From contig CAKKRJ010000010.1 in NCBI GenBank assembly GCA_919902775.1, positions 124,001 to 188,000 of the forward strand: a DNA stretch of 64,000 nucleotides, given 5' to 3'. The notes beneath the pieces were generated by a model, which saw nothing but the letters and a program-made list of their open reading frames with translations, was not told the DNA's origin and did not search any database. Made by a program: the position numbers and the translations under genes. Shown piece by piece: positions 1-64,000 of the stretch. Each line of letters begins with the position of its first letter. Position 1 is the stretch's first letter. Origin of the DNA: Burkholderiaceae bacterium (GTDB lineage: Bacteria > Pseudomonadota > Gammaproteobacteria > Burkholderiales > Burkholderiaceae_C).

Positions 1-341
1 TTGCGAAACAGGACTTCACGGGTGTCCTGATCAATGACCAGCGCAACGCTCGAACGCAAATCCAACGGGTCCGCTGCGGCGTGCAGGCCGGCCATCTGGC
101 CATAAGACGCACGCATGGGCACAGCGTTTTGCACAGCGACACGCGTACGCTTTTTGTCGGTTTTTGGGGCGCTTGCCTGGGATTTTTTGACGGTTTTAGA
201 AACAGCAACTGCAGGACGTTTTTTGGCTGCTGCTGTTTTATTCTGTGCCCACGCGGCGCTTGGCACAGCGCTCATGGCCAACAGCACGCCGACGGTTAAG
301 GCCGCTGCCATTCCTTGCGCCCATCGGCCAGAAATTTGCAT
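1..341 (-). CDS. D-alanyl-D-alanine endopeptidase/carboxypeptidase (PbpG/DacA-like), N-terminal part, runs off window edge
   Basis: Reverse-strand reading from ATG at 341: MQISGRWAQGMAAALTVGVLLAMSAVPSAAWAQ...DLRSSVALVIDQDTREVLFR; signal peptide plus the typical S11 peptidase N-terminal motif. Missing from the ORF track because it has no stop inside the window. Confidence 0.72.
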   Translation of the reverse strand, partial: MQISGRWAQGMAAALTVGVLLAMSAVPSAAWAQNKTAAAKKRPAVAVSKTVKKSQASAPKTDKKRTRVAVQNAVPMRASYGQMAGLHAAADPLDLRSSVALVIDQDTREVLFR

Positions 342-414
342 AGGGAACGGAGAAATGGGGCGAATCACTGGCATCTTGAATCAAAGATTTGGAAATTATT
401 TCCAAGTGTACACA

Positions 415-454
415 AATAAAAAAGTCACGCAAGAACAAAGACTTGCGTGACTTT
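415..454 (-). terminator. Rho-independent terminator downstream of leuA
   Basis: Perfect 13-bp inverted repeat AAAGTCACGCAAG (421-433)/CTTGCGTGACTTT (442-454), A-tract on + (U-tract on - transcript). Confidence 0.85.
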
Positions 455-488
455 ATTGAAGCCAAATAGTACCCAATAATAAGTACTT

Positions 489-2027
489 TCAACCCTGCGC
501 AGCGACCCGATCCGCCTTGCTTTGCAATTTATTGAGGGCACTGAGATAAGCCTTGGCCGAGGCCACCACAATGTCCGGGTCCGAACCGACGCCATTGACC
601 ACACGGCCGCTGTTTTGCAAACGCACCGTCACTTCGCCCTGACTTTCGGTAGAGCCACTGATGGCGTTGACCGAGTACAGCACCATTTCCGCGCCGCTCT
701 TGACATGGGATTCAATGGCCTTCAGCGACGCATCCACAGGGCCATTGCCATCGGACTCGGCGCGAACTTCCTTGCCTTCCACCGTAAAGACAACCGCCGC
801 ATGGGGCCGCTCACCGGTCTCACTGTGCTGAGCCATCGAGACAAAACCGTACTGCTCTTTTTCGACCGTCACGCTCTCATCGCCCACCAGCGCCAAAATG
901 TCTTCGTCAAAGATCTCACTCTTGCGGTCGGCCAATTCCTTGAATTTGGCAAACGCGTTGTTGATCTCGGTTTCACTGTCCAGCGTGACACCCAAGTCCT
1001 GCAAGCGCTGCTTGAACGCATTGCGGCCACTGAGCTTGCCCAGCACGATCTTGTTGGTGGACCAACCCACATCTTCGGCACGCATGATTTCGTAGGTGTC
1101 ACGGGCCTTGAGCACGCCATCTTGATGAATGCCCGAGGCGTGGGCAAAGGCATTGGCGCCCACCACGGCTTTGTTCGGCTGAACCACAAAACCCGTGGTT
1201 TGGCTGACCATGCGGCTGGCCGCCACGATGTGGCTGGTGTCGATGCCGATGTCCAGACCAAAATAGTCGCGACGCGTCTTGACAGCCATCACGACCTCTT
1301 CGAGCGAGCAATTGCCCGCACGCTCTCCCAATCCGTTGATGGTGCACTCGACCTGACGGGCACCGCCAATCTTCACACCCGCCAGGGAATTGGCGACCGC
1401 CATGCCCAGATCGTTGTGGCAATGTACGGACCAAATGGCTTTGTCCGAGTTGGGAATGCGTTCACGCAATGTGCGGATGAATTCACCATACAACTCAGGC
1501 ACCGCATAACCCACCGTATCGGGCACGTTGATGGTGGTCGCACCTTCGGTGATGACAGCTTCCAAGATGCGGCAGAGAAAATCCATGTCGCTGCGGTAAC
1601 CGTCTTCCGGGCTGAACTCGATATCGCCGACCAGATTGCGGGCGAAACGGACCGATTGCTTGGCCTGCTCAAACACCTGGTCAGGCGTCATGCGCAGTTT
1701 CTTTTCCATGTGCAAGGGCGATGTGGCAATGAAGGTGTGAATGCGGCTGCTGTTCGCGCCTTTGAGCGCTTCAGCGGCACGTGAAATATCACGGTCATTG
1801 GCACGGGACAAGGAGCAAATGGTGGAATCCTTGATGGCGTCTGCAATGGTTTTGACCGCCTCGAAGTCGCCATTGGAGCTGGCCGCAAAACCAGCTTCGA
1901 TCACGTCCACACGCAGACGCTCCAGTTGCCGGGCAATGCGCAGCTTTTCATCGCGGGTCATGGAGGCGCCGGGCGATTGCTCGCCGTCGCGCAAGGTGGT
2001 GTCGAAAATAATCAGTTTGTCAGCCAT
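489..2027 (-). CDS. leuA: 2-isopropylmalate synthase
   Basis: [47 protein letters not shown]...; ATG at 2027 has AGGAG Shine-Dalgarno; the track start at 2033 is an in-frame GTG. Confidence 0.97.
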
Positions 2028-2069
2028 GTTCACTCCTGGTCAAATACCCGCAAGTCCAAGCAAAAAAGC

Positions 2070-2103
2070 AAAAGGCCCGTTGCGGATGGCATACGGGCCT
2101 TTT
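2070..2103 (-). terminator. leuA attenuator terminator hairpin
   Basis: AAAAGGCCCGT (2070-2080)/ACGGGCCTTTT (2093-2103) followed on the - transcript by a U-rich tract; lies between the Leu-rich leader peptide and leuA. Confidence 0.85.
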
Positions 2104-2122
2104 GGGAAAATGTTTGCGTGCG

Positions 2123-2176
2123 CTACACATCCCGCCCGTTGGGCAGTAGCAGTAGTGCAAACAAAGAAAAATTCAT
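2123..2176 (-). CDS. leu operon leader peptide MNFSLFALLLLPNGRDV
   Basis: 17-codon ORF with four consecutive Leu codons (CTA CTG CTA CTG, 2144-2155), immediately upstream of an attenuator-type terminator and leuA. Confidence 0.8.
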   Translation of the reverse strand: MNFSLFALLLLPNGRDV

Positions 2177-2224
2177 ACGAACACTGTAGCACAGTTCAAA
2201 ATTCGCGCTGTCGTTCAATGGACA

Positions 2225-3040
2225 TCACTGGTGCAATCCGCGCTCTTCTGGCTCGTCGGTGGACGTGCTGATCATGCTGGTGGGCTGGCCTTTGGCCTTG
2301 CGCCACACATAGATGACGTAACCGCTCAGGCCATAGCCCACAAAGAGCGCAAACAAGACCGTCGGCGGATCGATGTTGACCACCGCAATGCCCAAGGCCA
2401 CCAGAACCAGCGTGGCAAAGGGCACGCTTTTTTTCATGTGCATGTCCTTGAAGCTGTAAAACGGCACATTGGTCACCATCGTCAGCCCCGCGAACAGGCA
2501 AACGGCAAACATGCCCCAGGCCACGGTTTTGGCGGGGATGGCGTTCTCAAACATGATCCAGACAAAACCCATCACCAAAGCGGCTGCCGCAGGCGATGGC
2601 AAGCCTTGAAAGTAACGCTTGTCCACCACTGCCGTGTTCACGTTGAAGCGGGCCAGGCGCAACGCCGCACAGGAGCAATACACGAATGCCGCAATCCAGC
2701 CCCATCGCCCCAATTCTTTGAGCGTCCAGACGTAAGCGATCAGCGCGGGCGCCGCGCCAAAGGAGACCATGTCGGACAGCGAGTCCATCTGCTCACCAAA
2801 AGCACTCTGGGTGTTCGTCATGCGGGCCACCCTTCCGTCCAAGCTATCCAGCACCATGGCGCAGAAGATACCGACCGTGGCCAGATCAAAACGCCCGTTG
2901 ATCGCCATGACCACGGCATAAAAACCAGCGAACAGCGCGGCCAGCGTGATCATGTTGGGCAGCATGTAAATGCCCTTGGAGGGTTTGCGTGCGGGCATCG
3001 GCGCGTCCATGTCTTCAGATTTTTCGTAACCGTTGTTCAT
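2225..3040 (-). CDS. pssA: CDP-diacylglycerol--serine O-phosphatidyltransferase
   Basis: MNNGYEKSEDMDAPMPARKPSKGIYMLPNMITLAALFAGFYAVVMAINGRFDLATVGIFCAMVLDSLDGRVARMTNTQSAFGEQMDSLSDMVSFGAAPA; CDP-alcohol phosphatidyltransferase motif DG..AR...G...DS..D. Confidence 0.93.
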   Translation of the reverse strand: MNNGYEKSEDMDAPMPARKPSKGIYMLPNMITLAALFAGFYAVVMAINGRFDLATVGIFCAMVLDSLDGRVARMTNTQSAFGEQMDSLSDMVSFGAAPALIAYVWTLKELGRWGWIAAFVYCSCAALRLARFNVNTAVVDKRYFQGLPSPAAAALVMGFVWIMFENAIPAKTVAWGMFAVCLFAGLTMVTNVPFYSFKDMHMKKSVPFATLVLVALGIAVVNIDPPTVLFALFVGYGLSGYVIYVWRKAKGQPTSMISTSTDEPEERGLHQ

Positions 3041-3114
3041 CGTCTTCTCCTGTTGAGCGGGCCCACTGCGCCAACCTCGAACGCACAAGTTTAAGCCAGC
3101 GTGAACGCCCATTG

Positions 3115-3140
3115 AAAAAGGCCACCGCAGTGGCCTTTTT
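3115..3140 (-). terminator. Terminator downstream of ilvC
   Basis: AAAAAGGCCAC-CGCA-GTGGCCTTTTT perfect 11-bp stem, tetraloop. Confidence 0.8.
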
Positions 3141-3161
3141 AAAATCACCAGAAAGGCGAGA

Positions 3162-4217
<1,056 letters not shown>

Positions 4218-4709
4218 TTAGACGCGCAGGATGCGCTCGCCGCGCCCGATACCGCACGCACCAGTGCGCACGGTCTCCAAAATGGCGCTACGGTCGATCG
4301 CCTCGAGGAAGGCGTCGTTCTTGGACTGGTCACCGGTGAGCTCAATGGTGTAACTCTTGTCGGTGACGTCGATCACGCGGCCGCGAAAGATGTCGGCCAT
4401 GCGTTTCATTTCTTCACGCTCTTTGCCCACGGCGCGCACCTTCACGAGCATCAGTTCGCGCTCGGTGTAGGCACCTTCGGTCAGGTCCACCACCTTGACC
4501 ACCTCGATCAGGCGGTTCAGGTGCTTGGTGATCTGCTCGATCACGTCATCCGACCCGGTGGTCTGGATGGTCATGCGCGACAGGCTGGGGTCTTCGGTGG
4601 GGGCCACCGTGAGGGACTCGATGTTGTAACCACGGGCCGAAAACAGACCCACCACGCGGGACAGCGCCCCGGCTTCGTTTTCAATCAGTACAGCGATGAT
4701 GTGTTTCAT
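4218..4709 (-). CDS. ilvN: Acetolactate synthase small subunit
   Basis: MKHIIAVLIENEAGALSRVVGLFSARGYNIESLTVAPTEDPSLSRMTIQ; ACT-domain regulatory subunit. Confidence 0.95.
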   Translation of the reverse strand: MKHIIAVLIENEAGALSRVVGLFSARGYNIESLTVAPTEDPSLSRMTIQTTGSDDVIEQITKHLNRLIEVVKVVDLTEGAYTERELMLVKVRAVGKEREEMKRMADIFRGRVIDVTDKSYTIELTGDQSKNDAFLEAIDRSAILETVRTGACGIGRGERILRV

Positions 4710-4711
4710 GA

Positions 4712-6475
4712 TCACAGATCCTCCACGCCCATGAGCATCTCGGTGATGCCCTTGCCAGCCTGAACCATGGGGAACACGTTCTCCGTAGGGTCCGTGCGGA
4801 TGTCCAGAAAAACAGTGCGGTCTTTCAGTCTGCGGGCCTCGCGCAATGCAGGCTCTACGTCTTCAGGACGTTCGACCAAAATGCCCACATGGCCATAGGC
4901 TTCGGCCAACTTCACAAAGTTGGGCAAAGCGTCCATGTAGCTGTGGCTGTAACGGCCAGAATATTCGATCTCTTGCCACTGACGCACCATGCCCAGATAG
5001 CGGTTGTTCAGCGCCACAATTTTGATCGGCGTGTTGTATTGCAGGCAGGTGGACAATTCCTGAATACACATCTGTACCGAGCCTTCACCCGTCACGCAGA
5101 ACACTTCACTGTCCGGCTTGGCCAGCTTGATGCCCATGGCGTAGGGAATGCCCACACCCATGGTGCCCAAGCCACCCGAGTTGATCCAGCGGCGTGGCTC
5201 GTTGAACTTGTAGTACTGGGCAGCCCACATCTGGTGCTGACCCACATCAGAGGTGATGTAGGCGTCGGCATCCTTGGTCATGTCCCACAAAGTTTCAATG
5301 ACCTTTTGGGGCTTGATCACCACCGAATTGTTGCTGTCGTACTTCATGCAATTACGGCTGCGCCAGCCTTCAATGGTCTCCCACCACTGGCCCAGCGCCT
5401 GTGCATCGGGCTTGAGGCCCGACTCACGGATCATGCCCATCAATTCAGTCAACACATCCTTCACGTCACCCACGATCGGCACATCCACTTTGACGCGCTT
5501 GGAAATGCTGGACGGATCGATGTCGATGTGGATGATCTTGCGGTCCACCGACGCAAAGTGCTTGGGATTGCCAATCACCCGGTCGTCAAAACGTGCACCC
5601 ACCGCCAGCAAGACATCGCAGTTTTGCATGGCGTTGTTGGCTTCCAGGGTGCCATGCATCCCCAGCATGCCCAGGAAACGGCGGTCCGTGGCCGGAAAAG
5701 CGCCCAAACCCATCAAGGTGTTGGTGACAGGCACGTTGAGCATGTCCACCAAAGCCCGCAACTCCGGGCTGGCGTTGCTCAACAACACGCCACCACCTGT
5801 GTAAATGTAGGGGCGCTTGGCCGACATCAGCAGCTGCAGGGCCTTGCGGATCTGCCCGCCGTGGCCTTTGCGTACGGGGTTGTAAGAACGCATCTCGACC
5901 GACTCGGGATAGCCCGAATACAGCGCCTTGTTGAAAGACACGTCTTTGGGCACGTCCACCACCACGGGACCAGGGCGGCCACTGCGTGCAATGTGGAAGG
6001 CCTTTTTCATGATCTCGGCCATGTCTTTGGCGTCTTTGACCAGGAAATTGTGCTTCACGATGGGACGGGTGATGCCTACGGTGTCGCACTCCTGGAACGC
6101 ATCCAGACCGATGGCCGCAGTGGGCACTTGCCCGCTGATGATCACCATGGGAATGCTGTCCATGTAAGCGGTAGCGATACCGGTCACCGCATTGGTCAGG
6201 CCGGGGCCCGAGGTGACCAATGCCACACCCACTTCGCCTGTGGCACGGGCAAAGCCATCGGCCGCGTGCACAGCCGCCTGCTCGTGACGCACCAGCACAT
6301 GCTGAATGGTGTCTTGTTTGTAAAAAGCGTCGTAGATGTGAAGCACGGCACCACCGGGGTATCCCCAGATGTATTGCACGTTTTCAGCCTGAAGCGCTTT
6401 GACGAGAATTTCTGCGCCGCGCAATTCTTGAGCGCCCGCAGAACCAGATGCCGATTCGGCTTTGTTGATTTCCAT
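4712..6475 (-). CDS. ilvB: Acetolactate synthase large (catalytic) subunit
   Basis: AEILVKALQAENVQYIWGYPGGAVLHIYDAFYKQDTIQHVLVRHEQAAVHAADGFARATG; ThDP enzyme. Confidence 0.95.
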   Translation of the reverse strand: MEINKAESASGSAGAQELRGAEILVKALQAENVQYIWGYPGGAVLHIYDAFYKQDTIQHVLVRHEQAAVHAADGFARATGEVGVALVTSGPGLTNAVTGIATAYMDSIPMVIISGQVPTAAIGLDAFQECDTVGITRPIVKHNFLVKDAKDMAEIMKKAFHIARSGRPGPVVVDVPKDVSFNKALYSGYPESVEMRSYNPVRKGHGGQIRKALQLLMSAKRPYIYTGGGVLLSNASPELRALVDMLNVPVTNTLMGLGAFPATDRRFLGMLGMHGTLEANNAMQNCDVLLAVGARFDDRVIGNPKHFASVDRKIIHIDIDPSSISKRVKVDVPIVGDVKDVLTELMGMIRESGLKPDAQALGQWWETIEGWRSRNCMKYDSNNSVVIKPQKVIETLWDMTKDADAYITSDVGQHQMWAAQYYKFNEPRRWINSGGLGTMGVGIPYAMGIKLAKPDSEVFCVTGEGSVQMCIQELSTCLQYNTPIKIVALNNRYLGMVRQWQEIEYSGRYSHSYMDALPNFVKLAEAYGHVGILVERPEDVEPALREARRLKDRTVFLDIRTDPTENVFPMVQAGKGITEMLMGVEDL

Positions 6476-6790
6476 ATATTCAACCTTTGTGAATTTCTCT
6501 AACGAAAAACCTTGGGTGCCCCTGGGCTCGACTCTTGTGAAGTGGCTTTGGGACTTGAGACCACAGACATGGGCACCAAACTGTAAAAGTGCCGGACGGT
6601 GATCCGTTTGCTTTTTTTCAATTGCAATCGCGCATTATCGCATTTGTCAAAGCCCCCTCCAAAAACCAAGCCACAAACGCACGGCAAGTGCCATAATTCG
6701 CACCGTTGGAACTCAAGTCGCTTGGCAAACCAGTTCATCTCCCACCTCAAACACAGGCAAAAGCACCGCTGACGCGGACGCTGAAAAAAG

Positions 6791-7357
6791 TTGGCATCCG
6801 ACGCGGAACTCTCAGAATTTCTGAAAAACATGGAAAAAAAGGCGTTCAAACGCGCCTACTACCATGTCCGGAACGAGGATGCCGCCCTGGACATCCTGCA
6901 AGACAGCATGATCAAGCTGTGCACCAACTACGCAGACAAGCCCGTGGCCGAGCTGCCCCTGCTGTTTCAGCGCATCCTGTCCAACACCATGCTGGACTGG
7001 TTTCGTCGGCAAAAAACCCGCAATGCGCTTTTCAGCAACCTGAGTGACTTCGGTTCTGGCGATACAGAAGGCGACTTTGATCTGCTGGAAGTGACCGCCG
7101 ACACCTCAAACGAAGCGGCCACAGAAAGCGCAGAACAGTGGGTGGGGCGCGTACAAACCCTTGAGCACATCGAAACAGCGGTCATGGCTTTGCCGCCACG
7201 TCAACGAGAAGCCTTCCTGCTGCGTTACTGGGAGGAGCTGGATATTGCAGAAACAGCTGCCGTGATGGGCTGCTCAGAAGGCAGCGTCAAAACCCATTGT
7301 TCTCGGGCCATTCAAGCCTTGAGCAAAACCTTGGGAACACAAGGAATCAGACCATGA
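6791..7357 (+). CDS. RNA polymerase sigma factor (sigma-70 family, ECF-like)
   Basis: ASDAELSEFLKNMEKKAFKRAYYHVRNEDAALDILQDSMIKL...LPPRQREAFLLRYWEELDIAETAAVMGCSEGSVKTHCSRAI; sigma region 2 and region 4; TTG start. Confidence 0.88.
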   Translation: MASDAELSEFLKNMEKKAFKRAYYHVRNEDAALDILQDSMIKLCTNYADKPVAELPLLFQRILSNTMLDWFRRQKTRNALFSNLSDFGSGDTEGDFDLLEVTADTSNEAATESAEQWVGRVQTLEHIETAVMALPPRQREAFLLRYWEELDIAETAAVMGCSEGSVKTHCSRAIQALSKTLGTQGIRP

Positions 7358-7800
7358 AAATCCACAATACACCGACCGAGCATGACATTGACCGCTGGGG
7401 ACAGTACTTTTCAGGCCAACTGAGTTTGGCCACACCCAATCTGCCCCACGACATCAGCGAACGTCTGCGCGTGGCACGCCAACTGGCAATCTCCCAGCGC
7501 AAACCACTGGTGCAGCCACGGCTGGCGAAACAGGCACAAATGAACCACGACGGTAGCCTGACTGCGCCCGCCGATGAAGGCCTGAACCTTTGGAGCATTC
7601 TGGCATCTGCACTGCCTTTGGTGGCTCTGGTGGTGGGCTTGATGGCGATTCATTGGGTGCAACAAGACAGCATCATCTCTGAAATCGCAGCCACCGATTC
7701 AGCCTTGCTCACCGACGAATTGCCGCCTGCCGCCTACACCGATGTCGGCTTTGCACAGTTTTTAAAACAGGACCTCGGGGCAGGAACCACACATGACTGA
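7354..7800 (+). CDS. DUF3619-like single-TM protein (candidate partner of the sigma factor)
   Basis: MKIHNTPTEHDIDRWGQYFSGQLSLATPNLPHDISERLRVARQLAISQRK...LWSILASALPLVALVVGLMAIHWV (one TM); overlaps sigma gene stop by ATGA. Confidence 0.75.
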   Translation: MKIHNTPTEHDIDRWGQYFSGQLSLATPNLPHDISERLRVARQLAISQRKPLVQPRLAKQAQMNHDGSLTAPADEGLNLWSILASALPLVALVVGLMAIHWVQQDSIISEIAATDSALLTDELPPAAYTDVGFAQFLKQDLGAGTTHD

Positions 7801-8524
7801 CATGGCCAACAGCCGGCAACACCGCCCTGCAACAGCCCTGAAAATGGCTTGCGGGTGGCTCCTGTCGGTCTGTTTGACCAGCACTGGCGCGCAAACGCCA
7901 GCTCCAACGGCCCCAACGCCGGCCGCCCCCAGGGCCAGTGCACCACAAATCAAGGCGGCACCAGTCTCACAGGCATGGCAACAACTGACCCCCAGGCAAA
8001 AACAAGCCTTGGCACCATTGGGTGCGCAGTGGGGTGCGCTGACAGCACAGCAGCAAAACAAATGGTTGACCATTTCGCATAATTTTGCGCAACTGTCCGT
8101 GACCGACCAAATCACGATGCATGCGAGGATGGCCGACTGGGTAGCCCTCAGCCCCCAGCAACGCCATCTGGCTCGCTTGAATTTCAACACGCTGCAAAGC
8201 GTGCCCAAAGAAGACAAAAAGGCCAAATGGGAGGCCTACCAAGCCCTTTCAGCAGAAGAAAAGCGCCTGCTTTCCGCCGGGTCCGGGACACCCTCCAAGA
8301 GTGCCGCGCCTACGGCCAAGCCGTTGGAACCCCATCGCCAGGTCCAAACCCCTGTGCGACCCGCAGCCGGAACCCTGGCAGCGCCCACGGCCATTGACCG
8401 CAAAACACTGTTGCCTCGCCCCCCCGCCCTGGCGGCACCTGCTCCTTCTGCACCCACACCAACGCCGCAGCCAGCGGGAACACCCGATGCTGGCCGGCCA
8501 GCCACAGAAACCGCTCCCTCATGA
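7793..8524 (+). CDS. DUF3106-like exported protein
   Basis: LTPRQKQALAPLGAQWGALTAQQQNKWLTISHNFAQLSVTDQITMHARMADWVALSPQQRHLARLNF; signal peptide; Pro/Ala-rich C-terminus. Confidence 0.75.
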   Translation: MTDMANSRQHRPATALKMACGWLLSVCLTSTGAQTPAPTAPTPAAPRASAPQIKAAPVSQAWQQLTPRQKQALAPLGAQWGALTAQQQNKWLTISHNFAQLSVTDQITMHARMADWVALSPQQRHLARLNFNTLQSVPKEDKKAKWEAYQALSAEEKRLLSAGSGTPSKSAAPTAKPLEPHRQVQTPVRPAAGTLAAPTAIDRKTLLPRPPALAAPAPSAPTPTPQPAGTPDAGRPATETAPS

Positions 8525-9054
8525 AACAAAACGGCACGGCCACTTCGCCCGACCCCGACATCACCCCCTCCCTCACGCGCCGCATGGCTTGCTGGATCTA
8601 TGAAGGCATGCTGTTGTTTGGTGTCATGGTGTCATCTGGATTGGCTTATTTCATTGCCGCTTACTGGCTCACTGGCCTGGCACCCGGCGACATGAACATG
8701 CAGCCTCAACTGAAATCGGGCCTGCAAGCCGTCAGCTTCTTTGTGCTGGGCTTATATTTCACCTGGATGTGGCACCGTGGTCAAACCTTGGCCATGAAGA
8801 CCTGGCGCATTGCAATGGTCGATCTGCAGGGGCAAAGGGTGAGTCGAAAAATGGCATTCAAACGTTACATGGCCAGCTGGTTGTGGTTCCTGCCGCCCAT
8901 GGCCACCGCTGCCCTGCTCCACTTGCCCGCCATCGAGGCATCCCTTCTGACCCTGGCTTGGGTGACCGTCTGGGCGTTGTTGAGCCGATTCCATCCAGAA
9001 CGCCAGTTTTGGCATGATGCCCTGGCGAGAACACGCCTGATTTCTGTGCGTTGA
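8521..9054 (+). CDS. RDD family membrane protein
   Basis: LTRRMACWIYEGMLLFGVMVSSGLAYFI...RGQTLAMKTWRIAMVDLQGQRVSRKMAFKRYM; RDD-type TM protein; ATGA overlap with upstream ORF. Confidence 0.8.
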   Translation: MKQNGTATSPDPDITPSLTRRMACWIYEGMLLFGVMVSSGLAYFIAAYWLTGLAPGDMNMQPQLKSGLQAVSFFVLGLYFTWMWHRGQTLAMKTWRIAMVDLQGQRVSRKMAFKRYMASWLWFLPPMATAALLHLPAIEASLLTLAWVTVWALLSRFHPERQFWHDALARTRLISVR

Positions 9055-9078
9055 CCCTACCAGACCCGCCTCTTTCTC

Positions 9079-9483
9079 ATGCACGATCCATCGACACCCC
9101 CGCCCCTCGAGGTCAATCCTCAAAAAGCACGCAAAGGACTGAACCGCATCGTTCATGCCGGGGGGTACTCCATCCAGGGCTTGCGCGCAGCTTGGGGCGA
9201 AACAGCCTTTCGTCAGGAAGCCACCCTGGCCATGGCCTTGGTGCCCCTGGCTTTCTGGCTGGGCCAAAACTGGATGGAAGTCAGCTTGTTGGCTGGATCG
9301 GTCTTGCTGGTCATGATCGTGGAGTTGCTCAACACCGGCATCGAATCGGCCATTGACCGCATCGGCCCAGAATGGCACGACTTGTCCAAGCGCGCCAAAG
9401 ACATGGGCAGTGCCGCGGTCCTGCTCAGTTTGCTGCTGTGCGCCGGGGTTTGGCTGGGTGCCCTGTGGCATCGCTTTGGTTGA
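9079..9483 (+). CDS. dgkA: Diacylglycerol kinase
   Basis: GLNRIVHAGGYSIQGLRAAWGETAFRQEATLA...VELLNTGIESAIDRIGPEWHDLSKRAKDMGSAAV. Confidence 0.93.
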   Translation: MHDPSTPPPLEVNPQKARKGLNRIVHAGGYSIQGLRAAWGETAFRQEATLAMALVPLAFWLGQNWMEVSLLAGSVLLVMIVELLNTGIESAIDRIGPEWHDLSKRAKDMGSAAVLLSLLLCAGVWLGALWHRFG

Positions 9484-9488
9484 GCCCC

Positions 9489-10088
9489 ATGAACCCACCC
9501 AAAACCCCGCCAGCATTCTCGATTTGCGTTTACTGTGGCTCCAGAGCGGGCCACAAGCCCGAGTTTGCCCAACTTGCGGTCCAGGTGGGCACCTGGATCG
9601 GGGCGCACGGCGGGCAACTGGTCTATGGTGGTGGGCGCAACGGCCTGATGGGTTTGGTGGCCGAAGCCACCATGGCCGCCGGTGGCACGGTGGTGGGCAT
9701 CATCCCCACCGCCTTGGTCGAAAAAGAATGGGCACACCAGGGCTGTACCGAGCTGCACGTGGTGGACACCATGCACGAACGCAAACGCCTGATGGCCGAA
9801 AAAGCCGATGCCTTTGTGGCTTTGCCAGGCGGCATTGGCACCTTTGAAGAACTGTTCGAAGTCTGGACCTGGCGCCAGCTGGGTTACCACGACAAGCCGG
9901 TGGGCATCCTCAACAGCCATGGCTATTACGACGGTCTGATGGCTTTCATGGACCAGGTGGTCCGCGACGGCTTCATGACCGAGTGGCAAACCCAACTGGT
10001 CATGGTGGGCACAGAACCCCAAGCCTTGTTGCAAGGCCTGGTGGAGGCTGCGGGCTTTGCCCCGCCTGCCAAAGTCGGATTGCTCTGA
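9489..10088 (+). CDS. LOG family protein (TIGR00730, cytokinin riboside phosphoribohydrolase-like)
   Basis: FSICVYCGSRAGHKPEFAQLA...LVYGGGRNGLMGLVAEATMAAGG...MHERKRLMAEKADAFVALPGGIGTFEELFEVWTWRQLG (PGGxGTxxE motif). Confidence 0.92.
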   Translation: MNPPKTPPAFSICVYCGSRAGHKPEFAQLAVQVGTWIGAHGGQLVYGGGRNGLMGLVAEATMAAGGTVVGIIPTALVEKEWAHQGCTELHVVDTMHERKRLMAEKADAFVALPGGIGTFEELFEVWTWRQLGYHDKPVGILNSHGYYDGLMAFMDQVVRDGFMTEWQTQLVMVGTEPQALLQGLVEAAGFAPPAKVGLL

Positions 10089-10103
10089 CCTGCAGCACGC
10101 CGC

Positions 10104-12142
<2,039 letters not shown>

Positions 12143-12146
12143 ACAG

Positions 12147-13367
12147 GTGCAGAAAAATGGGAGCTTGAATTATGTCACCCGGGTGCTGGAGGACTTGAAC
12201 GCCATCGCGCCCCAGGCCTGGGACGATTTGCTCACCCGGCAGGATGCGCCCTCCCCCTTCATGCAGCATGCCTATTTGTCGGCCATGCACAGCAGCCAGT
12301 CGGCCAGCCCCGAGACCGGTTGGACCTTGCAAGTGGTCAGCCTGTGGCGGGACACTCCGCAAGGCCCGGTTCTGGCGGCCGCCTGCCCGCTCTACAGCAA
12401 GACCCATTCGCGTGGCGAATACGTGTTTGACCATGCCTGGGCCGATGCCTACGACCGCCATGGCCTGGCGTATTACCCCAAAGCCCTGGTGGCATCGCCT
12501 TTCACGCCCGTGCCCGGCAGCCGCTTGCTGGCCGAATCAGACGCCGCACGGCAGGCCTTGCTGGCGGCCTTGCTCAACCTGTGCCAAGTGCAAGACATAC
12601 CGTCCCTGCACATTTTGTTCGCCAGCCAACAAGACTTGCGAGCCTGTGCGCAGGCGGGTTTGCACCAGCGCAGCCAGGTCCAGTTCCACTGGCAAAACCA
12701 GGGCTGGCGCGACTTTGATGATTTTTTGGGCAGCCTGAACCAGGAAAAACGCAAAAAAATCCGGCAAGAACGCCGCAAGGTGCAAGAAGCGGGGGTGGCA
12801 TTTCGTGCCGTGCTAGGACCGGACATGTCCGATGCCGACTGGGCCTTGCTGCTGCGTTGCTACCAGCAAACCTATTGGGAGCACGGCAACGCACCCTACC
12901 TGACCCCGGCCTTTTTTGCGTCCATGCGCACCAGCATGGCCCGCCACTGGTTGTTGTTTGTGGCTGAGCAAGGAGACCAGGCCATTGGCATCAGCCTGAT
13001 CGGTTTGCACCTGGACGCCCAAGGTCTGCCCGAAGTGGCCTACGGCCGTTATTGGGGCGCACTGGCGCGCGTGGACTGCCTGCACTTTGAGGCTTGTTAT
13101 TACCAACCGATTGAATGGTGCATCCAGCACGGCCTCCAACGCTTTGAGGGCGGCGCCCAGGGCGAACACAAAATGGCCCGAGCCCTGCTGCCCACCCCAA
13201 CGCACAGTGCCCACTGGCTGGCGCACCCGGCATTTTCAGAAGCCGTGGCGCGGTTTTTAGAGCGCGAGAAAACGGGTGTTGAAAACTACCTGGAAGCGCT
13301 GCACCAGCACTCTCCTCTCAAAGCGGCAACGCCACGTGGAATGCCGACCCCGCAAGCTCCCTTGTAG
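12147..13367 (+). CDS. GNAT family N-acetyltransferase (peptidogalycan biosynthesis/DUF482-like)
   Basis: RVLEDLNAIAPQAWDDLLTRQDAPSPFMQHAYLSAMHSSQSASPETGW...LNQEKRKKIRQERRKVQEAGVAFRAV; GTG start inferred, just outside divergent nadE. Confidence 0.78.
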   Translation: MQKNGSLNYVTRVLEDLNAIAPQAWDDLLTRQDAPSPFMQHAYLSAMHSSQSASPETGWTLQVVSLWRDTPQGPVLAAACPLYSKTHSRGEYVFDHAWADAYDRHGLAYYPKALVASPFTPVPGSRLLAESDAARQALLAALLNLCQVQDIPSLHILFASQQDLRACAQAGLHQRSQVQFHWQNQGWRDFDDFLGSLNQEKRKKIRQERRKVQEAGVAFRAVLGPDMSDADWALLLRCYQQTYWEHGNAPYLTPAFFASMRTSMARHWLLFVAEQGDQAIGISLIGLHLDAQGLPEVAYGRYWGALARVDCLHFEACYYQPIEWCIQHGLQRFEGGAQGEHKMARALLPTPTHSAHWLAHPAFSEAVARFLEREKTGVENYLEALHQHSPLKAATPRGMPTPQAPL

Positions 13368-13388
13368 GTCGGCACCTTCAGGTCCGAC
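13364..13388 (+). repeat. REP-like palindrome family 1, copy A
   Basis: GTAGGTCGGCACCTTCAGGTCCGAC; GTCGG/CCGAC and ACC/GGT arms; its GTAG supplies the TAG stop (13365-13367) of the upstream CDS. Confidence 0.65.
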
Positions 13389-13496
13389 ATCTCAAAGCTC
13401 GAGCCCGCCCCATGAAAAACGCCTGCTCGGCGCGCACCGGGCAGGCGTTGGAAGTGTGGTCCAGCGTCCACCGAAGTGGACGTTGGCACGGCCACA

Positions 13497-14033
13497 TCAG
13501 GCCTTGGCTTTGTTGTAGCTGGCGATGCCGTCCAGGATTTCTTTGTGGGCCGATTCTTTGCCTTCCCAGCCCAGCACCTTGACCCACTTGCCTTTTTCGA
13601 GGTCTTTGTAATGCTCAAAGAAGTGGGCGATCGCGTTGCGGCGCATCGCGTTCACATCCTCAATGTCTTGCCAGTGGTCATACATCGGCAAGATTTTGGT
13701 GGTCGGCACAGCAATCACCTTGCCATCGACACCCGCCTCGTCTTCCATCATCAGAATGCCCAGGGCTCGGCAAGGCACCACCACACCAGGGTGCAACGCG
13801 TAGGGCGTGATCACCAACACGTCCACAGGGTCACCGTCACCTGAAAGGGTTTGCGGCACATAACCATAGTTGGTGGGGTAGTGCATAGCCGTGGTCATGA
13901 AACGGTCCACGAACAAGGCGCCGGTTTCCTTGTCCACTTCGTACTTGATCGGGTCGGCGTTCATCGGGATTTCGATGATGACGTTGAAGGCTTCGGGCAC
14001 TTTGCTGCCGGGGGTGACGTTGTCGAGGGACAT
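13497..14033 (-). CDS. ppa: Inorganic pyrophosphatase
   Basis: [59 protein letters not shown] (DGDPVDVLV signature). Confidence 0.97.
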
Positions 14034-14181
14034 CTTGCGGGTCTCTTTGTGAAAAGTTAAGAAAAACGGTAATCGCTAGGGATTAACCCCGATTTTACTT
14101 TCACAGGCCTTGCGCAAATCCCAATCCGGCCTCTTTAATGAAGTGTTGGCCAATCGTTCTCCGGTTTCGGCGATCGAGGAA

Positions 14182-14213
14182 GCAACGCCGTGGAGGGGCC
14201 TCCAGCGCGTTGC
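14182..14213 (+). promoter_or_regulatory. 5'-UTR hairpin upstream of hppA
   Basis: GCAACGC-cg-TGGAGG-gg-CCTCCA-gc-GCGTTGC, two perfect arms separated by a 2x2 internal loop, about 37 nt before the hppA ATG. Confidence 0.4.
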
Positions 14214-14250
14214 CCCCTCTGTTCAGCGACAACCATCGAGGAGTTCAACG

Positions 14251-16320
14251 ATGACAGGAAATTCAGCGCTCGTTTTGGCGCTCGTCTGTGGTCTGATTGC
14301 CGTGGCTTACGGCATTTGGGCCCGGGGGTGGATCCTTTCTCAAGATGCCGGCAATGCCCGGATGCAGGAAATCTCGGCCGCCATTCAAGCAGGTGCGGCC
14401 GCCTACTTGGCCCGTCAATACAAAACCATTGCCATCGTTGGTGTGGTGCTGGCGATTCTGATGGGCACCTTTCTGGACGGCGTCACAGCCGTAGGCTTTG
14501 TGATCGGGGCGGTCTTGTCCGGTGCTTGTGGCTTCATTGGCATGAATGTGTCTGTGCGGGCCAATGTGCGCACAGCCCAAGCCGCGACCCACGGCATTGG
14601 CCCGGCACTGGACGTGGCCTTCCGGGGCGGCGCCATCACCGGCATGCTGGTGGTCGGCCTGGGCCTGCTGGGTGTGACGGGCTTTTTTTGGTTTCTCACC
14701 GGCAACGGCAACCTGACGCCCGACAAAAACTTGGCCACCTTGCTCAACCCCTTGATCGGTTTTGCCTTTGGCTCGTCCCTGATCTCGATTTTCGCCCGGC
14801 TAGGCGGCGGCATTTTCACCAAGGGCGCTGATGTGGGTGCCGACCTGGTGGGCAAGGTCGAAGCGGGCATTCCCGAAGACGATCCGCGCAACCCGGCCGT
14901 GATCGCCGACAACGTGGGCGACAACGTGGGCGACTGCGCTGGCATGGCGGCCGACCTGTTCGAGACCTATGCGGTCACGCTGATCGCCACCATGGTGCTG
15001 GGGGCCTTGCTGGTCTCGGCAGCGCCTGGCCAGGCTGTGCTGTACCCGCTGGCCTTGGGCGCGGTGTCCATCATCGCCTCCATCGTGGGCTGCTTTTTCG
15101 TCAAGGCCTCGCCAGGCATGACCAACGTGATGCCCGCACTCTACAAAGGCCTGGCCATCTCGGGCGTGCTGTCGCTGGTGGCTTTTTATTTTGTAACCAC
15201 CTGGCTCATGCCCGACAACGCTTTGGGCGGCACCGGGGGACAAATGAAGCTGTTTGGTGCCTGCGCCGTGGGCCTGGTCCTCACGGCCGCCCTGGTCTGG
15301 ATCACCGAGTTCTACACCGGCACGCAATACGCACCGGTGCAGCACATCGCCCAAGCCTCCACCACCGGTCATGGCACCAACATCATTGCGGGACTGGGTG
15401 TGTCCATGCGCTCCACCGCCTGGCCGGTGATCTTCGTGTGTCTGGCCATCTGGACAGCCTATGCGCTGGCGGGCCTCTACGGCATCGCGGTCGCGGCCAT
15501 GTCCATGCTGAGCATGGCCGGCATTGTGGTGGCTTTGGACGCCTATGGCCCCATCACCGACAACGCGGGCGGCATCGCCGAAATGGCCGAGTTGCCCAGC
15601 AGCGTGCGCGACATCACCGACCCACTGGACGCGGTGGGCAACACCACCAAGGCCGTGACCAAGGGCTACGCCATTGGCTCTGCCGGTCTGGCCTCGCTGG
15701 TGCTGTTTGCCGACTACACCCACAAACTCGAGGCCTACGGAAAAGCCATCACGTTTGACCTGTCCGACCCGCTGGTGATCATTGGCCTGTTCATTGGCGG
15801 CCTGATTCCCTACCTGTTCGGGGCCATGGCCATGGAAGCTGTGGGCCGCGCGGCAGGCAGTGTGGTGGTCGAGGTCCGCCGCCAGTTCAAGGAAATCCCC
15901 GGCATCATGGAAGGCACGGCCAAGCCCGAATACGGCAAGGCTGTGGACATGTTGACCAGCGCAGCCATCAAGGAAATGGTCATCCCCAGCTTGCTGCCCG
16001 TGGTGGTGCCCGTTTTGGTCGGTTTGTTGCTCGGCCCCAAGGCGCTGGGCGGTTTGCTGATGGGCACCATCATCACCGGCTTGTTTGTGGCGATCTCCAT
16101 GTGCACCGGCGGAGGTGCCTGGGACAATGCCAAGAAATACATTGAAGACGGCCACCATGGTGGCAAGGGCAGCGATGCGCACAAGGCCGCCGTGACGGGC
16201 GACACGGTGGGCGATCCCTACAAGGACACGGCAGGCCCGGCGATCAACCCGCTCATCAAGATCATCAACATCGTGGCGCTTTTGATCGTGCCACTGGTGA
16301 TGAGGTTTCACGGGGGCTGA
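14251..16320 (+). CDS. hppA: K+-insensitive pyrophosphate-energized proton pump
   Basis: Multi-[63 protein letters not shown] (Lys at the K+-independence site). Start ATG 14251 preferred over 14110. Confidence 0.96.
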
Positions 16321-16337
16321 TCTGCCCAGTTGCTTGG

Positions 16338-16362
16338 AAGGCCCGCCTTGGCGGGCCTTTTT
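16338..16362 (+). terminator. Terminator after hppA
   Basis: AAGGCCCGCC-TTG-GCGGGCCTTTTT. Confidence 0.85.
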
Positions 16363-16440
16363 GATGGCGGGCGGCCTTAACCAGTCCGCCCATGTCCCAC
16401 GGGTGATTTTCAAAATCCGGCCCAGGTTCACAATAGACCC

Positions 16441-17874
16441 ATGCAAATGAACTTCATCGCCAACCAATCCGTTGTGGCCCTGGCAGGGCAAACCATCGAT
16501 GTGCTCGACCCGTCGGACGGGCAGGTGTTTGAGCAGATCCCGCGCAGCCAGGCGGCCGACATCGATCAGGCGGTGCAAGCCGCCCGTGCGGCATTCACGG
16601 GCCCCTGGGGCCAACTCAACGCCATGGAGCGTGGCCGTTTGCTCATGAAGCTGTCGCAAAAAGTGAGCGAACACGCCCCCGAACTGGCCGCACTGGAGCA
16701 ACGCGACTGCGGCAAACCCACCAAACAGGCCGCCGCCGACGCGGTGGCTTTGGCGCGCTATTTCGAGTTTTATGCCGGGGCCTGCGACAAGCTGCACGGC
16801 GAGACCCTGCCCTACCAAAACGGCTACAGCGTGCTGACCTGGCGTGAACCACACGGGGTCACAGGCCATGTGATCCCCTGGAATTACCCCATGCAAATTT
16901 TTGGCCGCAGTGTGGGTGGCGCGTTGGCGGCGGGCAACGCCTGCGTGGTCAAGCCGGCCGAAGACGCTTGCCTGAGTCTGATCCGGGTGGCCCAACTGGC
17001 GGCCGAAGTCGGCTTTCCAGCCGGCACCATCAACATCGTCACCGGTTATGGCCACGAGGTGGGCGACGCGCTGGCACGCCACCCGGGTATTGACCACATC
17101 AGTTTCACCGGCAGCCCCCGGGTAGGCACCCTCATCCAGCAGGTGGCGGCCGAACGCCATTGCCCCGTCACGCTGGAGCTGGGTGGCAAAAGCCCACAAA
17201 TCATCTTTGAAGATGCCGATCTGGAGGCGGCCATCCCGGTCGTGGTCAACGCCATCGTGCAAAACGCCGGCCAGACCTGCAGCGCAGGCTCGCGGGTGCT
17301 GATTCAGCAAAGCATTTACGAGCCGCTGTTGGCGCGTCTGGGCGAAGCCTTCCGCCGCCTGCAAGTGGGCTCCGCCGCCATGAACCTGGATTTGGGCCCC
17401 TTGATCCGCGCCAGCCAGTTGGAGCGCGTCACCGATTTTCTGGACCAGGCCAAGGCCGATGGCATCGCCACCGTGGCGCAAGGCCAAATTGCCCAGGGCG
17501 TGCCCACTGGCGGTTTTTACCAGGCGCCCACCCTGTTGCGCGACGTGCCCGTGATGCACCGCCTGGCGCAAGAAGAAGTCTTCGGCCCGGTGTTGTCGGC
17601 CATGTCCTTCACGGACGAAGACCATGCGGTCGAATTGGCCAATGCGACTGCGTTCGGTCTGGTCGCCGGCATCTGGACCCGTGACGGTGGGCGCCAGTTC
17701 CGCATGGCCAAACGCGTGCGCAGCGGCCAGGTGTTCATCAACAACTATGGGGCTGGCGGCGGCGTGGAACTGTCATTTGGGGGCGTCAAATCGTCGGGCT
17801 ACGGCCGCGAAAAAGGTTTCGAGGCGCTGCTGGGCTTCACCACCCTCAAGACGGTGGCCATCCAGCACGGTTGA
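16441..17874 (+). CDS. Aldehyde dehydrogenase family protein
   Basis: VIPWNYPMQIFGRSVGGALAAGNACVVKPAED...FTGSPRVGTLIQQVAAERHCPVTLELGGKSPQIIFEDAD...NAGQTCSAGSRVL (ALDH Glu and Cys active-site motifs). Confidence 0.92.
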   Translation: MQMNFIANQSVVALAGQTIDVLDPSDGQVFEQIPRSQAADIDQAVQAARAAFTGPWGQLNAMERGRLLMKLSQKVSEHAPELAALEQRDCGKPTKQAAADAVALARYFEFYAGACDKLHGETLPYQNGYSVLTWREPHGVTGHVIPWNYPMQIFGRSVGGALAAGNACVVKPAEDACLSLIRVAQLAAEVGFPAGTINIVTGYGHEVGDALARHPGIDHISFTGSPRVGTLIQQVAAERHCPVTLELGGKSPQIIFEDADLEAAIPVVVNAIVQNAGQTCSAGSRVLIQQSIYEPLLARLGEAFRRLQVGSAAMNLDLGPLIRASQLERVTDFLDQAKADGIATVAQGQIAQGVPTGGFYQAPTLLRDVPVMHRLAQEEVFGPVLSAMSFTDEDHAVELANATAFGLVAGIWTRDGGRQFRMAKRVRSGQVFINNYGAGGGVELSFGGVKSSGYGREKGFEALLGFTTLKTVAIQHG

Positions 17875-17911
17875 AGCAATCCCTCAGCAATCCGGTATCG
17901 GGTCCCTCACA

Positions 17912-17933
17912 GATCGGAACCTTCAGGTCCGAC
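17912..17933 (+). repeat. REP-like palindrome family 1, copy B
   Basis: GATCGGAACCTTCAGGTCCGAC, matches copy A over nearly the whole core. Confidence 0.6.
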
Positions 17934-17976
17934 GCAGATGAACCACAGCTGCATGTTGGGGTGCAAGCCGCCGACG

Positions 17977-17997
17977 CCGGACCTGAAGGTACCGACC
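17977..17997 (-). repeat. REP-like palindrome family 1, copy C (inverted relative to copy B)
   Basis: Reverse complement GGTCGGTACCTTCAGGTCCGG; forms an inverted pair with copy B about 45 nt apart. Confidence 0.6.
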
Positions 17998-18054
17998 AAC
18001 GAGGCCTTGACCTTGCCCCCTCAAGAGCGTAGCCGCTCGGGCACAATCAGGGGC

Positions 18055-19197
18055 ATGTCTGAACGCGTCATTCCGCTGGTTGACCAGCGCCACCCCAGCT
18101 TGCCTTTGCCTGCCCATGTGGTGGGGCAAAACCTGAACGCACTGCCAAGGGACGGGTTGCGCCGCCCCTTGACCGATTTGCGCATCAGCGTGACAGACCG
18201 CTGCAATTTCCGCTGCAACTACTGCATGCCCAAGGAAATTTTTGACAAGGACTATGCCTACCTGCCACACAGCCATCTGCTGAGTTTTGAAGAAATCACC
18301 CGCCTGGCCAGCGTGTTCGTGGGCCGGGGCGTGCGCAAGATTCGCCTCACGGGGGGCGAGCCCCTGCTGCGCAAGAACATTGAAATCCTCATCGCGCAAC
18401 TGGCGGCCCTGCGGTCACCGGATGGCCAGCCCCTGGATTTGACGCTGACCACCAACGGCTCGCTGTTGGCCCGCAAGGCCCAGAGCCTGAAAGACGCCGG
18501 CCTGCAGCGCGTGACGGTGAGCCTGGACGGCCTGGACGACACCGTTTTCCGGAAAATGAACGACGTGGATTTTCCTGTGGCCGATGTGCTGGCCGGGATC
18601 GAAGCGGCCCGGGCCGCCGGGCTGGGACCGATCAAGGTCAACATGGTCGTCAAACGCGGTACCAACGAGCATGAAATTTTGCCCATGGCCCGGCACTTCC
18701 GGGGCACCGGCATTGTGCTTCGCTTCATCGAATACATGGACGTGGGCGCCACCAACGGCTGGTGCATGGACGAAGTGCTGCCCAGCGCCGACGTGATCCG
18801 CCTGCTGCAAACCGAGCTGCCGCTGGTCGCGCTCAGCCCGTCGGCCAGCGGCGAAACCGCCGAGCGCTGGGGCTATGCCAACGACCAGGGCCAGCACGAT
18901 CGCGCTTTGGGCGAGATCGGCGTGATCAGCAGTGTGACGCACGCGTTTTGCGGCGACTGCAACCGGGCCCGCCTGTCCACCGAAGGCCGCCTGTACCTGT
19001 GCCTGTTTGCCAGCCAAGGCTACGACCTGCGCCAGTTGCTGCGCGACCCGGCCCAGTCGGATGCGGCCATTGCGGCCACGCTCGATGCCATCTGGCAAGG
19101 GCGCACCGACCAATATTCCTTGCTGCGCAGCTTGCGCGCACCCGACACCGCCAGCGGCCCCGGCCGCCGGGTGGAAATGAGCTACATCGGAGGCTGA
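18055..19197 (+). CDS. moaA: GTP 3',8-cyclase
   Basis: [72 protein letters not shown]; radical SAM CxxxCxxC. Start MSERVI at 18055; the 17938 start would translate REP copy C. Confidence 0.96.
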
Positions 19198-19202
19198 GCG
19201 CC

Positions 19203-19826
19203 ATGAACACCACAGCACCCGCCATCACCGGCCTGATTTTGGCGGGCGGGCGCGGCTCGCGCATGGGCGGCATCGACAAAGGCCTGCAAAATTTCCGCGG
19301 GCTGCCGCTGGCGTTGCAAACCCTGATGCGCCTGCAACTGCAAAGTCTGCCACTGCAAGAAATCCTGATCAACGCCAACCGCAACCTGTCAGCCTACGAG
19401 TCGCTGGGCGTGCCCGTCTGGCCTGACAGCATCGACGGCTATGCCGGGCCTTTGGCCGGTTTTCTCACCGGCTTGGAGCGCTGCGAAACGCCGCTGTTGC
19501 TCACCGTGCCTTGCGACACACCGCTGTTTCCGCTGGACCTGGTGCAGCGCTTGCATGCCGCCCTGGACGCGCAAAACGCCGACATCGCCATGGCCGCCGC
19601 ACCGGAGGCCGATGGCGCGGTGCGCCCGCAACCTGTGTTTTGCCTGCTCAAAATCGACTTGCTCGAAAGTCTGGTGAAGTTCACCCAGGGCGGTGGCCGC
19701 AAGATCGACGCCTGGACCCACCAGCACCGCTGCGCCATCGTGCCGTTTGACCTGCCCGGCGACAGCGCCGATGCGTTTTCCAACGCCAACACGTTGACCG
19801 AACTGCAGCAACTTGAATCCCTCTGA
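19203..19826 (+). CDS. mobA: Molybdenum cofactor guanylyltransferase
   Basis: [37 protein letters not shown]...[16 protein letters not shown]. Confidence 0.95.
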
Positions 19827-19850
19827 AGAGACCTTTGCCATCCACCGGCA

Positions 19851-21146
<1,296 letters not shown>

Positions 21147-21220
21147 ACGGGGCGGCGTTGCCAGACTGGTCAGCGCCAACTGTCTACATGCGGCTGGGCG
21201 ACGCCCCGGACAATGAAAAT

Positions 21221-21308
21221 CAATGGCCATTCGCGTGCAGGGGCGCGCTCCCACACTGTTCTGGTTTTTGTGGGAGGCCGCCCCTGCGGCCGAAGGCTGT
21301 TCTTTCAC
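21221..21308 (+). repeat. REP/BIME-like palindromic element family 2, copy 1
   Basis: caatggccattcgcgtgcAGGGGCGCGCTCCCACActgttctggttttTGTGGGAGGCCGCCCCTgcggccgaaggctgttctttcac; 17-nt imperfect stem; near-duplicate at 29475-29564. Confidence 0.75.
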
Positions 21309-21336
21309 AGTAGAACCGCACCCTGAACCCTGAAAA

Positions 21337-21364
21337 AAAGGGACTGAATTTCTTCAGTCCCTTT
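21337..21364. terminator. Bidirectional terminator between moeA and RND permease
   Basis: AAAGGGACTGAA-ATTT/TTTC-TTCAGTCCCTTT flanked by A-tract. Confidence 0.82.
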
Positions 21365-21384
21365 GCATTTCAACGCAGCGCAGT

Positions 21385-24300
21385 TCAATGCCCGGCGGCG
21401 GTGATCTCGTCGTGCGCCACGGCCTTGTTCGGACCGGGCACCGCCTTGCGCGCCAGCAACGAGTACATGGTGGGCACCACAAAGATGGCCAGCAACGTGC
21501 CCAGGCTCATCCCGCCCACAATCACCCAGCCGATCTGCGTACGGCTTTCAGCCCCCGCCCCGGTGGCCAGCGCCAGCGGCACCGCCCCCAGCACCATGGC
21601 ACCCGTCGTCATCAGGATCGGGCGCAGGCGTTGGCCCGACGCCTTGATCAGCGCCTCTTGCATGGCCAGGCCTTGCTCGCGCAACTGGTTGGTGAACTCC
21701 ACAATCAAGATGCCGTGCTTGGTGATCAGGCCGACCAGCGTGATCAAGCCGATTTGCGAGTACACATTGAGCGACCCACCCGTGACCTTGAGCGCCAGCA
21801 GCGCACCGATCATGGACAGCGGCACCGACAACATGATCACCAACGGGTCGATGAAGCTTTCAAACTGGGCTGCCAGCACCAAAAAGATGAAAAACAAGGC
21901 CAGCACAAACACGATCACCAAGGCCCCTTGCGAGCTTTTGAATTCACGCGAGGTGCCGTTGAGTTCGGTGGTGTAACCCGGCTTCAAGACTTTGGCCGCG
22001 GTTTCGTCCATGAACTTCAGGGCTTCACCCAGCGAATAGTCGGGCGCCAGGTTGGCCGTGATCGACACCGAGCGACGCTGCCCAAAGTGGTTCAGCTCGC
22101 GTGGCGACACGCTCTCGCGCACTTTCACCAGACTCGACAAGGGAATCATGGTGTCGTTGCGGCCGCGCACCTGGATCACATCGATGTCGTCCGGCGTGTT
22201 GCGGGTCGATGGCTGGGTTTGAACAATCACGTCGTATTGCTCGGCATCGCGCTTGTAACGCGTCACCACGCGGCCACCCAGCATGGTCTCGATGGTGCGG
22301 GCCACCACGTCGATGCCCACGCCCAGTTCGGCCGCTTTGACCCGGTCCACCTCCACACGCAGCTCGGGTTTATTCAGGCGCAAGTCCACATCAGGCGACA
22401 AGATGCCCGGATTCTTGGCGATCTCGTCCATCAACTGCCGGGTCAGCTGGTTCAGATTCTGGTAGCTGTCTGAGGTCTGGATCACGAAGTTCAGAGGCCG
22501 CTCACGAAAGCCCTGCCCCAAAGAAGGCGGCGTGATCGGGAAGGCGTTCACGCCGGGCAAGCTGTTGAACTTGGCACCCAGTTCACGGGCCATTTCCAGC
22601 GTGGTGCGTTTGCGCTCATCCCAGTCCACCGCACGGTAAACCACCGAACCCTGGCCCACCGTGGGGTTACCCATGTTGGCAAAAATGCGGTCGAACTCGG
22701 GATAAGCCTGACCAAACTTCTCCAGCGAGCGGGCATAACGGTCGGTGTACGCCAGGGTGGAGCCGTCGGGCGCGTTGATGGTGGCCAAAATCGTGCCACG
22801 GTCTTCCAAAGGCGCCAGCTCTTGCTTCATGGTCGGGTAAATCAGTGCGATGCCCACACCCGAGGCAATCATGACCAGCACCACCGCCCAGCGGGCGCGG
22901 TTCAAAATCAGGCGCAACACCTTTTCATAGCCATTCGACAGCGCCGTGAGCCAGCGCTCCATGTTGCGGTCAAACCAGCCCGGATTGGGATTGTGGCGCA
23001 GCAGTTTGGAACTGAGCATGGGCGACAGGGTGAGCGCGACAAAACCCGACACGACCACGGCACCGGCCAGCGCCAGCGCGAATTCGCCAAACAGCTTGCC
23101 CGTGCGCCCGGGCGTGAAGGCCAGGGGGGCAAACACCGCCGCCAGCGTCATGGTCATGGCCACGACCGCAAAGCTGATTTCGTGCACCCCTTTGATGGCC
23201 GCAGAAAACGGGTCCAAGCCCTCTTCGATGTGCCGGTAAATGTTTTCCAGCACCACGATCGCATCGTCCACCACCAGGCCAATGGCCAGCACCAGCGCCA
23301 GCAGGGTCAAGGTGTTGATGGTGAAGCCCGCCAAAGCCATCATGGCAAAAGCGCCGATCAGGCTCACCGGGATGGTGATGATCGGGATGATGGAGGCGCG
23401 GATGGTGCGCAGGAACACAAAAATCACCAAGGCCACCAGCACCACGGCTTCGACAATGGTCTGGAACACGTTCTTGATCGATCGGTCAATGAACACCGAG
23501 TTGTCATTGGCCACATTGATGGACATATCGCCTGGCAAATCGGCCTGCAGGCGTGGAATCATGTCGCGCACGCCCTGTGACAACTCCAGCGGGTTGGCGG
23601 TGGCCTGACGGATCACGCCGGCAGAAATCGCCGGTTGCCCGTTGAGCCGAACCAGACTGCGCTCGTTGGCGGCATCCTCCTTGATCTGGGCCACATCGCG
23701 CAGCTTGACCGGAAAACCGTTCACGCTGCGGATCACGATGTCCCCGAACTGCCCTGGACGGGTCAGGTCGGTTTGCGACGACACGCTGAATTCGCGGTTG
23801 CTGGACTCGATTCGGCCTGCAGGCAGCTCCAGGTTGCTGCGCCGGATCGCGTCTTCCACGTCTTGTGGTGTCAGCTTGTAGGACGACAGGCGGGCGTGAT
23901 CGAGCGACACCAGCATCGCGTATTTGCGTTCACCGTAAATGCGCACATCGGCCACACCGGTCACGGTTTGCAGACGCGGCTTGACCAAGCGGTTGACCAG
24001 GTCGTTGATTTGCAAAGCATTCAGGGTCTCGCTGGAGAAAGCCAGCCAGATCACCGGAAAAGCATCGGCCTCGACCTTGGCAATCACCGGCTCTTCAATG
24101 GCCTGCGGCAAGCGGTTGCGCACACGCGAGGTGCGGTCACGCACTTCGGCTGCGGCCGTGTCGGCGTCCTTTTCCAAACGGAAGCGCACCGTGATCTGCG
24201 ATTGCTCGGCCCGGCTGATCGAGGTGATGACGTCCACCGCGTCAATGCCCGCAATGGAGTCTTCCAGGGGTTTGGTGACCTGCGACTCAATCACCTCGGC

Positions 24301-24471
24301 CGAAGCCCCGACGTAACGGGTGGTCACTGTCACGGTGGGTTCGTCGATTTTGGGGTACTCGCGCAGCGACAGGCTTTTGAAGCTGACCGCCCCGATGAGC
24401 ACAATCAACAGCGACATGACCACGGCCAGCACAGGCCGCCGGATGGTGACTTCAGCGAGCTGCATCGGCAC
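21385..24471 (-). CDS. Efflux RND transporter permease subunit (HAE1/AcrB-MdtBC-like)
   Basis: MPMQLAEVTIRRPVLAVVMSLLIVLIGAVSFKSLSLREYPKIDEPTVTVTTRYVGASAEVIESQVTKPLEDSIAGI...; 1028 aa, about 12 TM. Confidence 0.95.
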   Translation of the reverse strand: MPMQLAEVTIRRPVLAVVMSLLIVLIGAVSFKSLSLREYPKIDEPTVTVTTRYVGASAEVIESQVTKPLEDSIAGIDAVDVITSISRAEQSQITVRFRLEKDADTAAAEVRDRTSRVRNRLPQAIEEPVIAKVEADAFPVIWLAFSSETLNALQINDLVNRLVKPRLQTVTGVADVRIYGERKYAMLVSLDHARLSSYKLTPQDVEDAIRRSNLELPAGRIESSNREFSVSSQTDLTRPGQFGDIVIRSVNGFPVKLRDVAQIKEDAANERSLVRLNGQPAISAGVIRQATANPLELSQGVRDMIPRLQADLPGDMSINVANDNSVFIDRSIKNVFQTIVEAVVLVALVIFVFLRTIRASIIPIITIPVSLIGAFAMMALAGFTINTLTLLALVLAIGLVVDDAIVVLENIYRHIEEGLDPFSAAIKGVHEISFAVVAMTMTLAAVFAPLAFTPGRTGKLFGEFALALAGAVVVSGFVALTLSPMLSSKLLRHNPNPGWFDRNMERWLTALSNGYEKVLRLILNRARWAVVLVMIASGVGIALIYPTMKQELAPLEDRGTILATINAPDGSTLAYTDRYARSLEKFGQAYPEFDRIFANMGNPTVGQGSVVYRAVDWDERKRTTLEMARELGAKFNSLPGVNAFPITPPSLGQGFRERPLNFVIQTSDSYQNLNQLTRQLMDEIAKNPGILSPDVDLRLNKPELRVEVDRVKAAELGVGIDVVARTIETMLGGRVVTRYKRDAEQYDVIVQTQPSTRNTPDDIDVIQVRGRNDTMIPLSSLVKVRESVSPRELNHFGQRRSVSITANLAPDYSLGEALKFMDETAAKVLKPGYTTELNGTSREFKSSQGALVIVFVLALFFIFLVLAAQFESFIDPLVIMLSVPLSMIGALLALKVTGGSLNVYSQIGLITLVGLITKHGILIVEFTNQLREQGLAMQEALIKASGQRLRPILMTTGAMVLGAVPLALATGAGAESRTQIGWVIVGGMSLGTLLAIFVVPTMYSLLARKAVPGPNKAVAHDEITAAGH

Positions 24472-25765
24472 CCCGCAGGCAAGGGTTGGGACCCGTCACG
24501 GTCATGTTCTTGGTCCCATTTTTGGCAGGCGCTGACATGCCAGGTTTAGCGGCTGAAGCCACGGGCGCTGTGGATGCGCCAGGCGCAGCAGAAGCAGCAC
24601 CGGCTGGCGCACCCGGCTGTCCCGGTGCACCAGGCGCACGTCCGCCACCGGCTTGAGGCATCTCCACCACCCGAACCGCTGTGCCATCTTTTTGCAAACG
24701 CTGGTGGCCCGCCGTGACCACGGTGTCGCCCAAAGCCAGGCCCTCCAGAACTTCAACCTTGCCTGGCTGGCGCAGGCCCAGCTTCACGGCCACACGCGCG
24801 GACACCCAGCTGTCGGGTTTGTCACCCGGCACCACCTTGACCACAAAGGTGCGCCCGCCTTGCGGAATGGTGGCTTCTTCGGGAATCACCAACGCGTTTT
24901 CGCGCGAGCCGAACACCGCGTTCACACGGGCGAACATGCCCGGGCGCAATTGCTGTTGGCGGTTGTCTATGCAACCACGCACCCCGACCGATCGGCCATT
25001 GGCTTCGATCAAAGGGTCCACCGCCTGAACGATGGCGGTGAACGGACGACCGTGCAAGGCATCCACGGTCAATTGCGCTTTTTGTCCAGCGCGCACCTTG
25101 GCCTGGAAGCGCTCGGGCAAACGGAAATCGAGCAACACGGCATCGATGTCTTCCACGTTGACGATGTCCGCGCCGTCTTTCATGTAGTCGCCCACGTTGA
25201 CCTGCTTGAGGCCAGTGATGCCATCAAAAGGTGCCAGCACCTTCAGGCGCTGCAGCGTGGCGTCGGCCAGGGCCAGCTTGGCACGTGAGACCTCCAGGGC
25301 CGCGCCACTTTCATCCAGCGAGCGTTTGCTGATGAAGTTTTGGGTCACCAATTCCTGGTTGCGCTTGTGGTTGGCTTCGGCGATCGACAGCTCGGCCTTG
25401 GCCTGTGCCACCTGGGCCTGCTGGAGCTGGTCTTCAAACTGGACCATCACCTGGCCTTTGCGCACACGCTGGCCGTCGCTGAAAAAGATGTGCTTGACAC
25501 GCCCGCCCACTTCGGGGCGCAGCACCACGCCCTGACGAGAACGCAAACTGCCTACCGCCTGGGTCTCGTCCACCAACGTCATGGCAGTCACCTTGGCCAC
25601 CTCAACAGCAGCGGCTTTGGCGGGGCCGGATCCAGTGCCCGCAGCAACGGCGGGTTTGGCGGTATCGCCCGATGGGCCGGATTTGTTTTGGAGCCACCAC
25701 GCCGCGCCAGACGCGGCACAAACACCCAGCAACGCCATCACAGCGTATTTTTTCTTGTAAGCCAT
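24452..25765 (-). CDS. Efflux RND transporter periplasmic adaptor (MFP) subunit
   Basis: VRPEVGGRVKHIFFSDGQRVRKGQVMVQFEDQLQQAQVAQAKAELSIAEANHKRNQELV...APFDGITGLKQVNVGDYMKDG; overlaps permease start. Confidence 0.92.
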   Translation of the reverse strand: MAYKKKYAVMALLGVCAASGAAWWLQNKSGPSGDTAKPAVAAGTGSGPAKAAAVEVAKVTAMTLVDETQAVGSLRSRQGVVLRPEVGGRVKHIFFSDGQRVRKGQVMVQFEDQLQQAQVAQAKAELSIAEANHKRNQELVTQNFISKRSLDESGAALEVSRAKLALADATLQRLKVLAPFDGITGLKQVNVGDYMKDGADIVNVEDIDAVLLDFRLPERFQAKVRAGQKAQLTVDALHGRPFTAIVQAVDPLIEANGRSVGVRGCIDNRQQQLRPGMFARVNAVFGSRENALVIPEEATIPQGGRTFVVKVVPGDKPDSWVSARVAVKLGLRQPGKVEVLEGLALGDTVVTAGHQRLQKDGTAVRVVEMPQAGGGRAPGAPGQPGAPAGAASAAPGASTAPVASAAKPGMSAPAKNGTKNMTVTGPNPCLRGADAAR

Positions 25766-25909
25766 CCAAAAATCTCTCAAGTTGAATTCACCAAGACCGC
25801 CTGAATGTAACAGCGCCTCTCAATTTGCCCAATGCTTATGACAAATAACATTTCTGGCAGTTCAGGTGTTCCCAGAGAGCGATTCCACAAGAGAGTTGGA
25901 CGCCCCCGC

Positions 25910-26356
25910 TCAGCGGCCCAGGGCTTTGTCCACGCCCTGGTTGGCCAGGGCATCGGCCCGTTCGTTGCCCGGATCGCCGTTGTGGCCCTTGACCCAGCGC
26001 CAATCGATCTGGTGTCCCGAAGTAGACACCACGGCGTCCATTTTTTGCCACAGGTCGGCATTTTTGACCGGTTGTTTGGCGGCCGTGCGCCAGCCCCGGG
26101 CTTTCCAGCCATGGATCCATTCGGTGATGCCTTTGCGCACGTACTCGCTGTCCAGGTACAAGGTGACGTGGCAGGGGCGTTTCAAGGCCAACAGGCCCTC
26201 AATGACGGCGGTCATCTCCATCCGGTTGTTGGTGGTGTTCAGCTCGCCGCCAAACAACTCCTGCACATGCGCGCCAGACTGCAGGCGAACGCCCCAGCCG
26301 CCAGGCCCCGGATTGCCTTTGCAGGCGCCATCGGTGTGAATTTCAACGTGGGTCAA
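25910..26356 (-). CDS. rnhA: Ribonuclease HI
   Basis: [25 protein letters not shown]...[21 protein letters not shown]...[24 protein letters not shown] start inferred at 26356. Confidence 0.95.
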
Positions 26357-27131
26357 CAATGTCTTTCGCGGCCGACTGGCGGCCAATGGAAGTGTCAGAC
26401 CGGGCCACAGGCACGGTCGATGCAGCGGGCGATCGTACCGTGCGCCAGCGTCGCCCTTGGACCCAGCGGCCACCAGGCACACGTTTGGTGGCCATTAAAA
26501 GGTAAACCCCGCCCAGAACCGGCCACCAACTCTCGCGGCCCTGGGCCAGGGGCCAGCCGCCAAAACGGCTGACCTGGACCTCAAAACCCAGCAACCGCAA
26601 CCAATCACGCAAGCGCCTGTAAGCAATCAAGGACGGGTGCACCGTGCCTCGCTGGCCATTTTTACGCTGACCACGCGACTGCTGCCAACCCCACCAACTC
26701 CAGGGGTTCAGCCCGGTGATCAGCACCTGCCCTTCAGGGATCAGCACGCGCTCGACCTCGCGCAAACAGGCGTGCGGATCGGCCGAACGCTCTAAAGCGT
26801 GTGGCAAGACCACCAGGTCCAGGCTGTCAGCGGGCCAGGGCCAGGCTCGGCTGTCCAGGCACACATCCGCAGCCCCCGCTGGGTCCGATGGGGAGGGGCT
26901 CCAGCAGGGCTCAAACTCCGCCCGGGCCATCCAGCGGTGGGGCATGCGGTTGCTGCGCAAGGCCTGCAGCTCCGGCCAGCCCAGTTGTACCGCGTGGTAG
27001 CCAAACACATCGGCCAACAGTTCGTCGGCTTGTTGCTGCTCCCAGTCCAGCAGGCGTGACGCCACCGGCTGGCCCAAATTGGCCAACCAGGCGTCACATG
27101 AATGCTTGCTTTCTATAATCTGACTCTCCAT
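26343..27131 (-). CDS. Class I SAM-dependent methyltransferase (YafS-like)
   Basis: [46 protein letters not shown]; position between rnhA and gloB matches E. coli yafS. Confidence 0.8.
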
Positions 27132-27900
27132 GAAACTCATTGCACTGCCCGCCTTCTCAGACAACTACATCTGGTTGTTGCATGACGACCACCACGCGCT
27201 GGTGGTGGATCCCGGCGACAGTGCGCCTGTGCTGGCTTGGTTGCAGCAGCATCCTGGCTTGCAGTTGGACATGATTCTAGTCACGCACCACCACGCAGAC
27301 CACACAGGCGGCCTGTCCGATCTGGTGGCGCACACCGGTGCGCAAGTGGCAGGCCCGGCCCTGGAAAACATGCCGGTGGCCGCCCAAGGTCTGCAGCAAG
27401 GCGACACACTCGACTGGCATGGCCTACGCCTGCAGGTGCACGATGTCCCCGGCCACACCCTGGGGCACATCGCTTTTTGGACGCACCCTGCTGGCCAAGC
27501 CCCTCTTTTGTTTTGTGGTGACACCCTGTTTTCGGGTGGCTGCGGTCGCTTGTTTGAGGGCACGCCGGCCCAGATGCTCGACTCGCTCGACCGTTTGGCC
27601 GCTTTGCCCGACGACACCCGTGTTTGCTGCGCCCACGAATACACCCTGTCGAACCTGAAATTCGCCTTGGCGGTTGACCCGGACAACAACGCACTGCGCG
27701 ATCACGCCCAGACCTGCGCCAGCTTGCGCCAACAAAACCACCCCACCCTGCCCGTCGCCCTGTCCACCGAACGGGCGATCAACCCTTTTTTGCGAAGCCG
27801 CACCGGCCCAGTGTCTGCCGCCGTCAGGCAACACGACGCCAGTGCACGCGATGACGTCTCGACCTTTGCCGCACTTCGCACCTGGAAAAACACATTTTGA
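27130..27900 (+). CDS. gloB: Hydroxyacylglutathione hydrolase
   Basis: [61 protein letters not shown] (HxHxDH). Confidence 0.96.
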   Translation: MKLIALPAFSDNYIWLLHDDHHALVVDPGDSAPVLAWLQQHPGLQLDMILVTHHHADHTGGLSDLVAHTGAQVAGPALENMPVAAQGLQQGDTLDWHGLRLQVHDVPGHTLGHIAFWTHPAGQAPLLFCGDTLFSGGCGRLFEGTPAQMLDSLDRLAALPDDTRVCCAHEYTLSNLKFALAVDPDNNALRDHAQTCASLRQQNHPTLPVALSTERAINPFLRSRTGPVSAAVRQHDASARDDVSTFAALRTWKNTF

Positions 27901-29474
27901 TGAATTCATTTGCCTCACACGGCGCCATGGACACCGTTTCCCCCCAAGGGGTCCGACGGCACTGGGCCGCTGCACTTTGTTTGGGATTGCCCCTGTTGCT
28001 GGGGGCTTGCGCCACCGCGCCCACCCCCACCACGGGCTTGACTCCGCCACCCCAACCGACGGCGACAGCACCCGAGGTCGTGACCCCAGCCACCTCTGCG
28101 CCAACAAAATCAGCCACCACCGAACCAGAAAGTGTCACCCCCCTCAAGCCACGCAGCCAGTTGGGACTGACCCCGCCCACCGATGTGTGGGAACGCATTC
28201 GCCGCGGCTTTGCCATGCCCGATCTGGACAGCGACCTGGTGCGCAACCGGGAACAATGGTATTCGGGACGTCCCGATTACATGCTGCGCATGACCGAGCG
28301 TTCACGCCCCTACCTGTTCCATGTGGTGGAAGAGTTGGAACGCCGAAACATGCCGACCGAGTTGGCCTTGCTGCCGTTCATCGAATCGGCCTTCAACCCT
28401 CAAGCTGTGTCCAGCGCCAAAGCGGCGGGCATGTGGCAATTCATGCCCGCCACCGGCAAGTTTTTCGACCTGAAACAAAACCTGTTTCGCGATGACCGGC
28501 GCGACGTCTTGGAGTCCACGCGCGCCGCGCTGGATTACCTGCAAAAGCTGTACGGCATGTTTGGCGACTGGCACCTGGCCCTGGCCGCGTACAACTGGGG
28601 CGAAGGCAGTGTGAGCCGGGCCTTGGCGCGCAACAAAGCCCAGGGCAAACCGCTGACCTACAGCGAACTGAACATGCCCAACGAAACCCGCTACTACGTG
28701 CCCAAGTTGCAAGCGGTCAAAAACATCGTGGCGCAACCCGAGACCTTCAACACGCAGCTTCCACTGATTCAAAACCACCCTTATTTCAAGAGCATTCCGA
28801 TTGAGCGGGACATCGATGTGGCCGTGGCCGTCAAACTGGCCGCCGTCAGCCTGGAGGACTTCAAATCACTCAACCCCTCCATGAACCGCCCGGTGATCCT
28901 CGCCGCAGGCACGCCCCAGATTTTGCTGCCATGGGACAACGCCACGGTATTTGAGCGCAACCTGCAAGCCCACGCCAACCGTCCGCTGGCCACATGGACC
29001 GCCTGGCAAGCCCCACGCACCATGAAACCCGAAGACGTTGCCAAGCAACTGGACATGCCTGTGGACCAACTGCGCTCGGTCAACGGCATCCCGCCGCGCA
29101 TGATGATCACGGCAGGCTCCACCTTGCTGGTCCACCGCAAAGGACGCCTGGACAACGATGTCACCGAACATCTGGCAGACAATGGGCAGCTGGGACTCGC
29201 ACCCGAGGTGGTGCTGAAAAGAATCTCGGTCAAGGCACGCAAAGGCGACTCGCTGGCCAGTCTGGCGGCACGGCACGGCGTCTCTGCCACCAACATGGCC
29301 GACTGGAACCATCTCAAAGCCAATGCGCGGGTGGTTGCCGGTCAAACCCTGACCATCCTGGTGCCCTCCCAAGGGTCACGCCGTGTGACCCGGTCCACCC
29401 CCAACAAATCAGCCAGCCCCAAAGCGCCCGTGCCACAACGCAAGAAAACCAGCAAGCCCCAGCCCCGACGCTGA
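27900..29474 (+). CDS. mltD: Membrane-bound lytic murein transglycosylase D-like (SLT + LysM)
   Basis: ELALLPFIESAFNPQAVSSAKAAGMWQFMPATGKFFDLKQNLFRDDRRDVLESTRAALDYLQKLYGMFGDWHLALAAYNWGEGSVSRA; LysM-type repeats; lipobox LLGAC. Confidence 0.92.
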   Translation: MNSFASHGAMDTVSPQGVRRHWAAALCLGLPLLLGACATAPTPTTGLTPPPQPTATAPEVVTPATSAPTKSATTEPESVTPLKPRSQLGLTPPTDVWERIRRGFAMPDLDSDLVRNREQWYSGRPDYMLRMTERSRPYLFHVVEELERRNMPTELALLPFIESAFNPQAVSSAKAAGMWQFMPATGKFFDLKQNLFRDDRRDVLESTRAALDYLQKLYGMFGDWHLALAAYNWGEGSVSRALARNKAQGKPLTYSELNMPNETRYYVPKLQAVKNIVAQPETFNTQLPLIQNHPYFKSIPIERDIDVAVAVKLAAVSLEDFKSLNPSMNRPVILAAGTPQILLPWDNATVFERNLQAHANRPLATWTAWQAPRTMKPEDVAKQLDMPVDQLRSVNGIPPRMMITAGSTLLVHRKGRLDNDVTEHLADNGQLGLAPEVVLKRISVKARKGDSLASLAARHGVSATNMADWNHLKANARVVAGQTLTILVPSQGSRRVTRSTPNKSASPKAPVPQRKKTSKPQPRR

Positions 29475-29564
29475 CAATGGGCATTCGCGCGCAGGGGCGC
29501 GCTTCCAAAGGGTTCCCGGCTTTTTGTGGGAGATCGCCCCTGCGACCGAAGACTGTTTTTTCAC
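29475..29564 (+). repeat. REP/BIME-like palindromic element family 2, copy 2
   Basis: caatgggcattcgcgcgcAGGGGCGCGCTTCCAAAgggttcccggcttTTTGTGGGAGATCGCCCCTgcgaccgaagactgttttttcac; fills the gap between mltD stop and the convergent CDS. Confidence 0.75.
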
Positions 29565-29565
29565 G

Positions 29566-30606
29566 TCAAGCGGCAAAGCGGTTTTTGGATTTCATGACCA
29601 AGGTGTTCGTGTAGATCTGTCCCAGGGACATGCGTGCGTTGTTCAAACGGCCAGGCAAACGGGCGTGGGCGTGCCAGGCATTCAACACTGCATCGCCTGC
29701 AATCACCCCATCCAGTGCGTAGGACTCACGCAACTTCTCGAACGCGCCGAGATAAATGGCCCGGTCACCGCCCCAATGGGTTGACGGGACCGTCTTCAAG
29801 ATGTCGGTCAAGCCCGCGGTTTGCAACCATTTGAGGGCGCGAACCACGGCGTCACTCAAGGCCTGCGCCACGTCGAACTGCCGCTGCAAAAAATCGGCCC
29901 GCGCAAACAAGCAGCCCCCCGGAACAGGCCCGCCCATCAGCTTGCGGGTGGCCATCAGGGTATGGGCCTCCCACAGCACCCGTATTTCGTTTCTTTGCTC
30001 CAGCCCATGCATGACCGGGTCCGGGTTGCACAACGCATCGATGGCGCCACTGCGCAGCGCTTCCACGACCGATGGCGACGAGCCCACTTCCACAAACACC
30101 ACATCTTCCGGCAGCAACCCGTTTTGCAACAGCCATTGGCAGGCCATCCAATGGGTGCTGGAGTCCAGCGAAGTGACGCCCACGCGCGCCCCCTTGAGCG
30201 CCCGCACGGCATGCGCCTCCAGCCGAGATGCCACGCCCATGCTGACTTGGGGCGTTCGCACCGTCTGGACAAACGCCTGGTAATTCAAGCCTTTGTGCTG
30301 CAAGCCAAACAGGTGTTCAAACGCACCGGCCACCACATCGGCCTGGCCCTGCAACGCACTGCCCAAGGCCTTGGCCCCCGACTCATGGGCCGACCACGCC
30401 ACGGCAATGCCCGCCTGTCTGAAATACCCCAACTGATCGGCCAGGGTCAGCGGCAAATGGTAGAGGCTTTGCCTGGCGGCCAAGGCGATGGTGACCCGGT
30501 GCGCCCCAGGCAAGGGTTGCACCGCAGCCCAAGACGCCGACGGCCCTGTCCAAGCGGCCATCGCCGACAACAAAAAAGCACGTCGCTGCCCATTGGCGTC
30601 AGACAC
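29566..30606 (-). CDS. ABC transporter substrate-binding protein (NitT/TauT/SsuA type)
   Basis: RRAFLLSAMAAWTGPSASWA...VTIALAARQSLYHLPLTLADQLGYFRQAGIAVAWSAHESGAKALGSALQGQADVVAGAFEH...LKGARVGVTSLDSSTHWMACQWLL; GTG start inferred. Confidence 0.82.
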   Translation of the reverse strand: MSDANGQRRAFLLSAMAAWTGPSASWAAVQPLPGAHRVTIALAARQSLYHLPLTLADQLGYFRQAGIAVAWSAHESGAKALGSALQGQADVVAGAFEHLFGLQHKGLNYQAFVQTVRTPQVSMGVASRLEAHAVRALKGARVGVTSLDSSTHWMACQWLLQNGLLPEDVVFVEVGSSPSVVEALRSGAIDALCNPDPVMHGLEQRNEIRVLWEAHTLMATRKLMGGPVPGGCLFARADFLQRQFDVAQALSDAVVRALKWLQTAGLTDILKTVPSTHWGGDRAIYLGAFEKLRESYALDGVIAGDAVLNAWHAHARLPGRLNNARMSLGQIYTNTLVMKSKNRFAA

Positions 30607-30754
30607 AAAGCGGCTCCAGTGACCATCGGAAATTCGATGCCTTGAGCATAGAGACCGGCTCCGTAAGGCGCATCGGGATTGATCCCGAGGGGGTTTCCAC
30701 GTAATGGATTGCCGGTAGTTGACACGCCTTTGGCGTGCCGGTGTTGAGCTGCCT

Positions 30755-31345
30755 TCAGCGCCGGTCGACCAGCGCATGGGCAATGGTGCCCAGGTCCACG
30801 TATTCCAGTTCGCTGCCCGCAGGCACACCCCGCGCCAGACGGGTCACCTTCAGACCTTGCTGGCGGATCATCTGCGAGATCACATGTGCCGTGGCTTCAC
30901 CCTCGGCGGTGAAGTTGGTGGCCAAGATCACCTCGGTCAGCACCCCATCGGCCACCCGTTGCTTGAGCTTGGCCAGCCCAATGTCGTGCGGCCCAATCCC
31001 ATCAAGCGGACTGAGCTTGCCCATCAACACAAAATACAGGCCCCGGTAAGTGCCGGTGCGCTCAATGGCCGATTGGTCGGCTGGGGTTTCGATCACACAC
31101 AACACCGTGCGGTCGCGCGTCAAGTCCAGGCAGGTGTCGCACAACTCGGCTTCGGTAAAAGTGTGACAACAGGCGCAATGCCTGATTTTCTCGACCGCAT
31201 TGTCCAGGGCCGCCGCCAGTTGCCGGGCTGTGGCCCGGTCGTTTTGCAACAACTGGAACGCCATGCGTTGGGCCGACTTGATGCCCACCCCCGGCAAGCC
31301 CTTGAGGGCCTGGACCAAAGTGGCAAGCGCGTGTGTGTCGGCCAT
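30755..31345 (-). CDS. recR: Recombination mediator RecR
   Basis: [25 protein letters not shown]...[63 protein letters not shown] (zinc finger, Toprim). Confidence 0.97.
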
Positions 31346-31362
31346 GGCAGGTGTTCAGTCGA

Positions 31363-31686
31363 TCAGAACGGCAGTTTCATGCCAGCAGGCAAACCGGCGG
31401 TCAGCTTGCCCATTTTTTGTTGCGAAATCTCTTCGGCTTGGCGCACAGCGGCATTGAAGGCGGCCGCCACCAGGTCTTCGAGCATTTCTTTGTCATCGGT
31501 CAGCAAGCTGGGGTCAATGGTCACGCGGCGCACATCGTGTTTGCATGTCATCAGCACCTTCACCATGCCGGAGCCGGACTGGCCTTCCACTTCGACAAAA
31601 GCCAGTTCGTCCTGGGCTTTTTTCAAGTTGTCTTGCATGGCCTGGGCCTGTTTCATCAAGCCGGCGAGTTGTCCTTTGTTGAACAT
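31363..31686 (-). CDS. YbaB/EbfC family nucleoid-associated protein
   Basis: [62 protein letters not shown]. Confidence 0.95.
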
Positions 31687-31733
31687 GGGGTTTCCTTTGA
31701 GAGGGGAGGGGATGGAATGGTGGGAAAGAAAGA

Positions 31734-33668
31734 TCAAATCAGCTGGATGCTGCCGGGCACGATTCTGGCCCCATAGTCACGCACCATGGCCTGCACCAGG
31801 GGGTCGCTTTGGATCAACTCCTGCGCGGCCTCCATCTTGGCAGCAGCCAGCACTGCCAGTCGCTTGGCCGGGCTGTCGGTGACCGGCCCGATTTCAATGT
31901 GCAACTGGACAGCGCCATGCCCTGCGGCCAGCAACGCAGCCTGCAAACGCTCACGGCTTGCCGCGTGGTTCAGCGTCTCGCGCTCCACGCGCAACTGCCA
32001 TCGGTCAGCATCCCGGGCCAGCAACTGGGACTGCAAAGCCAGTTCGCGCACCAAGGCGGTGATGGCCTCTTGCGCCATCAAGCCCTGAACGGCAGCCAGC
32101 CAGACATCGCCTTCGGGTGTGGCTTGCACCGCCACCGGGGCCGTCTGCCGCGGCACATCCACCCGTGCAGAAGGCTCGGAGGCCTCACGCACAGGCAGGG
32201 AGCGCAAGCCCGCTGAAGCGGGCGGGGATTCGGTCACGGGCGGCCTGTGCGACGGCGGCACGGCATCGCTGTAGTTGGTCGTGTCAGGCCAATCTTCCCA
32301 AGGGGGCGGCTCGGCTGGCGACCCACTTGGCGGTTCAATTTTCGGCAACGGTGCGGCCGGCTCAGGGGGTGACGACGCCAGCATCGTCGAGGCAGCTTCG
32401 GCAGACCCGGACTCGGATTCGGACGGAGTCGCAAGGCGCGCAGACGGTGCAAAAGTGGGTACGGGGGGTGCTGGAGGCAGCGATGGCGCCGCAGCCTGCA
32501 CGGAGGCAGGCGCTTCAGTTACCGGTGGGGGCTGAATTCGCGGGCTTTTTTTTTCAGCCGATCCCGCCTGGGGTTTGAAAGCCAGCAAGCGCAGCAACAC
32601 CATGGTCAGGGCCGCGTATTCGTCCGGGGCCAGACCCAGCTCGCTGCGCCCATGCAAGCACAGGCTGTACAGCAGCTGGGTTTCTTCGGCAGGCATGGCC
32701 TGGGCCAGGTCGGCCAGCCCTTGGGTATCGGGGTCGTCGCCATCTTGCGCCATGCTGGGCACCATCTGCATCACCGCCATGCGCTGCAGCAGCATGGCCA
32801 TGTCTTCCAACGTGGCCGCAGCCGACACGCCTTGCAAGCGCAAGGCATTGACCTGCGACACCACGGTGGCGCCATCGCCGTCGGTCAGAGCGCGGATGAG
32901 TTGCAACACATGGCTGCGGTCCACACTGCCCAGCATCTGGCGCACCCCGGCTTCTTGCACCAGGCCGTTGCCAAAGGCGATCGCCTGATCGGTCAGGCTC
33001 AGCGCATCGCGCATGGAGCCCCGGGCCGCACGGGCCAACAAGCGCAACGCCAAAGGTTCGGCCGGCAGTTGTTCGGCGGCCAGCACTTGGGTCAGGTGTT
33101 CAAACACCGTCTCCGGGGCCATGGGCCGCAAATTGAATTGCAGGCAACGCGACAGCACGGTGACAGGCACTTTTTGTGGATCGGTCGTGGCCAGCACGAA
33201 CTTCAAATATTCCGGGGGCTCTTCCAGCGTCTTCAACATCGCATTGAATGCGGTGTTGGTCAACATGTGCACCTCATCGATCATGAAGACCTTGAAGCGC
33301 CCCTGCACCGGCTTGTACACCGCCTGCTCCAGCAAGCTCTGCACCTCGTCCACACCCCGGTTGGATGCGGCATCGAGTTCGGTGTAATCGACAAAACGTC
33401 CGGCGTCGATGTCACGACAGGCCTGGCATACGCCACACGGCTCGGCGGTGATGCCGCCCTGCCCGTCGGCACCCTGGCAATTGAGCGACTTGGCCAAAAT
33501 GCGCGACACCGTGGTCTTGCCCACACCCCGCGTTCCCGTGAACAGGTAAGCGTGGTGCAAGCGCTGCTGCACCAATGCATTGGTCAAAGCCTGCACCACG
33601 TGTTCTTGCCCCACCATTTCAGTGAAATTGCGGGGGCGGTATTTGCGCGCGAGAACGAGGTAAGACAT
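31734..33668 (-). CDS. dnaX: DNA polymerase III subunit gamma/tau
   Basis: [68 protein letters not shown] at 33668. Confidence 0.97.
32546..32554 (-). other. A9 slippery run in dnaX (predicted frameshift/transcriptional slippage site)
   Basis: - strand GCT GAA AAA AAA AGC CCG; alternative frames reach TGA (32515-32517) or TAA (32519-32521) immediately downstream. Confidence 0.65.
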
Positions 33669-33801
33669 GGCCTCGATTCTATCGGGCTGGCGAGCGGCCT
33701 TTTTCGGGCAGGGCCGGTCGTGGATCAAGAATGCTCGACCTTGCTGAAAACAGGAAAAATCGGCTCGCGGCCGAAAACCACAGGCCAGCTCGCCTACAAT
33801 T

Positions 33802-33899
33802 GAGCCTGACGGGCCCTCCCGCATGGTGAAGCGGCCAACCGGGTCAGGTGGGGAACCAAGCAGCCCTAACTGTGGAGCCAGTGCCGGGGTCAGGGCTCG
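33802..33899 (+). ncRNA. ffs: Signal recognition particle RNA, 4.5S type
   Basis: GAGCCTGACGGGCCCTCCCGC...CAACCGGGTCAGGTGGGGAACCAAGCAGCCCTAAC...GTGCCGGGGTCAGGGCTC; SRP motif GGTCAGGT-NN-GGAA-NN-AAGCAGCC; TACAAT -10-like box at 33795-33800. Confidence 0.88.
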
Positions 33900-34102
33900 T
33901 CAACTTCCCTTACAGGCACATGATCTTGGGCGCACCATTTGCGTCAGCCGCCCAGATGCCCAACCCCTGCGGTTTTCTGAAGATGCGCGAATGGCATTGC
34001 GCCATCATTGGATGCGGGCAACTCCAGCGTCCGGTCAACAGCATCCCCATTCATGACGCACCTCAATGCCGCATCCTGATGGATCGGCTCAAAGTGGGGG
34101 TT

Positions 34103-34447
34103 TCAGGCTGCCCGGCGGCCCAGCATCGAGAAGGGAATGGTTTTGGTCTTGGCCTTGGTCTGCACAACGCGCTTGGGCACCGATTGACCAGACTGGATGA
34201 ATTGTGCAACCAGCGCATCGGCTTCTGCATGCTGGCCTGATCGGCTGGCTTCAAACTGGAGGCGGGTCTGCTGGGCCATTTGGGCCACAAAATTCTGCGG
34301 GTAGTCACGGACATTGAAACCACGCAAAGCCATCACTTTCATGAAAGCGTTGGCGGCCTCTTCTACGGCGCGTTGGTATTCCTGGGAAGCTTCTGGCGTC
34401 ATGTCGACCTCGTATGGGAAGTTATTCACCAGGTAACAACGCAGCAT
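34103..34447 (-). CDS. Hypothetical protein
   Basis: MTPEASQEYQRAVEEAANAFMKVMALRGFNVRDYPQNFVAQMAQQTRLQFEASRSGQHAEADALVAQFIQSGQSVPKRVV; plausible composition; start uncertain (34447 or 34402). Confidence 0.5.
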   Translation of the reverse strand: MLRCYLVNNFPYEVDMTPEASQEYQRAVEEAANAFMKVMALRGFNVRDYPQNFVAQMAQQTRLQFEASRSGQHAEADALVAQFIQSGQSVPKRVVQTKAKTKTIPFSMLGRRAA

Positions 34448-34482
34448 GTGGCCTACAGGAATACACCGTTTGTGTGAATTTG

Positions 34483-35799
34483 TTACAAATTCGTCAAAAT
34501 CCTCTGCCCGGCACACCGACCACTCGCCAAACAAGCGGTCAACAAATAGCCGCCCGTCGGTGCCTCCCAGTCCAGCATCTCTCCGGCGCAGTACACCCCT
34601 GGTCGCCGGACCAACATCCCGTCAGCGTTCAGGCTTGCCCAATCGACCCCGCCCGCGGTGCTGATCGCCTCGTCCACCGGTCTGGGGTTTTTCAGTGGCA
34701 CAGGCAGGCTCTTGAGCCGAATCGCCAAAGCCTCCGGATCGGCCAGGGTCTCGGGTGAGCACAACTCATACACCAACCCCATCTTGACGCCATCCAGGCC
34801 CAAACGGCTTTTGAGGTGGCTGGACAAGCTGCGGCTGCCACGCGGCCAGCGCACGTTTGCCAACACCTGGTTCAGCGATTGATCGGGCAACAAATCCAGT
34901 GTCATGTGGGCGGCCCCTTGGGCCAAGTCATCGCGCAACCAGGCCGACGCGGCATAAATCAGGCTGCCCTCGACCCCGGTGTCGGTGATGACAAATTCGC
35001 CTTTGCGCTCAAACCGGGCTTGGCCAGCCGACGCCTGCTCGGCACCTGCCAAGGCATCCACCTTGAGCGCCACCGACTTGAGCGGGTGGCCCGCATACCG
35101 GTTGCGAAAGTGCGCGGTCCAGCCTTGCCCTTCACGCCCCAAAACATCGAAACCGCAATTGGCTGGCTTGAGCGGGGCAATGTGCACCCCCTGCGCGCCC
35201 AACACAGGCACCCATGCGCCGTCAGAGCCCAAACGCGGCCAACTGGCGCCCCCCAAAGCCAACAGCGTGGCACGCGCTTGCACCTTCCTCACCCCTGCCG
35301 GGCCGGGACCTTGAAAAACCAGGGCCTCGCCAGCCCAGCCTTGCCAGCGGTGACGCATGTGGAACTGCACCGGCACGCCAGAAACCGGGTGCCGCAAGCG
35401 CTGCAACCAGGCCCTGAGCAAAGGGGCCGCCTTCATTTCGTGGGGAAAAACCCGCCCGGATGAGCCCACAAAAGTGTCCACCCCCAAGCCTTTGGCCCAA
35501 TCCCGAACGGCTTGGGCATCCATTTGGTCTAGCCAATGCCCCACGGCCGCTTGCTGAGCACCGTAACGCTGGAGGAACAAACCAGGGGCCTCTGAATGCG
35601 TGAGGTTCAAGCCCCCCTTGCCTGCCAACAGGAATTTGCGCCCCACAGAAGGCATGGCGTCAAACAAATGAACGGACACACCGGCTTGCGAAAGCACCTC
35701 GGCTGCCATCAAACCGGCAGGCCCGCCACCCACAATGGCCACATCGACCTGCAGCACAGGCCCATCGAACGAAACGGAAGACACGGGAGAAAAAGTCAT
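34483..35799 (-). CDS. NAD(P)/FAD-dependent oxidoreductase (HI0933/TIGR03862 flavoprotein)
   Basis: VDVAIVGGGPAGLMAAEVLSQAGVSVHLFDAMPSVGRKFLLAGKGGLNLTHSE...STAGGVDWASLNADGMLVRRPGVYCAGEMLDWEAPTGGYLLTACLASG. Confidence 0.92.
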   Translation of the reverse strand: MTFSPVSSVSFDGPVLQVDVAIVGGGPAGLMAAEVLSQAGVSVHLFDAMPSVGRKFLLAGKGGLNLTHSEAPGLFLQRYGAQQAAVGHWLDQMDAQAVRDWAKGLGVDTFVGSSGRVFPHEMKAAPLLRAWLQRLRHPVSGVPVQFHMRHRWQGWAGEALVFQGPGPAGVRKVQARATLLALGGASWPRLGSDGAWVPVLGAQGVHIAPLKPANCGFDVLGREGQGWTAHFRNRYAGHPLKSVALKVDALAGAEQASAGQARFERKGEFVITDTGVEGSLIYAASAWLRDDLAQGAAHMTLDLLPDQSLNQVLANVRWPRGSRSLSSHLKSRLGLDGVKMGLVYELCSPETLADPEALAIRLKSLPVPLKNPRPVDEAISTAGGVDWASLNADGMLVRRPGVYCAGEMLDWEAPTGGYLLTACLASGRCAGQRILTNL

Positions 35800-35902
35800 G
35801 AATGGATGCATTGGCTACGCTCGCGCGACAGGCGAGCGCAGTTGGATTCTGTCAAAATAGCCGCAACTTTAGCTGCATCTTCAATGTTCACAAGGAAAAG
35901 CC

Positions 35903-36235
35903 ATGGCCAGCGATCTGATCAAACACATTACCGACGCCACTTTTGAAGCCGACGTGCTCCAGTCAAGCCAACCGGTGGTGGTCGACTTCTGGGCCGAATG
36001 GTGCGGCCCCTGCAAGATGATTGCGCCCATCCTGGACGAAGTGGCTGGCACCTACGAAGGCAAGCTGCAGATCACCAAGATGAACGTGGACGACAACCGT
36101 GACATCCCCGCCAAGTTCGGTATTCGCGGCATCCCTACCCTGATGATCTTCAAGGACGGACAGCTGGCCGCCACCAAAGTGGGTGCCATGAGCAAGTCAC
36201 AATTGACCGCATTCATCGACCAGCAACTGGCTTGA
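35903..36235 (+). CDS. trxA: Thioredoxin
   Basis: [24 protein letters not shown]...[16 protein letters not shown]. Confidence 0.97.
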
Positions 36236-36275
36236 TGGCAGTTGCGGCCCGGGTACCGCGGGCCGCCCCTTCCCC

Positions 36276-36306
36276 AACCGGGCCACCATGACCCGGTTTT
36301 TTGTTT
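36276..36306 (+). terminator. Terminator after trxA
   Basis: AACCGGG ccaccatga CCCGGTTTTTT; preceded by another strong hairpin GCGGCCCG/CGGGCCGC (36244-36265). Confidence 0.78.
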
Positions 36307-36480
36307 TTTGGCCCTTCTTAAAACCTGTCATAATTTCCGCAAGGCAGCCCGAACAGGGATCAACGCCTTGATTGCCGGAAACACCAGCCCCCAACCCCGG
36401 GCGGCATCCGGTTCTGAACATTTCCATCCGGTTATCTGAAAACGGTCCATAACGGACTGCTTCGACACAGGCCAATTCCC

Positions 36481-37743
<1,263 letters not shown>

Positions 37744-37828
37744 TACCCTATAATCGACAGGTTTTGCGGAAAGTGCACTCGGATAGGCTGAAGTGTGGCT
37801 ACCGTAGCGAAAATAAAAGGATTTCCCC

Positions 37829-38089
37829 ATGAAAGACGGCATTCACCCCAACTACCGTGAAATTTGCTTCCAGGACATGTCCAATGGTTTCAAGTTCGTG
37901 ACCCGCTCATGCGCTAACACCAAAGAAATGATCACCATGGAAGACGGTCGCGAACTGCCTTTGTACAAGCTGGACACGACCAGCGAGTCGCACCCCTTCT
38001 ACACCGGCACACAAAAGTCGGTGGACAACATGGGTGGCCGCGTGGAGAAATTCCGCAACCGCTTCGGCAAGACCACACTCACCAAATAA
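37829..38089 (+). CDS. rpmE2: 50S ribosomal protein L31 type B
   Basis: [80 protein letters not shown]; non-zinc type. Confidence 0.96.
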
Positions 38090-38250
38090 GTCTTTTTGGT
38101 GTTCCCCAAAAGGGCAGCCCGGGCAACCGGCCTGCCTTTTTTGCTTTTGGGGCCACGCAAAAGCTGGCCTGTGGTGTGCACATGCTTGGGCGCGCAGACT
38201 GCGCCTGCACGCACACACCAAGCCGCTCTGACCTGATATCTTCTGAACCT

Positions 38251-39984
38251 GTGAACCATCCCACCCCCGCCATCGTTGCGCAAAGCGCCGTGCACAGACT
38301 GCCACGTCTGGTCTTGATTTTGTTGTGCGCAGCCTATGTTCTGCCGGGCTTTTGGGGGCGCGCGCCCTGGAAATCGCAAGACATCGAAGCCTTTGGCTAC
38401 ATGCTGCGCTTGGCGCACCCGAGTGTGGGTGAGACCATCAACTGGCTCCGCCCCACCTTGCTGGGCAGCGCCGACAGCAACCTGGCCTTGCTGCCTTATT
38501 GGCTGGGGGCCGGGTTCATTCGACTGGCACCCGCAGGCCTCGAAGACATTTTTGCGCGGTTGCCCTTCATCGGCATGCTGATCGCCACGCTGGCGGCCAC
38601 CTGGTACGGGGTCTATGCCCTGGCCCGCCACCCTGCGGCACAGCCTGTGGCGTTTGCCTTTGGCGGCGAGGCCAAACCCGCCGATTACGCACGCGCCATG
38701 GCAGACGGTGGCTTGCTGGCGCTCATGGCCTGCTTGGGCCTGGCCCGGCTGTCGCATGAAACCACGCCCGCACTGAGCCAGTTGTGCTTTGCGGCCTTGC
38801 TGTTTTTTGGTCTGGCCACATTGGCACGCCACCGCCTGCAAAGTGCCGTGGCCATCACCGTCGGCATGCTGGGCCTGACGCTCTCGGGCGCCCCCACTTT
38901 GGCCCTGTGGTTGGGCATTGGTGGCTCGGTCATTTGCGCCACAGCCCAGCCCGACCCGGCTTTGCGGCGCTTGAGCATGCTGGATTTGGGACTGCTGGCC
39001 CTCATTTGCCTGCTTTGCATCACCACCGCGGGTGCCCTGGATTTGTGGCGCTGGCGCGTGGTTCCCCACAGCATGCTGGACGTGCATATTCTGGGCAAGT
39101 TGATGCTCTGGTTCACCTGGCCCGCCTGGCCTCTGGCCCTGTGGTCCCTGTGGCGCTGGCGCGGTCAACTGGCACAAGGCTGGCGCTACCCTCACCTGGG
39201 TTTGCCCCTCTGGTTTGTCGCCATGACCGTCGGCGCGACCTGGTTCACCGGTTTGTCTGACCGCGCGCTGTTGACATCGCTGCCGGCCGTTGCCACCCTG
39301 GCGGCGTTGGCCCTGCCCACACTGAGACGCAGCCTGGGCGCCTTGATCGACTGGTTCACCCTGCTGTTTTTCAGTTTCTGCGCACTCACCATTTGGGTGG
39401 TCTGGTTGGCCATGCAGACGGGCACCCCCGCCAAGCCGGCGGCCAATGTGGCGCGCTTTGCCCCCGAGTTTGTGCCCACGTTTTCAATCGGTGCGCTGGC
39501 CCTGGCCTTGGCGGCCACCATGGCCTGGGCGGCGCTGGTCAAATGGCGCACCGGCTACCATCGCGCCGCCATTTGGAAAAGTCTGGTGCTGCCTGCCAGC
39601 GGTGCCACCCTTTGCTGGCTGCTGCTGACCACCTTGTGGTTGCCGCTGCTGGACTACGCCCGAAGCTACGCCCCCATGGTCCAGAAAGTGAGCCGTGTCA
39701 CGGGCCCCACCCGCTGCCTGCAATACGCCGGCATTGGCAAGGCGCAAGGTGCGGCGTTGATGGTCCACGCCCAGGTCAAGCTGATGCCCATGCAAGCACC
39801 GCAAAACGACTGTGCCTGGCTGGTCATGGACAACACCAACCGTTCCTTGCTGTCGGCCAAGATACTGTCTTTGGGCTGGATGGAGGAAGCGACGGTCAAG
39901 CGCCCCACCGACAATGACGAGACCTGGGTCATCTTCCGCCCGGCCAAGGCCCTGAGCGCGCCTTCAGACAAGCCGCTGAACTGA
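38251..39984 (+). CDS. ArnT-like multi-pass membrane protein / putative glycosyltransferase
   Basis: LPRLVLILLCAAYVLPGFWGRAPWKSQDIEAFGYMLRLAHPS...; many TM helices; GTG start at 38251 inferred. Confidence 0.6.
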   Translation: MNHPTPAIVAQSAVHRLPRLVLILLCAAYVLPGFWGRAPWKSQDIEAFGYMLRLAHPSVGETINWLRPTLLGSADSNLALLPYWLGAGFIRLAPAGLEDIFARLPFIGMLIATLAATWYGVYALARHPAAQPVAFAFGGEAKPADYARAMADGGLLALMACLGLARLSHETTPALSQLCFAALLFFGLATLARHRLQSAVAITVGMLGLTLSGAPTLALWLGIGGSVICATAQPDPALRRLSMLDLGLLALICLLCITTAGALDLWRWRVVPHSMLDVHILGKLMLWFTWPAWPLALWSLWRWRGQLAQGWRYPHLGLPLWFVAMTVGATWFTGLSDRALLTSLPAVATLAALALPTLRRSLGALIDWFTLLFFSFCALTIWVVWLAMQTGTPAKPAANVARFAPEFVPTFSIGALALALAATMAWAALVKWRTGYHRAAIWKSLVLPASGATLCWLLLTTLWLPLLDYARSYAPMVQKVSRVTGPTRCLQYAGIGKAQGAALMVHAQVKLMPMQAPQNDCAWLVMDNTNRSLLSAKILSLGWMEEATVKRPTDNDETWVIFRPAKALSAPSDKPLN

Positions 39985-39987
39985 CGC

Positions 39988-41337
39988 ATGTCCGAGCTGC
40001 GCACCATTGCCCGCCATGCAGGCACCGTGCTGGTGGGGCAACTGGCCGTCATGTCGTTCGGGATTTCCGACACCTTGATCGCTGGCCGCCACAGCCCGCA
40101 GGCACTGGCGGTCTTGTCCCTGGCCATGTCCATTTACATCAGCATTTACGTGGCATTGAACGGGCTGCTGCAAGCCTTGCTGCCGGTGTGGGCCGAGCTG
40201 CATGGCGCAGGGCGTCAGGCAGAACTGGGTCGCTCGGTCAGGCAGGCGCTGTACATTGCCGGCGGGGCAGCACTGGTCGGCATTGGCGGCTTGTGGTTTC
40301 CCGAGCTCTGGCTGTCGGCCACCGAAGTGCCCACCGCACTGTGGCCCGATGTCCGGGCTTATTTGCGCATCCTGGCGCTGGCCTTGCTGCCCTCACTGCT
40401 GTTTCGCATGTACAGCACACTCAATCAAAGCCTGGGCCACCCCCGTTTGGTGACCTGGTTGCAGGCGGGGGCCTTGTGCGTCAAGGTCCCGCTGTCCTTC
40501 GGTTTGACATTTGGTGGTGCAGGCTTTGCCGGCATGGGGGTGGTGGGCTGCGCCTGGGCCACGCTGGTGGTCAACACGCTCATGATGCTGGCGGGTCTGT
40601 GGCTGTTGCGCACGCAAGACATTTACCCACCTTACCGTTTGTGGCGGCGACCCGAACCACCCGATTGGCCCGTGATCCGGCGCTTTCTGGCGCTGGGCGT
40701 CCCGGCGGGTTTGTCCATCATGGTGGAAGTCACGTCGTTCACCTTGATGGCCTTGTTCATTGCGCGCATGGGTGCCGTGGCATTGGCCAGCCATCAAATT
40801 GCCGCCAGTTTGGCCTCTGTGCTGTACATGGTGCCGCTGGCCTTGGGCATTGCCAGCAGCGCACGAACGGGCTATTGGCTGGGGGCCGGACAGGCACGCA
40901 AAGCCCGGCGTGCCGCCGGGCTGGGCATCGGCCTGGCCATTGGCGCAGCCGCGCTGGGTGCGGGCATCTTGTTCTTGGGCCGCGAAGCCGTGGCCAACGC
41001 GTTCAGCACCGACCCCAGCGTGGTCCAGGCGGCCACGCTGTGGCTGGCCTGGGCGGCGTTGTACCACCTGGCCGATGCGGTGCAAGCCGTATGCGCCACC
41101 CTGCTGCGCTGCTACCGCATCACCTTGCGGCCCTTGCTGATTTACACCGCCTTGCTCTGGGGTGTGGGCTTGTACGGCGGCTACCTGCTGGCTTACCAAG
41201 GCCTTGACGGGGCAGCCTGGCCCATGCGCCCCCGTGTGGACACCTTCTGGATGACCAGCACCGCGGCCCTGGCCTTGGTTTCGCTGCTGTTTACCGCCAT
41301 GGTCTGGCGCGCCTCGCGCATCCGGCCAGGGCATTGA
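39988..41337 (+). CDS. MATE family efflux transporter
   Basis: HAGTVLVGQLAVMSFGISDTLIAGRHSPQALAVLSLAMSIYISIYVALNGLLQALLPVWAELHGAGR...; about 12 TM. Confidence 0.92.
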   Translation: MSELRTIARHAGTVLVGQLAVMSFGISDTLIAGRHSPQALAVLSLAMSIYISIYVALNGLLQALLPVWAELHGAGRQAELGRSVRQALYIAGGAALVGIGGLWFPELWLSATEVPTALWPDVRAYLRILALALLPSLLFRMYSTLNQSLGHPRLVTWLQAGALCVKVPLSFGLTFGGAGFAGMGVVGCAWATLVVNTLMMLAGLWLLRTQDIYPPYRLWRRPEPPDWPVIRRFLALGVPAGLSIMVEVTSFTLMALFIARMGAVALASHQIAASLASVLYMVPLALGIASSARTGYWLGAGQARKARRAAGLGIGLAIGAAALGAGILFLGREAVANAFSTDPSVVQAATLWLAWAALYHLADAVQAVCATLLRCYRITLRPLLIYTALLWGVGLYGGYLLAYQGLDGAAWPMRPRVDTFWMTSTAALALVSLLFTAMVWRASRIRPGH

Positions 41338-41509
41338 GCGTCAGACTGCGTCCACCACTGGCCCACCCACTGGCCCAAACAATCCTTTCAACCACCTCGA
41401 CCAACGGTCGAAAGAACTGAAAGGGCAAGTCAGTGTCAAAATTCAGCGCTGCCCGCACGCCGTTGCGTGATGGTGCAGCGCTCACCCACCTCCACCACTG
41501 TCACAAACC

Positions 41510-41812
41510 ATGATCCTCGAACTCGCCGACATCCGCATCCACCCCGGGCAGCAAGCCGCCTTTGAAAAAGCCATTGAACTCGGTTTGAACACCGTGGCGT
41601 GCCAAGCCAAAGGGTTTCAGGGCGGCAAAGTCAACCGTGGCATTGAAAGCCCCGAACGCTATGTGCTGCAAATTTTCTGGGACACCCTGGAAGACCACAC
41701 CGTGGGATTCCGTCAGTCCCCTCTGTTCACGCAATGGCGTGCCATCGTCGGCCCGTTCTTTGCCGCACCGCCTCACGTGGAGCACTTCGAGTTGACCGTC
41801 AAGTCGCAATAA
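41510..41812 (+). CDS. Antibiotic biosynthesis monooxygenase (ABM) domain protein
   Basis: MILELADIRIHPGQQAAFEKAIELGLNTVACQAKGFQGGKVNRGIESPERYVLQIFWDTLEDHTVGFRQS. Confidence 0.85.
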   Translation: MILELADIRIHPGQQAAFEKAIELGLNTVACQAKGFQGGKVNRGIESPERYVLQIFWDTLEDHTVGFRQSPLFTQWRAIVGPFFAAPPHVEHFELTVKSQ

Positions 41813-41839
41813 GCCCACACGCCTGCCGACCCATCACCG

Positions 41840-42277
41840 TCAAGACGCCTCGTGCCCCGCCACCAAACGACGCAGCAAGTGCATGAATTGCGCCTGCTCA
41901 TCCGGCTCCAGCGGCGACACAATCTCCGTCTGAATCGCCGCCACGGCAGCGGTCATGCCGGTCAGGGCCTGCAAACCTTGGGGCGTCAGCACCAGCAACT
42001 TTCGTCGCCGATCGACGTCATCCGCGCGCCGCTCGATCCAACCCTTGGTTTCCAGACGGCCAATCACCGAGCCCGACGTGGCGGGATCAAAAGCCACACG
42101 CTTGGCCAAAGTGATTTGGTCAACGCCCGGGGTATCCTGCAAGGCGTTGAGTATCGCGAACTGAACCGGCGTGACATCGACAGCCGCCAAATGGTCATTG
42201 AAAATGGCCACGGAAATTTGGTGGGCCCGCCGGATCAGGTGCCCCGGCGCAGCGGCCAAGTCAAAGCTGTGGTTCAT
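41840..42277 (-). CDS. MarR family transcriptional regulator
   Basis: LIRRAHQISVAIFNDHLAAVDVTPVQFAILNALQDTPGVDQITLAKRVAFDPATSGSVIGRLETKGWIERRADDVDRRRKLLVLTPQG. Confidence 0.92.
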   Translation of the reverse strand: MNHSFDLAAAPGHLIRRAHQISVAIFNDHLAAVDVTPVQFAILNALQDTPGVDQITLAKRVAFDPATSGSVIGRLETKGWIERRADDVDRRRKLLVLTPQGLQALTGMTAAVAAIQTEIVSPLEPDEQAQFMHLLRRLVAGHEAS

Positions 42278-42336
42278 GGTGGCAAGTCTCCTCAAGGCAG
42301 GGTTATCACCAGTCGCTGTGCTGGCGCAGGCTTCTA

Positions 42337-42356
42337 TAGTAAGCGTGCTTAGCAAG
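42337..42356. promoter_or_regulatory. Candidate MarR operator in the divergent intergenic region
   Basis: TAGTAAGCGTGCTTAGCAAG containing the perfect palindrome TAAGC-GT-GCTTA (42340-42351) between the marR-like gene and the FAH hydrolase. Confidence 0.6.
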
Positions 42357-42412
42357 TTTTTGTTGGATGGATTTCACCTTCCCCACATCCTCTACCCACC
42401 CGAAAGTCATTC

Positions 42413-43108
42413 ATGAGTTTTGTTTTTCCCCCATCACCCGCCGTGTCTGTCCCTGTGCTTGGACAAGCCAGCCAGTTTCCGGTGCACCGCATTTATTGCG
42501 TGGGTCGCAACTACGAAGAACACGCCAAAGAAATGGGCTTCACCGGGCGTGAACCCCCTTTCTTCTTTTTGAAGCCAGCGGACAGCCTGGTGGTGGTCGA
42601 ATCCGGTCAAACAGGCCAGATGCCCTACCCCAGCCTGACGCAGAACCTGCACCACGAGATCGAACTGGTGGTGGCGATTGGCACTGGCGGGCGCAACATT
42701 TTGGCGGCAGACGCGGTCAAACACATCTATGGTTACGCCGTGGGCCTGGACATGACGCGTCGGGACCTGCAAAACGACATGAAAAAGCAAGGCCGCCCCT
42801 GGTGCATTGGCAAGGCGTTTGACCACTCGGCCCCCATTGGCCCCATCACCCCCATCGCGCAAGCCGGTGACGTGAACCACGCCGAGATCAGCCTGCAAGT
42901 CAACGGCAGCGATCGCCAGCGCAGCAACGTCTCCAAACTGATCTGGAACGTGGCCGAAACCATTGAACACTTGTCGGCGGCCTGGGAACTGCAGCCTGGC
43001 GACCTGATTTACACGGGCACACCCGAAGGCGTGGCTGCTGTCGTGTCGGGCGACGTCCTGGTCGGCGAAGTGGCGGGCTTGGGCCGTCTTGAAGTGCACA
43101 TCAAATGA
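42413..43108 (+). CDS. Fumarylacetoacetate hydrolase family protein (fumarylpyruvate hydrolase-like)
   Basis: FPVHRIYCVGRNYEEHAKEMGFTGREPPFFFLKPADSLV...LHHEIELVVAIG...YAVGLDMTRRDLQNDMKKQGRPWCIGKAFDHSAPIGPI...GDLIYTGTPEGVAAV. Confidence 0.9.
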   Translation: MSFVFPPSPAVSVPVLGQASQFPVHRIYCVGRNYEEHAKEMGFTGREPPFFFLKPADSLVVVESGQTGQMPYPSLTQNLHHEIELVVAIGTGGRNILAADAVKHIYGYAVGLDMTRRDLQNDMKKQGRPWCIGKAFDHSAPIGPITPIAQAGDVNHAEISLQVNGSDRQRSNVSKLIWNVAETIEHLSAAWELQPGDLIYTGTPEGVAAVVSGDVLVGEVAGLGRLEVHIK

Positions 43109-43258
43109 TGAACAAAAGTGCCTGACATCGCCAAATCATGGTGTTTACCCCGAGTAAAAATCGCAACACTTGCAACATAATTCATGTTTTTCACAGGCAT
43201 TTACCGACCCACCGGTTGGTTTAATATTCATTTTTTCAAACACGAAGGAGACAAATTG

Positions 43259-44290
43259 ATGAAATCACTTTTGAAACAAACCGCCTTGGCCGCAGGCCTG
43301 CTGGCTGCGGGCTTTGGCGTTCAGGCGCAAACCATCACGCTGAAGGTTCACCACTTCCTGGGACCTCAGTCCATTCAGCACACCACCATGCTGGGTGAGT
43401 GGTGCAAAAACATTGCACGGGACTCCAAAGACCGCCTCAAGTGCGACATCTTCCCGGCCATGCAGCTGGGCGGCACACCGCCCCAGCTGTACGAGCAAGC
43501 CCGTGACGGCGTGGTCGACGTGGCCTGGACACTGCAGGCCTACACACCCAAGCTGGCCAAACTCGAAGTCTTCGAGTTGCCCTTCATGATGACCAATGCC
43601 GAGGCCACCAGCCGCGCAGCCTGGGATTTCGCGCAGAAATACGCCCAGGACGATTTCAAGGACGTGAAGATGCTGGCCGTGCACGTGCACGGCCCGGGCA
43701 ACATCTTCACCAAAAGCAAAGCGGTCCACACCATGGCCGACCTCAAGGGCCTGAAGGTGCGTGCGCCCACGCGCCAAGTCAACAAGATGGTGGCCATGAT
43801 GGGCGCCACCCCGGTGGCCATGCCTGTGCCTCAAGTGCCAGAAGCCCTGTCCAAAGGCGTAATTGACGGTGCCGTGATTCCCTACGAAGTGGCGCCTGGC
43901 CTGAAGGTCAACGAGTTGACCAACTTCACGGCCGAAACCGACCGCAGCTACAACGCGCTCTACACCACCGTGTTTGTGGTGCCGATGAACAAGGCCAAGT
44001 ACGAATCGCTGCCTGCGGATCTGAAAGCCGTGATCGACAAAAACTCGGGCCGTGAACTGTCGGCCTTCATGGGTAAAACCCAGGCCGGCCATGATGTGCC
44101 CGGCAAAAAGGTGTTCGAAGCCTCTGCCAACCAGAAGATCAGCGTGATCCCCAAGGCTGAGTTGGAAAAGTGGAAAAAGGCCACCGATCCGTTGGACAAT
44201 GCCTGGGTGGCCGATATGACCAGCAAGGGCTTTGATGGCAAAGGCATGCTGCAAACCGCCACCGATCTGATCAAGCAATACACCAAGTAA
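43259..44290 (+). CDS. TRAP transporter substrate-binding protein (DctP family)
   Basis: MKSLLKQTALAAGLLAAGFGVQAQTITLKVHHFLGPQSIQHTTMLGEWCKNIARDSKDRLKCDIFPAMQLGGTPPQLYEQARDGVVDVAW. Confidence 0.93.
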   Translation: MKSLLKQTALAAGLLAAGFGVQAQTITLKVHHFLGPQSIQHTTMLGEWCKNIARDSKDRLKCDIFPAMQLGGTPPQLYEQARDGVVDVAWTLQAYTPKLAKLEVFELPFMMTNAEATSRAAWDFAQKYAQDDFKDVKMLAVHVHGPGNIFTKSKAVHTMADLKGLKVRAPTRQVNKMVAMMGATPVAMPVPQVPEALSKGVIDGAVIPYEVAPGLKVNELTNFTAETDRSYNALYTTVFVVPMNKAKYESLPADLKAVIDKNSGRELSAFMGKTQAGHDVPGKKVFEASANQKISVIPKAELEKWKKATDPLDNAWVADMTSKGFDGKGMLQTATDLIKQYTK

Positions 44291-44410
44291 TTGGGGCTTG
44301 CCCAACACAGAGCAGGCGTGCACAGCATCCCTGCTCTGTTTTTATGTGCAGCACAGTTTATTTACGTCCAAAGCCACCCGCTGCTTTTTCTACTTGCGAT
44401 ACAACCCATC

Positions 44411-44902
44411 ATGATGTTTTCAAACTCACTGGACCGCCTTGCCCGGTTCTGCAGCATTCTGGGCGGACTGGTCATGACCGCCATCATGCTGATGACCTGC
44501 TACAGCCTGATCAGCCGCAACCTGTTCGACTCCGCCCTCATTGGCGACTTCGAGCTGACGGGCGTCGGTGCCGGCGCAGCGATCGCCCTGTTCATGCCGC
44601 TGTGTCAACTCAAACACGAAAACATCATCGTTGACTTCTTCACCGCCAACCGCAGCGAGGCCTTCAATTTCAGGCTCGATCGCTTGGGTGATTTGCTGAT
44701 GGCCGTCATTTTTTCCTTGCTGGCCTGGCGCTGCACGGCAGCGGCCATCAACGCGGTCGACACCATGGGTGCGTCGATGCTGCTGGGTTTTCCTGACTGG
44801 ATTGTGTTCACCAGCATGGCCATTCCATTCGGCATCACCGCCCTCATTGCGGTCAACCAGATGGCTTCCCGATTCAACTCCAACGACAAGGCCTGCGCAT
44901 GA
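44411..44902 (+). CDS. TRAP transporter small permease (DctQ)
   Basis: ARFCSILGGLVMTAIMLMTCYSLISRNLFDSALIGDFELTGVGAGAAIALFMPLCQLKHENIIVDFFT; 4 TM. Confidence 0.9.
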   Translation: MMFSNSLDRLARFCSILGGLVMTAIMLMTCYSLISRNLFDSALIGDFELTGVGAGAAIALFMPLCQLKHENIIVDFFTANRSEAFNFRLDRLGDLLMAVIFSLLAWRCTAAAINAVDTMGASMLLGFPDWIVFTSMAIPFGITALIAVNQMASRFNSNDKACA

Positions 44903-46215
44903 CCCCGATCATTTTGGCTTCGTTGATCTTTGGCATCATGCTGTGCCTGATGGTCATCCGCGTGCCCATTGCAGGCGCCATGTTCCTGGCGGGAACCGCC
45001 GGATTCATCCTGCAGACCGGCGTTCAGCCTTACCTGAACTTTTTGAACAACCTCGCATTTGCCCGATTGGCCAACTACGACCTGTCGGTGATCCCGCTGT
45101 TCATTCTGATGGGGCACTTCGCCACCCAGGGCGGCATCAGCAAGGCGCTGTTCCAGTTTGCCGCAGCCGTCATGGGCCGCTTCAAAGGCGGCCTGGCCAT
45201 GGGTGCCGTGCTGGCGTGCGGTGCATTTGGTGCCATTTGCGGCTCGTCGGTCGCCACGGCCGCCACCATCACGGGTGTGGCGCTGCCTGAAATGAAACGC
45301 CACGGCTATTCGGGTCGGCTGTCCACGGGCACGCTGGCGGCCGGTGGCACGCTGGGCATCCTGATTCCGCCTTCGGTGCCGTTGGTGATCTACGCCATCC
45401 TGACCGAGCAAAACATCGCCAAACTGTTTGCAGCGGCGATGATGCCCGGCATCATCGCCATGGCCGGCTACATGATCGCCATTGCCATTTATGTGCGCGT
45501 GGTGCCCGGGCAAGCCCCCGACCAGGAAGACCGTGAAAAGCTGACGCTGGAATCGCTCAAAGGCATCTTGCCCATCGCCACCATCTTCATCATCGTGTTC
45601 GGTGGCATTTACGCAGGCTTCTTCACGCCCACCGAAGGCGCTGCCGTGGGCGCCGCATCGACCTTTTTGGCTGCTTTGCTCAAACGCGAACTGACGTGGG
45701 ACAAATTCCTGCATTGCTTCCACGCCACAGCGCTCAGCTCGGCCATGATTTTCATGATCTTCATGGGCGCCGACGTGATGAACGCCTCACTGGCGCGCAC
45801 CCAGGTGCCCGGCCAATTGGCCGAGTTGGTCGTGTCCATGAACCTGGCCCCGCTGATGGTGGTGTCCGGCATCTTGCTGCTGTATGTGGTGCTGGGCGCC
45901 GTGATGGATGAACTGAGCATGCTGCTGCTGACCATCCCCATCTTTTTCCCAATCATCATGAAGCTCGACTTTGGCATGACCCCGGAGCACACCGCCATCT
46001 GGTTCGGCATCATGGTGCTGATGACCGTGGGTTTTGGCATGCTGGCACCGCCCGTGGGCCTGAACGTGTACGTGGTCAACGGCATGGCCAAAGACGTGCC
46101 GCTGAGCGAAAGCTACAAAGGCATCATGCCTTTCCTGATCAGCGACACCATCCGCACCTTGCTGCTGCTGTTCTTCCCTGGCATCTCACTGTTCCTGATC
46201 CAGTACCTGACTTGA
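44899..46215 (+). CDS. TRAP transporter large permease (DctM)
   Basis: LASLIFGIMLCLMVIRVPIAGAMFLAGTAGFILQTG...CGAFGAICGSSVATAATITGVALPEMKRHGYSGRLSTGTLAAGGTLGILIPPSVPLVIYAILTEQ. Confidence 0.95.
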   Translation: MTPIILASLIFGIMLCLMVIRVPIAGAMFLAGTAGFILQTGVQPYLNFLNNLAFARLANYDLSVIPLFILMGHFATQGGISKALFQFAAAVMGRFKGGLAMGAVLACGAFGAICGSSVATAATITGVALPEMKRHGYSGRLSTGTLAAGGTLGILIPPSVPLVIYAILTEQNIAKLFAAAMMPGIIAMAGYMIAIAIYVRVVPGQAPDQEDREKLTLESLKGILPIATIFIIVFGGIYAGFFTPTEGAAVGAASTFLAALLKRELTWDKFLHCFHATALSSAMIFMIFMGADVMNASLARTQVPGQLAELVVSMNLAPLMVVSGILLLYVVLGAVMDELSMLLLTIPIFFPIIMKLDFGMTPEHTAIWFGIMVLMTVGFGMLAPPVGLNVYVVNGMAKDVPLSESYKGIMPFLISDTIRTLLLLFFPGISLFLIQYLT

Positions 46216-46250
46216 GCCTCGGTCTGACCTGATCAGACCCTCTGTCCTGC

Positions 46251-46286
46251 AAAGCCTCCGAAGCCCCCGCCCCGGAGGCTTTTTTC
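46251..46286 (+). terminator. Terminator after the TRAP operon
   Basis: AAAGCCTCCG aagcccccgcc CGGAGGCTTTTTT. Confidence 0.82.
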
Positions 46287-46353
46287 ATGGCGAACTGGTT
46301 AGACTCAACACTGACCTGCAGCCCCAAATTTCACCCACTCTTGATCCCCCTCC

Positions 46354-46902
46354 ATGATGTTTGACCGCACCATCCGACATTGCCGCCAATGCGGTGCCCT
46401 GGTGGCCCGCCGCTTGCCGGACGACGGCGACACCCGTGAACGGGCCATTTGCACCGCGTGCCACACAGTGCACTACGAAAACCCGCTCAATGTGGTGGGC
46501 ACCGTGCCGTGGTGGGGCGATCAGGTCTTGCTGTGCCAACGCAACATCGAGCCGCGCAAAGGCAAGTGGACGCTGCCCGCCGGCTTCATGGAGCTGGGCG
46601 AATCCACCGCCCAAGGCGCAGCCCGGGAAACCACCGAAGAAGCTGGCGCACAATTCATCATGGAAGACCTGTTCACCGTGATGAGCGTGCCCCGCGTGGG
46701 GCAAGTGCACCTGTATTACCGTGCCCGCCTGACCAGCCCGGTGTTCGATCCCGGGTACGAGACCATGCAAGCGCAATTGTTCACAGAAGACGAGATTCCC
46801 TGGGATGAACTGGCCTTCAGAACCGTGAAAGAAACACTGGAACACTACTTTGCCGACCGGCGTGCTGGACACTTCGGCACGCATGCGTTCGACATCGCTT
46901 GA
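46354..46902 (+). CDS. NUDIX hydrolase
   Basis: GKWTLPAGFMELGESTAQGAARETTEEAGAQF (Nudix box); N-terminal CxxC zinc ribbon. Confidence 0.93.
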   Translation: MMFDRTIRHCRQCGALVARRLPDDGDTRERAICTACHTVHYENPLNVVGTVPWWGDQVLLCQRNIEPRKGKWTLPAGFMELGESTAQGAARETTEEAGAQFIMEDLFTVMSVPRVGQVHLYYRARLTSPVFDPGYETMQAQLFTEDEIPWDELAFRTVKETLEHYFADRRAGHFGTHAFDIA

Positions 46903-46940
46903 GGCTTAGGCCTGCAGGCCCGTTCAACAGGCCAACGACC

Positions 46941-48587
46941 TCACACGTCGATGGCTTGCGCCGACCCCGCCTGCTTGCGCAATTCAAACTTCTGGATCTT
47001 GCCGGTGCTGGTTTTGGGCAACTCGCCAAACACCACCGCGCGGGGCACCTTGAAGCCCGCCAGGTGCTGCTTGCAGTGCGCCACGATCTGCTCGGGCGTG
47101 GTTTGAGCGCCGCTTTTCAGCTCGACAAAGGCGCAAGGCGTCTCACCCCAACGGGCATCGGGCTTGGCCACCACGGCTGCGGCCAGCACATCGGGATGGC
47201 GGTACAGCATGTCTTCCACTTCGATGGATGAAATGTTCTCTCCCCCCGAGATGATGATGTCCTTGCTGCGGTCCTTGATCTTGATGTAGCCATCGGGGTA
47301 TTGCACCGCCAGATCACCACTGTGGAACCAGCCACCGGCAAAGGCTTCCTGTGTGGCCTTGGCGTTTTTCAGATACCCCTTCATGGCAATGTTGCCGCGG
47401 AACATGATCTCGCCCATGGTCTCACCGTCCTGCTGCACAGGCAGCAGGGTCTCGGGGTTGAGCACGCGCACGTCGCGCTGCAGGTGGTAGCGCACCCCCT
47501 GACGGGCGTTCAGACGGGCCCGCTCGCCAATGTCCAGCCCATCCCATTCGGCGTGCTGGGCGCAGACGGTGGCCGGGCCATAGACCTCCGTCAAACCATA
47601 CACATGGGTCAAGTCAAAGCCCATGGCTTCCATGCCCTCGATCATCGACGCCGGTGGCGCAGCCCCCGCCACCATGGCTTGGATGCCCGCCGGCACACCC
47701 GCCTTCATGGCCTGCGGCGCATTGACCAGCAGACCGTGCACGATCGGCGCACCACAGTAATGCGTGACCCCATGCTGCCGCATGGCCTCAAAAATCAGCT
47801 GTGCATCGACCCGGCGCAAACACACGTTCACGCCCGCACGCGCCGCCACCGTCCACGGAAAACACCAACCATTGCAGTGAAACATGGGCAAGGTCCACAA
47901 GTAAGTGGCGTGCTTGGGCATGTCCCATTCCAGGATGTTGGAGACCGCATTGGTCGCCGCCCCTCGGTGGTGGTAAACCACCCCCTTGGGGTTGCCGGTG
48001 GTGCCGCTGGTGTAGTTCAGGGCAATCGCATCCCACTCGTCGGCAGGCAGGCTCCAGGCAAATTCAGCGTCGCCCCCGGCCACAAAGGCGTCGTAAGTCA
48101 GCGCGCCCAGCGGCTCACTGGCGCCGCTGTACAGCGCGTCGGTCACATCGATCACCAGCAGGGGCCACTTGGCTTGGCGCAACGCCAAAGCTTGTTTCAT
48201 CACCCCGGAAAACTCAGGGTCCACGATCACCACCTTGGCCTCGCCATGGTCCAGCATGAAGGCCAAAGTTTCCGGGTCCAGCCGGGTGTTGAGCGCATTG
48301 AGCACCGCGCCCGCCATCGGCATGCCAAAGTGCGCCTCCACCATGGGCGGCGTGTTGGGCAGCATCACCGCCACGGTGTCGTTTTTGCCAATGCCCGCCT
48401 GCGCCAGCGCACTGGCCAGCTGGCGGCAGCGCCGGTAGGTGGTGGCCCAATCCTGGCGCAAATCGCCATGCACAATGGCCAAGCGGTCGGGATAGACCTC
48501 GGCCGTGCGCTCGATGAAAGACAGCGGCGACATCGGCGCATGGTTGGCCGGGGTTTGTGGCAGGTCTTGGTCGTAAATGGAGGTCAT
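46941..48587 (-). CDS. Acyl-CoA synthetase (AMP-forming)
   Basis: MTSIYDQDLPQTPANHAPMSPLSFIERTAEVYPDRLAIVHGDLRQDWATTYRRCRQLA...LNYTSGTTGNPKGVVYHHRGA; start ATG 48587, the track's extension to 50042 runs antisense to dnaG. Confidence 0.94.
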   Translation of the reverse strand: MTSIYDQDLPQTPANHAPMSPLSFIERTAEVYPDRLAIVHGDLRQDWATTYRRCRQLASALAQAGIGKNDTVAVMLPNTPPMVEAHFGMPMAGAVLNALNTRLDPETLAFMLDHGEAKVVIVDPEFSGVMKQALALRQAKWPLLVIDVTDALYSGASEPLGALTYDAFVAGGDAEFAWSLPADEWDAIALNYTSGTTGNPKGVVYHHRGAATNAVSNILEWDMPKHATYLWTLPMFHCNGWCFPWTVAARAGVNVCLRRVDAQLIFEAMRQHGVTHYCGAPIVHGLLVNAPQAMKAGVPAGIQAMVAGAAPPASMIEGMEAMGFDLTHVYGLTEVYGPATVCAQHAEWDGLDIGERARLNARQGVRYHLQRDVRVLNPETLLPVQQDGETMGEIMFRGNIAMKGYLKNAKATQEAFAGGWFHSGDLAVQYPDGYIKIKDRSKDIIISGGENISSIEVEDMLYRHPDVLAAAVVAKPDARWGETPCAFVELKSGAQTTPEQIVAHCKQHLAGFKVPRAVVFGELPKTSTGKIQKFELRKQAGSAQAIDV

Positions 48588-48701
48588 CAAAATTCTTGAA
48601 ACTGTGGGCAAGTCCGATTGGAGGGCGCTTGCCTGACCCCAGGCTGAAATCCGACGCCCTTCGGCGCGTTCGGACCCAGCCTTATCGGCGAAAATACCCG
48701 G

Positions 48702-50849
48702 ATGGCCATCCCCCAGTCTTTCATTCAGGAGTTGCTGTCCCGCGTCGACGTGGTCGACGTCGTGGGCAAATACGTGCAACTCAAGAAAGGCGGCGCCAAC
48801 TTCATGGGCCTGTGCCCTTTCCACGGTGAAAAGTCCCCCAGCTTCAGCGTCAGCCCGACCAAGCAGTTTTTTCACTGCTTTGGCTGCGGCAAAAACGGCA
48901 ACGCCATCGGTTTCCTGATGGAGCATGCGGGCATGACCTTCATCGAAGCCGTGAAAGACCTGGCCCAGCAAACCGGCATGCAGGTGCCCGAAGAACAGCA
49001 ATCGCCCGAAGACCGCGCCAAAGCAGCCGCCCAAAAAGCCAAACAGGACAGCCTGAGCGATGTGCTGGAAAAGGCCGGCAACGCCTACCGGGAACAACTC
49101 AAGATCACGCCCCGCGCCGTCGAATACCTCAAAGGCCGGGGCTTGTCGGGCCAGATCGCCAAGCGCTTTGGCCTGGGCTACGCGCCCGAAGGCTGGCGCA
49201 GCCTGGCCAGCATCTTCCCGCAATACGACGACCCGCTGCTGGCCGAAAGCGGCTTGGTCATCGTCAACGAAGAAGACGACAAACGCTACGACCGCTTTCG
49301 CGACCGCATCATGTTCCCGATCCGCAACATCAAGGGCGAGTGCATCGGCTTTGGCGGGCGCGTGATTGGCAGCGGCACGCCCAAATACCTGAACTCGCCC
49401 GAAACCCCGGTCTTCCACAAAGGCCGCGAACTGTATGGCCTGTACGAAGCCCGCGAGGCCCTGCACAGCGCAGGCTACGTGCTGGTGACCGAGGGCTACA
49501 TGGACGTGGTGGCGCTGGCCCAGCTGGGCTTTGCCAACGCCGTGGCCACGCTGGGCACGGCCTGCACACCGGACCATGTGCAAAAACTCTTCCGCTTCAC
49601 CGATGCGGTGGTGTTCAGCTTTGACGGCGATGGCGCAGGTCGCCGCGCCGCCCGTAAAGCGCTCGACGGCGCCCTGCCCTACGCCACCGATGTGCGCAGC
49701 ATCAAGTTTTTGTTTTTGCCCGCCGAACACGACCCCGACAGCTATGTGCGTGCGTTTGGCCAAGAAGCCTTTGCCGAGCAAATCAAACAAGCCATGCCCT
49801 TGTCGCGCTTTTTGATCGAAGCGGCCAGTGCAGACTGCGACCTGCAAACCGCCGAAGGCCGCGCCCGCCTGTCCAGCCAGGCGCGTCCGCTGTGGCAACT
49901 GCTGCCCGAAGGCGCGCTCAAACAACAACTGTTGTCCGAACTGGCGCAACTGATCCAGCTGGAAACCAGTGGCCTGGAGCGCCTGTGGAGCCAGCAGGCG
50001 GCCAGTGAGCAACGCTTTGCCTCTGCAGGCCGTGGCCACCACAACGCCCCGGGTACGGCCTCATTCCCCCCCAGCGCCAGCTTCAGCGCAAATGCCGCAG
50101 CCCATGCCAACGCCGCCTTCCAGGCCGCCAGCGCGGGTGCCGACGAGTACCACTTTGAGCCCCATGCGCCACACCCTGGCGAGCCACCCGCCTGGGTTGG
50201 CGACAGCAGCTATGCCACGCACAGTTCAGGCGCACCCGCCTACGGCGGTTACCAAAACACCGGGGGCAACAACTGGCCGCGCAAAAACCCCAACTGGACA
50301 CCCAACAGCAAGTTTGGCAACAGCCGCTTCAAGCGCGAGCAGGCGCCCGTGTTCACCGGCCCCCGCACCGTGCCTGCCAGCCGGGCCGACCACGCGGCGC
50401 GCCTGTTGTTGGGCAACATGGCGTTGTGGGAAACGCTGGCCGGTGAAGACCATGCCATGCTCTGCGCCCTGCCTGCGCCACACGGGCCTTTGTTTGCCTG
50501 GCTCGAATCTGTGTTTCACGAGCAAGGGGCTTTGGGTTGGTCCACGTTGCACCATGACATGCAAGGCCAGGCTTTTTCCGAAGATGCCCACCGCTGGATG
50601 GCGCAAGACAAACTGAACGCCGTGGCCGGCAGCGAAGACGCCCCCCCGCCCGACCCACAGGAAGCCCGGCTGGAATTGCGCCGCCTGCTCACCATGCTGA
50701 TGATTGACCGACTCAAGCAGCTCGAAACCGAAGCCCTGAGCCAAGCCAGCACGGGCCAGGATCCCGAAGCCCAGCAACGCTGGCGCAGCCTGCACGAACG
50801 CCGCAAAGAGCTGATGGCAGCGGCTGCAGCCTTGCAATCCACGCCGTAA
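48702..50849 (+). CDS. dnaG: DNA primase
   Basis: MAIPQSFIQELLSRVDVVDVVGKYVQLKKGGANFMGLCPFHGEKSPSFSVSPTKQFFHCFGCGKNGNAIGFLMEHAGMTFIEAV (zinc-binding and Toprim domains). Confidence 0.97.
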   Translation: MAIPQSFIQELLSRVDVVDVVGKYVQLKKGGANFMGLCPFHGEKSPSFSVSPTKQFFHCFGCGKNGNAIGFLMEHAGMTFIEAVKDLAQQTGMQVPEEQQSPEDRAKAAAQKAKQDSLSDVLEKAGNAYREQLKITPRAVEYLKGRGLSGQIAKRFGLGYAPEGWRSLASIFPQYDDPLLAESGLVIVNEEDDKRYDRFRDRIMFPIRNIKGECIGFGGRVIGSGTPKYLNSPETPVFHKGRELYGLYEAREALHSAGYVLVTEGYMDVVALAQLGFANAVATLGTACTPDHVQKLFRFTDAVVFSFDGDGAGRRAARKALDGALPYATDVRSIKFLFLPAEHDPDSYVRAFGQEAFAEQIKQAMPLSRFLIEAASADCDLQTAEGRARLSSQARPLWQLLPEGALKQQLLSELAQLIQLETSGLERLWSQQAASEQRFASAGRGHHNAPGTASFPPSASFSANAAAHANAAFQAASAGADEYHFEPHAPHPGEPPAWVGDSSYATHSSGAPAYGGYQNTGGNNWPRKNPNWTPNSKFGNSRFKREQAPVFTGPRTVPASRADHAARLLLGNMALWETLAGEDHAMLCALPAPHGPLFAWLESVFHEQGALGWSTLHHDMQGQAFSEDAHRWMAQDKLNAVAGSEDAPPPDPQEARLELRRLLTMLMIDRLKQLETEALSQASTGQDPEAQQRWRSLHERRKELMAAAAALQSTP

Positions 50850-50872
50850 ATCAGCGCCGTATCAGCCCTGGA

Positions 50873-51640
50873 TCACTTGCCCAACATCTGGTTGAGCTTG
50901 TCGGCCTCAAAGGTTTCGCTGATCGCCGCATCACCGGGCATTTGCATCTGCTGCTGCGCACACAACTGCTCCAGGGCTTTCCAGATCATGGCAATCTGGT
51001 GTTCTTGCCCGGCAGCGTTGTCGATCAGGCCACGCAGTGCCTGGCTGACCGGGTCATCGTCTTGCGTGATGCCATAGGCCGTGAACTTGCGGTCTGTGCC
51101 CGACACATCGGCGCTCTCACCCACTTTGGAGGGAATGATGCGCGCCGGGATGCCCACCGCGGTGGCCCCGGCAGGCACCGGTTTGATCACCACCGCATTG
51201 CTGCCGATCTTGGCGCCGTCCCCCACTTCGAAGCCGCCCAGCACCTTGGCCCCAGCGCTCACCACCACATCGCGGCCCAGCGTGGGGTGGCGCTTGGCCC
51301 CTTTGTAGAGCGAAGTGCCGCCCAAGGTCACGCCCTGGTAAATCGTGCAGCCGTCACCAATTTCGGCTGTTTCGCCCACCACCACACCCATGGCATGGTC
51401 GAAGAAAACACGCTCGCCAATCTTGGCACCCGGGTGGATTTCAATCCCGGTCAAACCACGCGCGACATGCGAGATGAAGCGCCCCAGCCATTTGAAACCA
51501 TGGTTCCAGCACCAATGCGCCCGGCGGTGCAGCACTAACGCGTGCAGCCCCGGATAGCACGTCAAAACCTCCCAGGTGGTGCGCGCAGCAGGGTCCCGGT
51601 CGAGGATGCATTGGATGTCGGAGCGAAGGCGAGAAAACAT
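50873..51640 (-). CDS. cysE: Serine O-acetyltransferase
   Basis: [110 protein letters not shown]; start MFSRLR preferred over the upstream in-frame start at 51649. Confidence 0.94.
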
Positions 51641-51651
51641 AGGCTGCAAGT

Positions 51652-52383
51652 CTAGCGCTTGGCGCTGGCGGTCTGGATCATGGCTTTGGCCACCCCGCGC
51701 AGGATGTGGATTTCTTCCGGGCTCAAATCCGCGCGGTTAAACAACTGGTTCAGGCGCGGCATAAGCTTCTTGGGCGCGGCTGGATCCAGAAAACCAATGT
51801 CGGTGAGGGCCTGCTCCCAATGGCCGAGCATGCCCGCCACCTGCTGGGCATCGGCCTTGTCGGCGGGCGCCGTCAAGTTTTGCACCGGAAAACCACCCAA
51901 GGCCACACGCCAGTCATAAGCCAACACCTGAATGGCCGAGCCCAGGTTGAGCGAGCCAAACTGGGGATTGGTCGGAATCGACAAGGCCACATGGCAGCGG
52001 TAAACGTCTTCGTTTTTCATGCCAAAACGCTCGGAACCGAACAAGAACGCCACGCACTGCGCGGGCGCACCGGGTTGGGTCAGCTCGGCAAAGTGCGCCC
52101 GGGGTGAGCGGGTGGGCGGACCAAAGTCACGCGGCGTCATGGCGGTGGCACACAAATGCGTCACGCCCTCCAGGGCTTCGTCCAGCGTGGCCACCACGCG
52201 GGCCTTGGCCAGCACATCGTTGGCCCCGCTGGCGCGCTGGATGGTTTCTTCTTTGCGCAACACATTGGGCCAGCGCGGCGCGACCAGCACCAGGTCATCA
52301 AACCCCATGACTTTCATGGCTCGGGCAGCGGCGCCCACGTTGCCAGCATGGCTGGTTTCTATCAAGATGAATCGGGTTTTCAT
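51652..52383 (-). CDS. trmJ: tRNA/rRNA methyltransferase (TrmJ-like, SPOUT)
   Basis: [64 protein letters not shown]...[44 protein letters not shown]; divergent to suhB as in many proteobacteria. Confidence 0.92.
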
Positions 52384-52532
52384 GCCCCGATTGTCCATGC
52401 TGAAAGCACCCTCGCCGAAGCAACACCTTCGCGTCATGACGCCAAAATGACGAACGGCCCCATTTTTCATGAGAAAATGCACGCTTCGCCGCCGCGATCG
52501 TGCGTAGGCCAGTCCAGTTCTTCACACAATTT

Positions 52533-53477
52533 ATGTCGTCCAATCTCCACCCCATGCTCAACGTGGCCATCAAGGCTGCGCGCGCCGCTGGCGCCATCAT
52601 CAACCGCGCCGCGCTCGACGTTGAAGCGGTTCGCATCTCGCAAAAACAAGTCAACGACTTCGTCACCGAGATCGACCATGCGAGTGAAAAAGTCATCATC
52701 GACACCCTGCTGACCGCCTACCCGGACCACGGCATCCTGGCCGAAGAATCGGGCAGCACGCATGGCAACCCGGCCGCTGACCACATCTGGATCATCGACC
52801 CCCTGGACGGCACGACCAACTTCATCCACGGCTTTCCTGTTTATTGCGTGAGCATTGCCCTGCAAGTGCGCGGCAAGATCGAGCAAGCCGTCATTTACGA
52901 CCCCACCCGCAACGACCTGTTCACGGCCACCAAAGGCCGTGGTGCGTTCATGAACGACCGCCGCCTGCGCGTGAGCAAACGCATCCGCCTGCAGGAATGC
53001 ATCATTTCCACGGGCTTTCCCTTCCGCAAGGGCGACAACTTCAACCAGTACCTGCGCATGATGGGCGACGTGATGCAACGCACCGCCGGTTTGCGCCGCC
53101 CCGGCTCTGCCGCCCTCGACCTGGCCTATGTGGCCGCAGGCTTCACCGATGGCTTCTTTGAAACCGGCCTGTCGCCCTGGGACGTGGCTGCAGGATCGCT
53201 GTTGGTGACTGAAGCCGGTGGCCTGATTGGCAACTTCACGGGCGAGTCCGATTTCTTGGAACAAAAAGAATGCCTGGCCGGCGCACCCCGCATTTACGGC
53301 CAGTTGGTTGGCATCCTGGGCAAGTTCAGCAAATTCGCCAGCGCTGGCGACAAAGCTGCCGTGCGCAGCGCAGTCGAGACCTTGAGCCGCGACCGGACTT
53401 CGGACAGCCACGACCCGGAGGCCGAAGCCCCTGATGCAGCGGCTGAAGGCAGCGAACCCAAAGACGCCCCTTTTTAA
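52533..53477 (+). CDS. suhB: Inositol monophosphatase family protein
   Basis: [27 protein letters not shown]...[25 protein letters not shown]...[39 protein letters not shown]. Confidence 0.94.
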
Positions 53478-53480
53478 ACC

Positions 53481-56126
53481 ATGACCGCGCTCGACCTGAG
53501 TGCCCACACCCCCATGATGGCCCAGTACCTGGGCATCAAGGCGGAGTTTCCTGACACGCTGGTGTTCTACCGCATGGGCGACTTTTACGAGTTGTTCTTT
53601 GCCGACGCCGAAAAAGCCTCCAGCCTGCTCGACATCACCCTCACCCGCCGTGGCCAGTCGGCCGGGCAGCCGGTGGTCATGGCGGGCGTGCCCTTCCATT
53701 CGGTCGAAACCTATCTGGCCCGCCTGATCAAACTGGGCGAATCGGTGGCCCTGTGCGAACAGGTCGGCGATGTGGCCACGGCCAAAGGCCCGGTCGAACG
53801 CAAAGTGGTGCGCGTGGTCACCCCCGGCACCCTGACCGACACCGAGTTACTGCCCGACAAAAGCGAAGCCATCTTGCTGGCCGTGCACCAGGCGGCCAAA
53901 AACCGCTGTGGCCTGGCCTGGCTGAGCGTCACGCAAGGCGTGGTGCATCTGGCCGAATGCGCGCAAGACGAGTTGGCCGACTGGATTGACCGCATCAGCC
54001 CGAGCGAGCTTTTGGCCAGCGCGGGCATGACACCCACGTTTGAGCAAAAACTGCGCGCCCTCAAAACCACCGGACGCGGCAGCTGGGCGCTGGCCCTGCG
54101 GCCCGATTTTCAGTTTGACGCAGGGCTGGGCCAGCGCAAGCTGCTGGAACAATTGCAAGCCGCATCCCTTGCCGCTTGGAGCGCCGATGCCCTGCCAGAC
54201 GCACACGCCGCCGCCGCTGCGCTCTTGACCTATGCCGAACACACCCAGGGCCGCAACCTGCCGCATGTGCAGCGGGTGCAGGTGCAGCGCTCGGACATGT
54301 TGATTGACCTGCCCGCCAGCACCCGGCGCAACCTGGAGCTGACCCAAACCCTGCGCGGCGAAGACGCCCCCACGCTGTTTTCGCTGCTCGACACCTGCAT
54401 GACCGGCATGGGCAGCCGCTTGCTCAAAAGCTGGCTGCTCAGCCCGCCACGCAACCGCCAAGCCGCCACCGACCGCCTGCAAGCCCAGGCCGTGTTGCGT
54501 GGCGACAGCGGCGCGGGGGCCTGGAGCAGCCTGCGCGAACAACTCAAGGGCGCGAGCGATGTGGAACGCATCACCGCCCGCACCGCGCTGCGCCAGGTGC
54601 GCCCGCGCGAGCTGGTGGCCCTGCGCCATGCGCTGGCGCGTGCGGCAGCGCTATCGACGCAATTGCAGGCACTCGGCCCCGAACCCGGCACCTTGCTGGC
54701 CGGCATGGCCCGCTGGCTGACACCGCCCACACATTGCTCCGACCTGCTGCAAATGGCGCTGCTTGAAGAGCCCTCCACCCTGGTGCGCGACGGCGGCGTG
54801 ATCGCCGATGGCCTGGACGCAGAGCTGGACGAGCTGCGCAACATTCAGACCAATTGCGATGCGTTTTTGCTCGACCTGGAAACCCGCGAAAAAGAGCGCA
54901 CCGGCATCAATAACCTGCGGGTGCAGTTCAACAAGGTGCACGGCTTTTACATCGAGGTCACGCAAGGGCAACTCGACAAAGTGCCTAGTGATTACCGCCG
55001 CCGCCAGACCCTGAAAAACGCCGAGCGCTTCATCACGCCCGAGCTGAAAACCTTTGAAGACAAGGCCCTGTCGGCGCAAGAGCGTGCACTGGCCCGCGAA
55101 AAGTGGCTCTACGAAGGCCTGCTCGACCAGCTGCAGCCCTATGTGCCCGCACTCACCGCTTTGGCTCAAGCCATGGCCAGCCTGGACGTGCTGTGCGCCC
55201 TGACCGAGCGCGCACTCACCCTGAACTGGTGCGCACCCGAGTTCAGCAAAGAGCCTTGCATCGAGATTCGCCAAGGCCGCCACCCGGTGGTCGAGGCGCG
55301 CCTGGCCGAGCTGTCGGGTGCCAGCTTCATCGCCAACGACACGGTGCTGGGCTCGCGCCAGCGTTTGCAGATCATCACCGGCCCCAACATGGGCGGCAAA
55401 TCGACCTACATCCGCCAGGTCGCACTGATCGTGCTGTTGGCCAGCATCGGCAGCCATGTGCCCGCCAGCCGTTGCCGCCTCGGGCCGATCGATGCCATCC
55501 ACACCCGGATCGGTGCGGCCGACGACCTGGCCAACGCCCAATCGACCTTCATGCTGGAGATGACCGAAGCCGCGCAAATTTTGCACAGCGCCACGCCCCA
55601 CAGCCTGGTGTTGATGGACGAAATTGGCCGTGGCACCTCGACTTTTGACGGCCTGGCCCTGGCCAGCGGCATCGCCACGCACCTGCACAACAAAACGCAG
55701 GCCTTTGCGCTGTTTGCCACGCATTATTTCGAGCTGACCGAGTTCCCCGCCACGCACACCGCCGCCGTCAACATGCACGTGAGCGCAGCCGAATCGGGTG
55801 CGTCCATCGTGTTCTTGCACGAGCTGCAACCCGGCCCCGCCAGCAAAAGCTACGGCGTGCAAGTGGCACGGCTGGCAGGCATGCCTGCGGCGGTGCTCAA
55901 CCACGCCCGCCATGCGCTCAGCGCGCTGGAAGCCGGTGCCAACGAAAGCCGCCAGCAGGTGGACCTGTTTGCTGCGCCGCCCGAGACCGAAGCCGCAGGC
56001 CCCTCGCCCGTGGAGGCGGCACTGGCCCAAATCAACCCCGATGCGCTCAGCCCCCGTGAAGCGCTCGACGCCTTGTATGCTCTGCAGCGTCTGATCCCCA
56101 AAGCCTCAAAAGACTTCCCAACATGA
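53481..56126 (+). CDS. mutS: DNA mismatch repair protein MutS
   Basis: [50 protein letters not shown]...[31 protein letters not shown]. Confidence 0.98.
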
Positions 56127-56950
56127 CTTATTGCGTTGCCGTCAAAACCCGCGCCGGTTTGGTGTTCTTGTCCGACTCCCGCACCAACGCGGGCCTGGAC
56201 CAGATCAGCACTTTCCGCAAAATGATCGTCTATGAAAAAGCCGGTGACCGCTTCATGGCGCTGCTGTCGGCGGGCAACCTGAGCATTTCACAGTCGGTGC
56301 GCGAAGTGCTGCAAATTGAAAAACTGGTCGAACCCGGCCAGGACGAACCGCTGACCATCTGGAACGCCAAAAGCATGTTCGACGCCACCCGCGTGCTGGG
56401 CGCAGCCGTGCGCCGCGTGTACGAGCGCGATGCCGCCGCCCTCAAAGCCTCGGGCGTGGAATTCAACGTGTCCATGATCTTCGGTGGCCAGATCGGCGGG
56501 GAAGGCATGCGCCTGTTCCAGGTCTATTCGCCCGGCAACTTCATCGAAGCCACCGACGAAACGCCCTACTTCCAGATTGGCGAATCCAAATACGGCAAAC
56601 CGGTGCTGGACCGCGTCGTCACGCCCGACACCCCGCTGGACGAAGCGGCCAAATGCGCTTTGGTGTCGATGGACTCCACCTTGAAGTCCAACCTGTCGGT
56701 CGGTCTGCCGCTGGACATGGTGGTTTACCAGACGGGCAGCCTGCACACCGACCGCATCATGTGCATCGACGAGCACAACCCCTACTTCCAGATGCTGCGT
56801 TCCAGCTGGGGCGACAAACTGCGCCAGATGTTCGACAGCATCGAAGACCCAATGTGGCACGGCGGCGCCACCAACATCCCGCTCATGGTGCCACCGACGC
56901 GCAACGCCTTGCTCAAGAAGATCACGACGCCAGACGAGAAGCTGATCTGA
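56123..56950 (+). CDS. Proteasome-type protease, Anbu family (HslV/beta-subunit fold)
   Basis: [64 protein letters not shown]; Thr2 N-terminal nucleophile candidate; overlaps mutS stop via ATGA. Confidence 0.9.
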
Positions 56951-57753
56951 TGACCGCCCGCATCATCTTCTCGCACGGCAACAGCTTTCCGGCCAGCACC
57001 TACCGGGTGATTTTCGACAGCCTGCGCCAGCGCGGTTTTGAGGTCGATGCGGTGGAGAAGTTCGGACACGATCCGCAATACCCGGTCACCAACAACTGGC
57101 CGCATCTGGTCGAGCAATTGGCCGACTTTGCACGCAGCAAGCAAAGCCATGACCAACCTGCCTTCCTGGTCGGGCACTCGCTGGGCGGCATCTTGAGTTT
57201 GATGTGCGCCGCACGCCACCCTGAGCTGGCACGGGGCGTGGTCTTGATCGATTCACCCGTCATCGGTGGCTGGCGCGCCACCACCCTGGGCCTGGCCAAA
57301 CGCACCCCGCTGATTGGATCGCTCTCGCCCGGACGCATCAGCCAAAAACGCCGCAACCACTGGCCCAGCCTGCAGGCCGCGCTGGATAATTTTCAGCACA
57401 AAAAATCTTTTGCCCGCTGGGATCCGCAGGTTTTACGCGACTACATCGAACATGGCACCTGCGATGACAATGGCCAGCGCGTGCTCTGCTTTGACCGCGA
57501 GGTGGAAACCGCGATCTACAACAGCCTGCCGCACAAGCTCGACAGCTTGCTCAAGCGCCACCCGCTGAAATGTCCGGCCGCCTTCATCGGTGGCACGCAC
57601 TCGGCAGAAATGCGCCAAGCCGGTATGGAACTGACCCAACACGTGGTCAAAGGCCGCGTGATGATGCTGGACGGCTCCCACCTGTTCCCGATGGAAAAAC
57701 CCCTGGCCACCGCAGCGGCCATCGAAGCGACGCTGCGCAATCTGGGCGCGTGA
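56950..57753 (+). CDS. Alpha/beta hydrolase
   Basis: [104 protein letters not shown] (GHSLGG nucleophile elbow). Confidence 0.9.
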   Translation: MTARIIFSHGNSFPASTYRVIFDSLRQRGFEVDAVEKFGHDPQYPVTNNWPHLVEQLADFARSKQSHDQPAFLVGHSLGGILSLMCAARHPELARGVVLIDSPVIGGWRATTLGLAKRTPLIGSLSPGRISQKRRNHWPSLQAALDNFQHKKSFARWDPQVLRDYIEHGTCDDNGQRVLCFDREVETAIYNSLPHKLDSLLKRHPLKCPAAFIGGTHSAEMRQAGMELTQHVVKGRVMMLDGSHLFPMEKPLATAAAIEATLRNLGA

Positions 57754-57816
57754 TGGCTGTGGGTGCTCAGCCCACAATCGTTGGAGTTAAAACTCCGACC
57801 GACAAGCACACCCCAT

Positions 57817-58641
57817 TCAAGCGGCCCAGGTCACCAGCCCGCTGTAGCTGGTGCCCAGCACCACCAGGCCGAACACGATCCGGTACCAGGCGAACACCTC
57901 AAAGCTGTTGGTCGAGATGAACTTGAGCAACCAGCGCACGCACACCCAGGCGCTCAAAAACGAGAACAACAAGCCCACCGCAAACATCGGCGCATCGGCC
58001 CAGCTGAGCAAGGCACGCTCTTTGTAAAGGCTGTACGCGCCTGCGCCGATCAGTGTGGGGATGGCCAGATAAAAAGAGAAGTCCGTCGCCGCCTTGCGCG
58101 ACATGCCCAACACCATGCCCCCAATGATGGTCGCACCGCTGCGGCTGGTGCCGGGAATCATGGCCAGGCACTGCACCAGGCCCACCTTGAGCGCATCGCG
58201 CCCGCGCATGTCTTCCACCTCGTGAATTCGCACTTTGCTGGCCGGACGACGCTCGGCCCACAAGATGATGAAGCCGCCAATGATGAACGTGGTGGCCACC
58301 ACAGCAGGCGTGAACAGGTTGGCCTTGATGGCTTTGCCAAACAACAAGCCCAGGATGACGGCGGGCACAAAGGCGATGAACACATTCAGCGCAAAGCGCT
58401 GGGCATCGGCATGGCGCGGCAAGGCGCGCACCGTGCTGCTGATCTTTTGCCAATACACAATGATCACCGCCAAAATCGCCCCGGTCTGGATAGCGATGTC
58501 AAACACCTTGGCCTTGTCATCGTCAAAACCCAGCAAAGCACCCGCCAAAATCAAATGCCCGGTTGAAGAAATCGGCAAAAACTCAGTCAAACCTTCGACC
58601 AAGCCCATCACGGCGGCTTTGAGCAACAAAACAGTGTCCAC
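57817..58641 (-). CDS. uppP: Undecaprenyl-diphosphate phosphatase
   Basis: [35 protein letters not shown]...[44 protein letters not shown] start at 58641. Confidence 0.96.
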
Positions 58642-58854
58642 ACATACTCCTGAAATCAGAGCAGGATTATCGCGGCAGCACACACAGGGGAGGCAGCACA
58701 GCCAAAGAAGCACACACCGCAGCACCAAAAAAGCGGGATTTCAGGCGCTTCACGCCGCTCCAGGCACGTTTCATCGCAAACCCGCAGCAAAATGAAATCT
58801 TTCAAACTACATTCAAGTCACTTCACCGCCCCAACCCACCCACAGGCACACCCC

Positions 58855-59253
58855 ATGCAAATGACCCCCACCATCGCCGTTCACATGGCTGCCGCCCTCA
58901 CTGCCGTGGCGTTGGGGCCGTTGGCACTTTGGGCCCGACTGGGCCGCACCAAACGTCCCCGGCTGCACCGCGCTTTGGGTTACGCCTGGGTCACCTGCAT
59001 GATCGCGGCGGCGCTCACCGCGCTGTTCATTCGCGACTTCAACTTGCCCAATATCGCGGGCTACACGCCCATCCATTTGCTGATCCCGCTCACACTGGGC
59101 AGCCTGTTTTTCGCATTCAGGTTCCTGGCCAAAGGGAACATTCCCGGACACCGCAAAACCATGCAATGGCTTTACTTCAATGCCTGCATCGTCGCGGGGG
59201 CCTTCACGCTGCTGCCCGGACGCTATCTGGGCGATTGGTTGTGGGCCGTTTGA
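58855..59253 (+). CDS. DUF2306-like membrane protein
   Basis: VHMAAALTAVALGPLALWARLGRTKRPRLHRALGYAWVTCMIAAALTALFIRDFNLPNIAGYTPIHLLIPLTLGSLFFAFRFLAKGNIPGHRKTMQWLY. Confidence 0.78.
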   Translation: MQMTPTIAVHMAAALTAVALGPLALWARLGRTKRPRLHRALGYAWVTCMIAAALTALFIRDFNLPNIAGYTPIHLLIPLTLGSLFFAFRFLAKGNIPGHRKTMQWLYFNACIVAGAFTLLPGRYLGDWLWAV

Positions 59254-59304
59254 GCAGGCGCAACGGACTGGTTTGGGCTGACACGTTCACAACTGAAAGA
59301 CACT

Positions 59305-59799
59305 GTGCAAACTCTGCAACACATCCCCGTTTGGGTCTTCGCCCTGTTCATCGGTCTCGTCGCTTTGGGGCTGCGGCAAACGCGCACACGGCAGATCGCC
59401 AGAAAACGCTTGCTGCGGGTCAACGTGGCGCTGACCGTGGTCACGCTGGTGGGCGTGGTGCAGCTGTGGCGGCACACCCCTTGGCTGTCGATGGCCCTGG
59501 TCGCCTGGGCCACCAGCTGCTTGTTGGCAAGCTGGCTGCTGGGCCAAGGCGCTGCCCCAGCAGGGGCCCACTACAACCCAGACACCCGGCGCTTGAACGT
59601 ACCCGGCAGCTGGCTGCCGCTGGCCTTGTTCATGGCCCTCTTTGCCTGCAAGTTTGCAGTGGGCATGCTGACCGCCACGTCACCGGAAACCTTGCGCAGC
59701 CTGCAAGCAGCCATCGGCATCAGCGCTTTGTATGGGCTTTTGTCCGGCATCCTGAACGCTCGCTCCTGGCGCCTTTTGAAACTCAAACCCATCGTCTGA
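59305..59799 (+). CDS. Conserved membrane protein of unknown function (DUF6622-like)
   Basis: MQTLQHIPVWVFALFIGLVALGLRQTRTRQIARKRLLRVNVALTVVTLVGVVQLWRHTPWLSMALVAWATSCLLASWLLG; GTG start. Confidence 0.7.
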   Translation: MQTLQHIPVWVFALFIGLVALGLRQTRTRQIARKRLLRVNVALTVVTLVGVVQLWRHTPWLSMALVAWATSCLLASWLLGQGAAPAGAHYNPDTRRLNVPGSWLPLALFMALFACKFAVGMLTATSPETLRSLQAAIGISALYGLLSGILNARSWRLLKLKPIV

Positions 59800-59809
59800 A
59801 AGGCACCCC

Positions 59810-60925
59810 ATGCCCACGCCAATGACCACATTCACCCACCTGGCCTGCATCGCCAGCGCCTTGCTCACCGCCAGCGCCAGCCAGGCGCAACCGACACCCG
59901 TGGGCATGCGCCAGATCCAATCCGGCAACATGCCCATCACCTTGGTCTACCCCACAGCGGCTGCGGCTCAAGACGTCACTTACGGCGCATTCACCGTCCA
60001 AATCGCCAGCAACGCCGCGCCTTTGCCTGCCGCTTCAACAGCGGCAACTGGCAAGCGGGCGCTCATCGTCTTGTCACACGGCACCGCAGGCAGCGCCCTG
60101 CCCGACCACGCGCTGGCCGCCACGCTGGCCCGCGCCGGTTTTGTCGTGGCCCAGCCCGAGCACCGGGGCGACAACTGGCAAGACTTCAGCAAAGCAGGCC
60201 CCGAAAGCTGGCAAACCCGCCCACAAGACGTGAGCGATGCCATCGACGCCGTGGCGCATGACCCGGTGTTGGCACCGCTGGTGGACACCCGCCGTGTGGG
60301 CGTGCACGGCATGTCGGCAGGCGGTGTGACGGCCTTGGCGTTGGCGGGTGCGCAGTGGCGCATGCTTGATCTGGCCCGACACTGTGCCTGGCACTTGAAC
60401 GACGACATCGGCTTTTGCCTGAACGGACTGGCCGAGCACCCGGTCTGGCAAATGGTGCGCAAAGGACAGTTTTTCATGGCCAGGGCCTTGTCAGAGACCA
60501 ATGCACCCGCCAGCATGAAAGCGGTGCACGGCGGCAAAAGCAGCAGCGAAGCCCCAGACCCGCGCCCCGACACGCGCGTGGCAGCCGTGAGCGTTGCCGT
60601 GCCCGTGGGGGCCATCTTCACAGCACCAAGCCTTGCGCGCATCACCCTGCCCATGGGCCTGACCACCGCAGGCCAGGACCTGGTGCTGGTGCCGCGCTGG
60701 CACAGTGACCACATATTGCAGCACTGCAAAACCTGCACCACTTTGTCAAACCACCCGCAAGCCGGACACTTTGACTGGCTCTCCCCGTGGCCAGCCAGCG
60801 TGGCCAAAACCGTGGCCGCCACCCAAATGCGCGGCGGCATGCCCAACCCGGCGTTCACGGACACCGAACGCCAAAAAGGGTTTGACCAGATCGCTTCGTT
60901 CTTCCAGAAAACGCTGCACCCATGA
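59810..60925 (+). CDS. Secreted alpha/beta hydrolase (dienelactone hydrolase-like)
   Basis: Signal peptide; LIVLSHGTAGSALPDHALAATLARAGFVVAQPEHRGDNWQDFSKAGPESWQTRPQDVSDAIDAVAHDP...RVGVHGMSAGGVTALALAG. Confidence 0.82.
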   Translation: MPTPMTTFTHLACIASALLTASASQAQPTPVGMRQIQSGNMPITLVYPTAAAAQDVTYGAFTVQIASNAAPLPAASTAATGKRALIVLSHGTAGSALPDHALAATLARAGFVVAQPEHRGDNWQDFSKAGPESWQTRPQDVSDAIDAVAHDPVLAPLVDTRRVGVHGMSAGGVTALALAGAQWRMLDLARHCAWHLNDDIGFCLNGLAEHPVWQMVRKGQFFMARALSETNAPASMKAVHGGKSSSEAPDPRPDTRVAAVSVAVPVGAIFTAPSLARITLPMGLTTAGQDLVLVPRWHSDHILQHCKTCTTLSNHPQAGHFDWLSPWPASVAKTVAATQMRGGMPNPAFTDTERQKGFDQIASFFQKTLHP

Positions 60926-62052
60926 CTGCCTCCCGCCTTCTCATTTGGCTGCCGAAAGACCAACGAAAGCCCTTGCTGCAACGCCTGCTGATCGTTTGGT
61001 TGGTGGCTTTTCCGATTGCCGTGGCCACCTGGATGGGGCACAAAAGCGATGGCCTACCGCACCGCTTTGACGTGTCGCTGGTCTATGCCTACGCCATCTC
61101 CACTTGCATCTGGTTGTTCACCGATGTGTCGCGTTTTGTATTCAAGCGCCTGCTGCGCTCACAAGGACCGCACCACTGGCCGCCTGCCTTGCGCGCCAGC
61201 CTGATGTTGCTGCTGGGTATTCCCTTGGGCTATGTGTTGGGCACGCTGGTGGGCGACGCTTATGCGGGCTGGTCCACCTGGGATTTGTGGCACTTCAACC
61301 GCAACCGATTTGCAGGCATGGTGGTCAGCTCGGTGGCCATCAGCGCGGCGTTTGTGGCCTTCTTTTACCAACGCGCCAAAGCCGAATCGCTGGCCCAAGA
61401 AGTCACACAGTCGCAGCTCATGCTGCTGCAATCGCAGCTGGAGCCGCACATGCTGTTCAACACGCTGGCGCACCTGCGGGCGCTGATCGGGCACGACACA
61501 GGCCGTGCCTTGGCGATGCTCGACCACTTGAACGACTATTTGCGCACCACGCTGCAGGCCTCGCGCCAGCCTGTACACCAACCCCTTCACCCGCTGGCCG
61601 ACGAATTTTCTCGGCTGCACGATTACCTGAGCCTGATGGCGATCCGCATGGGGCCGCGTCTGGTGTTTGAACTTGACTTGCCGCCCGCACTGGCCGCAGC
61701 CCGGGTGCCCAGCTTCATCTTGCAGCCGCTGGTCGAAAACGCCATCCGACATGGGCTTGAGCCGGTGGTGGCCGGGGGTCGCATTGTCGTGCAGGCCCGC
61801 GCAGAAGGCGATCAACTGCTGCTGACGGTGCGCGACAACGGCTGCGGCATCAGTCAACTGGCGCTGACCGAATCGACTCATGCTTTGATGCCCGCCACCG
61901 AGCGCCCCGTCGCATCCTGGGGCCTGACCCATGTGCGACAGCGCCTGCACACCTTGTACAGCGAACGCGCAGGCATGCACATCAGTCCCGTGCCCACAGG
62001 AGGCACCTGCGTGGTGCTGACTTTGCCTTTAGCAACACCCGCCGCCACATGA
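60922..62052 (+). CDS. Sensor histidine kinase (LytS/AlgZ family, His_kinase domain)
   Basis: LMLLQSQLEPHMLFNTLAHLRALIGHDTGRALAMLDHLNDYLRTTLQ...FILQPLVENAIRHGLEPVVAGGRIVV...DNGCGIS. Confidence 0.9.
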   Translation: MTASRLLIWLPKDQRKPLLQRLLIVWLVAFPIAVATWMGHKSDGLPHRFDVSLVYAYAISTCIWLFTDVSRFVFKRLLRSQGPHHWPPALRASLMLLLGIPLGYVLGTLVGDAYAGWSTWDLWHFNRNRFAGMVVSSVAISAAFVAFFYQRAKAESLAQEVTQSQLMLLQSQLEPHMLFNTLAHLRALIGHDTGRALAMLDHLNDYLRTTLQASRQPVHQPLHPLADEFSRLHDYLSLMAIRMGPRLVFELDLPPALAAARVPSFILQPLVENAIRHGLEPVVAGGRIVVQARAEGDQLLLTVRDNGCGISQLALTESTHALMPATERPVASWGLTHVRQRLHTLYSERAGMHISPVPTGGTCVVLTLPLATPAAT

Positions 62053-62864
62053 ACATTGCCGCCACCGCCCTGATCGCCGAAGACGAACCCCTGCTGGCGT
62101 ACGCCCTGCAAAGCGAACTGCACGCCCTATGGCCCGCACTGCGCGTGCTGGCCACCGCAGGCGACGGCCTGAGCGCCGTGCAACTGGCGCTGCAACACCG
62201 CCCCGATGTGCTGTTTTTTGACATCCGCATGCCTGGCCAAAACGGGCTTGAAGCTGCGGCCGAGCTGGCCGAAGAGTGGCCTGAACACCACGCCTTTCCG
62301 CTGCTGGTGTTTGTCACGGCCTATGACCAATACGCCATTGCCGCTTTTGACGCGCAAGCCGTGGACTATGTGCTCAAGCCCGTGCGTGCCGACCGGCTGG
62401 CCCAAACCGTGGCGCGGCTGCAAAACGGCCTGCGCCAACGCGAGATCGGCCCCAACAGCAACGCCCAACTGGACCCGGTGCTCAGCCAGCTGCGCGCATT
62501 GCTGAGCGCGTCCACCGAAGCGGCCAAACCCGAGGCCCCATTGCAGCTGCTGCAAGCCAGCGTGGGCACCCAACTGCGCATGGTGCCCGTGGCCGATGTG
62601 CTGTATCTGGAAGCCGCCGACAAATACGTGCGCGTGTTCACCACCGACGGCACCGAAGTGCTGCTGCGCACCCCGCTCAAAGAACTGATGCAACGCCTGG
62701 ACCCGCACGTGTTCTGGCAAATCCACCGAGGCAGCGTCGTCCGCGCCACCGCCATCGAATCCGTCACCCGCGACGAATCAGGCCGTCTGAGCCTGCGCCT
62801 CAAAGGCCAGCCCATGCGGCTGGGCGTGAGCCGCCTTTACGCACACTTGTTCAAGGCCATGTGA
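62049..62864 (+). CDS. LytTR family response regulator
   Basis: ALIAEDEPLLAYALQSELHALWPALRVLATAGDGLSAVQLALQHRPDVLFFDIRMPGQNGLEAAAEL...VADVLYLEAADKYVRVFTTDGTEVLLRTPLKELMQRLDPHVFWQIHRGSVV. Confidence 0.93.
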   Translation: MNIAATALIAEDEPLLAYALQSELHALWPALRVLATAGDGLSAVQLALQHRPDVLFFDIRMPGQNGLEAAAELAEEWPEHHAFPLLVFVTAYDQYAIAAFDAQAVDYVLKPVRADRLAQTVARLQNGLRQREIGPNSNAQLDPVLSQLRALLSASTEAAKPEAPLQLLQASVGTQLRMVPVADVLYLEAADKYVRVFTTDGTEVLLRTPLKELMQRLDPHVFWQIHRGSVVRATAIESVTRDESGRLSLRLKGQPMRLGVSRLYAHLFKAM

Positions 62865-62887
62865 GCCCGGGGGCCTGCGCCCCCAGC

Positions 62888-64000
62888 TCAGGCGAGGTGC
62901 AAGCGCGCCCGGCGATGGCGACGCAAGTGCCAGACCGCCATGGCCAATGACGCCAGCTGCAAGACCGCGCAAAAGTAAAACGGCGCCCCCATGCGCCAGT
63001 CGCCCCGGGGCAGATCCGACACAGCCGCCAGCAAAGGGGCGCCCAGCATCGGGGCCACCACCGCCGTCAAACTGGTCAGCGCACTGACCGCACCCATGGT
63101 CTGTCCCTGGCTGCGGCTGTCGGCAGCCGACGAGATCAGGCTTTGCACCGATGCGGCCACAGTGCCGCCCAGCAAGTTGGCGGCGATGATGGCGTACATC
63201 ATCCAGCCCTGAGTGGCCGAGCCAAACAGGCCGTAGGCCAGCGAAGACGACACCAGCCCCATGATGAGCAGCTTGTGCACCGCAAAGTGTTTGAGCAAGC
63301 GGCCCATCAGCACACCTTGCACCAGCACCGCCACGATGCCCACGGCCGCAAGCGACCAGCCGTTTTCTTGCGGCCCCCAGCCAAACTTGAAGCTGTTGTA
63401 GAGCACCCAGACGGTATAGAGGACAAACTGTGCCAGACCGCTGAGCGCCACCACGCCCACCAACGGCCCCACGCCTTTGAGCTGCGCCAGCTTGCGCAGC
63501 GATGTGACCGGGTGCGCAGCGGCCCAGGTGAACGGTTTGCGCTGCGCTGCAGGCAAGGACTCGGGCAACACGAAGTAGCCATAGAGCCAATTGAGCAAGG
63601 TCAGACTGCCCGCCACGTAAAACGGCAAATGCAAATGGACCGCCCCCAACAAGCCGCCCATCACCGGCCCGATGATGAAGCCCAGGCCCATCATGGCGCC
63701 CAGCAGGCCAAAGCGCCTGGCACGTTCTTCGGGCGCAGAAATGTCGGCCACATAGGCGTTGGCAATCGCCGCGTTGGCCTGCATGGCACCGCCCAGCGTG
63801 CGCACCGCAATCAGGCCCCACAGGGAATCGCTGAGCGCCGTGCCAAAAAAGCTCACCCCCAGCCCCATGAAACCCAACAGCAACACCGGCCTGCGCCCAT
63901 AACGGTCAGACAAGGCCCCCAGCACCGGAGAGGCCAGAAAGTTGGCCACACCAAACGCCACCGCCGCCACGCCATACCAATAGGCCTGATCGGCCTGGCT
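62888..64000 (-). CDS. MFS transporter (TetA/multidrug-like), 5' end outside window
   Basis: SQADQAYWYGVAAVAFGVANFLASPVLGALSDRYGRRPVLLLGFMGLGVSFFGTALSDSLWGLIAVRTLGGAMQANAAIANAYVADISAPEERARRFG; reading frame open to the window edge. Confidence 0.9.
   Translation of the reverse strand, partial: SQADQAYWYGVAAVAFGVANFLASPVLGALSDRYGRRPVLLLGFMGLGVSFFGTALSDSLWGLIAVRTLGGAMQANAAIANAYVADISAPEERARRFGLLGAMMGLGFIIGPVMGGLLGAVHLHLPFYVAGSLTLLNWLYGYFVLPESLPAAQRKPFTWAAAHPVTSLRKLAQLKGVGPLVGVVALSGLAQFVLYTVWVLYNSFKFGWGPQENGWSLAAVGIVAVLVQGVLMGRLLKHFAVHKLLIMGLVSSSLAYGLFGSATQGWMMYAIIAANLLGGTVAASVQSLISSAADSRSQGQTMGAVSALTSLTAVVAPMLGAPLLAAVSDLPRGDWRMGAPFYFCAVLQLASLAMAVWHLRRHRRARLHLA

Follow-up and report, generated by a model that had tools for sequence, protein, structure and literature searches.

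In this study, we report that the dnaX gene of a Limnohabitans genome carries a run of nine adenines (A9) just past the end of the clamp-loader core, and that the run is conserved, with stops in both alternative frames, across the group of Limnohabitans, Comamonas and Acidovorax. The run is almost certainly a real and strongly selected recoding site, and it is probably a selected transcriptional-slippage site of the Thermus type, which would yield a gamma-like protein beside tau. It is from sequence comparison that we infer the occurrence, direction and rate of slippage, and the making and use of gamma. The retention of A9 and of both-frame stops in many proteobacteria, some of them easy to grow, argues strongly for a short form maintained by selection, and the importance of the gamma form is a long-running argument in replication biology. 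To our knowledge, polymerase slippage as a source of gamma has so far been a Thermus story; most likely, Thermus-type dnaX slippage extends to a large new clade that includes Limnohabitans, Comamonas and Acidovorax.

The A9 run of dnaX and its predicted products

The window, i.e. the whole 64,000-nucleotide stretch of DNA that was analysed, belongs to a genome assigned to Limnohabitans (Comamonadaceae), the nearest named relatives by DnaX being Limnohabitans. Its dnaX is one open frame for tau and requires no frame change, as read from the ORF and its translation; the start was taken at 33668, which is conserved, the mechanical ORF beginning at 33824 (Table 1). The best solved relative of the protein was E. 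coli tau (E = 2e-119). Pfam matches were found at residues 20-183 (PF13177), 188-235 (PF22608) and 237-363 (PF12169), and residues 1-377 aligned to residues 1-372 of the E. coli gamma core construct (1jr3_A). Downstream of dnaX lie a ybaB/ebfC-like gene and then a recR-like gene, both read from ORF translations. A small SRP RNA gene (Rfam RF00169) is located at 33808-33900 on the plus strand, divergent from dnaX.

Table 1 Features of the dnaX region in the window, and loci carrying a late A9 run
Feature	Position in window	Strand	Basis
dnaX CDS, tau form, 644 aa	33668-31734	minus	sequence and translation; Pfam clamp-loader domains
Clamp-loader core region, domains I-III, residues 1-363	32580..33668	minus	Pfam
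Putative A9 slippage run, frame xAA AAA AAA Axx	32546..32554	minus	sequence; conservation in relatives
TAA closing the loss-of-one-A (or gain-of-two) frame	32519-32521	minus	sequence
TGA closing the gain-of-one-A or -1 ribosomal shift frame	32515-32517	minus	sequence
Inverted repeat around the run, GGCTGAA (32553-32559) and TTCAGCC (32530-32536)	32530..32559	minus	sequence
tau domain V (polymerase-binding), missing from the predicted short form	31752..32129	minus	PF12170, residues 514-639
Late-A9 loci: L207, L250, L255, L256, L258, L261, L263, L266, L273			

The run lies in the context GCT GAA AAA AAA AGC CCG and encodes E372 K373 K374 S375 after an alanine; the 18-mer around it occupies positions 156541-156558 of the contig (window 32541-32558). 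The original prediction had described a gamma/tau recoding site at the boundary between the core and the linker. The run, its frame and all coordinates given for it were exact to the base by sequence and translation, and the placement agreed with the Pfam domains: codons 372-375 follow the end of domain III (PF12169, residue 363), precede PF12170 and stand at 58% of the coding sequence. Runs of nine A or T numbered only eight in the 3.49 Mb genome, which holds no longer ones, and the genome's run frequency predicts about 0.002 nine-A runs on the coding strand of a gene of dnaX length. The occurrence of A9 in dnaX is beyond chance.

A second A9 of the same genome is found near the start of ftsY, in the motif MFSFFKKK (locus L185, G000:C5:91853-93860), and the same motif holds an A9 in one congener (G052). 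When the ftsY run was used as a control for codon choice, a single match was obtained in 80 congeners, but this control carries little weight, because the pattern required a non-G base at its end and so failed to match even the ftsY of the window's own genome.

Both alternative frames of dnaX halt soon after the run, at the stops that had been claimed. When one A is lost, translation would add AREFSPHR and stop after 8 codons, for a predicted product of 382 aa; with two A's gained it would reach the same TAA, for a predicted 383 aa; and with one A gained, or after a -1 ribosomal shift, it would reach TGA after 10 codons, for a predicted 384 aa. From the domain positions and the alignment to 1jr3, a product ending just past the run would keep the full clamp-loader core without the polymerase-binding part. 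In the favoured mechanism, RNA polymerase would slip on A9 in a share of transcripts to give mRNAs with eight, ten or eleven A's, and ribosomes would read these normally into the nearby stop. The resulting gamma-like protein would comprise domains I-III and a tail of 8-10 residues (382-384 aa), and the unslipped A9 mRNA would give full tau (644 aa) with its linker and polymerase-binding domain.

Conservation of the run and of the flanking stops

Conservation of the run in related dnaX genes, which had been proposed as a check, was examined in two overlapping sets, both picked by protein similarity alone. An exact A9 in the same phase was present in 69 of 69 readable Limnohabitans dnaX genes having sequence at the site, and in 80 of 80 named Comamonadaceae genomes (Limnohabitans, Acidovorax, Comamonas, Delftia, Hydrogenophaga, Rhodoferax, Polaromonas, Ramlibacter, Curvibacter, Caenimonas and others). 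A family census used a pattern on the core-end motif that was blind to the run, and found 103 places in 102 of 301 genomes. These rows, together with loci read further, gave about 81 A9, one A10, one A8, five A_AAA_AAG and 14 without a run, one of the 103 rows being read too short to class. The distance of the run from the core shifts from about 6 to 22 codons as the linker varies, yet the run stays intact. The A8 gene (L199, genome G155) reads GAA AAA AAA CCG at the same place and is the sole A8 seen in the clade.

A collection of 126 distinct sequences, chosen for a run of nine or more, held A9 in 125 cases and A10 in one (L233), in which A_AAA_AAG occurs incidentally at the run's end. A homopolymer inside a coding region might be a contingency (phase-variation) tract whose length varies in the DNA. 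This is vanishingly unlikely here, since the run did not vary in length among close relatives and, in the genes that were read, the tau frame continues intact across it, the frame of the A10 gene fitting ten A's.

Codon choice at the run was examined in the same 126 sequences. The preceding codon was GAA in 112 and CAA in 14, never GAG or CAG, and the following codon was ACT, AGC, AGT, ACA, ACG or ACC, never a TCN serine codon, even though TCN is commoner than AGY elsewhere in these genes (2747 vs 1621). Interruption of the run by synonymous AAG codons in close relatives had been named as evidence that would count against a recoding site; AAG was found in none of the 126, whereas it makes up 54% of their other lysine codons. 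Other KK pairs were only 3 across all 126 proteins. All Glu/Gln and Ser/Thr exchanges at the ends of the run retain the A's. Judged by these codons, selection is acting on the nucleotides of the run and not on the residues; the contrast is partly circular, the 126 having been picked for the run, but the genus and named sets were not so picked and have the same pattern. The flanks of the run, at 32543-32558 in the window, are constrained as well. GCT made up 73 of the 111 alanine codons before the run but 15% of those elsewhere, and ACT made up 44 of the 59 threonine codons after it but 8% of those elsewhere; stops do not explain either bias.

Few parts of dnaX are as poorly conserved as the linker in which the site lies. 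Stops in the alternative frames were nevertheless close to the run in most of the 126 sequences, which are related and not independent, so that the following contrasts are descriptive and not probabilities. Control positions were taken from the same linkers. A stop was reached within 3 codons of the loss-of-A frame in 71% of sequences (controls, 7%) and within 10 codons of the gain-of-A frame in 97% (controls, 30%); both frames stopped within 10 codons in 90.5%, against 7.0% at control positions and 6.4% in codon shuffles. The clade-wide pattern indicates that stops in both non-zero frames are under selection. With a run uninterrupted by AAG and both-frame stops that are selected across the clade, the core claim, a gamma/tau recoding site placed where the clamp-loader core ends, was supported. 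It is highly improbable that there is no recoding and that the run merely encodes a conserved E/Q-K-K-S/T motif, the A's being incidental: the EKKS or QKKT residues are indeed conserved, but synonymous AAG, GAG/CAG and TCN codons are never used, residues change only where the A's survive, and the both-frame stops exceed the controls more than tenfold.

The nearest stop was mostly in the loss-of-A frame, after one codon in 54 of the 126 sequences and after two in 27, and a stop within one codon in the gain-of-A or -1 frame was seen in only 0.8%. The commonest form outside Limnohabitans is GAA AAA AAA ACT CTG A, in which losing one A gives CTC TGA; a short protein ending in EKKL is predicted for many relatives. 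The lineage of the window, with its closest stops 8 and 10 codons away, is looser than most relatives.

Transcriptional slippage and ribosomal frameshifting as proposed mechanisms

The original prediction had not decided between mechanisms. Of the two, transcriptional slippage agrees better with the comparative data than does -1 ribosomal frameshifting: in most sequences the first stop is met in the loss-of-A frame, and this frame cannot be entered by a -1 ribosomal shift. In addition, the two outermost A's of A9 fall outside any in-frame A_AAA_AAA heptamer, and a ribosomal site would therefore not need them.

Programmed -1 frameshifting on the A_AAA_AAA within the run, as in E. coli dnaX, could also make a gamma-like form. 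The heptamer is in frame, nearly all relatives have a -1 stop within 10 codons as given above, two nested genera carry an E. coli-like site, and the Limnohabitans genomes checked show only tRNA-Lys(UUU), which is the E. coli condition. This explanation is unlikely, as it does not account for nine rather than seven A's, for the lack of the plain A_AAA_AAG in the A9 group, or for the nearer, selected stop in the other frame, and neither an SD element nor a stem-loop appears to be conserved.

In E. coli, the -1 ribosomal shift works best with A_AAA_AAG and stimulators (PMC5009743). The A_AAA_AAG heptamer was absent from the window, which reads A_AAA_AAA_A, and from every exact-A9 relative. Downstream structure across the clade was at control level (-17.7 vs -17.5 kcal/mol), and no credible Rfam match was obtained at the A9 site; a downstream stem-loop or pseudoknot was rejected on these grounds. 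SD-likeness upstream of the run was weak, with a mean of -3.6 in the A9 clade against -2.4 in controls. The immediate -1 stop of E. coli was not seen in the window, where that stop is 10 codons away. The 7-bp inverted repeat noted around the run is present as described in the window, but it is not conserved: arms of at least 7 bp were found in 5.8% of Limnohabitans sequences against 3.3% of shuffles, and in 3.5% against 3.3% in others. It was rejected as a frameshift stimulator, not being above shuffles across relatives.

Some features of the window count against the slippage reading. Its own SD-likeness (-6.3) is stronger than the clade mean, its closest stops are less tight than in most relatives, and its A_AAA_AAA might also serve as a -1 slippery heptamer, on which ribosomal slippage could add to the product. 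A combination of both mechanisms, with polymerase slippage (loss and gain of A) and ribosomal -1 shifts on the A9 message, would fit a run that is a substrate for both and stops that lie in both frames. It is less likely still than frameshifting by itself, given that no ribosomal stimulator appears to be conserved and that two mechanisms would be needed where one fits the pattern.

Under the favoured reading of transcriptional slippage, the mix of products would depend on the direction of slippage. In E. coli reporters, A runs slipped less than T runs, and loss of A was undetected on the A runs tested (PMC6260861); the same paper cites in vitro work on A11 in which the E. coli polymerase made mostly deletions. 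The stops of the clade favour the loss-of-A (or gain-of-two) frame, in contrast with the reporter result. That frame can be entered in either of two ways, by losing one A or by gaining two. An earlier report of such a dnaX site in beta-proteobacteria was not found in the open-access literature, most subscription journals being outside the scope of the search.

Other candidate recoding sites in Burkholderiales and known dnaX systems

In two genera of the same family (g31 and g100; loci L226-L230), A_AAA_AAG replaces A9, as TCA, GGA or CCA followed by AAA AAG. An SD-like GGGAG, GGGAGG or AGGAG, or a G-run, ends 15 nt upstream in every sequence read; the SD spacing of E. coli dnaX, about 10 nt, is shorter. 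SD energies were -6.8 to -10.6 and the -1 stop follows after 1-3 codons, the stop in the other (+1) frame being unconstrained at 7-40 codons. No credible Rfam match was found in these genera. Within the A9 clade, these genera thus appear to have a nested site for ribosomal frameshifting that resembles that of E. coli. On a DnaX-core tree, built by a quick, short search over at most 360 columns, sequences with A9 and those with A_AAA_AAG together made up one branch with a support of 95; the A_AAA_AAG genera were nested inside it, and same-family rows without any run fell outside.

In a second family of the same order (f8), 8 of 30 loci read carry A9 in the same phase but 103-142 codons past the core, and genome G524 has one in dnaX 128 codons after the core, also in the same phase. 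These late runs (Table 1) mostly read CAA AAA AAA ACT GA. In 9 of 9 a stop follows after a single codon of the gain-of-A frame and after 2-11 codons of the loss-of-A frame, and SD-likeness is unremarkable. The f8 site may have arisen independently, or it may be an old site common to both families that was displaced as the linker grew. We lean slightly towards a history in which one family slips toward A loss and swapped, once or twice, to ribosomal frameshifting in two nested genera, and in which a second Burkholderiales family has a similar A9 about 100 codons further on with the stops reversed, the short protein being kept while the level of recoding changes. These close relatives offer a natural comparison of slippage, ribosomal frameshifting and no site.

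The presence of two lysine tRNAs has been suggested as the reason Thermus uses polymerase slippage (PMC5009743). In a pattern search allowing one mismatch, by which an unusual tRNA could be missed, the Limnohabitans genomes checked, including that of the window, had only tRNA-Lys(UUU), and three other A9 genera also had CUU; one of the A_AAA_AAG genera had UUU and CUU, the other UUU only. In this sample A9 and A_AAA_AAG each occur with one or with two lysine tRNAs, which argues against an explanation by tRNA set.

Thermus dnaX is described as making gamma by slippage on an A9 with stops in both non-zero frames (PMC5009743; PMC1088944; Larsen et al. 2000, as cited in these). The window dnaX resembles that of Thermus thermophilus in having A9 in one tau frame, stops near in both other frames and a short form, here predicted, that keeps the core. 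The two differ in that the Thermus run is placed at seven-eighths of the coding sequence (PMC1088944) and not at 58%, in that Thermus is an unrelated bacterium with two lysine tRNAs where the Limnohabitans genomes checked have one, and in that the nearest stop in Limnohabitans and other Comamonadaceae is usually in the loss-of-A frame. Thermus-type slippage is further marked by mRNAs with A runs of mixed length and by gamma and tau made at about 1:1. Slippage has been shown for Thermus, whereas for Limnohabitans we infer it from the genomes.

With E. coli dnaX the likeness lies in the same gene, the same two products (predicted here) and a site in the linker after domain III; the A_AAA_AAG, SD-like element, stem-loop and -1 stop one codon on that mark the E. 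coli site do not appear as conserved parts in the A9 clade. Split dnaX genes of the Chlorobi type have A7-A10 runs that are attributed mainly to transcriptional realignment (Antonov et al. 2013, PMC3711429). In such genes tau is made only when a slip joins two ORFs, whereas tau of the window would be the unslipped product of one ORF. Caulobacter likewise obtains gamma from dnaX, by proteolysis of tau as cited in PMC5009743, but does so without a run or alternative-frame stops.
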